NCBI RefSeq assembly: GCF_022848905.1
Contig: NZ_JAFIRA010000033.1
Location: 1 to 45,537 of the forward strand
Length of the DNA stretch: 45,537 bases
Source: Thermostichus vulcanus str. 'Rupite'
GTDB taxonomy: Bacteria > Cyanobacteriota > Cyanobacteriia > Thermostichales > Thermostichaceae
Direction of reading: 5' to 3'
The position numbers and the translations under genes are program-made. The notes below the pieces were generated by a model, which was given only the letters and a program-made list of their open reading frames with translations, had not been told where the DNA came from and made no database searches. This document shows, piece after piece, positions 1 to 45,537 of the stretch; position 1 is the stretch's first letter; each line of letters begins with the position of its first letter.

Positions 1-24
1 GAGTGTGGTGGTGACCCGTTTCAT
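1..24 (-). CDS. tnpB: TnpB (IS605 OrfB-like), first 8 codons only
   Basis: An ATG on the minus strand at 24 opens the peptide MKRVTTTL, a typical start of IS605 OrfB/TnpB proteins (RNA-guided nucleases of IS200/IS605 elements). Only eight codons are inside the window. The other window end carries the same start and adds four residues, KLKF. Nothing can be said about the RuvC-like active site or completeness. Confidence 0.7.
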
Positions 25-119
25 GGGGACTATTGTATGTACTATTTCTGTTGCTGAATAAATTCAGCCTGTGCGCTTATATCCCCCGGTTAGAAACCGG
101 GGGCTTTACGCTGCTTTTC
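1..119 (-). mobile_element. IS200/IS605-type element, left end (runs off window)
   Basis: Read on the minus strand, this is the left end of an IS200/IS605-family element. It follows a TTAC tetranucleotide (123 down to 120), the target used by IS608-like members. About 12 nt inside the element lies AAAG, directly 5' of a perfect hairpin (CCCCCGGTT, loop TCT, AACCGGGGG). That matches the known IS608 arrangement of an AAAG guide beside the left-end hairpin. A tnpB start codon follows at 24. The copy at 45407-45537 is identical over the shared stretch except for one base. The family call rests on this geometry and on the first tnpB residues. The transposase gene itself is outside the window. Confidence 0.8.
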
Positions 120-277
120 GTAAGGGAGCCTTTTGGGGCCTGGCCTCTCTCACCCCGACTGGGGCGAAAATGAGTACATCAAGCCTTAACCTCGCCCCAC
201 CCGTCAAAAAATGTTAGGCTAAACCGTAGTCATTATGAGTTTGACTTAGTACCCCCATTGCAATAAGGAGACAGCGC

Positions 278-1681
278 ATGACAGAGCAGAGTCGGGTTGA
301 GAATGTGGTAATTATTGGTTCTGGCCCTGCTGGGTTTACCGCCGCCATTTATGCAGGGCGTGCCAACCTGAAGCCGGTCGTGTTCGAGGGTTTCCAAACC
401 GGAGGGATCCCAGGCGGACAGCTGATGACCACCACCGAAGTGGAAAACTTTCCGGGCTTCCCCCAGGGCATCACTGGCCCACAACTGATGCAGGCTATGA
501 AAGCGCAAGCCGTGCGATGGGGGGCGGAACTGTATACCGAAGATGTCACCTTTGTGGATTTGAGCCAGCGGCCGTTTGTCGTCCGTTCGGAAGAGCGGGA
601 AGTTCGCACCCACAGTCTGATCATCGCTACGGGGGCCACCGCCAAACGGTTGCACCTACCGGGTGAGGCTACCTATTGGAATCGAGGCATGTCAGCCTGT
701 GCCATTTGTGATGGGGCCATGCCCATGTTCAAGGGGGTGGAATTGGTGGTGATCGGCGGTGGAGATACTGCCTGCGAAGAGGCTACGTACCTGACCAAGT
801 TTGGATCCCACGTCCACATGCTGGTGCGAGGCGACAAAATGCGGGCCAGCAAAGCCATGCAAGATCGCGTCCTCAACAACCCCAAGATCACTGTCCATTG
901 GCATACCGAAGCTGTTGATGTAGTGGGCGATGGTCTGCGCCTGACTGGAGTGAAGGTGCGCAACAATCAAACTGGCAAAATGAGCGAGTTGCCAGCAGGT
1001 GGCCTATTTTACGCCATTGGTCACAAACCCAACACCGACCTGTTCAAAGGCCAACTGGAACTGGATGAGATCGGCTACATCGTCACTCAGCCGGGATCCG
1101 TAGCCACCAGTGTGGAAGGGGTTTATGCCGCTGGGGATGTGCAGGATCACGAGTTTCGTCAAGCAATCACCGCCGCCGGCACAGGCTGTATGGCCGCCAT
1201 GTTGGCGGAGCGTTGGCTCTCTGAACACGGCTTGGCTCAGGAGTTTCATGCCCTTCCCGAAAGCCATCCTGAAGCCAGTCATGCTGTTGCCCCTGAAGTG
1301 GAGTCCACCGTTGATGAGGCTAGTTTTGCCGACAATGGCGAAAATGGCTTTGACCTAAGCAAAATGCACCATGAAGGAGGCTATGCCCTGCGGCGGCTGT
1401 ATCACGAAAGCGATCGCCTGATCATGGTGAAGTACACCGCCCCTACCTGCGGTCCCTGCCATGCCCTCAAGCCGATCCTGAATAAGATCGTCGAGGAATT
1501 CCCAGACAAGCTGCACGTGGTGGATATCGACATCGAGAAGGATCCTGAGATTGCCGAAGCGGGTGGTGTAACCGGCACGCCTACCGTGCAATTCTTCAAA
1601 AACAAAGCGCTGGTGGCCCAATTGATCGGCGTGAAACCCAAAACCCAGTACCGAGAGGTAATCCAGGCCAACCTCAACTAG
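278..1681 (+). CDS. ntrC: NADPH-dependent thioredoxin reductase C (NTRC), reductase-thioredoxin fusion
   Basis: This 467-residue protein joins a flavin thioredoxin reductase to a thioredoxin domain, the architecture called NTRC. NTRC passes electrons from NADPH to 2-Cys peroxiredoxins and other thiol targets in the cytoplasm. The FAD loop GSGPAG is at about 14-19, the reductase disulfide CAIC at 141-144, the NADPH motif GGGDTA at about 159-164, and the thioredoxin disulfide CGPC at 391-394. The segment around 330-355 looks like the linker between modules. The ATG at 278 is supported by an AAGGAG ribosome-binding site about 9 nt upstream. A hairpin terminator follows, so it is probably monocistronic. 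The symbol is the plant/cyanobacterial ntrC (NTRC), not the enteric nitrogen regulator NtrC. Confidence 0.95.
404..411. repeat. Dispersed HIP1-like palindrome GGGATCCC (first copy)
   Basis: GGGATCCC recurs throughout the window, in genes and between them. Reading by eye I found at least 13 exact copies in the first 10 kb (for example near 404, 2357, 4430, 5268, 7163 and 9032), plus many partial GGATCC forms. By chance an octamer should occur well under once in 10 kb. The canonical HIP1 octamer GCGATCGC is rare here (one at about 1413). This behaves as the clade's version of the highly iterated palindrome. This entry marks one example. Confidence 0.85.
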
Positions 1682-1707
1682 GTTTCGGTCAATCCTTTGG
1701 CAAGGCT

Positions 1708-1746
1708 AGGGGTGGATCTCTCCCATGGGGATCCACCTCTTGTTTT
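1708..1746 (+). terminator. Rho-independent terminator of ntrC
   Basis: A stem of about 10 bp (GGGGTGGATC pairing with GATCCACCTC, one G-U) encloses a loop of about 11 nt and is followed by TTGTTTT. It begins 27 nt after the ntrC stop codon on the same strand. Confidence 0.7.
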
Positions 1747-2001
1747 GAAGGGGTTAAGGGGCTACAGCCCCAAGAACACTTACCAGCACATTCATAAGCA
1801 CACTCATGCAAAGAATTCGTTGAATTTACGCAGATCTACGGACAGAATGATACGGTGTAGTGAATAATTTCAGGTTTTGCGCGATTTTGCCGAGTTGCCC
1901 AAGCCAAACCCCCGATGAGCAAACCCTTTCGGATTTGCACGATGGAAATGGGTAGAGGTGGCATCGCTCGGTGATTCAAACAGCGAAAAGGCAAGGGCAG
2001 C
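1747..2001. other. Intergenic region without recognised gene
   Basis: With the terminator before it, this belongs to a 320-base gap between ntrC and the next gene. I see a small hairpin (GGGGCTACAGCCCC, about 1758-1771) and otherwise AT-richer sequence that could hold the promoter of the downstream gene. No RNA gene or convincing ORF was recognised. Confidence 0.4.
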
Positions 2002-2298
2002 ATGGTCAGCACAGCAACCGGGACAGGCACCCAGTCCCCAGAAGATCTGGGGCGTGAATTGCAGCAATTGGTTCAGCCCCTTTCCAGTCGTCTTTCGGTT
2101 AGCCAGGGCAAGTTGCACCTGATGGTGGAATACCCTGCTGAGCCTTCCTTTGACCGAGTCCCTCTTCTGCTAAAGTTGGGAACCTACATTCGCAGCCGTC
2201 CGCCATTACTGGGGTTGGATCAGGTGATTATTTATGGTCGGGTGAGTGGACAAACCCTGCCCCAATGGAAGTCAATCTATGAGTGGCTCAGGCGATGA
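2002..2298 (+). CDS. Conserved hypothetical protein, 98 aa
   Basis: I do not recognise this 98-residue protein. It is hydrophilic, has no signal peptide or membrane segment, and ends with an aromatic/basic stretch (QWKSIYEWLRR). Its composition is like that of its neighbours, and residues 30-80 read like a compact alpha/beta domain (SQGKLHLMVEYP, then a LGTYIRSRPP stretch). The ATG at 2002 has a purine-rich AAGGCAAGGGC sequence just upstream. It lies 54 nt before the NrtR-like gene on the same strand, so the two may be co-transcribed. Function is unknown. Confidence 0.65.
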   Translation: MVSTATGTGTQSPEDLGRELQQLVQPLSSRLSVSQGKLHLMVEYPAEPSFDRVPLLLKLGTYIRSRPPLLGLDQVIIYGRVSGQTLPQWKSIYEWLRR

Positions 2299-2352
2299 TC
2301 CCCATCCGGCAGCAAACTCGGTAGGCTGTTGGTGGAAGATCGGGGCCAAATA

Positions 2353-3096
2353 ATGCAGGGATCCCGCGTCATGGGGAGCATATCAGAGGAGCGGAACAGC
2401 CTGGCGGAGTTCCGGGTTGGGGTGGATGCGGTCATTTTCTCCATCGATACGGAACAGAATCGCCTTTTGGTACTGTTGGTGCGGCGACGGGAGGAACCCT
2501 TTCGAGGTTGTTGGGCTTTACCAGGCACTCTGGTGCGCCGTGCAGAATCCCTAGAGGCAGCAGCCTATCGCATCCTGGCGGAAAAAATTCGTGTTGAGAA
2601 TCTTTACTTAGAACAGCTCTATACCTTTGGTGGGCCAGAACGGGATCCCCGTGAAGCTGCCGAGGGTTATGGGGTTCGCTATTTGTCCGTCAGCTACTTT
2701 GCCCTGGTGCGTTTTCAAGATACCCAGCTGTTGGCGGATGGAGTGGAGGGTATTGCCTGGTATCCCGCTGACCAAATTCCGCCTTTGGCTTTTGACCACG
2801 AAGAAATCTGCCGTTACGCCCGCCGCCGCCTTTGCGCCAAGCTGGAATATAGCCCGATTGCGTTCGATATTTTGCCCTCCACCTTCACCCTGGGGGAGGT
2901 TTACCAACTCTACGGCACCGTTTTGGGGGAAAACTTCTCCGATTACTCCAATTTTCGGGCTCGCTTGCTCAAGCTGGGCATTTTGCGGGATACCGGCCAG
3001 AAGAGCACTCAGGGGGCAGGCCGACCGGCAACGCTCTATTGTTTTGATGCAGCAGCCTTTGAGAAGATCCGCCATAAGCCGATGGTGTTTGTGTAA
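2353..3096 (+). CDS. nrtR: NrtR-like transcriptional regulator (Nudix domain plus winged helix)
   Basis: This protein of about 247 residues has an N-terminal Nudix fold and a C-terminal winged-helix segment. The latter runs from FTLGEVYQLYGTVLGENFSD to the GRPATLYCFD wing and is the hallmark of NrtR, a regulator of NAD biosynthesis that senses ADP-ribose and related metabolites. The Nudix box is degenerate: the GG before the loop is GT, and the REUxEE core reads RILAEK, so hydrolysis is unlikely and a sensor role fits. The start is uncertain. An in-frame TTG lies at 2329 and ATGs at 2353 and 2371; I chose 2353. No NAD gene adjoins it, so its targets are not visible here. Confidence 0.8.
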   Translation: MQGSRVMGSISEERNSLAEFRVGVDAVIFSIDTEQNRLLVLLVRRREEPFRGCWALPGTLVRRAESLEAAAYRILAEKIRVENLYLEQLYTFGGPERDPREAAEGYGVRYLSVSYFALVRFQDTQLLADGVEGIAWYPADQIPPLAFDHEEICRYARRRLCAKLEYSPIAFDILPSTFTLGEVYQLYGTVLGENFSDYSNFRARLLKLGILRDTGQKSTQGAGRPATLYCFDAAAFEKIRHKPMVFV

Positions 3097-3467
3097 GCGG
3101 GTAATGGATCTGGCTCCCACTCGTGAGCTGAGATCTCTTGAGATCCGTATTTGGTGTGGATCGGTTTTTAGCTACTCCGTATATAGTATGGGTGATGCGG
3201 GATCCCCACCCAAAACAGGGGCTTTACCCCTCGACAGTGGCTGAGCAGATGTTTTAACCTTGGCTTCTAGGGTGGCCCAAGAGCGCTCATCAAGATAGGT
3301 GTGCCGGGGTTGTTGTCAGCCATGACCGACCTGGATCCCTAACACCGGGAGTGTGCCGCATCGCTAGCGTCGGTTGATGGAGTCAGCAGGCCGAAAGCCT
3401 TTATGTCGTTTCTCCGCGCTAGTGCCCAGGGATCTGACCCCATAGCAACCAGAATAAAAAAGGCAGG
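3097..3467. other. Intergenic region, no gene recognised
   Basis: This 371-base gap between nrtR and the Tic22-like gene contains short hairpins: GATCTC/GAGATC near 3130-3143, AGGGG/CCCCT near 3218-3232, and AGGC/GCCT near 3390-3402. A possible -10-like TATAGT lies at about 3182. I see no tRNA, known riboswitch or convincing ORF. Confidence 0.35.
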
Positions 3468-4325
3468 ATGCCGGGAGTTGAGATGAGAGTGATGTGCAGC
3501 AATGTAGTGCCTGTAATAGCGCCTATGGGATCCTTTTTGCGCCGAGCAGCTCAGGTAGGCAGTATGGCTGGGATCCTGATGGGCATCACTTGGGGTGGTG
3601 TAAGTGTGGCTCCGGTTCTGGCTCAAGAAAGTTACTTATTGGCTCAAGCAGCGCCGGCTGGCCCCATGAGTCGCCAGGAGGTGGCGGAACGACTGAATTT
3701 GGTGCCGGTTTTTGCGATTGTGTCTAAGGATGGCACGCCTGTTGTGGCCAATGTGGATCGGGAAGGCCGCACCGTACAAGTGGCTTCCTTTTGGTTGGAT
3801 CAAGCCCAGGCTCAACAAGTGTTGGAGCAGGTGAAAGCCAGTAACCCAGAGGTGGCGAGTCAAGCTCAGGTAGTCCCTCTCTCGTTGGGATATGCCTATG
3901 AAAAATCGGAAGAAGAGCGAGCCAAAAATGGGGATCTTCTCTTCGAGGTGGTGCCTCGTCCATCAGATGTAGAAGCCGCCAAGCAGGTGTTGCAGCAAAC
4001 TGGCCAAAATGTGCCCCCCGAAGCGATTGGCGTACCTCTCTTTTATGGTCGCTCTGGGGAAGGCTTGCTTACCATCGAACAGGATGGCTATGAAGTCGTG
4101 CCCTTCTTCTTTGATCGCAATGACCTCAGAGGGGCTTTGGATCGCGCCGCAGCGCAAAACCCCGATGTTGTCCAGCAAACTCAAATTGAAGTTACCTCTT
4201 TGGCAATTGTGGTGGAGCGCATGTTGGCTCCCGATGCCCAGGCAGATGTGCAGAAGATTGCCTTTATTCCCTCTCGCTCCTCTTTGGAATACATCCAGTC
4301 TTTGGCTCGTCCTGCCAATCCCTAA
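3468..4325 (+). CDS. Tic22-like periplasmic protein
   Basis: The 285-residue product matches the Tic22 family, which in cyanobacteria is a periplasmic/thylakoid-lumen protein linked to outer-membrane biogenesis and is related to the chloroplast import component Tic22. An N-terminal hydrophobic segment (about residues 30-52) ends in VLAQ, a plausible signal-peptidase site. The mature part has family features: a VFAIVSKDGTPVVAN strand, LSLGYAYE, and a repeated half with FDRNDLRGALDRA. In-frame ATGs at 3468, 3483 and 3492 all precede the signal peptide. The one at 3483 has a GGGAG at better spacing, so the true start may be 5-8 codons further in. It is followed 30 nt later by prmC. Confidence 0.85.
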   Translation: MPGVEMRVMCSNVVPVIAPMGSFLRRAAQVGSMAGILMGITWGGVSVAPVLAQESYLLAQAAPAGPMSRQEVAERLNLVPVFAIVSKDGTPVVANVDREGRTVQVASFWLDQAQAQQVLEQVKASNPEVASQAQVVPLSLGYAYEKSEEERAKNGDLLFEVVPRPSDVEAAKQVLQQTGQNVPPEAIGVPLFYGRSGEGLLTIEQDGYEVVPFFFDRNDLRGALDRAAAQNPDVVQQTQIEVTSLAIVVERMLAPDAQADVQKIAFIPSRSSLEYIQSLARPANP

Positions 4326-4355
4326 GGGCTCTGGTGGTTTCTTTGGTTTCTAACT

Positions 4356-5264
4356 ATGGGAGCCCTGCCGCAAGGGTCAACGGCTGCCAGGCTAGAGCAG
4401 TGGCGTTTACAAGCCCTGGGCACAGCCCAAGCAGCAGGGATCCCTTCCGAAGAAGTGGATATTCTGCTGCGGGAAAAGCTGGGCTGGGGGCCCTTGCAAC
4501 GACTGATGGGGCAGGAACCTGTAGGCAAGCTCGGGGAACGGGATCCCTTAGAGGAAGTGCAAGCCCTTTGGCAGCGACGGCTGGAAGAGCGCATCCCTCT
4601 GCAATACCTGTTGGGGCAGGTTGAGTGGGCGGGGTTGAGTTTGCAGGTGACGCCGGCGGTGTTGATCCCGCGCCCGGAGACTGAGTTGGTGGTGGAACAA
4701 GCCTCCCTTTGGCTGCAAGCCAACCCTTTGCCCCAGGGATCCTGTTTTGCCGATCTGGGCACCGGCAGTGGAGCAATTGCCATCGCTTTGGCCCGTCAAC
4801 ACCCCAACTTGCAGCTTTTGGCGGTCGATTCCAGCCCAGAGGCATTGGCAGTAGCGGCAGCTAATGTGGCTGCTCATACCCTTGAGGAGCGGGTGCAGTT
4901 ACGGCTTGGCTCTTGGTTTGTCCCTTTGGAACCCTGGCGGGGGCAACTGCGCGGCCTCCTTTCCAACCCTCCCTACATTCCCTCTGGGGAGATCCCTAAC
5001 CTGATGCCGGAAGTGGGTTGGCATGAACCCCGGCAAGCCCTGGATGGCGGCCCGGATGGATTGGAGGCCCTGCGGCTGCTGATCCAGGTGGCACCTGAGT
5101 ACCTTGCCCCAAACTCCTTTTGGGCGGTGGAGGTGATGCAGGGACAAGCCCCGTGGGTGGTGGAGCAGTTACAAGCCCTTGGGTGTTATCAGCAGATTCA
5201 AGTTCACCTCGATCTGGCAGGAATCGAGCGGGTGGTGAGCGCCCATTTCCTGCCCAGTTCATAG
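4356..5264 (+). CDS. prmC: Peptide chain release factor N5-glutamine methyltransferase PrmC (HemK)
   Basis: This 302-residue SAM-dependent enzyme methylates the glutamine of the GGQ motif in release factors. An N-terminal helical domain (about 1-100, with IPLQYLLGQVEWAGL at the junction) precedes a Rossmann methyltransferase domain. The SAM loop is DLGTGSGAIA, the acidic loop is AVDSS, and the substrate motif NPPY is at 204-207. Length is normal for the family. The ATG at 4356 lies 30 nt after the Tic22-like stop, consistent with co-transcription, though the functions are unrelated. Confidence 0.95.
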   Translation: MGALPQGSTAARLEQWRLQALGTAQAAGIPSEEVDILLREKLGWGPLQRLMGQEPVGKLGERDPLEEVQALWQRRLEERIPLQYLLGQVEWAGLSLQVTPAVLIPRPETELVVEQASLWLQANPLPQGSCFADLGTGSGAIAIALARQHPNLQLLAVDSSPEALAVAAANVAAHTLEERVQLRLGSWFVPLEPWRGQLRGLLSNPPYIPSGEIPNLMPEVGWHEPRQALDGGPDGLEALRLLIQVAPEYLAPNSFWAVEVMQGQAPWVVEQLQALGCYQQIQVHLDLAGIERVVSAHFLPSS

Positions 5265-5382
5265 GGGGATCCCATTGGCCGGGTTTCTGCATCCAGGATA
5301 GGATCTGTATGGTTTAGCTTGCCTCGAGAGCAAAGCTCGACAATTAAGCGGGATCCTTAGCTCCCCTGGTCACCTTCTTTGT

Positions 5383-6183
5383 GTGAGGGAATCGTTGCGC
5401 TCAGCTGGCTCCAAACCGGATAGCCCCCAAGATACCCTCCTGACCCCTGACACAGAGGCAGTGGATTGGCAGTTTGCCTTTGAGCGCTCGGAAGTGATGC
5501 GGGCCTTTCAACAGGAGTTGCTCCTCAGCATTGGCCACGAGCTGCGCAACCCTCTCAGCAGCCAAATGGGATCCCTGCAATTGGTGTTGTCTGATCTCTG
5601 TGATTCCCCGGAAGAGGAACGGGAGTACCTTCAAAGCGCCAAAGAAGCGGTGGAGCGCCTGATTAAGCTCCTAGAGGAATACACCCGTCTTGCCCGTCAC
5701 AACTTGCCCATTCAACCCCTCCAGCCGCAACCCACTCCGCTGTACCCACTCTTGCAGGATGTACACAGCCTCACCCGCCTACAGGCGCAGGATCAGGGCA
5801 TTCGATACGAGTGGCCGGCCCTGCATCCACATGTTCAGGAAACAGAACCTCAGGTCCCAGATTTGCCTCCCCTCTCCGAAACCTTGACGGTCTGGGCGGA
5901 TCCCTATGGTTTGGTGCAGGCTTTGTTGGGGGTGTGTCGATGGGGCATTCGTACCCTGCGCTACGGCTCAATGGCTCTACAAACCTATCCTTCTCCCGAG
6001 CAGGAAGGGCAACTGTGCCTGGAATGGAGCCTGGAGGGTCGATGCCATGTACCAATCGAACCGGATATCAGTGCTGCTTGGCGAGTTAGTGCACGATTGC
6101 TTCAGCAAATGGATGGTCATCTAGAACTCTGTGAAAGCGGCATTTATCGGGTGGGGATCAAGGTGCTGCTGCGCACCGCTTGA
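5383..6183 (+). CDS. Sensor histidine kinase-like protein with degenerate ATPase domain
   Basis: The 266-residue product has a clear HisKA phosphoacceptor helix, SIGHELRNPLSS (His52), so it can probably dimerise and might accept phosphate. The C-terminal part occupies the place of the HATPase domain. However, I find no N-box Asn, no DxGxG and no GxGLGL glycine loop, only weak remnants such as the WADPYGLVQALLGV strand-helix. There is no sensor or membrane domain. It therefore resembles a phosphotransfer or decoy dimerisation protein, not an active kinase. The start is GTG at 5383, a choice resting only on frame. It is followed by a convergent gene, with no partner regulator adjacent. Confidence 0.7.
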   Translation: MRESLRSAGSKPDSPQDTLLTPDTEAVDWQFAFERSEVMRAFQQELLLSIGHELRNPLSSQMGSLQLVLSDLCDSPEEEREYLQSAKEAVERLIKLLEEYTRLARHNLPIQPLQPQPTPLYPLLQDVHSLTRLQAQDQGIRYEWPALHPHVQETEPQVPDLPPLSETLTVWADPYGLVQALLGVCRWGIRTLRYGSMALQTYPSPEQEGQLCLEWSLEGRCHVPIEPDISAAWRVSARLLQQMDGHLELCESGIYRVGIKVLLRTA

Positions 6184-6213
6184 AGTTTAGGAGGGATCCC
6201 CTGAGGATTGAGG

Positions 6214-6726
6214 TTACTGGGTTCTCAGTTCGGGCCAGTTAAGATCAGCTTTCTCGATAAATCCTGGAATATCCCGTTCCCAGTTGCGCTGCACCCGCTG
6301 ATTGGCATTCAAGTACAGCTTGTCATCCACGATCCGCCAAGCAAAGGGATCGACTGGGTAAAGATAGTTATGGGCCACCGCCCAGGCACAAAATCCGCCG
6401 TATTGGGGGGCAAATCGCTCTGGGTTGTTGCGAAACCGCTGCAAATTGTCGGCATTGGCAAACCTCCAGGTTACTCCACCCCACTCCCATTCATGGGCAG
6501 CAGAACCCTGAACCGGTTGAGCATCGATGAAGTAGGCCACGGGGTCGTAACCCCGAATCGCCAGACCCTCCGTCGCAAAAAAAGGCCCATCGGAGCTCTC
6601 CCCGACTTCGGAGGCCATCACTGTTGTCTGGGCCTGAACGGTAGGGTTTTGCAGTGGAGTAAGGCTGGCTGCCCCAATCCCAACAGCCAACAGCGCCGAA
6701 AGAATGATCCATTGAGTCTTACGCAT
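6214..6726 (-). CDS. Secreted YHS-domain protein
   Basis: The 170-residue protein has a signal peptide (hydrophobic residues about 7-25, likely cleaved near VQAQ) and a YHS domain. The domain is marked by RGYDPVAYFIDAQP and YGGFCAWAVAHNY. YHS domains are small metal-associated modules found in copper-handling proteins and as free periplasmic proteins; the role here is unknown. The ATG has a strong GGGAGG ribosome-binding site about 5 nt upstream. It lies downstream of psb27 on the same strand with a gap of nearly 200 nt, so it may have its own promoter. Confidence 0.85.
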   Translation of the reverse strand: MRKTQWIILSALLAVGIGAASLTPLQNPTVQAQTTVMASEVGESSDGPFFATEGLAIRGYDPVAYFIDAQPVQGSAAHEWEWGGVTWRFANADNLQRFRNNPERFAPQYGGFCAWAVAHNYLYPVDPFAWRIVDDKLYLNANQRVQRNWERDIPGFIEKADLNWPELRTQ

Positions 6727-6922
6727 GACAACCTCCCAAATTCTCCAAGCCGAGGGATCCTCAGCAAAACCACTCGGCCCTCCTGATTCTCAGTTTCAGC
6801 TCAGAAGCTTGAAGAGCGCTGAAGGGCGGATGAGAAATCCCTGAGCCCCTTTGACCGAGTTCACTGTCGAAAAGGTAGAAAATGGGAGCGGAGTCTGCCT
6901 GTGATCGGGATCAGCTTCCGGG

Positions 6923-7324
6923 TTAGCCTTCCCGCCGCAATGCCACTTCTGCCCGATCCAGCTGCATTAGCACCCGCTCCATCCGCTCCGGCTTCAGCGG
7001 ACGATTGGACATGCGGTATTGGGAAGCCAGGGTATTAAACACGGTGCGCAGAGTGGTAAAAGATTGCAGCTTATCGTAGCGTTGGCCGTGGTAGCGCCCA
7101 GAAAATTCTTGGATCGCCTCCATTGCCTCAGCACGAGCCTCCTCCGGGTTCATCACGGGATCCCCTTCCGAAAGGACGGTGCGCAGGGTTTGAATCATTG
7201 TCATGCTGTCTTCGTAATATTTGCCCGTGAGGCGGGCGGCTTGAGCGTCTGGATTCCCCCAGCCCAGCAGAAGGGTGATGGATAAGCACAGTCCAACAAG
7301 GCGCAGAAAAAAAGTTCTAAACAT
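6923..7324 (-). CDS. psb27: Photosystem II assembly protein Psb27
   Basis: The 133-residue product matches Psb27, the luminal factor that binds CP43 in PSII assembly and repair intermediates. The family pattern is present: GKYYEDSMTMIQTLRTVL, the SGRYHG segment, LQSFTTLRTVFNTLASQY, and a C-terminal helix rich in Arg and Glu. The signal peptide ends in AQA (about residue 29) and has no lipobox cysteine; the only Cys, at position 13, is inside the hydrophobic core. Most cyanobacterial Psb27 proteins are lipoproteins, so this one appears to be a soluble, signal-peptidase I type. It is divergent from the Z-ISO gene across 66 bp. Confidence 0.92.
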   Translation of the reverse strand: MFRTFFLRLVGLCLSITLLLGWGNPDAQAARLTGKYYEDSMTMIQTLRTVLSEGDPVMNPEEARAEAMEAIQEFSGRYHGQRYDKLQSFTTLRTVFNTLASQYRMSNRPLKPERMERVLMQLDRAEVALRREG

Positions 7325-7390
7325 GGGAGGCCTAATGTAACTTATCTTTAAGCATAAGACAGGCCGTGGCGGAAGAGGAGCAAACCACCG

Positions 7391-8131
7391 ATGCAGTTCA
7401 CCCTATCCGGCAATCTCCTGCAGGGAATAGCCCCCTACGGATCCCATGGGACAATGTTGGTCCTGATTCTCGGTTTTGCCTGTGCTCACAGCGGATTCGC
7501 CTATCTGCGGCCTTGGGGAGAGGAGTGGATGGGAACCCGGCTGTATCGCCTGTTCTTTGCTTGCGTGAGCCTTCCTTTGGCGCTGTTGCTGTTGATCTAC
7601 TTTTTCAACCATCGCTACGACGGGATCATCCTGTGGAATCTGCAAGCGCTTCCCGGGATCCACACCACAGTTCTTCTTCTGTCTGCCCTCTCTTTTTTCT
7701 TTTTGTATCCGGCCACTTTCAACTTGCTGGAAATTGCCGCCATTCAAAAACCGGAACTGCATCTGTTTGAGACGGGGATCACTCGCATCACCCGCCACCC
7801 GCAAATGGTCGGCCAAGTGATTTGGTGTGTGGCCCATTCCCTTTGGATTGGATCCAGTTTTATGGTGGTGACCTCAGTAGGATTAATTGCCTACCATCTC
7901 TTTGCGGTTTGGCACGGGGATCACCGACTGGAGCGGAAATATGGCCAATCCTTCCGGGAGTTAAAGGCCCGCACCTCCGTGATCCCCGGCTTGGCGATTC
8001 TGCAGAAGCGACAGCAGCTGCGCCCACGAGAATTTTTCCGCTGGGCCTATCTGGGTGTGTTCAGCTTTGTATTGATTCTTTACGCCTTCCATACACAAAT
8101 GGTGTCTGCAGCCAGTCGAGTTGCCTGGTAG
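7391..8131 (+). CDS. 15-cis-zeta-carotene isomerase, Z-ISO (NnrU family)
   Basis: The 246-residue membrane protein belongs to the NnrU family and follows plant Z-ISO closely: AHSGFAYLRPWGE, a YFFNHRYDG turn, LSFFFLYPATFNLLEIAAI, and the strongly conserved ITRHPQMVGQVIWC. Z-ISO is a haem-dependent membrane enzyme that isomerises the 15-cis bond of zeta-carotene between phytoene desaturase and zeta-carotene desaturase. At least six hydrophobic segments are visible. The His residues of FNHRYDG and TRHPQ are candidate haem ligands by analogy. It is divergent from psb27, and a thioredoxin gene follows one base after its stop codon, suggesting one transcript. Confidence 0.88.
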   Translation: MQFTLSGNLLQGIAPYGSHGTMLVLILGFACAHSGFAYLRPWGEEWMGTRLYRLFFACVSLPLALLLLIYFFNHRYDGIILWNLQALPGIHTTVLLLSALSFFFLYPATFNLLEIAAIQKPELHLFETGITRITRHPQMVGQVIWCVAHSLWIGSSFMVVTSVGLIAYHLFAVWHGDHRLERKYGQSFRELKARTSVIPGLAILQKRQQLRPREFFRWAYLGVFSFVLILYAFHTQMVSAASRVAW

Positions 8132-8132
8132 C

Positions 8133-8519
8133 ATGATCCCAAAGAACTTCTTTAGTTTGGGAGTCGCGATCTTGCAAGTCGCATTAGATACTTTTAATCA
8201 AGAACTTTTGACAGGTGCTGGGTTGGTTTTGGTGGATTTTGGCGCTCCTTGGTGTGGGCTGTGTCGATTCATCCAGCCCATTACCGACCGTCTCTCCGCT
8301 GAATGGGAGGGGGCAGTTAAGGTAGTGCGAGTGAACGTGGACGAGAATTTCCTGCTCTCTCGTCGCTATCAGGTGCGCTCTCTACCGACCTTAATTTTGT
8401 TTGAGAAAGGTCAAGAAGTACAAAGGCTGGAGTACTTCGCCAGTCGGGATGAAGTGCTGCGCCGCTGTGAGCAGTTGTTCTTCACCCATCTCCGCTGTCT
8501 GAGTACGGGATCCCACTAG
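8133..8519 (+). CDS. Thioredoxin-like protein with WCGLC active site
   Basis: The roughly 129-residue product has a thioredoxin fold: a VDFGAPWCGLC active site, a VRVNVDENF strand, and the cis-proline segment VRSLPTLILFEKG. The dithiol motif has Leu instead of the usual Pro (WCGLC versus WCGPC), a variant that should alter redox potential and is seen in some cyanobacterial thioredoxins. I place the start at ATG 8133, one base after the Z-ISO stop. An in-frame TTG at 8121 would overlap it. The last 38 bp overlap the 3' end of the convergent hydantoinase gene. Confidence 0.88.
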   Translation: MIPKNFFSLGVAILQVALDTFNQELLTGAGLVLVDFGAPWCGLCRFIQPITDRLSAEWEGAVKVVRVNVDENFLLSRRYQVRSLPTLILFEKGQEVQRLEYFASRDEVLRRCEQLFFTHLRCLSTGSH

Positions 8520-10116
8520 CATCTCCATCTGATACAGACTCTACAGACTCTATCGATCCCCAAGCACCCCCCCCAGGGGTGTGCAGCGTAATCACATCTC
8601 CTGCTTGTAGAGGTCGGCTTGTTTTGCTGGGCAAGCGATCCCCGTTGAGGAGGTTGATCCCCACCTGTCCAGACTCGCCCCCAGCTTCCCCTTGGGGAGT
8701 GTGGTGCCGTCGATCGGTGAGCAAAGAGAGGGTGCAATCTTCTAGAACCCGCAGGGAACGGATCAGTCCCCAGCCCCCTCGCTGGCGGCCATGGCCGCCG
8801 GAATCTTGACGGAGCTCATAGCGGATCACCTGCAGGGGATACTCCAGCTCTAGGGCTTCAATTGGGGTATTGAGGGTATTGCTCATGCCGACATGGATCC
8901 CATCTGGGCCGGGCCGGTGGGGACTGGCGCCCTGTCCACCCCCCAGGGTTTCGTAGTAAGTAAAGTGGCGGTTGCCCAGCACGCAATTGTTCATGGTGCC
9001 CTGCCCTTGGGCAATACTCAGGGATCCCGCCACGGGGGCAAGGGCCCGCAACACGACATCGGCAATTCGCTGCGAAGTTTCTACGTTACCGGCCACCACC
9101 GCTGCCGGAAACTCGGCATTGACCAGGCACCCCCGGGGAGCAAAAATCTCAATCGGGGCTTCCACCCCAGCATTGCTAGGGGCAGAGGGATCCAGCAAAC
9201 AGCGGAGGGCAAACAACACCGCTGACCGGGTTACCGCCAAAGGAGCATTCAGGTTGCCGGTGCTAGCCGCATCTGTGCCGGTAAAATCTACCCGTAAGCT
9301 TTCGCCGCGCACCTCAATTTGGACACGAATCCAGATGGACTCTGGGGGATCGCCATAGCCTTCCAAGCAATCCGCTGCCTCGTATACCCCATCCGGTAAG
9401 GCACGAATTTGGGCCCGCATCCGCTGACAACTGTAATCGATGACTCCGGCGATCAACCGCCAGGTTTCTGCTTCTCCAAACTGGGCCAACAACTCTCGGA
9501 AGCGGCGTACCCCAATGGTGTTGGCTCCCACCTGGGCTTGCAAATCCCCCCGCCGCTGTTCGGCATTGCGCACATTGGCCAAGATCAAACGCAGCAAGTC
9601 CTCGTTCCAATCCAAGGCTCCCGATGTCTGCAGGCGAGCCAACCGCACCGGCGGGATCACCAGGCCCTCCTGCCAAATCTCTGTCGAATCGGCGGGCATA
9701 GACCCCGGACGCATGCCCCCCACATCAGCGTGATGGGCACGGTTGACGGCGTAAGCGCTGACGACAGTGGTTTCCTCCAAGGCAGGAATGGCCGTCACCA
9801 CCGTCAGATCCGGCAGATGGGATCCCCCTTGATAGGGATCATTCAGCAAAAAGACCTCCCCCGACTGAGGGCCAGCTGCCATCACCGCCCGTACCGCCTC
9901 CGAGAGCGCCCCCAAATGCACCGGAATATGGGCTGCCTGGGCAATGCAGGATCCCTGGGCATCGAACAAAGCCGTGGAGCAGTCTCGCCGCTCTTTGATA
10001 TTGGCGGAATAGGAACCACGAATCAGGCGGGCCCCCATTTCTTCAGCGATCCCCGCCAAGGCATTGGCCATCACTTGTAGCCGGATGGGATTGGCCAGGG
10101 ACGAACTGCTGCTCAC
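8482..10116 (-). CDS. hyuB: Hydantoinase B/oxoprolinase family protein
   Basis: The 544-residue protein matches the B subunit family of N-methylhydantoinases, 5-oxoprolinase and acetone carboxylase. The N-terminal pattern (NALAGIAEEMGARLIRGSYS, IKERRDCSTALFD) and the NDPYQGGSHLPD segment are characteristic. So are HHADVGG, the late GGGQGASP, and the DSGGHGRQRGGWG glycine run. These enzymes hydrolyse cyclic amides with ATP and normally need an A subunit, but no hyuA gene is nearby. The start is GTG at 10116; an upstream ATG at about 10139 runs into a stop. It is the last gene of a possible minus-strand operon (PDZ protein, small membrane protein, hyuB). Its 3' end overlaps the thioredoxin gene. 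Confidence 0.9.
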   Translation of the reverse strand: MSSSSSLANPIRLQVMANALAGIAEEMGARLIRGSYSANIKERRDCSTALFDAQGSCIAQAAHIPVHLGALSEAVRAVMAAGPQSGEVFLLNDPYQGGSHLPDLTVVTAIPALEETTVVSAYAVNRAHHADVGGMRPGSMPADSTEIWQEGLVIPPVRLARLQTSGALDWNEDLLRLILANVRNAEQRRGDLQAQVGANTIGVRRFRELLAQFGEAETWRLIAGVIDYSCQRMRAQIRALPDGVYEAADCLEGYGDPPESIWIRVQIEVRGESLRVDFTGTDAASTGNLNAPLAVTRSAVLFALRCLLDPSAPSNAGVEAPIEIFAPRGCLVNAEFPAAVVAGNVETSQRIADVVLRALAPVAGSLSIAQGQGTMNNCVLGNRHFTYYETLGGGQGASPHRPGPDGIHVGMSNTLNTPIEALELEYPLQVIRYELRQDSGGHGRQRGGWGLIRSLRVLEDCTLSLLTDRRHHTPQGEAGGESGQVGINLLNGDRLPSKTSRPLQAGDVITLHTPGGGAWGSIESVESVSDGDASGIPYSDSGDG

Positions 10117-10139
10117 CTTAGATACCCCAGCCTTGCCAT

Positions 10140-10175
10140 GTTTTTAATAAAATTTTAATAAAAATATTAGTAAAA
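10140..10175 (-). promoter_or_regulatory. AT-only tract upstream of hyuB, possible promoter
   Basis: About 36 nt of almost pure A/T contains two TTTTAATAAAA direct repeats. It begins about 24 nt upstream of the hyuB GTG and overlaps the end of the gene before it. Such a tract in a GC-rich genome may act as a promoter or UP-like element for hyuB. I could not fix -35 and -10 boxes. Confidence 0.3.
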
Positions 10176-10475
10176 TCGATCCTTCAACCAGAACACCACC
10201 CGACGGATCCCTTGCCAAAACTGTAACCGCCGCTGCCAGAGGGTAAGGGTGGCTCGATTGGCTTGTAAACTTTGCCTGAGGCGCAATAACTCAGCCGGAG
10301 TGGGAGCCAAGGCTCCTTGAGCCGCTTCACGCCAATCCTCCATAGCCCGTGCCGTAGCCAAAAGGGCCGATCTCAAGCCCCAAACCCTAGGAATAAGAGC
10401 GATCAGGGCAAGGAAGAGCAGCCCATTCAAGCCACAGACCATCCAGGCCGCCCATGTTGCCTTCCAATCAGCCAA
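10167..10475 (-). CDS. Small single-pass membrane protein, 102 aa, unknown
   Basis: I do not recognise a named family. Residues about 10-33 form one membrane segment (VCGLNGLLFLALIALIPRVWG). A helical, Arg-rich cytoplasmic-type region follows (MEDWREAAQGAL, LRLRQSLQANRATLTLWQRR) and ends near WLKDRFY. This looks like a DUF-type cyanobacterial membrane-anchored coiled protein. The start is TTG at 10475 with an AGAGG about 6 nt upstream. It lies 21 nt after the PDZ gene, so the two are probably co-transcribed. Confidence 0.6.
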   Translation of the reverse strand: MADWKATWAAWMVCGLNGLLFLALIALIPRVWGLRSALLATARAMEDWREAAQGALAPTPAELLRLRQSLQANRATLTLWQRRLQFWQGIRRVVFWLKDRFY

Positions 10476-10496
10476 ATCAACCTCTACAGGGGGGAA

Positions 10497-11045
10497 TCAT
10501 TGCTGCTGCAACATCAGGGGCCGCAAGACACGGCCATCCCCGACAGCAACCACCGTAGACAGTACCCGTTCCCCACGGCGGAATGTAATCGGCACCGATT
10601 GGCCAACCGGGATATTCTGGATGATCTGCTGCACATGCTGCACTGAAGTGACTCGCTGGCCATCCACTCCGATCAAAATGTCGCCATGGGCCAAGCCAGC
10701 CTGTTGAGCCGGGCCATCATTGAGCAGGCCAACCACCTGCACTCCGCGAATTGTAGGAGCGGAGCCCAACAAGCGACGGCCAAGACCAGTCTGGGCCGGC
10801 TGATCATCCACGGCCTCGATGGCAACGCCAATAAAACCATTGGCAACAGCATTGATAAAGGAAGCCGGTACCACCTGAACCGTAAAGCCATTGGCGCTGT
10901 GGCTGGTGACCTGAACGGTGGGGCTATAGGAGTTGTAGGCTTCACCCCCAACCGAGTCGCAGGGATAGGCCACAACTGCATCTGCCAGCAAAAAGGAAGC
11001 GGGCAGGGCTAAGGCAAGCTTGAACAGATGGGTTGGTTTCTGCAT
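10497..11045 (-). CDS. Secreted PDZ-domain protein
   Basis: The 182-residue protein starts at ATG 11045, directly before a signal peptide (KLALALPASFLLADAVVA). The upstream in-frame extension to 11252 has no signal-like features and is unlikely to be coding. After a Ser/Thr/Asn-rich stretch, residues about 70-165 form a PDZ domain: FIGVAIEAVD, GVQVVGLLNDGPAQQAGLAHGDILIGVDGQRV, and VGQSVPITFRRGERVL. There is no protease domain, so it is not a complete HtrA. PDZ proteins of this kind bind C-termini of envelope proteins; the partner is unknown. Confidence 0.8.
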   Translation of the reverse strand: MQKPTHLFKLALALPASFLLADAVVAYPCDSVGGEAYNSYSPTVQVTSHSANGFTVQVVPASFINAVANGFIGVAIEAVDDQPAQTGLGRRLLGSAPTIRGVQVVGLLNDGPAQQAGLAHGDILIGVDGQRVTSVQHVQQIIQNIPVGQSVPITFRRGERVLSTVVAVGDGRVLRPLMLQQQ

Positions 11046-11302
11046 GGTTCGACCCTGGAAACGGCGAAAATGGATTAAGGATGAGTCCGGACCGCACAAG
11101 AACAAATCAAGACGGCGGAAACCTTGACTGGGGCAGTTTAGCGCCACCCTTCCCTCAGTGATAAACCCAAAATCGGTAACTGTCGATAGGCTTGGCCGTG
11201 CTTCCGGACTGGATCCCAGGTTTTTGCTGGCGTTTGTGTTGCAATTCTTCAAGCTTTTCAGAGCCTTAGCCGAACTCGGTTTGTCCGGGTCATCTCAAGG
11301 TT

Positions 11303-12253
11303 TCATAGGTTAGCCAAGCGATCGGTAGCCTCAATGAGGGCACTGCGGATCCCGGGTTCCGTCATGGAGTGTCCAGCATCCGGGATCAACTGGAACTCCG
11401 CCTCTGGCCAAGCCTGATGCAGTTCCCAGGCAGAAATGGGTGGACAGACCACATCGTAACGACCCTGCACAATCACCCCCGGCAGATGGCGAATACGCTC
11501 CACACCCCTGAGCAGCTGATCTTCGGGATCCAGAAAGCCGCCATGGACAAAGTAGTGACACTCAATGCGAGCAAAGGCTTCGGCAAATTCCCCCTGGCCA
11601 AACCGTTCGATCAAATCTGAGCTGGGGATCAACTTGCTGGTGCTGGCCTCCCAAATGGCCCAGGCTCGCGCCGCCCTCAACCGCACCTCTCGATCAGGAT
11701 CCGTCAGGCGGCGATGGTAAGCTGCCAACAGGTCGCCCCGTTCTTCTACCGGGATCGGCGCTAGGAAGTGCTCCCAAGCCTCTGGAAAGAAGTGGTTGGC
11801 GCCTGACTGGTAAAACCAGCGGATTTCAAAAGCGCGCAACAGAAAAATGCCCCGCAAAATGAACCCCAAGCAAGACTGCGGATGGGTTTGCCCATAGGCG
11901 AGGGCGAGGGTGCTACCCCAACTGCCCCCAAACACCAACCAGCGGTCGATTCGCAGGTGCTGACGGAGTTTTTCGATATCCGCCACCAGATCCCAGGTGG
12001 TGTTCTCTCGCAGCTCAGCGTAGGGGCGACTTTTCCCACAGCCGCGTTGATCAAACAACACCACCCGCCAACGCTGGGGATCGAAATACTGTCGATAGAT
12101 GGGATCAATGCCTCCCCCCGGCCCACCATGGAGAAAAATGACCGGCTGACCAGCGGGATCCCCACATTGCTCGTAGTGCAGCGTATGCAGAGGTGAAACC
12201 GCCAGTGTGCCCTGATCGTAGGGCTGAATTGGGGGATAGAGGTCGCGCAGCAT
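11303..12253 (-). CDS. pip: Proline iminopeptidase (alpha/beta hydrolase)
   Basis: The 316-residue protein is a standard prolyl aminopeptidase of peptidase family S33, which removes N-terminal proline from peptides in the cytoplasm. The oxyanion-hole motif HGGPGGG is at 42-48, the nucleophile elbow GGSWGS gives Ser111, and the later VQGRYDVVCP and DAGHSM segments supply Asp and His. Length is normal. The ATG is at 12253. It lies 36 nt after the GH57 gene on the same strand, so they may be co-transcribed. Confidence 0.93.
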   Translation of the reverse strand: MLRDLYPPIQPYDQGTLAVSPLHTLHYEQCGDPAGQPVIFLHGGPGGGIDPIYRQYFDPQRWRVVLFDQRGCGKSRPYAELRENTTWDLVADIEKLRQHLRIDRWLVFGGSWGSTLALAYGQTHPQSCLGFILRGIFLLRAFEIRWFYQSGANHFFPEAWEHFLAPIPVEERGDLLAAYHRRLTDPDREVRLRAARAWAIWEASTSKLIPSSDLIERFGQGEFAEAFARIECHYFVHGGFLDPEDQLLRGVERIRHLPGVIVQGRYDVVCPPISAWELHQAWPEAEFQLIPDAGHSMTEPGIRSALIEATDRLANL

Positions 12254-12289
12254 GCCAAGGATCTTACTTACTCATGAGGAAAAACAGGC

Positions 12290-14497
12290 TCACGGAATGC
12301 GCAGGGCAATTGTAGCTTTGGGAGGGATCGCCTCCTGGAACGTATCCCGTTCCGCCGCCACAATGATGAACTGCATTTCTTGCCCCGGCTGTGTGCCCAA
12401 GTTAGCCCAAGGAACCGCCACCTCTAGGCAGGTATCCACCACCGCTTGAATTTGATGGTCAATCGCATGCCAACTGTGGTTAGCCCCGGCCTCTAGGAGC
12501 TTAGCCTCAACCTGGGCGGGATGCTGACCAGGGCTGGGGGAGGGTAAGAACAACTGCAACAGGTGGCGATAGTGATAATTAAGGGGGGCTTCTTCCGGCA
12601 GCGATTGTAGGGGAATGGCGCTGTTGACGGTAATGCGGTTGGGATAAAACCACAGCACTTGCAGTTGTTTGGGCCGTTGGATGGCGGAGCTGAAATCCAG
12701 CCGCAAATAGAAGTTGAAGTGGTCAAAGCCGTACCAGAGGCGCCGGATGATGCTGTTGCGGTGCATGGTGCCCCTTGCCCCCCCAATCTCGACCCGCCCC
12801 GCTTGGGTCCATTCCCGTTCTGCCGGTCGGCCATTGATGGTGGGGTGAATAAATCCCTGGGGCAGGCGATCCCCGAGGCCATCGTGGTCTTCGAGGGGAA
12901 AGTACAGCACCGTCGGCACAGTTTCACCCAGGGCACTGTAGAGCGCTTGCAGGTGTTCCCGAAACAATTGATCAAAAACGGCATCGTGGGCAGAGGAATG
13001 GCCCATACCAAACCACCAAAACCAATCGGATCCCTCCGCGGCCCAAAGGGCTTCCCAGGCTTGTGGGTTGGCATTGGGGTGATCTTGAATCACTTGACGG
13101 GCTTGGGCGAGGAGTTCCCAGGCGCGATTTTTGACGGGATCCCCGATCCAGGTGGTGAAATCTGCCTCGATCCAAGAGCCGCTGTGGAGCTGCTCTGCAG
13201 GCAAAAACTCGGTGGGGGGAAACTGATCCAAAAACTCGGAAACTGTCACCAAACGTAGGGATGGGTGCTGACTGAGGCGGGTGTAGAGGTTTTCCAGAAA
13301 GGGCTTACCGTCTTGCGGATAGTATTCCCAGCAATTTTCTCCATCCAAAGCAATGGTGACCAGCCAGGGTTGATCCTGCGGCAGGCGGTTGCGAATGGTT
13401 TCTAGGTGCCCAATTAGATCTTTGGCAGCGGCATCGGCAGACATGGCACTGTAGCTGAAGCCGATTAAATCCGAAAGGCGGTGATCCCGAAAGATGATCG
13501 CCAATTCTCCCAATTCCGTCTCCAGGCGATAAGGCCGGTAAAGCTGATCCGCCTCGAGGATATGACCCTGCTCATCGCGGTGAAAAGGGTGCCCCAGACT
13601 CCAACCCAAGACCCCTTCATCAGAGATGATCCAGTTGAAACCTTGCTTCTGAATCGGGATCAGAATAGCAGGGCTGACGGCTTGTTCTGAGGGCCACAGC
13701 CCGCGCGGATCCCGGCCAAAACGCTCTCGGTAAACCTGTTTACCCCGTTCCAGGTGAACGTGGACATCCTGTTCCCAGTGGAAGCTGTAGCGGGGTAAGG
13801 GCAATCCCGGTCGAGCCACCCGTGCTGATCGTTCACTCACCAACAGGGGCAAAATGGGGTGGGTATAGGGGCTGGTGGTCAACTCCAGTTGCCCGCTGCT
13901 CTGCATTTTGGCGTGCTGGGGAATAATGGCACTGAGGATCTGTTGCTGTTTGGCGTAGATCCGTTGTCGATCCGCCAGGGTGAACCCGGATCCCATCTTG
14001 ATCCAGCCTTCGATTTCTGGATCCTCCTGAAAGAGCGGATCAAACCAGGACAGATTGTGCCAGGCCAGCAAATCGCTGAAGTCTTGCTGAGTCCAGTACT
14101 GCAAACACCAGTTCACCCCCTGGGATTCCCGTTGCTCGTAGAGCTGCCGATAGCGGGGATAGGGCTCGATCATGTGGGGGTAGTGGCTGTCGAAGAAGCG
14201 CTCGATTACAAAGCGCAACTGCTCGGTGTTGAGTTTTTCTGTCGGGGTCAGGGTCAGCTCCAGGTAGGGGTCAAACGCTGAACCTGCCACGTACTCTTCG
14301 ATTTGTATGATCAGGGAGGGCACCAGATTGACGGTTTGGTGCAGACGGGGAAAGCGCTCCAACAGCAGGATGAGATCCAGGTAGTCTTTGATGCCGTGCA
14401 GGCGCACCCAGGGCATGCGATATTTTCCCGCCACCGGACTTTTGTAAAGAGGCTGATGCTGGTGCCAGATTAAGGCAACATGGAGCGGGTAGGTCAT
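12290..14497 (-). CDS. Glycoside hydrolase family 57 (alpha-glucan acting)
   Basis: The 735-residue protein has a GH57 catalytic domain, a family including amylopullulanases, 4-alpha-glucanotransferases and branching enzymes. Visible regions are the N-terminal HQHQP (12-16), the nucleophile region GLWPSEQAVSP (Glu271) and the acid/base region LDGENCWE (Asp385). Residues beyond about 560 form an extra beta-rich domain (FNFYLRLDFSSAI, then VLWFYPNRITVNS), as in family members with a C-terminal DUF-like module. No signal peptide is seen, suggesting action on cytoplasmic glycogen. The exact bond specificity cannot be read from sequence. It is divergent from the sensor kinase gene. Confidence 0.9.
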   Translation of the reverse strand: MTYPLHVALIWHQHQPLYKSPVAGKYRMPWVRLHGIKDYLDLILLLERFPRLHQTVNLVPSLIIQIEEYVAGSAFDPYLELTLTPTEKLNTEQLRFVIERFFDSHYPHMIEPYPRYRQLYEQRESQGVNWCLQYWTQQDFSDLLAWHNLSWFDPLFQEDPEIEGWIKMGSGFTLADRQRIYAKQQQILSAIIPQHAKMQSSGQLELTTSPYTHPILPLLVSERSARVARPGLPLPRYSFHWEQDVHVHLERGKQVYRERFGRDPRGLWPSEQAVSPAILIPIQKQGFNWIISDEGVLGWSLGHPFHRDEQGHILEADQLYRPYRLETELGELAIIFRDHRLSDLIGFSYSAMSADAAAKDLIGHLETIRNRLPQDQPWLVTIALDGENCWEYYPQDGKPFLENLYTRLSQHPSLRLVTVSEFLDQFPPTEFLPAEQLHSGSWIEADFTTWIGDPVKNRAWELLAQARQVIQDHPNANPQAWEALWAAEGSDWFWWFGMGHSSAHDAVFDQLFREHLQALYSALGETVPTVLYFPLEDHDGLGDRLPQGFIHPTINGRPAEREWTQAGRVEIGGARGTMHRNSIIRRLWYGFDHFNFYLRLDFSSAIQRPKQLQVLWFYPNRITVNSAIPLQSLPEEAPLNYHYRHLLQLFLPSPSPGQHPAQVEAKLLEAGANHSWHAIDHQIQAVVDTCLEVAVPWANLGTQPGQEMQFIIVAAERDTFQEAIPPKATIALRIP

Positions 14498-14701
14498 GGG
14501 GCATACGGGATCCGACCATCACCCGGATACTAGCCCATCTCTCCTTTTCCCGATCGTAAGAAACTCTGGAAAGTCTGGGATCCCTTCATGGTTACGCTAT
14601 TTTCCCGGTTGGGTAGAGATTTCTTCTTGGGGATCATCTCCTTAAAACATTCAGTAAATTCTCATCAGGGTTTCAGATGAACATCAGCCCCAGTCGATAA
14701 A

Positions 14702-16141
14702 GTGAATCCGTCGCGGTGGGGTAACGGGGTGTTTTCCTCTCTCTGGCGGTCCTTACAAAATCGGTTGATGTTGATTTCCATCGGGGCCTGCCTTGCGGTG
14801 TTGGGAACAACCGGAGGAATTGCCACTTACCGCCTCCGCTACGACCTGTTTGTGCGGACTAATCGTTGGCATGAAACAACGGTTGGTGCCTTTCAGCAGG
14901 ATGTAGCTACCTACCGAGAGTTTTACCCAGAGGCAATGGCGATCCAACGCACCATCGACAAGTACACCCGTTCGGATCGCTGGTTTAAGGTCACCAATGC
15001 AGCGGGAGATGTCTTGGCCACGTCTCTCAATTTCGACAGCCAGCCAGAGGTGCTCATTACCCCGCCCGCTGTGCCTACCCTGATGCGGGATCGGGATTAC
15101 TACTTCATCCTCTGTCGGCAACCGCTGGATCCGAGCAATCCCAATGGTCTTAAAGTTACTACTGTTACAGATGTTACCGATTCCTACGAAGTGTACTTAG
15201 CTTTTCTGCGCACCTTGGTGTTATCTGGTGTTTCTACCGCATCGCTGATTGCCTTTTTGGGATCCCTGTTGATCCGGCGGTCTCTCTTGCCCTTACACAG
15301 CATGAGCCAGTTATCGGCGACCCTCTCCCCCCAAACACTACCGCAAGCCCGCCTGATTTTGGAAAATGCCCCTACCGAAGTGGAGCAGTTGGCGGAATCC
15401 TTTAACGGCATGTTGAATCGCCTGTCGGCAGCTTGGGATCAGGAAAAACAACTGCTCAGCAACATTTCCCATGAACTGCGCACCCCTTTGGCAATTGTGC
15501 ATGGCTACCTAGAAAGCACTTTGCGGCGAGGCGACAACCTGACGGATCACCAACGGGAAAACCTCACCCTTTCTCTGGAAGAAACCCAACGGGTGGTTCG
15601 CTTGCTCAAGGATTTGTTGGATTTGGCACGAGCAGAATCAGGGGTGTCGCGCATACAAATGAAACCCTTGCGTTTGGATTGGTTTTTGGAAGAGATTGCT
15701 GCTCTGTCCAAGCAATTGGGGCCTAACCCCATCTTTGTGGAAAATCACCCGACTCCTCTAACGGTGATGGCGGATTGGGATCGTCTTAAGCAGGTGATGC
15801 TGAACCTGATTTCCAACGCAATTCGTTACTCGGATCCCGATGCTCCCATCACGTTGCGTCTCAAGGAATCCGCCGGCCAAGCCTTGATTCAGGTTCAGGA
15901 TCAGGGCATTGGCATCCCATTGGATCAGCAATCCCGGATTTTCGAACGTTTTCACTCTGTTTCCACCAGCCGCAGTCGCCAGCAAGGGGGCATTGGCCTT
16001 GGTCTGACAATTGCCAAAGCCTTTGTAGAAAATATGCGCGGCCGGATCAGCGTGTCATCGGCTCCCGACAAGGGCAGCACCTTCACGGTCACTCTGCCCT
16101 TACAACCCTACTCTGGGGTTCAGCCGGATCCCAAAGGATAA
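14702..16141 (+). CDS. Membrane sensor histidine kinase with HAMP domain
   Basis: The 479-residue protein has two membrane segments (about 18-42 and 160-195) around a periplasmic sensor of about 120 residues, then a HAMP region. The HisKA motif SNISHELRTPLAIVHGYLES carries His257. The ATPase domain has an N-box (NLISNAIRYS), DQGIGIP and GGIGLGLTIAKAF, so it looks fully active. The start is GTG at 14702; an ATG at 14678 meets a stop at once. No response regulator adjoins. The regulator at 23441-24133 is of the type that pairs with such kinases, for example ManS-ManR, but pairing is only a guess. It is divergent from the GH57 gene. Confidence 0.92.
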   Translation: MNPSRWGNGVFSSLWRSLQNRLMLISIGACLAVLGTTGGIATYRLRYDLFVRTNRWHETTVGAFQQDVATYREFYPEAMAIQRTIDKYTRSDRWFKVTNAAGDVLATSLNFDSQPEVLITPPAVPTLMRDRDYYFILCRQPLDPSNPNGLKVTTVTDVTDSYEVYLAFLRTLVLSGVSTASLIAFLGSLLIRRSLLPLHSMSQLSATLSPQTLPQARLILENAPTEVEQLAESFNGMLNRLSAAWDQEKQLLSNISHELRTPLAIVHGYLESTLRRGDNLTDHQRENLTLSLEETQRVVRLLKDLLDLARAESGVSRIQMKPLRLDWFLEEIAALSKQLGPNPIFVENHPTPLTVMADWDRLKQVMLNLISNAIRYSDPDAPITLRLKESAGQALIQVQDQGIGIPLDQQSRIFERFHSVSTSRSRQQGGIGLGLTIAKAFVENMRGRISVSSAPDKGSTFTVTLPLQPYSGVQPDPKG

Positions 16142-16171
16142 GTAGCGGCATCCTTAGGCCGTCATGCCTAC

Positions 16172-16200
16172 TTGTACTACAATAAACTACATCGTAATCT
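16172..16200 (+). promoter_or_regulatory. Predicted sigma70-type promoter for the HNH gene
   Basis: TTGTAC (16172-16177) and TAATCT (16195-16200) are separated by 17 bp, in an AT-rich island about 120 bp before the HNH start codon. Matches to the -35 and -10 consensus are partial. Confidence 0.4.
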
Positions 16201-16319
16201 AGCCGCCTTGAGGAGGATGTTCCAGGGGCCTTTCCCTGCAAGTTCATCCCAATTCTGGGGAAAAGCTTGCCATTCGGCAGATTCCTCAGGAGAATGGCGG
16301 CAAATGGAGGAGCTAAGCC

Positions 16320-16838
16320 ATGACTGCTGCTACCCACATTCTGGAACAGTCGATCGTCGTCTTCTCCCAAAACTATCTGCCCATTAGCCGGGTCAACATC
16401 AAGCGGGCGATTGTGCTGCTGCTGACGGGCAAAGCGGAGCCTTTGGCGATGATGAATGTGCCGGTGTGGAAGGTGCGCTCCCCCAGTCATGTGATCGAGG
16501 TACCTGAACACATTCGCCTTACCATCAAAGGCAAAGAACGCACTTGGCGCGTCCCTCCGGTGAATCGGCGGGAAGTGTTGCGGCGGGATCACCACACTTG
16601 CCAATACTGTGGCAGCACCAACCACCTGACTCTGGATCATGTGGTGCCCCTTTCCAAAGGGGGATCCCATAGCTGGGACAATGTCGTGACGGCCTGTGAA
16701 CGGTGTAATCAACGCAAGGGCAACCGTACCCCAGAGCAGGCCAATATGCCGCTGCTCAGTCACCCGCGAGCGCCCATTCACCCAACCGTGGCCTTTGCCG
16801 AGCAGTTCTGGCGGGAACATCAAATCCGTCAGGAGTGA
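16320..16838 (+). CDS. HNH endonuclease family protein
   Basis: The 172-residue protein carries an HNH domain near residues 84-145. The zinc-binding CQYCG and CERCNQRKGNRTP pairs bracket LTLDHVVPLSKGG, which contains the catalytic-type His. Homologues are near-universal single-copy genes in cyanobacteria and are not obviously linked to mobile elements, so a housekeeping DNA or RNA role is more likely than selfish homing. The ATG has a good AGGAG about 7 nt upstream. A gene for a bilin lyase follows on the same strand. Confidence 0.9.
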   Translation: MTAATHILEQSIVVFSQNYLPISRVNIKRAIVLLLTGKAEPLAMMNVPVWKVRSPSHVIEVPEHIRLTIKGKERTWRVPPVNRREVLRRDHHTCQYCGSTNHLTLDHVVPLSKGGSHSWDNVVTACERCNQRKGNRTPEQANMPLLSHPRAPIHPTVAFAEQFWREHQIRQE

Positions 16839-16945
16839 GTCAGCGTGGCTGGGCAAGTTAAAATCAGCAAATCTTGTTCAGCCATTTCTACTGTTCAAGA
16901 TGTTCAACTCTTTGTCCCAATCGATTTGAGGATCCCGCGTCGGCC

Positions 16946-17512
16946 ATGATGACCGTAATGGAATTTTTCGCCCTTAGTGCTGGGGAGTGGATGAGTCAGC
17001 GCACCAGCCACCATCTTGCTTTTCGCCGCTCCGAGGGGGGTAAGTCCAAGGTACAGATCGCCACCCTGGCTGCAGATGATCCGGCGGTCGTGCGCATTTG
17101 TAAGCTGTTTAAGGTGGATCCGCGCCGGGCTGTTGGGGCAGCGCGGGTGCAGTGGAATGGCGAACAGGAGTGGGATAACGAAGAGTACAAGGGGGATGTG
17201 GTGTTGGTGCCGATCCCGGACGAGGCCGACCCAACGCGGGGGCAACTGTTGCGGGATCAAGGGTATGCCGAGAAAGTGCCCGTGGCGGGTACCTATGTGA
17301 TGGGATCCGATGGTGCCCTCACCCTCTACACGGAATATGAGATGACCGAATCGGAGGAGCGTATTTGGTTTGCCAGCCCCAATTTGCGGCTGCGGGCCAG
17401 CACAGTCAAGCGGTTTGGAGGGTTCAGCATGGCCTCCTTCTGTTCGGAAGTGCGTAAACTTTCGGCTAGCCCTACCCCCATCCCTGAAATGGCCAAGTCC
17501 CGGTCTTCCTAG
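16946..17512 (+). CDS. cpcS: Phycobiliprotein lyase, CpcS/CpeS family
   Basis: The roughly 188-residue product matches the CpcS/CpeS lipocalin-fold lyases that attach phycocyanobilin to Cys82-type sites of phycobiliprotein subunits. Diagnostic segments are [22 protein letters not shown] near the N-terminus, [21 protein letters not shown], and [17 protein letters not shown] with the [13 protein letters not shown]-terminal strand. I chose ATG 16946; the second ATG at 16949 is equally possible. The longer frame from 16874 adds an unrelated N-terminus. Presence of this gene implies phycobilisomes. hypB follows 39 nt later. Confidence 0.92.
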
Positions 17513-17551
17513 GGCTTTCCCTGCCTAAACTCTCCTCTCACAGGCTCTACC

Positions 17552-18256
17552 ATGCATCAAGTGCTGGACATGGGGATTAACCTCCTCCACGCCAACCAAC
17601 ACCAGGCTGACCACAACCGGGATCACTTCGATGGCTGGGGGGTAACTTGCCTGAATCTCATGAGCGGGCCGGGGGCAGGCAAAACCTCGCTGCTGGAAAA
17701 GACCTTGGCCGCCCTCTCTAATCAACTGCGTATTGCCGTGATCGAGGGGGACATGACCACTCAGCTGGATGCGGAACGGCTGCGTCGCTACGGGATCCCG
17801 GTGATTGCCATCAATACGGGGCGGGCCTGTCATTTGGATGCGGCCATGGTGGCGGGGGGCTTGCACCAACTGGAATCGCTGCTGGATCCGCGGCAACTGG
17901 ATTTGTTGCTGGTGGAAAATGTCGGCAACTTGGTTTGTCCGGCGGAGTTTGAAGTGGGGGAACACGCCAAGGTGGCACTCCTCAGCGTGACGGAAGGGGA
18001 GGATAAACCTCTGAAATACCCGATCATGTTTCGAGAGGCGGATTGCCTGCTGATCACCAAGGTTGATCTGGTCTCGGTGCTGGATATTGATCTGGAGCGC
18101 ATTCAGGCCAATATCCGCGAGATCAACCCCTCTGTCCCCATTTTTTGTCTTTCTGCCAAAACAGGTGCTGGATTGGATCCCTGGCTGAGCTGGATTCGCG
18201 CCCAGATTCAGGCCCATTCCAGCCGGTTGGCAAAAGCGGGATCCCCTGCTTCGTAA
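17552..18256 (+). CDS. hypB: Hydrogenase nickel-insertion GTPase HypB
   Basis: The 234-residue protein is the SIMIBI GTPase HypB, which with HypA delivers nickel to [NiFe]-hydrogenase. The P-loop GPGAGKT is at 39-45, the dimer-interface metal site appears as RACH (Cys93, His94), and [16 protein letters not shown] and TKVDL (guanine specificity) are present. The N-terminal CxxCGC high-affinity nickel site and the His-rich stretch seen in some HypB proteins are absent; only scattered His ([14 protein letters not shown]) remain. No hypA, other hyp gene or hydrogenase gene lies in the window, so it stands apart from any hyp cluster here. Confidence 0.92.
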
Positions 18257-18296
18257 CGTATTGTCTCAGTTCTGGGATCCTGATCTTGCGCCCACT

Positions 18297-18317
18297 CCCC
18301 AGCGATAGAAGCTGGGG
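18297..18317 (-). repeat. Solitary IS-end-like hairpin with TTCTA loop
   Basis: On the minus strand CCCCAGC, loop TTCTATC, GCTGGGG forms a perfect 7-bp stem followed by AGT. The fold and the TTCTA loop match the IS200/IS605 left-end hairpins at the window ends and the hairpin at 32784-32804, while the stem sequence differs. No T-run follows on either strand, so a terminator is unlikely. Confidence 0.45.
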
Positions 18318-18448
18318 TGGAAGGTGTCATACTAAACATCTAGCCATTCCGGGATCCCGTTCACCGACTGGGAACAGGTGGAACAAGGGGGTGGTGTAGA
18401 ACCTTTTGCCGGTCCAATCGTGTCAATTTGTGGATGGAAGTCCTAGTT

Positions 18449-20332
18449 ATGGCAGATCTCAGCGACTTTGTACAGGGTATTGAGCAGTTAATCGAGCTGG
18501 CTCAGAAGCTAGACGAAAAAAAACAAAGTGGGGAACTGCGAACCGAGGTGCGTATTCAAAGCCGTCCCCTCGGCAGTTCCATTCCCCGCTCCGGTTCCAT
18601 TCCTCCCCGCCGCGGTAGCGTCCAAACCGCCACTGGAGGGGGGGACTCCTCCTGGAGCAGTGAGCCGCAAGTTTCCCCTGCCCCGGCTCCACCCGACCCG
18701 ACCGCAACGCCTACCCAGACCGGATCTCGTCTCAAGGATGTGGGTGGGTTGAAGGAACAACTGCAAATTCTGCGGGAAATGGTGGAAATCCCCCTGAAGC
18801 GACCGGAACTGCTGGCCAAACTGGGGTTAGAACCCCCACGGGGGGTGCTGCTGGTGGGAGCCCCTGGCACCGGCAAAACCCTGACTGCTCGTGCTTTAGC
18901 GGAAAGCTTGGGGGTAAACTACATCGCCATTGTTGGCCCGGAAATCATCGGCAAATACTACGGTGAGGCAGAATCCCGCCTGCGACAGGTGTTTGAAAAG
19001 GCGGCCAAATCAGCCCCCTGTTTGGTGTTTATCGATGAAATCGACGCCCTAGTCCCGAACCGAGCGGCGGTAGAAGGAGAGGTGGAAAAGCGCTTGGTGG
19101 CGCAAATGCTGGGGTTGATGGATGGGTTTGCTGCCCACAAAGGTATTGTGGTGCTGGCGGCCACCAATCGGCCTGATGCCATTGATCCGGCGCTGCGGCG
19201 TCCGGGACGCTTTGACCGGGAGGTGATCTTTAAGGTGCCGGATCGGGAGGGGCGGCGGGAAATTCTCGCCATTCACACCCGTGATATGCCTCTGGATGCA
19301 GACGTGGATCTGGACACTCTGGCGGATCAAACCCTGGGCTTTGTCGGGGCGGATCTGCGCGGGTTGTGTCAAGCGGCCGCCTACGCGGCTTTGCGGCGGC
19401 AGGTGCCGGATCTAGGCTCCTCTGTCCCGGAATCCTTGACGGTTTCGGCGGCGGATTTTCAATTGGCTTTGCAACAGGTGAAACCGGCGGTGCTGCGTTC
19501 GGTGGAGATTGAGTCTCCTCAGGTGAGTTGGGAGCAAATCGGGGGATTGGGCCAAGCCAAACACATTTTGCAAGAGGCTGTCGAGGGATCCCTGCTGCAT
19601 CCAGAACTGTATGAGCAGGCCCAAGCCCAAGCCCCGAAAGGGGTACTCCTCAGTGGCCCACCCGGCACCGGCAAAACCCTGCTAGCCAAAGCGATTGCCT
19701 CTCAAGCCAAAGCCAATTTCATCGCGGTATCCGGCCCTGAGTTGCTCAGCAAATGGGTGGGATCCTCCGAGCAAGCGGTGCGGGAGTTGTTTGCCCGAGC
19801 CCGTCAATGCGCTCCCTGTGTGGTGTTTATTGACGAAATTGATACCCTAGCGCCCGCGCGGGGGAGCTACTCCGGCGACAGTGGCGTTAGCGACCGCGTT
19901 TTGGGGCAGTTGCTCTCCGAACTGGATGGGATCCGTCCCAGTCAAGGAGTACTGCTGGTGGCCGCCACCAACCGTAAAGCCAGTTTGGATCCCGCTCTCA
20001 CCCGGGCTGGCCGCCTGGAACTGCACCTGAGCGTCGAGTTACCGGATCAAGCAGGGCGACGGGAAATCTTGGCCGTCCACAATCGCACCCGTCCCTTGGG
20101 GCCCGATGTGGATCTGGAGAATTGGGCTGAGCGCACCGAAGGTTGGAGTGGCGCAGATTTGGCCCTCCTCAGTAACCGAGCCGCCATTGCTGCCATTCGT
20201 CGTCACCGTGCCGGGGCTGTTCGTGTCAGCGGGACAGAGTCCTTGGTCGTCGATGCCAAGACCTTGGTGATTCGACAGGAAGACTTTTTGCAAGCCTTTG
20301 AGGAACTGTGCCAACAACGCCAATCCAATTGA
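18449..20332 (+). CDS. CDC48-type double AAA+ ATPase
   Basis: The roughly 627-residue protein has two AAA+ modules in tandem. Walker A motifs are GAPGTGKT (about 137-144) and GPPGTGKT (about 403-410). Each module also has a VFIDEID Walker B, an AATNRPDA or AATNRKAS sensor-1 and arginine fingers (RRPGRFD; TRAGRLE). Such proteins are hexameric unfoldases related to CDC48/p97. The classical double-psi N domain is missing. Instead, the first roughly 110 residues are a short helix followed by a Pro/Ser/Arg-rich disordered linker, so client recognition must differ. I start at ATG 18449; TTG 18428 and ATG 18434 are also in frame. Confidence 0.9.
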   Translation: MADLSDFVQGIEQLIELAQKLDEKKQSGELRTEVRIQSRPLGSSIPRSGSIPPRRGSVQTATGGGDSSWSSEPQVSPAPAPPDPTATPTQTGSRLKDVGGLKEQLQILREMVEIPLKRPELLAKLGLEPPRGVLLVGAPGTGKTLTARALAESLGVNYIAIVGPEIIGKYYGEAESRLRQVFEKAAKSAPCLVFIDEIDALVPNRAAVEGEVEKRLVAQMLGLMDGFAAHKGIVVLAATNRPDAIDPALRRPGRFDREVIFKVPDREGRREILAIHTRDMPLDADVDLDTLADQTLGFVGADLRGLCQAAAYAALRRQVPDLGSSVPESLTVSAADFQLALQQVKPAVLRSVEIESPQVSWEQIGGLGQAKHILQEAVEGSLLHPELYEQAQAQAPKGVLLSGPPGTGKTLLAKAIASQAKANFIAVSGPELLSKWVGSSEQAVRELFARARQCAPCVVFIDEIDTLAPARGSYSGDSGVSDRVLGQLLSELDGIRPSQGVLLVAATNRKASLDPALTRAGRLELHLSVELPDQAGRREILAVHNRTRPLGPDVDLENWAERTEGWSGADLALLSNRAAIAAIRRHRAGAVRVSGTESLVVDAKTLVIRQEDFLQAFEELCQQRQSN

Positions 20333-20431
20333 TAGGCCAGTGTCGTACTACAAGAGACACCCTCTAGGGAGGATAGTCCTTCAGGATTACCCCGGAGAAA
20401 TTAGTTAGATGGGCTTGGAGTGCGGGAGAGG

Positions 20432-21916
20432 TCAAAAAGCCGGGATCCCTTCCCATTGAGCATGGGCATGGGCTGCTTCGCCACAGGTGCGGGGTGTGGG
20501 AAAGATCTTCCCAGGATTGGCAAGATGCTCGGGATCAAACACCTGTCTGACCCACTGCATCGTTTCTAAATCGGCAGCAGCAAACATCTCCGGCATATAA
20601 CAGCGTTTATCGGCTCCAATGCCATGCTCACCGGAAATACTGCCCCCCAGTTGGACACAGAGCTTGAGAATTTCTCCCCCCAGTTTTTCTACTTTCTCCA
20701 GGGATCCCGGTACAGACTCATCGTAAAGAATCAGAGGATGTAAATTGCCATCGCCGGCATGAAAAACATTGGCTACTGGATAACCATACTCTCGACTGAG
20801 GCGCTCAATTTCCGCCAAGACAAGAGAAAGCTGACTGCGGGGAATCACTCCATCTTGTACATAGTAATTGGGGCTTAACTTACCCATAGCGGCAAAAGCA
20901 GCCTTGCGACCCTTCCACACCCGCAAGCGTTCTTCGGCATCCGAAGCAGTTTGTACTTGACGCGCCCCATTCTTAAAACACAGCGCTTTCACCTGTTCGC
21001 TGGCTTCCTCCACTTCGAGTGGGAGACCATCCACTTCCACCAGTAAAATGGCTGCCGCGTCCCGAGGGTAATAGCCCAAATTCACCACATCCTCAACAGC
21101 ATTGATGCTGAAGTTATCCATGATTTCCATGCCCGCTGGAATGATCCCGGCAGCAATAATGTCGGATACGGTGGAACCGGCAGCCTCGACGCTGTCAAAA
21201 TCAGCGAGCAAGACTTGAATCTGTTCTGGGGTTTTGACAAGGCGCAGGGTAATTTCTGTGGCAATGCCGAGGGTGCCCTCGGATCCCACAAACAAGCCCA
21301 CTAGGTCATAGCCAGGCATTTCTGGGATTTTGCCCCCTAGCTCAAGGATTTCCCCGTCTGGTAACACGACTTTCAGCCCAAGGATGTGGTTGGCAGTCAC
21401 CCCATACTTCAGGCAATGAACCCCTCCCGAATTTTCTGCAACATTTCCCCCAATCGAGCAAACCGACTGGCTTGAGGGATCCGGCGCGTAGAAATAGCCC
21501 TGGGCAGCGACGGCTTGTGTGATCCAGGTATTGATTACCCCTGGCTGCACCACCATGTAACGGTTTTCCAGATCGATCTCTAGGATCCGCTTCATCAGGG
21601 TTGTGGCGATCACTACGCAGTTTTCCACCGGCAAAGCCCCTCCCGATAGGCCAGTTCCCGAGCCACGGGCAACAAATGGTACCCGATACTGATGACATCG
21701 CTGAATCACCGCTGCAATCTCTTCGGTGCTACGGGGCAAGACCACCAAGGCGGGCATCTGTCGATAGCTGGTCAGCCCGTCGCATTCGTACACCAGCAGT
21801 TCTTCCGGCTTGCTAATGACTCGCTCTGGATCCAAGATCGTTTTCAGCTCGGTAATCAGCTTGAGCCAGTCGAAGGTAAGACCCGTTTGCAGAGGATGAG
21901 AAGCCTGGACAGACAT
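20432..21916 (-). CDS. glcD: Glycolate dehydrogenase FAD subunit GlcD
   Basis: The 494-residue flavoprotein belongs to the GlcD/D-lactate dehydrogenase family and oxidises glycolate to glyoxylate in cyanobacterial photorespiration. The FAD-binding PCMH domain shows ARGSGTGLSGGALP, PDPSSQSVCSIGGNVAENSGG and GLFVGSEGTLGI. The C-terminal FAD-oxidase domain has FHAGDGNLHPLI and ISGEHGIGADK. I place the start at ATG 21916, because the in-frame extension to 21994 lacks family sequence. It converges with the AAA+ gene and diverges from the methyltransferase gene. No glcE or glcF is adjacent. Confidence 0.9.
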   Translation of the reverse strand: MSVQASHPLQTGLTFDWLKLITELKTILDPERVISKPEELLVYECDGLTSYRQMPALVVLPRSTEEIAAVIQRCHQYRVPFVARGSGTGLSGGALPVENCVVIATTLMKRILEIDLENRYMVVQPGVINTWITQAVAAQGYFYAPDPSSQSVCSIGGNVAENSGGVHCLKYGVTANHILGLKVVLPDGEILELGGKIPEMPGYDLVGLFVGSEGTLGIATEITLRLVKTPEQIQVLLADFDSVEAAGSTVSDIIAAGIIPAGMEIMDNFSINAVEDVVNLGYYPRDAAAILLVEVDGLPLEVEEASEQVKALCFKNGARQVQTASDAEERLRVWKGRKAAFAAMGKLSPNYYVQDGVIPRSQLSLVLAEIERLSREYGYPVANVFHAGDGNLHPLILYDESVPGSLEKVEKLGGEILKLCVQLGGSISGEHGIGADKRCYMPEMFAAADLETMQWVRQVFDPEHLANPGKIFPTPRTCGEAAHAHAQWEGIPAF

Positions 21917-21950
21917 GACGATAAGGGCAAAGGGAGATATCGTCACTATA
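21917..21950 (-). promoter_or_regulatory. Inverted repeat and -10-like box before glcD
   Basis: GACGATA (21917-21923) and TATCGTC (21938-21944) form a perfect 7-bp inverted repeat with a 14-nt spacer, touching the glcD start codon. A -10-like TATAGT on the minus strand (21950 down to 21945) abuts it. It could be an operator or a leader stem-loop affecting translation. No clear -35 or Shine-Dalgarno sequence is seen. Confidence 0.35.
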
Positions 21951-22098
21951 GTCTCGCTAGATGTTGGGAAAGGAAGACGCTGTATTCTGGACATCAGATC
22001 TTACCCTGTCCTATCCAGTTAGCTCAGCAGCTTGCGCCCCTGCCGAATGCCCCACAGATCGCTAATGGTGTGCAACTGAGAGTCCATCCATAGAGTGT

Positions 22099-23322
22099 AT
22101 GCAGCCTTCCCCCTCCAGTACCGAGCAGATCCTCAACCAAGTCCGGCAACTTTACAATCACTATCCTTTTCCGCCGCAACCGATTGGCACTCTCCCCCCT
22201 CCGGGATGGAACTGGCGTTGGAGTTGGCCACAGGCCTACGCCTTTTGTACAGGAGTCCATCCTGGCAATCGTCCGGTGCGAATTCTGGATGCGGGCTGTG
22301 GCTCCGGTGTGGGGACGGAATATATTGCTCACCAAAACCCTAAGGCCGAAATTTGGGCTTTTGATCTCAGCCGTAAAGCCTTAGAAATTGCCGAGGCGCG
22401 TTGTCAGGCATCACAGGCACCGCCGGTGCAGTTCCGAGAATTGAACGTTTATGATATCGACCAATTGCCCGGTGAGTTTGATTTCATCAACTGCGTGGGC
22501 ATGATTCATCATTTGCCGGATCCGAAGGCCGGGATCCAAGCCCTAGCCAGTAAATTGGCTCCCGGTGGAATCCTGCATTTGTTCGTCTATGGAGAGTTGG
22601 GTCGCCATGAAATTCGTTTGATGCAAAAGGCAATCCGCCTGCTGGTGACGGGATCCGAGCACCAATCTCTGGCTTCTTTGGAGCAGTTGCAAGCAGGTCT
22701 CAAAGTCGGACGTAGCCTCTTTCAAATTTTGCCGGATCACAATCGCATTCAACAACAAGAGCGCACTCGCTGGGCTACAGAAAATGTGGACGATGAATGT
22801 TTTGCGGATATGTATCTGCACCCCCAAGAAATTGACTACACCATCGAAACGCTGTTTGAGTTGATCCGGGCTTCTGGCTTGCAATTTTTGCGCTTTTCCA
22901 ACCCGGAGTTTTGGCAATTGCAACGGGTATTGGGCAAGGATGAATCGCTCTTGGCGCAAGCCTCGCAACTGCCGGAAAAAGAGCGTTATCGACTGATCGA
23001 ACTGTTGGATCCTGTAGTGGCCCACTACGAATTGTTTCTCGGCAAGCCACCTCTGCCTCAACAGGATTGGCAGTCTGCGGAGGCGATTCTGTCTGCTATT
23101 GCCCACCTCAGCCCCTGCCTGGGGTTGTGGCCCTCCCGCAGCATTTTCAACTACGCCTACGAAGCGATTTCTTTGAGCGAGGCGGCCTTTGCTTTTTTGC
23201 AACAGGTGGACGGGATCCGCACCGTGGCCCAGATTCAGGCATCCCTCACCCCTGCCCTGAGTTGTGAACAACTGGAACAACTGCTGCGCTGGCAAGTGCT
23301 GCTGCTCCAGCCCCCAGAGTAA
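22099..23322 (+). CDS. Class I SAM-dependent methyltransferase
   Basis: The 407-residue protein has a Rossmann methyltransferase domain in its first half: RILDAGCGSGVGTEYIA (SAM loop), WAFDLSRKAL, and FDFINCVGMIHHLPDP (motif post-II). The start YNHYPFPP with GWNWRWSWPQA looks like a conserved cyanobacterial family. Residues about 200-407 form a second helical domain with WATENVDDECFADMY and a C-terminal GIRTVAQIQASL segment that I cannot assign. The substrate is unknown. The gene is divergent from glcD. Confidence 0.8.
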   Translation: MQPSPSSTEQILNQVRQLYNHYPFPPQPIGTLPPPGWNWRWSWPQAYAFCTGVHPGNRPVRILDAGCGSGVGTEYIAHQNPKAEIWAFDLSRKALEIAEARCQASQAPPVQFRELNVYDIDQLPGEFDFINCVGMIHHLPDPKAGIQALASKLAPGGILHLFVYGELGRHEIRLMQKAIRLLVTGSEHQSLASLEQLQAGLKVGRSLFQILPDHNRIQQQERTRWATENVDDECFADMYLHPQEIDYTIETLFELIRASGLQFLRFSNPEFWQLQRVLGKDESLLAQASQLPEKERYRLIELLDPVVAHYELFLGKPPLPQQDWQSAEAILSAIAHLSPCLGLWPSRSIFNYAYEAISLSEAAFAFLQQVDGIRTVAQIQASLTPALSCEQLEQLLRWQVLLLQPPE

Positions 23323-23440
23323 TGTTTCCAGATTGAGAATCAACGAAAGCCGTTCTGGTCGCGCAGCGGTGCATAGCACTTAGGACGGCGGTTATATCCC
23401 AATTCCAAGGCCCAAAGGGTTCTGGCATGAAGCGGCATCC

Positions 23441-24133
23441 TCACTCACGCAGTACGTAACCCACCCCACGCACAGTTTGGATCAAGCGCTTCTCCCCTTG
23501 CTCTTCGATTTTAAGGCGCAGGTAGCGGATATATACCTCAATGATGTTGGAGTCGCCCATAAAGTCAAATCCCCAGACGTGCTCCAAGATCTGTTGCCGG
23601 GTGAGTACCTGCCGAGGATGCTCCATTAGGTAGCGCAGCAAATCATACTCTTTGGCCGTTAGCTCCACCCGCCGCTCTCCCCGCGTTACCTCTCGTGTCA
23701 GCGGATCCAGGGTCAAATCCATGAACACTAGGTGGCCATCATGGGATCCCTTTTGGCGACGCAAATGGGCTCGCACCCGAGCAAGGAGCTCTTGAATGCT
23801 GAAGGGTTTCACCACGTAATCATCCGCCCCCGCATCCAACCCTGCTACCCGGTCAGATACATCATCTCTGGCGGTCATCAACACCACCGGCACCCGATTG
23901 CCTGTGGAGCGCAGTCGCCGACAGATCTCTAAACCGGATATACCGGGCAACATCCAATCCAGCAGCACTAGGTCAGGCTTTTGGTCGCGGGCTGCCATTA
24001 GCCCGGTTGTCCCATCACTAGCCACACTAACTCGATACCCTTCGTAGGCCAGCTCCGTCTCCACAAAACGGGCCAGTTTGGCTTCATCTTCAATTACGAG
24101 AATGTGGGCAGAGGACGGGTCAGTTTCTGACAT
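23441..24133 (-). CDS. OmpR-family response regulator (ManR/Slr1837-like)
   Basis: The 230-residue protein has a receiver domain (IEDE acidic pocket, phosphoacceptor Asp59 in LLDWMLPG, TARDD, VVKPFS) and a winged-helix DNA-binding domain (LTAKEYDLLRYLMEHPRQVLTR, GDSNIIEVYIRYLRLKIE, VRGVGYVLRE). The overall sequence recalls the Slr1837/ManR group, which represses manganese uptake with kinase ManS, but I cannot separate it from close paralogues by eye. The start at ATG 24133 has a GGAGAGAG Shine-Dalgarno; the upstream frame to 24184 is not needed. Its upstream region holds a tandem 10-bp repeat that may be an autoregulatory site. Confidence 0.9.
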   Translation of the reverse strand: MSETDPSSAHILVIEDEAKLARFVETELAYEGYRVSVASDGTTGLMAARDQKPDLVLLDWMLPGISGLEICRRLRSTGNRVPVVLMTARDDVSDRVAGLDAGADDYVVKPFSIQELLARVRAHLRRQKGSHDGHLVFMDLTLDPLTREVTRGERRVELTAKEYDLLRYLMEHPRQVLTRQQILEHVWGFDFMGDSNIIEVYIRYLRLKIEEQGEKRLIQTVRGVGYVLRE

Positions 24134-24262
24134 ACTCTCTCCTGAAGGGAAGAGACAGAAGAATTGCCTATTGCCCACAAGCATACCCTAGCCCTATCCA
24201 TCCATTGTCAGAGGATCCCTGTCTTAGCCGGGACGACTTGACCCCTCATCGCCTCGACAAGT

Positions 24263-24282
24263 TTTATGGAACTTTATGGAAC
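24263..24282. promoter_or_regulatory. Tandem decamer TTTATGGAAC x2, possible OmpR-type operator
   Basis: Two exact head-to-tail copies of TTTATGGAAC occupy one helical turn each, about 130 bp upstream of the response-regulator start. OmpR-family regulators commonly bind direct repeats with 10-11 bp spacing, so it may be its own operator. There is no direct proof. Confidence 0.4.
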
Positions 24283-24359
24283 GGGTTCAGGGTTGATGCG
24301 AGGGAATCCTATGGGTTACCCAGAAAAGGATCTGCCTCTCTTGTGCCTCTCTTGCCACC

Positions 24360-24914
24360 GTGGGTACCTTAGGGCATGACCCTCTCCCCCGCTTTGCTCA
24401 CCCAATCCCCCCCCCTCAAATTCGTTGGGAAAAGCTGCCCGAAGACTTTCCATTGCCGGATGAACCAGTGGAAAGCACTTTACAACCGCTCTTAGCCGCT
24501 GCTCTGCGAGAACTGCTGGAACTGGCCCAGTTGATCCCTGCCCATGCTTTGATTGCCTCCAACTTCGGCCTCTGTAGTACTGTTGGGGACAAAGTGGTGG
24601 TGAAAGCTCCCGATTGGGTCTATGTGCCTAGGGTGAAACCCATTCCCGAAGGGGAGATCCGCCGCAGCTATACCCCCCACTTGGAAGGGGATCCCCCGGC
24701 AATTGTGATGGAATTTGTATCCGAGACTGAGGGTGGCGAATACTCTATTAACCCCCACTACAACACATTGAGTTGCTCCCATGGAGATTCAATATCCTCC
24801 GCTAAGGGTGCCGTTCCCAGCTTCTCACCCTTTGCCAGCCTAGGATCTCAACTTGCGGCGGTCAAAGAAACGGTTACAGTAACCTGGAAAGCGTTCCGCT
24901 CCTTGGTGCCATGA
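24360..24914 (+). pseudogene. Truncated Uma2-family (DUF820) gene
   Basis: Residues 1 to about 135 match the N-terminal half of Uma2-type proteins, which have a PD-(D/E)XK nuclease-like fold. Recognisable parts are IRWEKLPEDFPLPDEPVES, LIASNFGLCSTVGDKVVVKAPDW, and IVMEFVSETEGGEYSINPHY. Normally a YGKWxFYEQIL block and the rest of the fold follow. Here the frame changes to unrelated sequence (NTLSCSHGDSIS onward) and stops after 184 codons, so the catalytic Asp-Glu-x-Lys core is incomplete. The start is a GTG at 24360. The final ATGA overlaps the start of the gyrase-type gene, whose promoter appears to lie inside this remnant. Confidence 0.7.
24853..24884 (+). promoter_or_regulatory. Predicted promoter and palindrome before the GyrA/ParC gene
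   Basis: TTGCGG (24853-24858) and TACAGT (24875-24880) are 16 bp apart and end about 30 nt before the ATG at 24911. The -10 box sits within a near-perfect palindrome GGTTACAGTAACC (24872-24884, 6-bp arms), which could bind a repressor. Confidence 0.35.
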
Positions 24915-27430
24915 CTCAGCAACTGACTCTCGACGGACTGGGATCCTCATCGAACGGGGGATCTCGTCTAGGGCGGGTGATTGCCACCGATCTGCAAGGG
25001 GAGATGCAGCGCTCCTATCTGGAATACGCCATGAGCGTGATTGTCGGGCGGGCGCTACCGGATGTGCGGGATGGCCTGAAGCCGGTGCATCGTCGCATTC
25101 TCTACGCCATGCATGAGTTGGGCCTCACGCCAGAGCGACCCTATCGCAAATGTGCCCGTGTGGTGGGGGATGTGCTGGGGAAATATCACCCGCATGGGGA
25201 TCAGGCGGTTTACGATGCCTTGGTGCGCATGGTGCAGGAGTTTTCCAGTCGTTACCCCTTGGTGGCGGGGCACGGCAACTTTGGCTCGGTGGATGACGAT
25301 CCGGCGGCGGCCATGCGCTACACCGAGTGTCGGCTGGCGCAGGTGAGCCATACGGCCCTTCTGGATCAGGTGGGGGAAGACATCGTCGAGTTCATGCCCA
25401 ATTTCGACGGATCCCAAGTCGAACCCACCGTTCTCCCCGCCCGACTGCCGATTTTGCTGCTCAATGGCTCCTCGGGGATTGCCGTCGGTATGGCCACCAA
25501 TATCCCTCCCCACAACCTCGGGGAGCTGGTGGATGGCTTGCTGGCCTTAATTGACAATCCTGAGCTGGAAGCGGAGCAGCTTTTGCAGTGGATCCCAGGG
25601 CCAGATTTCCCAACCGGGGGCCAAATTGTCGATAGCCAAGGGATCCGTGAAGCCTACTTGACCGGACGCGGTTCGATCCTGATGCGGGGGGTAGCCCAAT
25701 TTGAGGAAATTCAACCGGGCAAAGGTCGTCATCGGCGGCCCGCCATCATCATCACAGAGTTTCCCTACCAGGTGAACAAAGCCGCCTGGATCGAGAAAGT
25801 GGCGGAACTGGTGAATCAAGATCGGATCACCGGCATTGCCGATCTGCGGGATGAATCGGATCGCACTGGCATCCGTGTTGTCGTGGAGCTGAAGCGGGAA
25901 GCCAACCCACAGGCGGTTTTGCAACAGCTATACAAACTTACCCCGCTACAAAGCAACTTTGGGGCGATTTTGTTGGCTTTGGTGAATGGAGAACCGCAAC
26001 AACTCAGCCTGAAAGGGATTCTGCAACACTTTTTGGATTTTCGTGAAGTCACCCTGGGCCGCATTTTTCGCGCCGAACTGCAGCGGGTGCAACGCAAAGC
26101 CGAGGAAGTGGAAGCCATGTTACTGGCCTTGGCAGATTTGGATCGGGTGATCGAGCTGCTGCGTCAGGCCCCGGATGGCTCGACTGCCAAAGGGCAACTG
26201 CAAACCCACCTCGGGTGTACCCCCGAACAGGCCGACACCATTTTGGCCATGCCCCTACGCCGCCTGACGGGATTGGAGCGGGAACGTCTGCAACAGGAAC
26301 AGGCAGAATTGCGCAGCCGCATCGAAGAACTACAGGGGCTACTGGATGATCGCCGTAAACTTTTGAATTACCTAAAAAAAGAGCTGCGACAACTGAAGAA
26401 AACCCACGCGGATCCCCGGCGCACCCAAATTCTTTCTGCTTCAGAGTTGGAAGCGGAAGTGGCTCAAATTCCCACTGGTGAAGAAGGGGAAGATAGCACC
26501 TTTTTGCTGCAATTCACCCGCAAAGGCTACGTGCGCCGCATTCCCTTGCCCAGCCGTCGCTCCCGCACAAACCCAGCCCAACGGGAATTGGGGGAAGATA
26601 GGCTGCTCAGTCTGGAGTCCGTTACTCTGGGCCAAGAGATTTTGGTGTTAACCGCCCCCGGCAGAGCCTTTACGGTACCCATCGAAGGGATCCCCCTCAG
26701 TACCGGGCAATCCCGAGGTGTGCCGTTGCTAACCCTGTTGCCAGCCCCGGAGCCGATCATTGCCACCTTTACGCTGGATCCCAACTCAGTGGATGCCGCC
26801 TTGGTGTTGCTCAGCCGGCAGGGTCGGATTAAGCGAGTCGCCTTGGCAGATTTTGTCGGCCTCACCCAACGGGGATCCACTGCTTTGAAACTAAAAGAGG
26901 ATGACGAGCTGGGTTGGGCAGCCATTCATGATCCTAGGCAAAGCAGCGACACTGTTATCCTAGCCACCTCAGGAGGACGATTGCTGCGGCTGCCCCTTGA
27001 CGAGGAGCAAATTCCCCTGATGGGCCGGATGGCGATGGGTAATCCAGCTCTACGCTTGGGCCGCAAAGAACAGATCGTCGGTATGACCCTGCTTCCCCCT
27101 GAGGGGATCCTGATCCTAGCCAGTCAATCGGGTCATCTGAAGCGGCTGGCCCTAAGCGAGATTCCGACGATGGATCGGGGCAGGGTCGGGGTACAGGCCT
27201 TTAAGTTTGCCAGCAAAACCGATGCTTTGGTAGGGCTGGTGGGCTTAGCGCCAGACCCGAATCGGCCCGGACAGCCGCAGGTGGATCTGTTCACCGAGTC
27301 GGAACGGATCCACTCGTTTCTGCCGGAGGAGATCCCATTGCAAAATAGGGCCGGTGGCGGATCCCCGCTGTTGAAGTCGGAGCGAGCCACCGGGTTACAC
27401 GTGTTTTGGCCCCAGTGGTTGCCGGAGTGA
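24911..27430 (+). CDS. Type IIA topoisomerase A subunit (GyrA/ParC paralogue)
   Basis: The 839-residue protein is a DNA gyrase/topoisomerase IV A subunit. The breakage-reunion domain has [20 protein letters not shown], the helix [18 protein letters not shown], and active-site Tyr137 in [11 protein letters not shown] coiled-coil tower (about 440-500) and a C-terminal beta-pinwheel (about 520-839) follow. I do not find a canonical GyrA box (QRRGGKG) in the pinwheel; the nearest candidates are QRELGEDR and QRGSTALK. Since that box gives gyrase its supercoiling ability and cyanobacteria carry two gyrA-like genes, this may be the ParC-like paralogue. The quinolone-position Ser is Gln. The start ATG overlaps the Uma2 remnant by 4 nt. 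Confidence 0.9.
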
Positions 27431-27470
27431 TGGGTCGGGTTTGGGGATCCTGGCTTTGGGGCAGATCTGG

Positions 27471-28064
27471 TTATGGCCCGGCTTCCTGCGGGGGTAGAGT
27501 GGCGGCAGCAGCATCTGGAGTCGGGGGATCCGCCGGTGCTTCCGGATGGCGTACCGGTTCGGGAACCGTGCCCCCCGCTTTCAGGATGAGATACTGCAGA
27601 GTTTGGTGCAGCTGTTCCAGCAGGGCGCTAATAGCGTGGCGAAAGTCGCCATGGTCGGTGCTCATCCGTTCCAACATGGCACGGGTTACGTCCTGAAAGT
27701 CTCTCAGGATCTGCTGCTGCTGGGCAATGATTTGCACCAATTGGCTTTGTTCCTTAACCAAATCCCGCAAACAAGAGCGCAGCTCATCCACCTGATTCTG
27801 CCAAAAGGCTTGCCCTTCCCGCAGTTCCATGACGCTAGTGCGCAAGTCAGCGGTCGAATCCCGTAGGGCTTGGCTGTGGCGGCGTTCTGCTTCCAATTGG
27901 CGTTGCTGTTCCTGCTGCTGCTGGCGCAGCTCGGAGTTGGCCTGGAGGTTGGCTTCTGCAGCCCTGAGTAACTGATCCACCCTCGCCTGGATAGCCGCCC
28001 ACCGTTCCTCTGGCAACAGAGATTGCCCCTGGTTAACCCGCTTGCGGAAATACTTCACAGCCAC
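27471..28064 (-). CDS. Coiled-coil protein, unknown function
   Basis: The 197-residue product is almost entirely predicted coiled coil between residues about 20 and 155, with Gln-rich heptads (ELRQQQQEQQRQLEAERR, IIAQQQQILRDFQDVTRAM). A Pro/Ala-rich tail follows (PEPVRHPEAPADPPTPDA). The first ten residues are basic (MAVKYFRKRV). There is no membrane segment and I recognise no family. It converges with the GyrA/ParC gene, leaving 40 nt between them. The reading frame is well maintained and no other strand offers a better ORF, so it is probably real. Confidence 0.65.
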   Translation of the reverse strand: MAVKYFRKRVNQGQSLLPEERWAAIQARVDQLLRAAEANLQANSELRQQQQEQQRQLEAERRHSQALRDSTADLRTSVMELREGQAFWQNQVDELRSCLRDLVKEQSQLVQIIAQQQQILRDFQDVTRAMLERMSTDHGDFRHAISALLEQLHQTLQYLILKAGGTVPEPVRHPEAPADPPTPDAAAATLPPQEAGP

Positions 28065-28263
28065 TGCACCCTGAGTCTAGTCAATCAAAAATACCCTACA
28101 AAAACATCAGAAAAACATCAGCAGTCAAATGCAAACCCTTTCATCGGGATCCAACAAGATGTGCCCCGATCATATACCCAAGCAGAGACTGTGGTGATTC
28201 CTCTCTTCAGGGATCCCAACCCGCCCTTTAGGATGGAAACGTTTGTTTGAACAAGAGGAAACC

Positions 28264-29139
28264 ATGTCGTCCTTAGCCAATCAGGTGGTGTTGATCACCG
28301 GAGCCTCCGCCGGAATTGGGGAAGCCGTTGCCCTAGAAGCCGCCAAACAAGGGGCCCGATTGGTACTGGCAGCCCGTCGAGAAGGGGTGCTGCAAACCGT
28401 TAAAGATCTGGTAGTGGGTCGAGGGGCAGAGGCGTTGGTTGTGCCCACCGACATGGCGGATACCGCCCAGGTGGAAGCCCTGGCCCAAAAGGCCCTGGAT
28501 CACTTTGGCCGGGTGGATATTCTCGTCAACAATGCCGGTTATGGCCAGATGGGGCCGGTAGAAGAGGTGGATGTGGCAGCAATGCGGCGGCAATTTGAGG
28601 TGAATGTGTTTGGCCTGCACACCCTCACCCGGGCCCTGTTGCCCCAAATGCGCGAACGGGGTAGTGGCCGAATCATCAACCTTAGCTCTGTAGCTGGTCA
28701 GATGTCTATGCCCTTTAGTGGGGTTTACAACGCAACCAAATTTGCTGTCGAAGCCCTCAGTGATGCTTTGCGGGTAGAAGTGGCCCCCTTCGGAGTCAAG
28801 GTGATCCTGATCGAGCCGGGGCCGGTGGCCACTGAGTTTGGCCGGGTAGCAGAAGAAACCTTCGGGGCGGTTGTCAACCCGAATGGCCCCTACAAAGCCA
28901 TTCTGGACAGCACCGCCGATATGGCCAGCTCCTTCAACAAAATGGCTTGGCCGGTGGAGAAGGTCGTGGAGCCGATCATGAGGGCGATGACCGATCCCCA
29001 CCCCTCGGATCGCTACACCGCCTTTACAGGCGGCAAGTTGGCTCTGGGTCTGATGCGGTTGCTGCCCGCGTCTTTGGCAGATCAAATGTGGCGGCGCATC
29101 TACAAGTTGGATCAGCTGGGATCCCCTGAATCGGTCTAA
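28264..29139 (+). CDS. Short-chain dehydrogenase/reductase (SDR)
   Basis: The 291-residue oxidoreductase has a classical SDR core: the NAD(P) loop TGASAGIG near the N-terminus, the NNAG segment (VDILVNNAGYGQ), catalytic Ser in NLSSVAG and the YNATK Tyr-Lys pair. AARREG after strand 2 suggests NADP preference. The C-terminal extension (about 245-291, ending in YKLDQLGSPESV) may be amphipathic. The substrate is unknown. I start at ATG 28264, which has AAGAGGAAA just upstream; the longer frame from 28243 adds seven residues. Confidence 0.88.
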   Translation: MSSLANQVVLITGASAGIGEAVALEAAKQGARLVLAARREGVLQTVKDLVVGRGAEALVVPTDMADTAQVEALAQKALDHFGRVDILVNNAGYGQMGPVEEVDVAAMRRQFEVNVFGLHTLTRALLPQMRERGSGRIINLSSVAGQMSMPFSGVYNATKFAVEALSDALRVEVAPFGVKVILIEPGPVATEFGRVAEETFGAVVNPNGPYKAILDSTADMASSFNKMAWPVEKVVEPIMRAMTDPHPSDRYTAFTGGKLALGLMRLLPASLADQMWRRIYKLDQLGSPESV

Positions 29140-29280
29140 TCACAGACTTTTTGGGACATAAGCTACGGGACTGAACTCTAATCAGACTCTCATCGGTAAC
29201 CGGGGCGGGGTTGTATCTAGCCGAGTCGGCAAGTTAAGTTTGTTAAAGGACTTTTAATCAAGCGGGTGTTTCCTCTTTTT

Positions 29281-31179
29281 ATGAACAAGCCTCAATCCCC
29301 CCAGCGCTGGCTTATGGCCCTGATGCTTGGCTTCTGTCTCTGGCAGGGATCCGGTCCAATGCTGCATCCTGCCCCCGCCCATGCAGCCTTGGCCTCTGCC
29401 CTCACCTATGACCGCTTTTTGCGCTATGTCGAGGAGGGGCGTGTCACGGATGTACGCCTGACGGATAACAACCAAGTGGCGGAAGTCACTGCCACCGATC
29501 CGCAAACCCAAAATCCCACCCGCTATCGGGTGAATTTGCTGCCCAATACCGTGCCCCAGTTGGTGGATCGCCTCACCGCCCAAGGGATCGAAGTGGGGGT
29601 AGTGCCGACCCGAGATGGAGGTGCCTTTTGGGCGATCCTCGGCAACCTGTTGATTCCGGTGTTGCTGTTGGGGGGCTTGTTCTTCTTCCTGCGGCGGGCC
29701 AGCGGCGGGGCCAGTGGCCCTGGGCAAGCGATGAACTTCGGCAAATCGCGAGCTCGTTTTCAGATGGAAGCCAAAACCGGCATTAAATTCGACGATGTGG
29801 CCGGGATCGAAGAAGCCAAGGAGGAGCTGCAGGAGGTGGTCACCTTCCTGAAGAAACCGGAACGCTTCACGGCAGTGGGGGCCAAAATTCCCAAGGGCGT
29901 CTTGCTGGTCGGCCCGCCTGGAACCGGTAAAACCCTCCTGGCTAAGGCGATTGCGGGGGAAGCAGGGGTGCCCTTCTTCAGTCTCTCCGGCTCCGAATTT
30001 GTGGAAATGTTCGTCGGCGTAGGGGCTTCTCGGGTGCGCGACCTGTTTAAGAAAGCCAAAGAAAATGCCCCCTGCATCGTCTTCATCGACGAAATCGATG
30101 CCGTTGGTCGGCAGCGGGGAGCTGGCATTGGCGGGGGGAACGACGAGCGGGAACAAACCCTGAACCAGTTGCTCACCGAGATGGATGGCTTCGAGGGCAA
30201 CACCGGCATCATCATCATCGCCGCCACCAACCGTCCTGATGTGTTGGATGCAGCCTTGCTCCGCCCCGGTCGTTTTGACCGCCAGGTGACGGTGGATCGG
30301 CCCAGTTTCAAAGGGCGTTATGAAATCCTGCGGGTCCATGCTCGGGGCAAAAAGTTAGCAGAAGAGGTCAACCTGGAGGCCATTGCCCGCCGTACCCCTG
30401 GCTTTGCTGGGGCGGATCTGGCCAATCTGCTCAATGAAGCGGCTATCTTGGCTGCTCGGCGCCAGCGCATGGCAATTACCAACCAGGATATTGACGATGC
30501 CATTGACCGCATTACCATTGGCCTCACCAAACCCCCCCTCTTGGATGGCAAAAGTAAGCGCTTGATTGCTTACCACGAATGCGGCCATGCTCTGCTGATG
30601 ACCCTGCTACCCCATGCGGATCCTTTGAACAAGGTGACGATTATCCCCCGTTCTAGTGGGGCTGGCGGGTTTGCGCAGCAACTGCCCAATGAAGAACAAA
30701 TTGACTCTGGCCTCTATAGCCGCGCTTGGTTGTTGGATCGGGTTGTGGTTGGCTTTGGCGGTCGGGCGGCAGAAGATATCGTCTTTGGCTACTCGGAAAT
30801 CACCACGGGTGCCAGTAACGATTTACAGCAGAACACCAGTTTGGTGCGTCAGATGGTAACTCGCTTTGGGATGTCCGAGTTGGGTCCCCTCATGTTGGAT
30901 CCCCCCAACAACGAAGTGTTTTTGGGGGGCGGCTGGATGAACCGCACGGAGTACTCGGAGGATGTGGCCGCTAAGATCGATCGCCAGGTGCGGCAACTGC
31001 TGGAGAGTTGCTACCAGAAAGCCAAGCAAATCCTGATGGAGAATCGGGCTTTGTTGGATCGGTTGGCGGATACGTTGGTAGAACGAGAAACCCTGGATGG
31101 AGATGAGTTCCGGGCGATTGTGGCGGAATATGTGCCCATTCCGGAGAAGTCTGGGTTGCCCAATCCGAAGTTGGCTTAA
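29281..31179 (+). CDS. ftsH: ATP-dependent zinc metalloprotease FtsH
   Basis: The 632-residue protein has the full FtsH architecture: an N-terminal hydrophobic segment, a lumenal/periplasmic domain of about 90 residues, a second membrane segment ([13 protein letters not shown]), and an AAA module. The AAA module has Walker A GPPGTGKT at about 211-218, [14 protein letters not shown] and RPGRFDRQV. The M41 protease domain has zinc site HECGH at 432-436 and a later Asp in RAAEDIVFG. In cyanobacteria FtsH hetero-hexamers degrade damaged D1 and other membrane proteins. Which of the usual four paralogues this is cannot be settled here. ATG 29281 is preferred over GTG 29266. A strong terminator follows. 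Confidence 0.95.
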
Positions 31180-31231
31180 GGGATCCCATGTGATGAATTG
31201 CTGAATAGATCCATGGTTTGATTCACTGGGG

Positions 31232-31275
31232 AGGGTAGTTGCTGGGAGTTGAACCCTGGCGACTGCCCTTTTTTT
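31232..31275 (+). terminator. Rho-independent terminator of ftsH
   Basis: AGGGTAGTTGC (31232-31242) pairs with GCGACTGCCCT (31259-31269) through 11 bp including two G-U pairs. The 16-nt loop has an inner GGG/CCC, and the stem is followed by seven T residues (31269-31275). It begins 52 nt after the ftsH stop. Confidence 0.85.
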
Positions 31276-31352
31276 CTGGATCCCCTTGTTCAAGCTGTTG
31301 TTATTTGAACTCATTGTTTATTTGATTGATCTTTATCTCGTCGGATTGATTC

Positions 31353-32171
31353 ATGCTCACCTCTCCCTCTGCTCTGCCTGTACACCTCTACCGTTGTCTG
31401 AGCTGTGGGCAGGAAGGTTTGGCCCAAACGCCGAGGTGCGAACAGGGCCAGCCAGATCGGATCTATTGCCCCAGTTGCGGTCAGATTTACCCAATCTTGG
31501 CCTCTGGGGCTGTGGACTTTATCGGCAATCCATCGGATCTGCATCTGAGTCTGGCCCAAGCGATTGCCCATTCCCCCGGGTTTGCCTGGAGTTACGACCG
31601 ACTGTGGCGGCCCTGGGCGCTGTCTCTGCTGACGGGGGAAAGTTTTGGCGCAGAACGGGAGGGCAAATTGCTGACGGAGTGGGTCGGAGCAGCGGATCCC
31701 GTTTTGGATTTGGGCACTGCCGGGGGGTACTGGAGCCGGTTGCTCTTGGCAGCAGATCCACAGCGGACGGTGGTGGGCTTGGATAATGCGGCTGGGGTAT
31801 TGGTAGAAGCGGCTCAACAGGCCCAGCCTAATTGGCACCACTACACCCTAGTACGGGCTCGTGCCGAGCAGCTTCCCCTGGCTTCCGGAGCCTTTGGAGC
31901 GGTGATCAGTGGGGCCAGCTTGAACGAGTTGCCACTGGATCCCTCATTGCAGGAGATTGCCCGCATCTTGAAACCCGGGGGTGTGTTTGTCTCCATGCAC
32001 AGCCAACAGATTCAGGGGTGGGGACAAACCCTACAGCAATGGCTCGGGGCAACAGGCTTGCGCTTTTTCTCGGAATCAGAGCTACAACAGCATTTGCACC
32101 AGGCGGGATTGCAGCTAGAACGTTATCTCAGTTTTGGATGGGTGGCTTTTGCGCGGGCGGTGCGCTCCTGA
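31353..32171 (+). CDS. SAM-dependent methyltransferase with N-terminal zinc ribbon
   Basis: The 272-residue protein begins with a zinc-ribbon-like segment, CLSC near residue 15 and CPSC near residue 40, as in Trm112-like or RlmA-like leaders. A class I methyltransferase domain follows: VLDLGTAGGYWSRLLL (SAM loop), VVGLDNAAG, ARAEQLPLASGAFGAVIS, and LKPGGVFVSM. The type resembles UbiE/Methyltransf_11 proteins common in cyanobacteria. The substrate is unknown. The ATG at 31353 lies 77 nt beyond the ftsH terminator, so the gene has its own promoter. The phosphoribosyltransferase gene follows 62 nt later. Confidence 0.82.
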   Translation: MLTSPSALPVHLYRCLSCGQEGLAQTPRCEQGQPDRIYCPSCGQIYPILASGAVDFIGNPSDLHLSLAQAIAHSPGFAWSYDRLWRPWALSLLTGESFGAEREGKLLTEWVGAADPVLDLGTAGGYWSRLLLAADPQRTVVGLDNAAGVLVEAAQQAQPNWHHYTLVRARAEQLPLASGAFGAVISGASLNELPLDPSLQEIARILKPGGVFVSMHSQQIQGWGQTLQQWLGATGLRFFSESELQQHLHQAGLQLERYLSFGWVAFARAVRS

Positions 32172-32233
32172 TCTGCACGCTGTTCCAGAATATGGGTAGA
32201 ATTGAGCACTCCAGACTGCTATAGGGGGATCCC

Positions 32234-32752
32234 TTGCACGAGATTTCCATCACCTGGGCTGACTACCACCGCAAAATCGAGGAGTTGGCTGTCAAAGTTT
32301 ACGAAAGCGAGTGGGAATTTAACCAAATCGTCTGTATTGCCAAAGGGGGCTTGCGCATTGGCGATACCTTAGCCAGACTCTTCGATCTGCCATTGGCGAT
32401 TCTCTCTGCTTCTTCATACTCCGGCCCCGGCAACCGCCAACGGGGAGTTCTGACCTTCTCGCGTGACTTAGCCATGACCACCGCCAATTTGGGGAGCGAG
32501 GTGTTGCTGGTGGATGATCTAGCGGACTCCGGTGTGACTCTAAAGCGGGCTGTCCATTGGCTCAAACATCACTACGGCTTCTACATAGAAGAGATTCGCA
32601 CAGGTGTGTTGTGGTATAAGGCAGCTTCGGTGTATCAACCGGACTACTATGTGGATTACCTGCCGGATAACCCCTGGATCCATCAGCCCTTTGAACCTTA
32701 CGAGCAACTGACTCCCCAACAACTGGCGCAATCGCTCAGGGCTTCCGGTTAG
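32234..32752 (+). CDS. Phosphoribosyltransferase
   Basis: The 172-residue product belongs to the type I phosphoribosyltransferase family. The PRPP-binding motif VLLVDDLADSGVTL is at about 90-103, preceded by the IVCIAKGGLRIGDTLA loop that binds pyrophosphate. The general pattern is that of xanthine/hypoxanthine salvage enzymes (gpt-like, ComF-like members are shorter or zinc-bearing). Base specificity cannot be read. The only sensible start is TTG at 32234, since all family motifs lie downstream of it and no ATG occurs until residue 81. The accessory patch begins directly after the stop codon. Confidence 0.85.
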   Translation: MHEISITWADYHRKIEELAVKVYESEWEFNQIVCIAKGGLRIGDTLARLFDLPLAILSASSYSGPGNRQRGVLTFSRDLAMTTANLGSEVLLVDDLADSGVTLKRAVHWLKHHYGFYIEEIRTGVLWYKAASVYQPDYYVDYLPDNPWIHQPFEPYEQLTPQQLAQSLRASG

Positions 32753-32759
32753 TTTAATC

Positions 32760-32812
32760 GGCGGGAAGCCCCGCCTGACGACTCCCCGCGCATAGAATGC
32801 GGGGGGTTCTTT
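32760..32812. repeat. Two adjacent hairpins, terminator-like and IS-end-like
   Basis: GGCGGG/CCCGCC (32760-32775) is followed by CCCCGC/GCGGGG (32784-32804) and TTCTTT. On the plus strand the second could terminate the phosphoribosyltransferase transcript. On the minus strand it reads TAAAG, then a C-rich stem, an ATTCTAT loop and a G-rich stem followed by AGT. That is the same design as the IS200/IS605 left-end hairpins at the window ends, which also have TAAAG just before the stem. Confidence 0.5.
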
Positions 32813-33100
32813 AGGTTATCGGTTTCTCCCCCAGGCTCTCGCACAAGGCTACAGCATCCTGGGTCTTCAAACGTTCCCCTAAAGCTTTCGAGACGATGAC
32901 CCTTCGGGTCGTGCGGAGCACGATGACCCTCCGGGTCGTGCGGAGCACGATGACCCTCCGGGTCGTGCGGAGCACGATTGAAGATGGGTTATTTATAGAG
33001 TGTGGTCGCCTGTTGCCAAGCCGTCATCAGGATGGTGTCCCAACCTTGACCCCAGGCTTGATTAGCCAGAGTCGCATTGAAACAGGCGGTTTCGAGATCC
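32813..33100. other. Non-coding accessory segment with tandem repeat
   Basis: Between the phosphoribosyltransferase and VOC remnants lie about 290 bases without an intact gene. They hold the 27-bp tandem repeat and an orphan 43-codon minus-strand open frame. The minus-strand reading resembles the downstream part of a TnpB element (structured RNA-like sequence ending in a C/G hairpin), but no TnpB coding remnant was recognised. Confidence 0.4.
32893..32973. repeat. 27-bp tandem repeat, three copies
   Basis: Three direct copies of a 27-bp unit (32893-32919, 32920-32946, 32947-32973), starting ACGATGACCC and ending GTGCGGAGC, are contiguous. A fourth copy breaks off after ACGAT. The first differs at one base (CTT versus CTC). 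Each unit can fold through GACCC/GGGTC. An open frame through it encodes repeating MTLRVVRST, most likely an artefact of the 27-bp period. Confidence 0.9.
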
Positions 33101-33120
33101 GCTGAAAGCGGGTCAGCAAG
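32989..33120 (-). other. Orphan open frame, 43 codons, possible gene remnant
   Basis: On the minus strand a frame bounded by a TAG (33123 down to 33121) and ending in TAA (32991 down to 32989) reads [20 protein letters not shown], then a Trp-rich QAWGQGWDTILMTAWQQATT tail. It looks protein-like (acidic, Trp-rich) but has no early start codon and no family I recognise. It may be the 3' remnant of a gene cut at the junction with the VOC fragment. Confidence 0.2.
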
Positions 33121-33440
33121 CTACGTTCGAGTTGGCTCTTCTTGACCCAGATCATCCGACCGTACCGGAAGCATTCCGTCGAAAATTCGCTGGTGGGTTG
33201 ATCATCAACTTCGAGGTTGATGACGTGGATACTGAGTACGACCGAATGTGCAAGAGCGGGCTTCCAATTCTTCTGTCACTGCGCTCTGAGGACTTCGGTC
33301 AGAGGCATTTCATCACCTCTGATCCAAACGGTGTGCTTATCGACGTGATCAAGGTCATACCCCCTTCGGCAGCATATGCGACTCAGTATGAGGAGGAAAC
33401 CTTGAAAGCCATTGGTACCAACCCCAGTCGCAAGGTATAA
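33081..33440 (+). pseudogene. 5'-truncated VOC (glyoxalase/bleomycin-resistance fold) gene
   Basis: The open frame after the in-frame TGA at 33078 encodes the second half of a VOC-superfamily domain: [20 protein letters not shown], then [17 protein letters not shown] (the betaalpha-beta opening of a module), [20 protein letters not shown] (strand with the His/Glu region), and a short tail. The first module half and any normal start codon are missing; the first usable start would be TTG at 33132. The gene was therefore probably cut at its 5' end. VOC proteins are frequent integron-cassette cargo, and an attC-like half-site follows nine bases after the stop. Function, if any, is lost or unknown. 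Confidence 0.65.
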
Positions 33441-33449
33441 CCCGCAGTC

Positions 33450-33498
33450 GCCTAACAATTCTGGTGCAGCGGATTGACTGAACCCGTCTGGGTTGGAT
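33450..33498 (+). other. Possible degenerate attC (integron recombination) half-site
   Basis: Nine bases after the VOC stop lies GCCTAAC, which fits the attC R'' consensus RYYYAAC. It is followed by AATTC and TGCAGCGGA, typical of the L'' side. GTTGGAT at 33492-33498 fits R' (GTTRRRY). A CAGCGG/CCGTCTG pairing with one bulged T is possible between them. The total of 49 nt is shorter than ordinary attC sites and the two arms are unequal, so this would be a decayed site at best. Confidence 0.3.
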
Positions 33499-33538
33499 GC
33501 AAAGCTTTTGGCAACCCCTGACCAGTACCGATCGGAAC

Positions 33539-33574
33539 GGGATCCCACCGTGAGGCTAGGGATCCCTTTTTTTT
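33539..33574 (+). terminator. Terminator built from two GGGATCCC octamers
   Basis: GGGATCCC at 33539-33546 and again at 33559-33566 pair as an 8-bp stem with a 12-nt loop, followed by eight T residues. Polarity suits transcripts coming from the VOC side on the plus strand. Confidence 0.75.
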
Positions 33575-33591
33575 GAGGTAGATGGAGCCAG

Positions 33592-34269
33592 TTAAGCGGT
33601 TTGCCCCTGAATTTCCTGCAGGGAGCGGAACAAGAGCACTGTAAAAATGTTGAGGATGGGCACAATCGCCGTGGTGACAGCCCCGATGACCACAGCCACC
33701 AACAGCCCCAAGTTCAGGGCAGCCGCAATCCCCCCCACAATCAAAGACAAAATCAGGATCGGGATCCCGAAAATCAAGCCCAGAGCCAAAAAGGCCCAGA
33801 ATACCCCCCACCAGCGACCCTTCACCAGGTTCCAGCTATACCCCAATCCTTCTACTGCTCCTTGACCTTCCAAGGCAATCGCACAAATTAGGAAAGCCAG
33901 CTTTACCCCCAAATAAATGCCAGGGATCACAAACAGTAGTGAACCCCCAAAGACAATCAACGACAGGAGAATACTGCCCAACACCAAAGGCACTGCTTTG
34001 GAGATCGCTTGATCGAGGCTATTTCCCAACACGGGAGATTGCTGCTTCAGGTGCTGATCCACCAGCAAAAGGGCTGCTCCCCCCAGGATGGGCGCACCGA
34101 CCACCACATAGGCCAGATTGAGCACTCCGCCCAGCACTGGGATAATTTCCCCAATGATTGGAATGAAAAAGCTGGGGGAGGCCAGAATCAGCAGAGGGGT
34201 ATAGATGGGGTTGAGCAGTTGAAGCGACCGCTGCAGGAGCGGGATCGGGCTAAGCGTGGCGTTTTGCAT
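33592..34269 (-). CDS. Multi-pass membrane protein, unknown
   Basis: The 225-residue protein has about five or six hydrophobic segments (for example PIIGEIIPVLGGVLNLAYVV, VLGSILLSLIVFGGSLLFVI, LAFLICAIAL, VFWAFLALGLIFGIPILILS, GLLVAVVIGAVTTAIVPIL). The FVIPGIYLGVKLAFLICAIA stretch followed by a short YSWNLVKGRWWGVFW helix is typical of DUF975 or glycerophosphodiester phosphodiesterase-type membrane domains. Function is unknown. ATG at 34269 with GAGG upstream. It lies 168 nt downstream of the FAD oxidoreductase on the same strand. Confidence 0.75.
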   Translation of the reverse strand: MQNATLSPIPLLQRSLQLLNPIYTPLLILASPSFFIPIIGEIIPVLGGVLNLAYVVVGAPILGGAALLLVDQHLKQQSPVLGNSLDQAISKAVPLVLGSILLSLIVFGGSLLFVIPGIYLGVKLAFLICAIALEGQGAVEGLGYSWNLVKGRWWGVFWAFLALGLIFGIPILILSLIVGGIAAALNLGLLVAVVIGAVTTAIVPILNIFTVLLFRSLQEIQGQTA

Positions 34270-34437
34270 GGCAGAGGGATCCTCGCGAGGAACAAGTCCA
34301 CCCCTTTCATATCATGGGAAACCCGTCTTATTTCTGTGGATTGACTTAAGGAACTCGGCCCAAGCGCCTGTGAGGAGGGAGCAAGACTGGATCCGGGGCG
34401 CTCCCGCTTGTGGAGATGTTGGGAGAATAGATCTAAC

Positions 34438-35778
34438 TCAAGCTCGCCCACCCTTGAGAACCGACTCCGCCGCCTGCTCGCCACTGCGTAGGGATCCCTC
34501 AATGCTGCTTTGCTGGGTATATTCTCCCGCCCAGACCAGCCCCTGGATGCCGGAAAAAACGGTGGGTAAATGGGCTTGAAACCCGGGCGGTTGCACAAAC
34601 TGGGCAAAAGGGATCCGATAGACCCGCACCACCTGCAAATGCTCCACTGGCGCCTTGGGAAAGTAATCTTGCAGCTCGGCGCAACAGGTTTGGGCCAAAT
34701 CCTCATCGCTCAGGGGTGGATCCCCCAGCACTACAACCGAATACAGATGTTGACCGGTGGGAGCCAGATCCGGGCTGATGTGGGTCAGTTCCACCCAGTG
34801 ATTGATCCATCCCCGACCGCTGGCGTTGAGGTAAAGGTAGCCACCACGGGTCAGGGAAAAGGGCGCACGGAAATACAGACAAGTGACAGAACGGGCCTGG
34901 GTGGGAATGGGAACAGGTGGCTGCTCCAACCCATAAGCTGAATGAACGGAATGATCCGATAAACCCTTGAAAAGGGTTTGTTGCCAGACCTGAGCTTGCA
35001 GGGCATCGGTAGCACAGATCACCCAATCGGCGGCAATCTTGTCTCCGGTGCGGGTGCGGATCCCACAGACTTTGCCCTCTTCTACCTCAATCTGCTCAAC
35101 CGGCGTCTGATAGCGAATTTGATCAGGGGCAAGGTGGTCGGCCAGTTGTCGTGCTATATCTCCCATGCCCAAAGCCGGCGTGGCAATGGAGCCCTCCGCC
35201 ATCATCTTGAAATAGAAGGCAAAGAGGCGGGCGCTGCTGTTGAGATCCGGATCCAGCAAAATGCCCCGGTAAAAGGGGTACAAAAAGTGCTGGCAAATGG
35301 CTGGGGAGAACCCATACTGGTGCAGGAACTCCCGAATCGAGAGATCTTCCCCGCCCAGTCCCTCCCGAAAAACCTGCTCAGGGCTCCGTTGGGCCAGTTG
35401 GGCGCGCAGTTGCAGAATTTTCAACTTATCCAGAGGGGTAGCGAGCGGATTGAGCAAAGACGGGATCCCACTGGCAAGATCCCGCAGTGGATCCCCGAGC
35501 AAAAAAGCCTGACCGGGCTTGGCCAAAACAGCTCCGGGGCGGTAATTACGCAGGTTCAAGTCGCGCAGATGGAGGTGACGTTGCACCCCTGGGTAGGCCG
35601 TAAACAACACTTGAAAGCCGCGATCCAGACGAAAACCGTCCACCACATCGGTGCGCACCCGTCCACCGGGGCCATCGCTTTTTTCCAGCAGCAGCAGATC
35701 CTGCCAACCCTGTTGCTTGAGCACCTTGGCACAGGTCAGGCCCGCCAACCCCGCACCGATGATCACCACTTTGCCCAT
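34438..35778 (-). CDS. FAD-dependent oxidoreductase (amine oxidase/PPOX-like)
   Basis: The 446-residue flavoprotein has the Rossmann FAD motif GAGLAG (8-13), followed by LLLEKSDGPGGRVRTD, the GG-motif arginine pair typical of monoamine oxidase and protoporphyrinogen oxidase-like enzymes. The C-terminal FAD closure is GLVWAGEYTQQSSIEGSLRSGEQAA. The middle part (about 150-320) would form the substrate-binding domain; the substrate is unknown, with isoprenoid, carotenoid and porphyrin oxidoreductases all in this superfamily. It starts 28 nt after the WD40 kinase stop codon, so it is probably the last gene of the signalling operon. Confidence 0.85.
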   Translation of the reverse strand: MGKVVIIGAGLAGLTCAKVLKQQGWQDLLLLEKSDGPGGRVRTDVVDGFRLDRGFQVLFTAYPGVQRHLHLRDLNLRNYRPGAVLAKPGQAFLLGDPLRDLASGIPSLLNPLATPLDKLKILQLRAQLAQRSPEQVFREGLGGEDLSIREFLHQYGFSPAICQHFLYPFYRGILLDPDLNSSARLFAFYFKMMAEGSIATPALGMGDIARQLADHLAPDQIRYQTPVEQIEVEEGKVCGIRTRTGDKIAADWVICATDALQAQVWQQTLFKGLSDHSVHSAYGLEQPPVPIPTQARSVTCLYFRAPFSLTRGGYLYLNASGRGWINHWVELTHISPDLAPTGQHLYSVVVLGDPPLSDEDLAQTCCAELQDYFPKAPVEHLQVVRVYRIPFAQFVQPPGFQAHLPTVFSGIQGLVWAGEYTQQSSIEGSLRSGEQAAESVLKGGRA

Positions 35779-35806
35779 GTCCGACCCGAGATCCTATTCT
35801 CAACAC

Positions 35807-37990
35807 TCACGGTTCATCCTCAGCCGGCTCCGCCACCGTCGGCCCCCAAATGCGAATCGAGCCATCCACACCACCACTAAAAAGGGTCTGTCCATCCGGG
35901 CTAAACAGCAACGCACTCACCGTCCAAGTATGTCCACCCAAAGTACGCAGCAGTTCTCCCGTGCGCAGGTCCCAGAGTTTAATCTCTTTGGCGCGGTGAT
36001 CTGTACCGCTGGCAATCAGGCGGCCATCCGGACTGAGGGTGAGGGTGGCTAAGCTGGCGAAATTTTGTGAGAGTTTTCGTTCCAGGGATCCCGTGCTGAG
36101 GTTCCAAATGGAAACGCCATTGGCGCTGCCACTCAACAGATAGCGTCCATCCTGGCTGAGGAGCACTTGCTCGACGGGGTAGTCCGCCTCTAGCGTATCC
36201 AGCAAAGTCCCACTGACGGGATCCCAGAGGTGAATGGTGGGATCCGCATGGGCAGCCGCCAGAATGACCGCGGTCGGGGCCAAGGGGATCCTGTCTTCGG
36301 GAGCATCCCTGCGGGTAGCCACACGGGTGGGCGGAGTGCGGCCTGGGCCGAAGGTTACGGAGGTAACTCCAGTCTCTGCCTCCTTCTCATGGGCAGTGGC
36401 ATCGATGGTGCGGAGCAACTGACCACTGTCGGCCTGCCAAAGGCGGATGGTACGGTCAGCACTGCCACTGGCAATCCAACGGCTATCGGGGCTAATGGCA
36501 AGGCTGTTGATCAACTCGGTGTGCCCCTGCAATTGCAGTCGTTCGCTCAGGGTGTTCAAATCCCACACCCGCACGGTTCTGTCTGCCCCCGCACTCACCA
36601 AGAAAGTTCCATCTGGGCTAATCGCTAGGGTTTCGATCGATCCTTCGTGGCCCACCAAGGTCTCTAGGCGCTCTCCCGTATGCGGATCCCAGAGCTTAAC
36701 CAAGCCGTCATCTCCGCCAGAAGCCAGTCGGGTTCCATCCGGGCTGATGGCCAGAGCGGTAATGGCAGCGGGCCCCTCTAGAGTGGCCTGTAGCCGCAGG
36801 GCATTGGCCCAACGCCCCGGGCTTAAGACCAATGAATTCGAAGCGGGGGAAGGGATCCGGTCCTCCAGCGAGGGATCCCTGGAGGCAACAGAACGGAGGG
36901 TAGAGGCTTCCTGCACTGGAGCAGTTTGTGAATTGAGGCCGGGGAAGGAGCCAAAGCCTGACCGGATTTGCCACAACCCTCCCAACGTGAGCACTCCTGA
37001 GGCCGCCAGTACTCCCCCCAGCCATGCGGGTGGAACTTGAAGCCGCGCCCGTAGAGAGGGGCGGGAACGAGGTGGGGTGGTGGGCTCCTGCAAGGGATCC
37101 CAGGCGGCAGGAGCAGGATTGGGCAAGATTTCGGTATTGGCGGTGGGGAGAGCCAATTCTGGCAAAGCCTGTAGCGCTTCTAGGGCTTCGACCGCTGACG
37201 AGAACCGTTGCCGCCAGTCACAACACAGCATGCGATCCAGAAAGGCCGTGAATGGGGCACTGGCTGAGGCCAGATCATGCCAACGCAGTTCGCCCGTCAA
37301 GGGATCCCGAAAGACCTTCTGGGGTGGGAGCCCAGACAGGGCTTGTAAGGCGATCAACCCCAGCGCGTACAGATCGCTGCTCAAGCGCGGATTGCCTCCC
37401 AACTGTTCGCTGGGCATATAACCAGGCGAGCCGATGCCGATGGTGTAATTGCTGGATCCCCGTGAAGATTCGGCTTGGGCCGGCAGACCGAGGGTGACTT
37501 GCTTCACAGCGCCAAAGTCAATCAGTACCCAGCGCCCATCCGTCTGTCGGCGGATCAAGTTGGCGGGCTTAAGATTGCGGTGGGTCACCCCCTGTTGGTG
37601 AACAAAAGCCAACGTTTGCAGAATATCCTTCAGCAACGCGCGCACCTCGACTTCTGGCCAAGGGGATCTGTTCTGTAAAGCCTGCTCTAGGGTGTCTCCC
37701 TCGATCCACTCCTCCACCAGGTAAAACTCCGCCCCTTCCTCAAAGTAGGCCAATAAACAGGGGATGCAATCGTGGGATCCCAGCTGCTCGAGAATCTTAG
37801 CTTCCTGCTGAAACAGGCGCCGGGTCACTGTCAGGACTTCTGGATCGCTAGAGTGGGGCCTGAGGTGCTTCACTACCACCCAGGGCTGCCCCGGTCGATG
37901 GCTGTCTTGGGCCAGATAGGTTTGCCCGAAGCCGCTGGATCCCAGTTCTTGATTTAGCTGATAGCGGCCACCGAGGGTGTGTCCCTCCAT
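35807..37990 (-). CDS. Ser/Thr protein kinase-WD40 fusion, probable pseudokinase
   Basis: The 727-residue protein joins an N-terminal kinase fold (about 10-285) to a membrane segment (about 330-350) and a C-terminal propeller of seven WD40 repeats (about 415-725). The glycine loop LGSSGFGQ (17-24), the ATP lysine (VVVK, Lys41) and the DFG motif (158-160) are intact. The catalytic-loop HRD is HRN (137-139), where Asn replaces the proton-accepting Asp; the codon is AAT, read directly. Loss of this Asp normally abolishes phosphotransfer, so a scaffold or ATP-dependent switch is likely. I start at ATG 37990, because the frame to 38083 adds unrelated residues. It lies between the hybrid kinase and the FAD enzyme. 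Confidence 0.9.
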   Translation of the reverse strand: MEGHTLGGRYQLNQELGSSGFGQTYLAQDSHRPGQPWVVVKHLRPHSSDPEVLTVTRRLFQQEAKILEQLGSHDCIPCLLAYFEEGAEFYLVEEWIEGDTLEQALQNRSPWPEVEVRALLKDILQTLAFVHQQGVTHRNLKPANLIRRQTDGRWVLIDFGAVKQVTLGLPAQAESSRGSSNYTIGIGSPGYMPSEQLGGNPRLSSDLYALGLIALQALSGLPPQKVFRDPLTGELRWHDLASASAPFTAFLDRMLCCDWRQRFSSAVEALEALQALPELALPTANTEILPNPAPAAWDPLQEPTTPPRSRPSLRARLQVPPAWLGGVLAASGVLTLGGLWQIRSGFGSFPGLNSQTAPVQEASTLRSVASRDPSLEDRIPSPASNSLVLSPGRWANALRLQATLEGPAAITALAISPDGTRLASGGDDGLVKLWDPHTGERLETLVGHEGSIETLAISPDGTFLVSAGADRTVRVWDLNTLSERLQLQGHTELINSLAISPDSRWIASGSADRTIRLWQADSGQLLRTIDATAHEKEAETGVTSVTFGPGRTPPTRVATRRDAPEDRIPLAPTAVILAAAHADPTIHLWDPVSGTLLDTLEADYPVEQVLLSQDGRYLLSGSANGVSIWNLSTGSLERKLSQNFASLATLTLSPDGRLIASGTDHRAKEIKLWDLRTGELLRTLGGHTWTVSALLFSPDGQTLFSGGVDGSIRIWGPTVAEPAEDEP

Positions 37991-38097
37991 AAGAACTCCA
38001 GTCGAGTGTGGCCCCATCCTCTGGCAGGATACGGCTCCATCAGACTGATCATGCCATAGGAGCGGATCCGAGAAAATGGGCACAACAGAAAGGGGGG

Positions 38098-41000
38098 TTA
38101 CCGATCTGCCGCAGACTGTCCTGGGGGATCTTCTCGAGTTGGCTCCTCCGCCAGCAAAATAAAATAGACATTTTCCAAGCCTTTCTCAAAGCGCAGGGTT
38201 TTGATGATCCCCTGTTCGCGGGCCAGCAAACTATTGACGATGATCATGTCCGGTTGATCGGCAACGGCCTTTTGAATGCCCTCTTGTCCATCTGTCGCTT
38301 CGGAAACTTGGTAGCCGCGGCTTTGTAAAGCCTCCATCAACAGACGCACGGTGGGCAAATGTTCGTCGATCACCAGTACCTTACGGCGGCAGCTTCGCTG
38401 GGCGATTAAGGCGTGGATTGACTCCAGCAGCGCCTCCATATCAATCGGTTTGGTGAAATAGCGGTCGATGCCCAGCCGATAGCCCCGCTCCCGATCCTCC
38501 ACGATGGAAAGAATCACAATCGGGATCTCGACAGTATCCGGGTTGCTCTTCAGGACGGCAGCCACATCAAACCCGCCCATCTCGGGCATCATCACATCCA
38601 ACAGGATCAGATCCGGATGGTGCAATCGGGCTTGGGTGATGGCTTCGATGCCGTCTTGGGCCTCGATCACCCGGTAGCCCTCCGATTCGAGGTTTTCCTT
38701 GAGCAACTGCCGCAGATGCTGCTCATCATCCACCACGAGGATGGTTTGGGATCCCGGTGAGCCAGCTCCTACTTCACCCGTTGCCGGGATCAGGTCAGGG
38801 GTAGCCGCCACATGCTCCCGCAGTTGGCGCACGATGCCCTGCAAATCAACGCCGCCGGTCGGTGCATTTGCCGAGTCTGTCCAGCGGGGTAAGGTGAAGA
38901 CAAAGCGGCTGCCCTGGCCCAGGGTGCTCTCCACCCAAATTTTGCCGCCATGATGTTCAACAATTTGTTTGCTAATCGGCAGACCCAAGCCTGTCCCTTG
39001 GGGGCGGTCAGTGAGGGTATCTCCTGCCTGTTTGAACTTGTCGAAAATGCGGGCTTGATCTGCGGCGGCAATGCCGATGCCAGTGTCGATGATGGCGATC
39101 TCCAACTGGTGGGGTAAAGCCCTGGCCCGACAGGTAATGGATCCCTGCTCGGTGAACTTGAGGGCATTGGAGAGCAAATTAATTAGCACTTGCACCAACC
39201 GATCCGGATCCCCATAGACCTCGGGCAACTGCGGATCCACCTCTTTCAAGATGGGTAAGCCCTTTTGTTCCGCCAGGGGTGTGATGGCGCCAATGGCCCG
39301 CTCTAGGATCCCCTCGACGGCTAAGGGTTGCATGTGCCATTCAATCTGACCGGCCTCCATTTTGGCCACATCCAGCACATCGTTGATGAGGGCGGTAAGG
39401 CGTTCCCCTTCCGAAAGAATAATGCCGAGGTTGTCGCTCACCTGGCTGACGGCTCGTTGCAGCTTGCGCTCCGCTGCCGAATCAGAGGCTCGTTCTGGAG
39501 CCAGAGCGGGAAAGATCACCTCTTCTAGGCGTTTTTGGATCAGCTTGGCAAACCCCAGCACCGATGTAAGGGGGGTACGCAACTCGTGGCTCACGGTTGA
39601 GATGAAATCCGTTTTCATCTGGTCGATGTGCTTTTCGCTGGTGATGTCGCGGATCAGCATTACACACCCCAAGCTGGCCGCGATCCCTTCCTGTGAGCGT
39701 TGAATGGCGGCGGCCACGGCTTTGCCCACCCGTTGGTTGCCCAGCTTGATCTCCGCCGCTACAGGTTTTGTGGGATCCGCCAAGGCTTGCTCCACCAAGG
39801 CCAACAGATCGGCCCCAAACACCTGCGCCACAGGCAACCCCACAGGGGATTCCCCCTCAGTATTTAGCCCAAACAGGGTTAGCAGGGCCGGGTTCACCCG
39901 CAAAATCTGACCCACCGGATCCGTCACCAACAGTCCATCGGCAATGTTCTCGATCAGTGCATCCAGGTAGGCGAGGGTATCTTGCAGCTCGTTCACCGCC
40001 TGGGCCAACTGGGCTGTCCGTTGTTCTACTCCCTGCTCTAGGGCCCGATTGCTCTCCTGCAAGCGTTCCGTATATCCCTTGAGGCGTTGGATCATATTCT
40101 GGAAAGCCTGAGATAGCAGGCCAATCTCGTCCGTGCGCTGCCTACCTGGCATCTCTTGCCAATGGGCTTCTCCAATTTGGGTTTCAATTTGAGCTGCGGC
40201 TGCCGCCAACTGCTGGAGCGGTGTGATCAGATCCCGCACCAAAAAGATCAAGATTAAAAGGATCCCGCCCCCCAACAGCGCTAGCCAGAGCAGGATCAGC
40301 TGTTGATTCACCTGTTGCACGGTGGCTCCGACGGCGGCCCGCGTCTGTTGAACGGAAGCGAGGATCTGTTCTTGGGGTACCACCACCCCTAGGCTCCAGT
40401 TGGGATACTCCAGTGGACGAACCGCAACGCGGTAACGCCCCTGTGGCAGTTCCAGATCCCGCAACAGGGGATCCCCAGCCATCATCTCTTGGGCAAGCGC
40501 CGCCACCTGCGGCTGCTCGGATTCCAGCAGGCTGGTATTCAGCAGTTCCCCGATTTGTAACTGCCGGGATCCCGGACTGACCAACCCAAACAACTGGGAA
40601 TAAGCTTCCGGAAAGGCGATGATCTGCCCCTGGTCATCCAGCAAAAAGGCGAACTCCCCCAAGTTGGCATCAGCAAAGGCTCCGTCACTCTCGCCCAACA
40701 CCTGAGCCCGCAAAATTTCTCCCACAATCGTACCGAGGCTGAGATCGATCCCCGCCACCCCCAAAAACTCCCCTTGGGCATCACGAATCGGGGCCACTGC
40801 AGAGGTAAGCAACCCCTGACCGGCGGTATCTTCGTACACCTCCGTCCAGCGCACCTTGCCACTGGGGTTGTTCTCCGGACGAACGATGGTATAGTAGGTG
40901 CCCTCAACCCGCTCATCAAAATCGGATAGGGGGGGCAATTCCGGCGCAAAAAACGTATTGGGGTAATAGCGAGTTGAAGAAGACTCTAAGATCAGCCAAC

Positions 41001-41496
41001 TGGCAACAATGCTGGATTGGCTCTGCTGCAAAGCCTGCAACAACGGATCCAAATGGGAAATGGCGTTTAGCTCCTGGGTAATCTCAGGGGTAATCTCATC
41101 AGCAGCCGAGAAAAAAACAGAGACTGGATCTGCGGCGGTGTTGATCCAGCGGCGGTTGGGGTAGAGGGTCAGAGTTTCTTGGGGGTTGTAATTTTGCTGC
41201 CCGTAAAAGGTTTGCTCCTCAAGGTACACAGCCGCCTGTTGCGCGATCAGGCTAGCGGCGGCCCCCACCTGAGCAAAGATGGCGTTGTAATGGGCGGCTT
41301 GCTCCTCGGTAATGCGAGTCAGGGCAGCATCCACCTGCGTGCGAAGGGTGGTTTCGTTCTCGGAAGCGGCAAATTCCCCCAGCTCCTGAATACGTTTCGA
41401 AGAGAGTTGAATCAAGGCCAGCACGGAGGCGGAAGACACCACTGTCACCACCAACGAGATCCGTAGCCCAATCCGGGAGCGTAACCAGCCAAACAT
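38098..41496 (-). CDS. Hybrid sensor histidine kinase, dCACHE-HAMP-PAS-HK-REC-pseudoREC
   Basis: The 1132-residue protein has a first membrane segment (about 10-28), a large extracytoplasmic dCACHE-like sensor (about 40-385), a second membrane segment (about 400-425), HAMP, coiled coil and a PAS domain (about 510-620). The kinase core has His637 in VSHELRTP, N-box NLLSNALKF, DTGIGI and GTGLGLPISK. The first receiver has Asp967 in LLDVMMPEMGG and Lys in FTKPID. The second receiver starts VLVIDE, but its acceptor site reads MIIVNSLL (Asn1088, codon AAT) and no conserved Lys follows, so it cannot be phosphorylated normally. It follows the single-domain regulator by 4 nt in one operon. Confidence 0.93.
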   Translation of the reverse strand: MFGWLRSRIGLRISLVVTVVSSASVLALIQLSSKRIQELGEFAASENETTLRTQVDAALTRITEEQAAHYNAIFAQVGAAASLIAQQAAVYLEEQTFYGQQNYNPQETLTLYPNRRWINTAADPVSVFFSAADEITPEITQELNAISHLDPLLQALQQSQSSIVASWLILESSSTRYYPNTFFAPELPPLSDFDERVEGTYYTIVRPENNPSGKVRWTEVYEDTAGQGLLTSAVAPIRDAQGEFLGVAGIDLSLGTIVGEILRAQVLGESDGAFADANLGEFAFLLDDQGQIIAFPEAYSQLFGLVSPGSRQLQIGELLNTSLLESEQPQVAALAQEMMAGDPLLRDLELPQGRYRVAVRPLEYPNWSLGVVVPQEQILASVQQTRAAVGATVQQVNQQLILLWLALLGGGILLILIFLVRDLITPLQQLAAAAAQIETQIGEAHWQEMPGRQRTDEIGLLSQAFQNMIQRLKGYTERLQESNRALEQGVEQRTAQLAQAVNELQDTLAYLDALIENIADGLLVTDPVGQILRVNPALLTLFGLNTEGESPVGLPVAQVFGADLLALVEQALADPTKPVAAEIKLGNQRVGKAVAAAIQRSQEGIAASLGCVMLIRDITSEKHIDQMKTDFISTVSHELRTPLTSVLGFAKLIQKRLEEVIFPALAPERASDSAAERKLQRAVSQVSDNLGIILSEGERLTALINDVLDVAKMEAGQIEWHMQPLAVEGILERAIGAITPLAEQKGLPILKEVDPQLPEVYGDPDRLVQVLINLLSNALKFTEQGSITCRARALPHQLEIAIIDTGIGIAAADQARIFDKFKQAGDTLTDRPQGTGLGLPISKQIVEHHGGKIWVESTLGQGSRFVFTLPRWTDSANAPTGGVDLQGIVRQLREHVAATPDLIPATGEVGAGSPGSQTILVVDDEQHLRQLLKENLESEGYRVIEAQDGIEAITQARLHHPDLILLDVMMPEMGGFDVAAVLKSNPDTVEIPIVILSIVEDRERGYRLGIDRYFTKPIDMEALLESIHALIAQRSCRRKVLVIDEHLPTVRLLMEALQSRGYQVSEATDGQEGIQKAVADQPDMIIVNSLLAREQGIIKTLRFEKGLENVYFILLAEEPTREDPPGQSAADR

Positions 41497-41500
41497 CGAC

Positions 41501-41884
41501 CTATCCCCGCAAGCCCAACAATTCCGCCGCTTTGGTTGTCAGCATATCCGGGTCAAAGGGTTTGGTGATGTAAAGATCTGCCCCCACCTCTTGCCCCCGT
41601 TGCTTGTCAAATTCCTGTCCTTTGGCCGTGAGCATAATAATAATGGTGTGCTGAAGCTCGGGATCCTGTTTCACCTGTTGGCAGACATCAAAACCGTTCA
41701 AACGGGGCATCATCACATCCAAAAACACGATTTGGGGTCGTTCTGTGCGGATCAACTCCAGTGCTTCTTCCCCATTGGCTGCCAGGATCAGCTCCACCCC
41801 CTCCGCCTCCAATTCCTCCAAAGTTTGTTCCAGCAACAGACGAATGTGAGGCTCATCGTCAACGATCAAGATCTTGTTGGACAT
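41501..41884 (-). CDS. Single-domain response regulator (CheY-like)
   Basis: The 127-residue receiver domain has the acidic pair VDDE near the N-terminus, phosphoacceptor Asp56 in VFLDVMMPRLNGFDV, the Thr switch in MLTAKG and Lys in ITKPFDP. There is no output domain. It is probably the phosphorylation partner or a relay for the hybrid kinase immediately downstream, since the two genes are 4 nt apart. ATG is at 41884. Confidence 0.92.
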   Translation of the reverse strand: MSNKILIVDDEPHIRLLLEQTLEELEAEGVELILAANGEEALELIRTERPQIVFLDVMMPRLNGFDVCQQVKQDPELQHTIIIMLTAKGQEFDKQRGQEVGADLYITKPFDPDMLTTKAAELLGLRG

Positions 41885-42086
41885 GGATCGGCGGCAGGGG
41901 AAACTTTCCGTTATTGTAGGGATCCCGTTGCGCAGATGGGGTGTATCTTGACCAGATGCCAGAATCTTTTAACCCAGGTTTACCTTTTCCGGGGCTCACC
42001 TCCAGCCAGGGAAAATCCACTACACTAATGTGAGTCAAGCTGCATCCCTGCGCTCTGCTCCTCCAAGCTGACTCCTACCGCACCTT

Positions 42087-42434
42087 ATGTCTTCCGTAAA
42101 CCAAACTCTGCCTATCCAGTGGATCGACGCGGATTCGGGAGAGGTTTTGGAAGAATCTCCTTGGCAAGTCAGCCCTCATCCCGGTACTTATGTTCAACTG
42201 GCAGGGCAGCACTACTTAGTGTTGGAAAAACGCCATTCCTACCAATTGCGTCAGGGGAAATATTGCCTCTATGGGATCCGGGCTGTGGTTCGTGCCGTCG
42301 CTACACCGACAGAAGAGGGGGGCATTCTCGGGGATCCCTCTTGCCAATTTAATGCTCGTTCGCCACTGCTGCGTTGTGCGGTTAATCCCTTGGGGCCTTG
42401 TCAGGGGTGCCCCCACTATCGCCTAGCAGTATGA
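42087..42434 (+). CDS. DUF6464-like conserved cyanobacterial protein
   Basis: The 115-residue protein has a conserved N-terminal beta domain (IQWIDADSGEVLEESPWQVS, then YLVLEKRHSYQLRQGKY) and a Cys-rich end (CQFNARSPLLRCAVNPLGPC followed by QGCPHY). The four or five Cys could bind a metal. I recall this pattern as DUF6464, known only from cyanobacteria, with no assigned function. It is convergent with ntcA, 15 nt apart. Confidence 0.75.
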   Translation: MSSVNQTLPIQWIDADSGEVLEESPWQVSPHPGTYVQLAGQHYLVLEKRHSYQLRQGKYCLYGIRAVVRAVATPTEEGGILGDPSCQFNARSPLLRCAVNPLGPCQGCPHYRLAV

Positions 42435-42449
42435 ATCCATTCGAGCCAA

Positions 42450-43130
42450 TCAAGCAAATCGATGGCCCAATTGCATCGGATCATGAACTGTAATCTTCTT
42501 CTTGTGGATTGAAATATATTTTTTCTTGCGCAGCTCCCCGAGAAGACGGGTAATCGTCACCCGAGTTGAGCCAATCGCTTCAGCAATCGCCTGGTGAGAC
42601 AGTCTCAGATCGATTGTGACGCCATCCGGGCTGGGCACACCAAAATCCCGACAGAGGATCAACAGAAAGCTGACCAAACGGGATCCCATATCCCGGTGAG
42701 CCAGAGTCTCGATCATCATCTCCGTTTGCAAAATGCGCGAAGATAAGCTCTTGAGCAACAGCATCGAAAGCTCAGCATTCTCCCGCAAAGATTTTTCCAC
42801 CTGTTCAATCGGCAAAGAGAGTAGCTCAGCCTGGGTAAAGGCAACCGAGTGATAAAAGCGATCGGAACGCTGACCTGTGATAAACGAGAGCACCCCAAAA
42901 ATGCTGTTTTCGCGCAGGAGGGCGACGGTAATTTCTTCCCCCATCTCGTAAACCCGCGAGAGCTTGACGGCCCCTTTCACCAGAAAGTAAACTCGCTCCG
43001 CCGGATCCCCTGGGAAAAAGATCGTTTTACCCCGCTCAAACGTTTCGATCACAGGCGGGTACTGATGTCCCCCCAACTGTTTGAAGGCTGTGATCAGAGA
43101 TTTTTCCGCTACGGCCACCGCCATACTCAT
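42450..43130 (-). CDS. ntcA: Global nitrogen regulator NtcA
   Basis: The 226-residue CRP-family protein is NtcA, the 2-oxoglutarate-responsive activator of nitrogen assimilation genes. The effector domain shows [20 protein letters not shown] and the family-invariant [20 protein letters not shown]. The dimer helix carries [20 protein letters not shown], and the recognition helix-turn-helix is [20 protein letters not shown] with an [11 protein letters not shown] tail. Length is close to the usual 222-225. I prefer ATG 43130 over TTG 43133. An NtcA-activated promoter lies upstream, indicating autoregulation. Confidence 0.97.
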
Positions 43131-43234
43131 CAACCTTTTGAGGTCAGTGTATACCTAAGACCAGCCAAGAGGCCCTGGATTGAGTCACAATCCTATTGAC
43201 CTCAGAAGTCATCACGACGGCAGGAAGTCATCCT

Positions 43235-43278
43235 AAAGTAAAAGGTTCTGCCTGGATATCTTTGTAGCGGGAGTTACA
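43235..43278 (-). promoter_or_regulatory. NtcA-activated (class II) promoter of ntcA
   Basis: On the minus strand TGTA-N8-TACA (43278 down to 43263) is a perfect NtcA box (GTA-N8-TAC). It is followed after exactly 23 nt by the -10 box TACTTT (43240 down to 43235). This is the classic NtcA-dependent spacing, with the box replacing the -35. Predicted transcription would start near 43228, about 98 nt before the ATG. Confidence 0.85.
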
Positions 43279-43403
43279 TTTTCAGGTTTCGTTCATGCCT
43301 CAGCAAGGGATCCCTGACAAAAGGTAGGCAGTAGGATGGGAAGCATTGCCGTCAGAGGCACTGTGCTAGCTCCGTATAGATCCTGACACATTGGAAAACG
43401 CCC

Positions 43404-45212
43404 ATGGTGATCTCGGAGGCCGTTGTTGCCGCCCCCCTTCAGCTCAGTCGTCAACACTTCACGGTACGGATGCCGGAGCCGGCCAATCACTTGTTTGAGG
43501 TGGAACTGCAGATTCGAGAGGTGCAGCCGGAGGTTCCGTTGTTGCTGCGCATGCCTGTCTGGACGCCGGGATCCTATCTGGTGCGGGAATATGCCCGGCA
43601 TCTCCAGGATTTTCAGGTGGAAGATGAGGAAGGGATCCCTTTGCCTTGGCGCAAGGTGAATAAAAATACCTGGCAAGTTCAGCCCCGATCCGACCATACC
43701 CAGACGGTGACTATTCGCTACCGGGTCTATGCCTATGAGCTGACGGTACGTACCAATCATCTGGATCTCACCCACGGGTATTTTAACGGGGCGGCTCTTT
43801 TCCTTTATGTGCCAGGGCGGGAGCAGGAACCCCATCTACTGACAGTGATCCCGCCCAAGCCCGATTGGCGGATTGCCACCAGTTTGCGGCCCTGTCAGGT
43901 TACGGGTGGATCAGAAGGAGCAGTACCTGGCCAGTCTTTTGTGGCGGCAGATTACGACGAGCTGGTGGATAGCCCGGTGGAGGTGGGCCTGCATCGGCTG
44001 GAAACATTTGAGGTGGAAGGGATCCCCCATTACTTTGTGGTTTGGGGAGAGGGAAATCTGGATTTGGCCCGAGCAGTGGCAGATACCCGGCAGATTGTGG
44101 CGACGGCAGCCCGTTTTTTCGGGGGATTGCCCTACGACCGTTATTGGTTCATTGTGCATCTGTCGGCGGCAGGGTTTGGTGGCCTTGAACACAAGTACAG
44201 CACCACCCTCAATTACTCCCGGTTAGACTTTCATCAACCGGAGAGCTATCGGCGCTTTTTGTCCTTGGTGGCGCATGAATTTTTTCATACCTGGAATGTG
44301 AAACGCTTACGTCCTCTTGCCCTGGAGCGCTTCGATTACAATCAAGAAAATTACCTGGAGTGTCTCTGGTTTTGTGAAGGGGCGACGAGCTACTACGAAA
44401 GCATCCTGTTGCGCAGAGCCGGCCTTCTTTCCCCCACCGATTTCTTGAAAACCCTAGCCGAGCAAATTGGGCGGCTGCAGCGGATCCCTGGGCGTGCGGT
44501 GCAATCCTTAACCGAGTCCAGTTTCGATACCTGGATCAAACTCTATCGCCCCCACGAAAACAGCCTTAACAGCCAGGTGTCCTATTACCTGAAGGGCGCG
44601 CTCGTGTGTTGGCTGCTGGATCTACAGATCCGCCATCGATCCGGTGGGCAGGGATCCTTGGATACTGCGATGCAAGACCTGTGGCAGCAGTTTGGCAAGG
44701 TGGAGAAGGGGTATAGCGAGCGTCAGTTGCGAGAGACCTTTGAGAGGGCAGCCGGTGCGGATTTGAGTGAGTTTTTCAGAGCTTATGTAGATGGCACCGA
44801 GGAGCTGGACTACAACACCGAACTACAGCCGTTCGGTCTGGGTTTGAAGACTGCCTTCAGCCATCCCAACCCCAGTCCCTATTTGGGCCTGAACTTTAAT
44901 GGCGAGGGGAATCGCATCAGCTCGGTGGATATGGGATCCCCGGCTCAGCAGGTGGGGATTTGGGCGGGGGATGAACTGGTGGCGGTCGAGGGGTTTAAGG
45001 TGAGCGCTACCCAGTTACCGGATCGTCTGCGGGCGTATCAGCCCCATCAGGTTATTTGCCTGAGCGTGTTTCAAGCGGAACAACTCAAGCATTTCTGGAT
45101 CCCGTTGGATCCACCTCGCCCCGATGTGTATTCCCTGGAGGCTCTGCCCAACCTCACCCCAGAACAGCAGCGGCTGCAACGGGAGTGGCTAGGCGCTCTT
45201 CTCGGCCCCTAG
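43404..45212 (+). CDS. M61-family metallopeptidase with PDZ domain
   Basis: The 602-residue protein belongs to peptidase family M61 (glycyl aminopeptidase-like). An N-terminal beta domain (about 10-180, with RMPVWTPGSYLVREYARH) precedes a thermolysin-like domain with zinc motif HEFFH at 291-295 and the Glu ligand region ENYLECLWFCEGATSYYES. A C-terminal PDZ domain (about 480-580; YLGLNFNGEG, SPAQQVGIWAGDELVAVEG) follows. There is no signal peptide, so it is cytoplasmic. ATG at 43404. It is divergent from ntcA; the NtcA box is placed for ntcA, not for this gene. Confidence 0.92.
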   Translation: MVISEAVVAAPLQLSRQHFTVRMPEPANHLFEVELQIREVQPEVPLLLRMPVWTPGSYLVREYARHLQDFQVEDEEGIPLPWRKVNKNTWQVQPRSDHTQTVTIRYRVYAYELTVRTNHLDLTHGYFNGAALFLYVPGREQEPHLLTVIPPKPDWRIATSLRPCQVTGGSEGAVPGQSFVAADYDELVDSPVEVGLHRLETFEVEGIPHYFVVWGEGNLDLARAVADTRQIVATAARFFGGLPYDRYWFIVHLSAAGFGGLEHKYSTTLNYSRLDFHQPESYRRFLSLVAHEFFHTWNVKRLRPLALERFDYNQENYLECLWFCEGATSYYESILLRRAGLLSPTDFLKTLAEQIGRLQRIPGRAVQSLTESSFDTWIKLYRPHENSLNSQVSYYLKGALVCWLLDLQIRHRSGGQGSLDTAMQDLWQQFGKVEKGYSERQLRETFERAAGADLSEFFRAYVDGTEELDYNTELQPFGLGLKTAFSHPNPSPYLGLNFNGEGNRISSVDMGSPAQQVGIWAGDELVAVEGFKVSATQLPDRLRAYQPHQVICLSVFQAEQLKHFWIPLDPPRPDVYSLEALPNLTPEQQRLQREWLGALLGP

Positions 45213-45361
45213 GTCAAAGTGAATCATCAAGTAGCCCTGCGGGGTACCTCCACTATAAAAAACGACAACAAGACCTAAATTTGTTTACAGCCTTTTTGGT
45301 GGTTAAGTACAACCATCCTAGTCGGCTAGGATAGAGGGTGAGCCTGACTCTAGATATTCTG

Positions 45362-45436
45362 ATGAGCTACTCCCCTGATTTCCGCTTGAAGATTGTCACA
45401 GCTTACGAAGAGCAGCGTAAAGCCCCCGGTTTCTAA
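45362..45436 (+). pseudogene. IS630-like transposase, N-terminal fragment cut by IS200/IS605 insertion
   Basis: ATG at 45362 opens MSYSPDFRLKIVTAY, the usual beginning of IS630/Tc1-mariner-type transposases (helix-turn-helix start). The frame crosses the TTAC target at 45403-45406 into the left end of the IS200/IS605 element and stops at 45436. Only about 15 native codons remain here. The rest of the gene would lie beyond the inserted element, outside the window. Confidence 0.6.
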
Positions 45437-45537
45437 CCGGGGGATATAAGCGCACAGGCTGAATTTATTCAGCAACAGAAATAGTACATACAATAGTCCC
45501 CATGAAACGGGTCACCACCACACTCAAGCTCAAGTTT
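45407..45537 (+). mobile_element. IS200/IS605-type element, left end (runs off window)
   Basis: This copy begins after TTAC (45403-45406), with AAAG immediately before the CCCCCGGTT/AACCGGGGG hairpin and a leader to the tnpB ATG at 45502. It is inverted relative to the copy at 1-119 and matches it over all shared bases except one (A versus G next to the left tip). It lies inside an IS630-like transposase gene. Confidence 0.8.
45502..45537 (+). CDS. tnpB: TnpB (IS605 OrfB-like), first 12 codons only
   Basis: ATG at 45502 starts MKRVTTTLKLKF, typical of IS605 OrfB/TnpB. The window ends within the gene, so catalytic residues cannot be checked. It is the same protein start as the minus-strand copy at 1-24. 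Confidence 0.75.
   Translation, partial: MKRVTTTLKLKF

Follow-up and report, generated by a model that had tools for sequence, protein, structure and literature searches.

A hairpin in Thermostichus vulcanus str. 'Rupite' that is very probably the right end of a truncated IS200/IS605-type tnpB element

The window analysed here is a whole contig of 45,537 nucleotides (C33) from the 3.72-Mb, 120-contig draft genome of Thermostichus vulcanus str. 'Rupite'. Our main focus is a minus-strand hairpin at 32784, which lies 3' of a plus-strand gene (32234–32752) that ends just before it. On both sides the contig ends inside copies of the insertion sequence (IS) that is abundant in this genome, which is probably the reason the contig stops there. 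The relevant features are:

1–119, minus: abundant IS, left-end part (the contig stops within the copy); TTAC flank at 120–123, guide AAAG, hairpin CCCCCGG-TTTCTAA-CCGGGGG
32775–32814, minus: right end (RE) of a tnpB insertion sequence, CTAAAGAAC + hairpin + AGTCG + TCAG
Between 32775 and 32774, minus: predicted RE cleavage point
32775–32778, minus: putative right cleavage site C_R, TCAG, which recurs with GAAC in tnpB relatives
32784–32805, minus: imperfect-palindrome hairpin, CCCC-CGCAT-[TCT]-ATGCG-(bulged C, 32788)-GGGG
32806–32809, minus: putative right guide G_R, GAAC, at the 5' foot of the hairpin, a position equal to that of the IS608 G_R GAAT (PMC5934647)
32811–32813, minus: tnpB stop codon TAA, the end of the remnant
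32811–33102, minus: tnpB 3' remnant, C-terminal ~85 codons, broken by an in-frame stop and three 27-nt repeats
32893–32978, plus: three tandem copies of the 27-nt palindromic repeat (repeat family D2), inside the tnpB remnant
45407–45537, plus: abundant IS, left-end part (the contig stops within the copy); TTAC flank at 45403–45406

The hairpin folds better as DNA than shuffled sequences do (z = −3.2), and no T-run follows it. Sites of the form CCCC-N3-TTCTA number four in the window versus 0.42 expected, and an Rfam search of the window returned no match. A second small inverted repeat (GGCGGGAAGCCCCGCC, 32759–32774) lies directly beyond the RE and is possibly the edge of another IS. Palindromes of the GGGATCCC type are very frequent in the window (repeat families D5, D8, D12 and I3–I6) and resemble the highly iterated palindromes of cyanobacteria.

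The initial annotation had described the 32784 hairpin as solitary, but ~290 nt of tnpB coding tail are joined to it, and the TAA of the TAAAG upstream of its stem is the tnpB stop codon. An intact parent is found in a viral contig (L087), in which a 518-codon tnpB ends in ...GERFKTQDAVALRESLGEKLIT-stop, the stop codon overlaps CTAAAGAACCCCCGCATTCTATGCGCGGGGAGTCGTCAG, and the same hairpin block follows directly 3'. The L087 element matched the window at 80% over 329 nt, tnpB tail included (blastn, 33100–32774), and its TnpB matched 33102–32932 and 32897–32814 (tblastn). Searched against protein families, the L087 TnpB matched the NCBIfam model NF040570, guided_TnpB (E = 4.7e-24; 85 bits, under the curated cut-off of 100), and gave no Pfam match. 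The window remnant has neither the left end nor the remainder of tnpB. Because no left end was found in the window, and none was recognisable by eye in L087, the whole transposon is not delimited; tnpA is likewise absent from the remnant, and none was seen beside the L087 tnpB.

Blastn and tblastn comparison placed none of the 27-nt repeats in the L087 parent. This 24–27-nt palindromic repeat (~CGTGCTCCGCACGACCCGGAGGGTCAT), tandem in the window remnant, is also present in contig C4 (L002, ~1633–1685) and is common in the loci we read; abundant-IS tnpB genes (for example L015 and L016) contain variants of it inserted in frame, and the repeat seems able to enter a gene while leaving the frame intact.

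Genome-wide there are three copies of the 40-nt RE block (CTAAAGAACCCCCCGCATTCTATGCGCGGGGAGTCGTCAG). The copy in contig C40 (27016–27055) is identical to that of the window at 40 of 40 positions, and the copy in C4 (95491–95530) has its inner stem altered on both strands, with three two-sided compensatory pairs relative to the other two. In both the window and C4 the block is preceded by a reading frame ending ...GERLKTQDAVALCESLGEKPIT-stop, so that C4 carries the same tnpB tail plus RE. The C40 copy is a bare RE: it is intergenic, truly solo, and has no left-end hairpin, and the ~16 nt that separate it from the upstream gene leave too little room for a left end. At C4, the sequence again becomes homologous to that of a related strain from the predicted cleavage point onwards. 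We also considered target-site logic for C4, where the related strain has TCAA in place of TCAG, and set it aside as one site, too little to build on. Exact empty sites for the window and C40 copies were not recovered in relatives, their flanks diverging before the junction. A weak match at C19:38784–38807 (L131; GAAC-CCCCTGGCTTCTAGTCGTAGGG-AGGATG-TTAG, 14.2 bits) looks like a fourth, decayed right end with a TTCTA apex.

The pattern AAGAACCCC...GGGGAGTCGTCA, run on 8 genomes of the family and 386 of the phylum, matched in the source genome only. Blastn of the window remnant against plasmids and phages, and of the 40-mer against plasmids, gave no match. Loosening the RE pattern yielded one further match among 388 genomes of the class; it lacks a paired inner stem and was rejected. 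A scan of viral contigs for GAACCCC...GGGGAGATTCAG gave a single match, with no recognised tnpB end adjoining it, which we took to be due to chance.

The starting point for this work was the claim that three kinds of site fold alike, namely the left ends of the abundant IS, the hairpin at 32784 and a second minus-strand hairpin at 18297. Re-reading the window confirmed that all three sequences are present where the initial annotation placed them. A covariance model built from five right ends of the 32784 type gave only three matches above 60 bits genome-wide (61.7–64.6 bits), the copies in the window, C40 and C4, with 32784 itself at 64.6. The next-best were 54 right ends of the abundant IS at 28.2 bits, followed by ~48 matches at 18.7 bits, almost all of them its left ends; weaker matches that we read are either decayed look-alikes or the right ends of further IS605-type elements. 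The hairpin at 18297, at 8.2 bits, is at chance level. Stems that vary but stay paired are a property of 32784 and its relatives, as the compensatory pairs in C4 illustrate, and 18297 falls outside that set. The shared TTCTA is found at the IS ends and at 32784, but as a TCT triloop closed by a T-A pair rather than as a loop of five; at 18297 it lies in an open loop of 7 nt. Finally, AGT does follow the stem at both 32784 and 18297, but the right-end tail (AGTCGTCAG) continues at 32784 only.

Hairpins of the C4-N-TTCTA-N-G4 form are indeed commoner than in a control, with 222 genome-wide against 6 for the reversed pattern; among the matches listed, all but two are ends of the one abundant IS. 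A wider comparison is provided by 115 viral right ends, with 74 distinct hairpins among them. Their most frequent form is CCCC-nnnn-TTTA/TTCA-n'n'n'n'-(bulge)-GGGG, preceded by GAAT and followed by AGTGTCAA, with four variable paired bases and one bulged base in the 3' arm. The window hairpin follows this plan with a 5-nt TTCTA apex, seen in 0 of the 74 viral hairpins, and a bulged C. The resemblance of 32784 to the abundant IS is therefore architectural, reflecting the common plan of IS200/IS605 right ends, and a varying but paired stem with a kept loop is a general RE design and no sign of one transposase. Cross-recognition by the transposase of the abundant IS, with which 32784 shares the uncommon apex, may occur as a minor possibility.

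The abundant IS, of IS605 type, is organised as TTAC|GAAAAGCAGCGTAAAG-hairpin at the left and GAAT-hairpin-AGTG-TCAA| at the right, with a full length of ~1.3 kb. The TTAC flank is present in 36/36 left ends read and GAAT/AGTG/TCAA in 22/22 right ends read, which gives exactly the four motifs of IS608 (C_L TTAC, G_L AAAG, G_R GAAT, C_R TCAA; PMC5934647). Comparison of full-length copies, which the initial annotation had proposed, showed the right-end hairpin to be identical in sequence to the left-end one (CCCCCGGTTTCTAACCGGGGG) and not unrelated to it. Since AAAG is the IS608-type left guide, that guide is part of the TAAAG preceding the left hairpin. TAAAG is also present at 32784, as had been noticed, but the register differs: at the IS left end it directly adjoins the stem, whereas at 32784 it is displaced outward by 3 nt. 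The two right ends differ as well, with GAAC-hairpin-AGTCG-TCAG at 32784 versus GAAT-hairpin-AGTG-TCAA in the abundant IS, and with 5 nt rather than 4 between stem and cleavage site.

Most copies of the abundant IS that we read carry tnpB only (guided_TnpB match). One copy (L041) has a Y1 tnpA (C2:58186–58533; PF01797, E = 1.2e-32; NF033573, E = 2e-35) and is likely an autonomous source serving the tnpB-only copies in trans; at this locus (C2:58110–59880) tnpA is divergent from tnpB. By eye, the tnpB of L015, L010 and L041 seems to lack most of the usual cysteines in its zinc-ribbon region (TSKTDHRTG...GYCCDADWNAA) and appears to keep the RuvC-like acidic residues. The L087 TnpB returned none of the abundant-IS loci by tblastn at E <= 1e-3.

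The difference in guide and cleavage site recurs beyond this genome. GAAC occurs with TCAG in the window, C4, C40 and L087, and again in relatives of the L087 TnpB found by tblastn (49–34% identity for those read) from Scytonema, three Acidithiobacillus caldus plasmids, Pseudomonas and Geobacillus virus E3; two Calothrix relatives have GAAT/TCAA. An annotated tnpA lies directly upstream of tnpB in Acidithiobacillus pLAtc1, Pseudomonas and Geobacillus virus E3, all of them GAAC/TCAG relatives annotated as IS200/IS605; the GAAC/TCAG code thus has transposases of its own. In viral contigs AGAATCCC...GGGAGTGTCAA, with the GAAT guide, occurs more than 100 times, and AGAACCCC...GGGAGTGTCAA, which would combine a GAAC guide with the abundant-IS cleavage site, 0 times. 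One viral AGAATCCC...GGGAGTCGTCA element (L253) has AGTCG-TCAA after a tnpB-like tail and is consistent with the code.

In these pairs the fourth base of the guide and that of the cleavage site go together as T with A or C with G, and we infer that these two bases pair with each other; the IS608 paper gives pairings for the left end only (PMC5934647). Exceptions after GAAC, in near-identical RE motifs, are a Symploca solo end with TCAA, a Ktedonobacter end with TCAC directly after a tnpB-like tail, and a TCAC motif in a Fulvivirgaceae genome. Given that guide and cleavage site change together, the 32784 code is a cognate variant of the pair, probably served by a different TnpA.

On the observed homology to an intact parent, the conserved architecture, the genomic copies and the linkage of GAAC with TCAG, we consider it very likely that 32775–33102 (minus) is the 3' remnant of an IS200/IS605-type tnpB element and that the hairpin is its right end. 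The initial annotation had named as one reading solo ends belonging to the abundant IS and selected for structure, being disseminated or retained through recognition of that structure by the element's own transposase. The shared TTCTA apex, rare elsewhere, speaks for this, as does the rank of abundant-IS right ends as next-best covariance-model matches; moreover, trans-mobilisation of tnpB-only copies is to be expected because L041 carries a Y1 tnpA. However, 32784 belongs to a different tnpB parent, whose relatives share GAAC/TCAG and in three cases sit beside their own tnpA, and it departs from the abundant IS in guide, cleavage site, spacer and the bulge, which the abundant IS lacks. Together with the absence from viral contigs of a GAAC guide joined to the abundant-IS cleavage site, these differences make such an origin unlikely. 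A related idea is that the bare C40 RE, identical to the window copy, was moved or copied without a left end, and that a lone GAAC/TCAG RE can spread by itself, perhaps via the TnpA of the abundant IS with its shared rare apex; to this we give slightly less credence again. A transposon-independent host hairpin of REP-like or terminator type would suit the place of 32784 just 3' of a gene and the bare intergenic copy in C40, but the tnpB tail attached in both the window and C4, the lack of a T-run and of any match in seven family relatives, and above all the same block after an intact tnpB in L087, which contradicts this reading, leave it extremely improbable.

The hairpin at 18297 fares little better as a fourth member of the set, which we regard as highly improbable. 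It does have the C4-TTCTA-G4 form on the minus strand followed by AGT, a form for which the reversed-pattern control yields 6 chance matches per genome. Against membership, the covariance model ranks it tenth in the window (E = 3.7), no similar sequence exists elsewhere in the genome, it is without a guide or cleavage motif, and its position corresponds in related genomes to ordinary intergenic DNA next to a conserved TCATACTAAACATC block. It is a chance look-alike, and the host DNA in which it lies is unremarkable intergenic sequence.

As the right end of a tnpB element, 32784 corresponds to the right-end/omegaRNA hairpin that had been named as an alternative, although the guide-RNA role is argued from known systems. 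By analogy with IS608 and ISDra2, in a living element the single-stranded DNA of the top strand would fold, the hairpin would serve as binding site for a Y1 transposase (TnpA), and GAAC at the hairpin foot would position TCAG for a cut at 32775/32774, after TCAG. As RNA, the RE block together with the tnpB tail would act as the 3' scaffold in the TnpB guide RNA (reRNA/omegaRNA), and the next ~16 nt of host DNA would be the guide. The window copy, having lost its left end and most of tnpB, is very probably dead and inert.

Several known systems offer parallels. On Borrelia plasmids, free-standing IS605 right and left stem-loops without transposase have been described, with compensatory changes and sometimes a bulged T (Delihas 2009, PMC2775950). 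C40 is such a case and therefore not new in kind; here, however, there is only one truly bare copy, identical to the window copy, which gives no sign of long-term retention. The PATE of Halanaerobium IS605 is a short derivative made up of ends only, for which mobilisation in trans is assumed (PMC7290912); unlike it, C40 consists of a right end only, close to its upstream gene and without a left-end hairpin. In ISDra2, the reRNA 3' scaffold of ~150 nt comprises the tnpB 3' end and RE, followed by a host-derived guide (PMC8612924), and the window remnant spans the same segment, but with a broken tnpB.

The closest likeness is to the right end of IS608/IS605 (Y1 HUH), with which 32784 shares a subterminal hairpin flanked by a tetranucleotide guide at the 5' foot and, on the 3' side, by a TCA-type cleavage site; it differs in its GAAC/TCAG code, TTCTA apex and 5-nt spacer, and in being truncated in the window. 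Otherwise ordinary transposon debris, the locus explains why unrelated-looking hairpins in one genome have a family look, as right ends built on one plan, and it provides a natural covariation in which guide and cleavage site of IS200/IS605 right ends change together, in agreement with the guide model of IS608.
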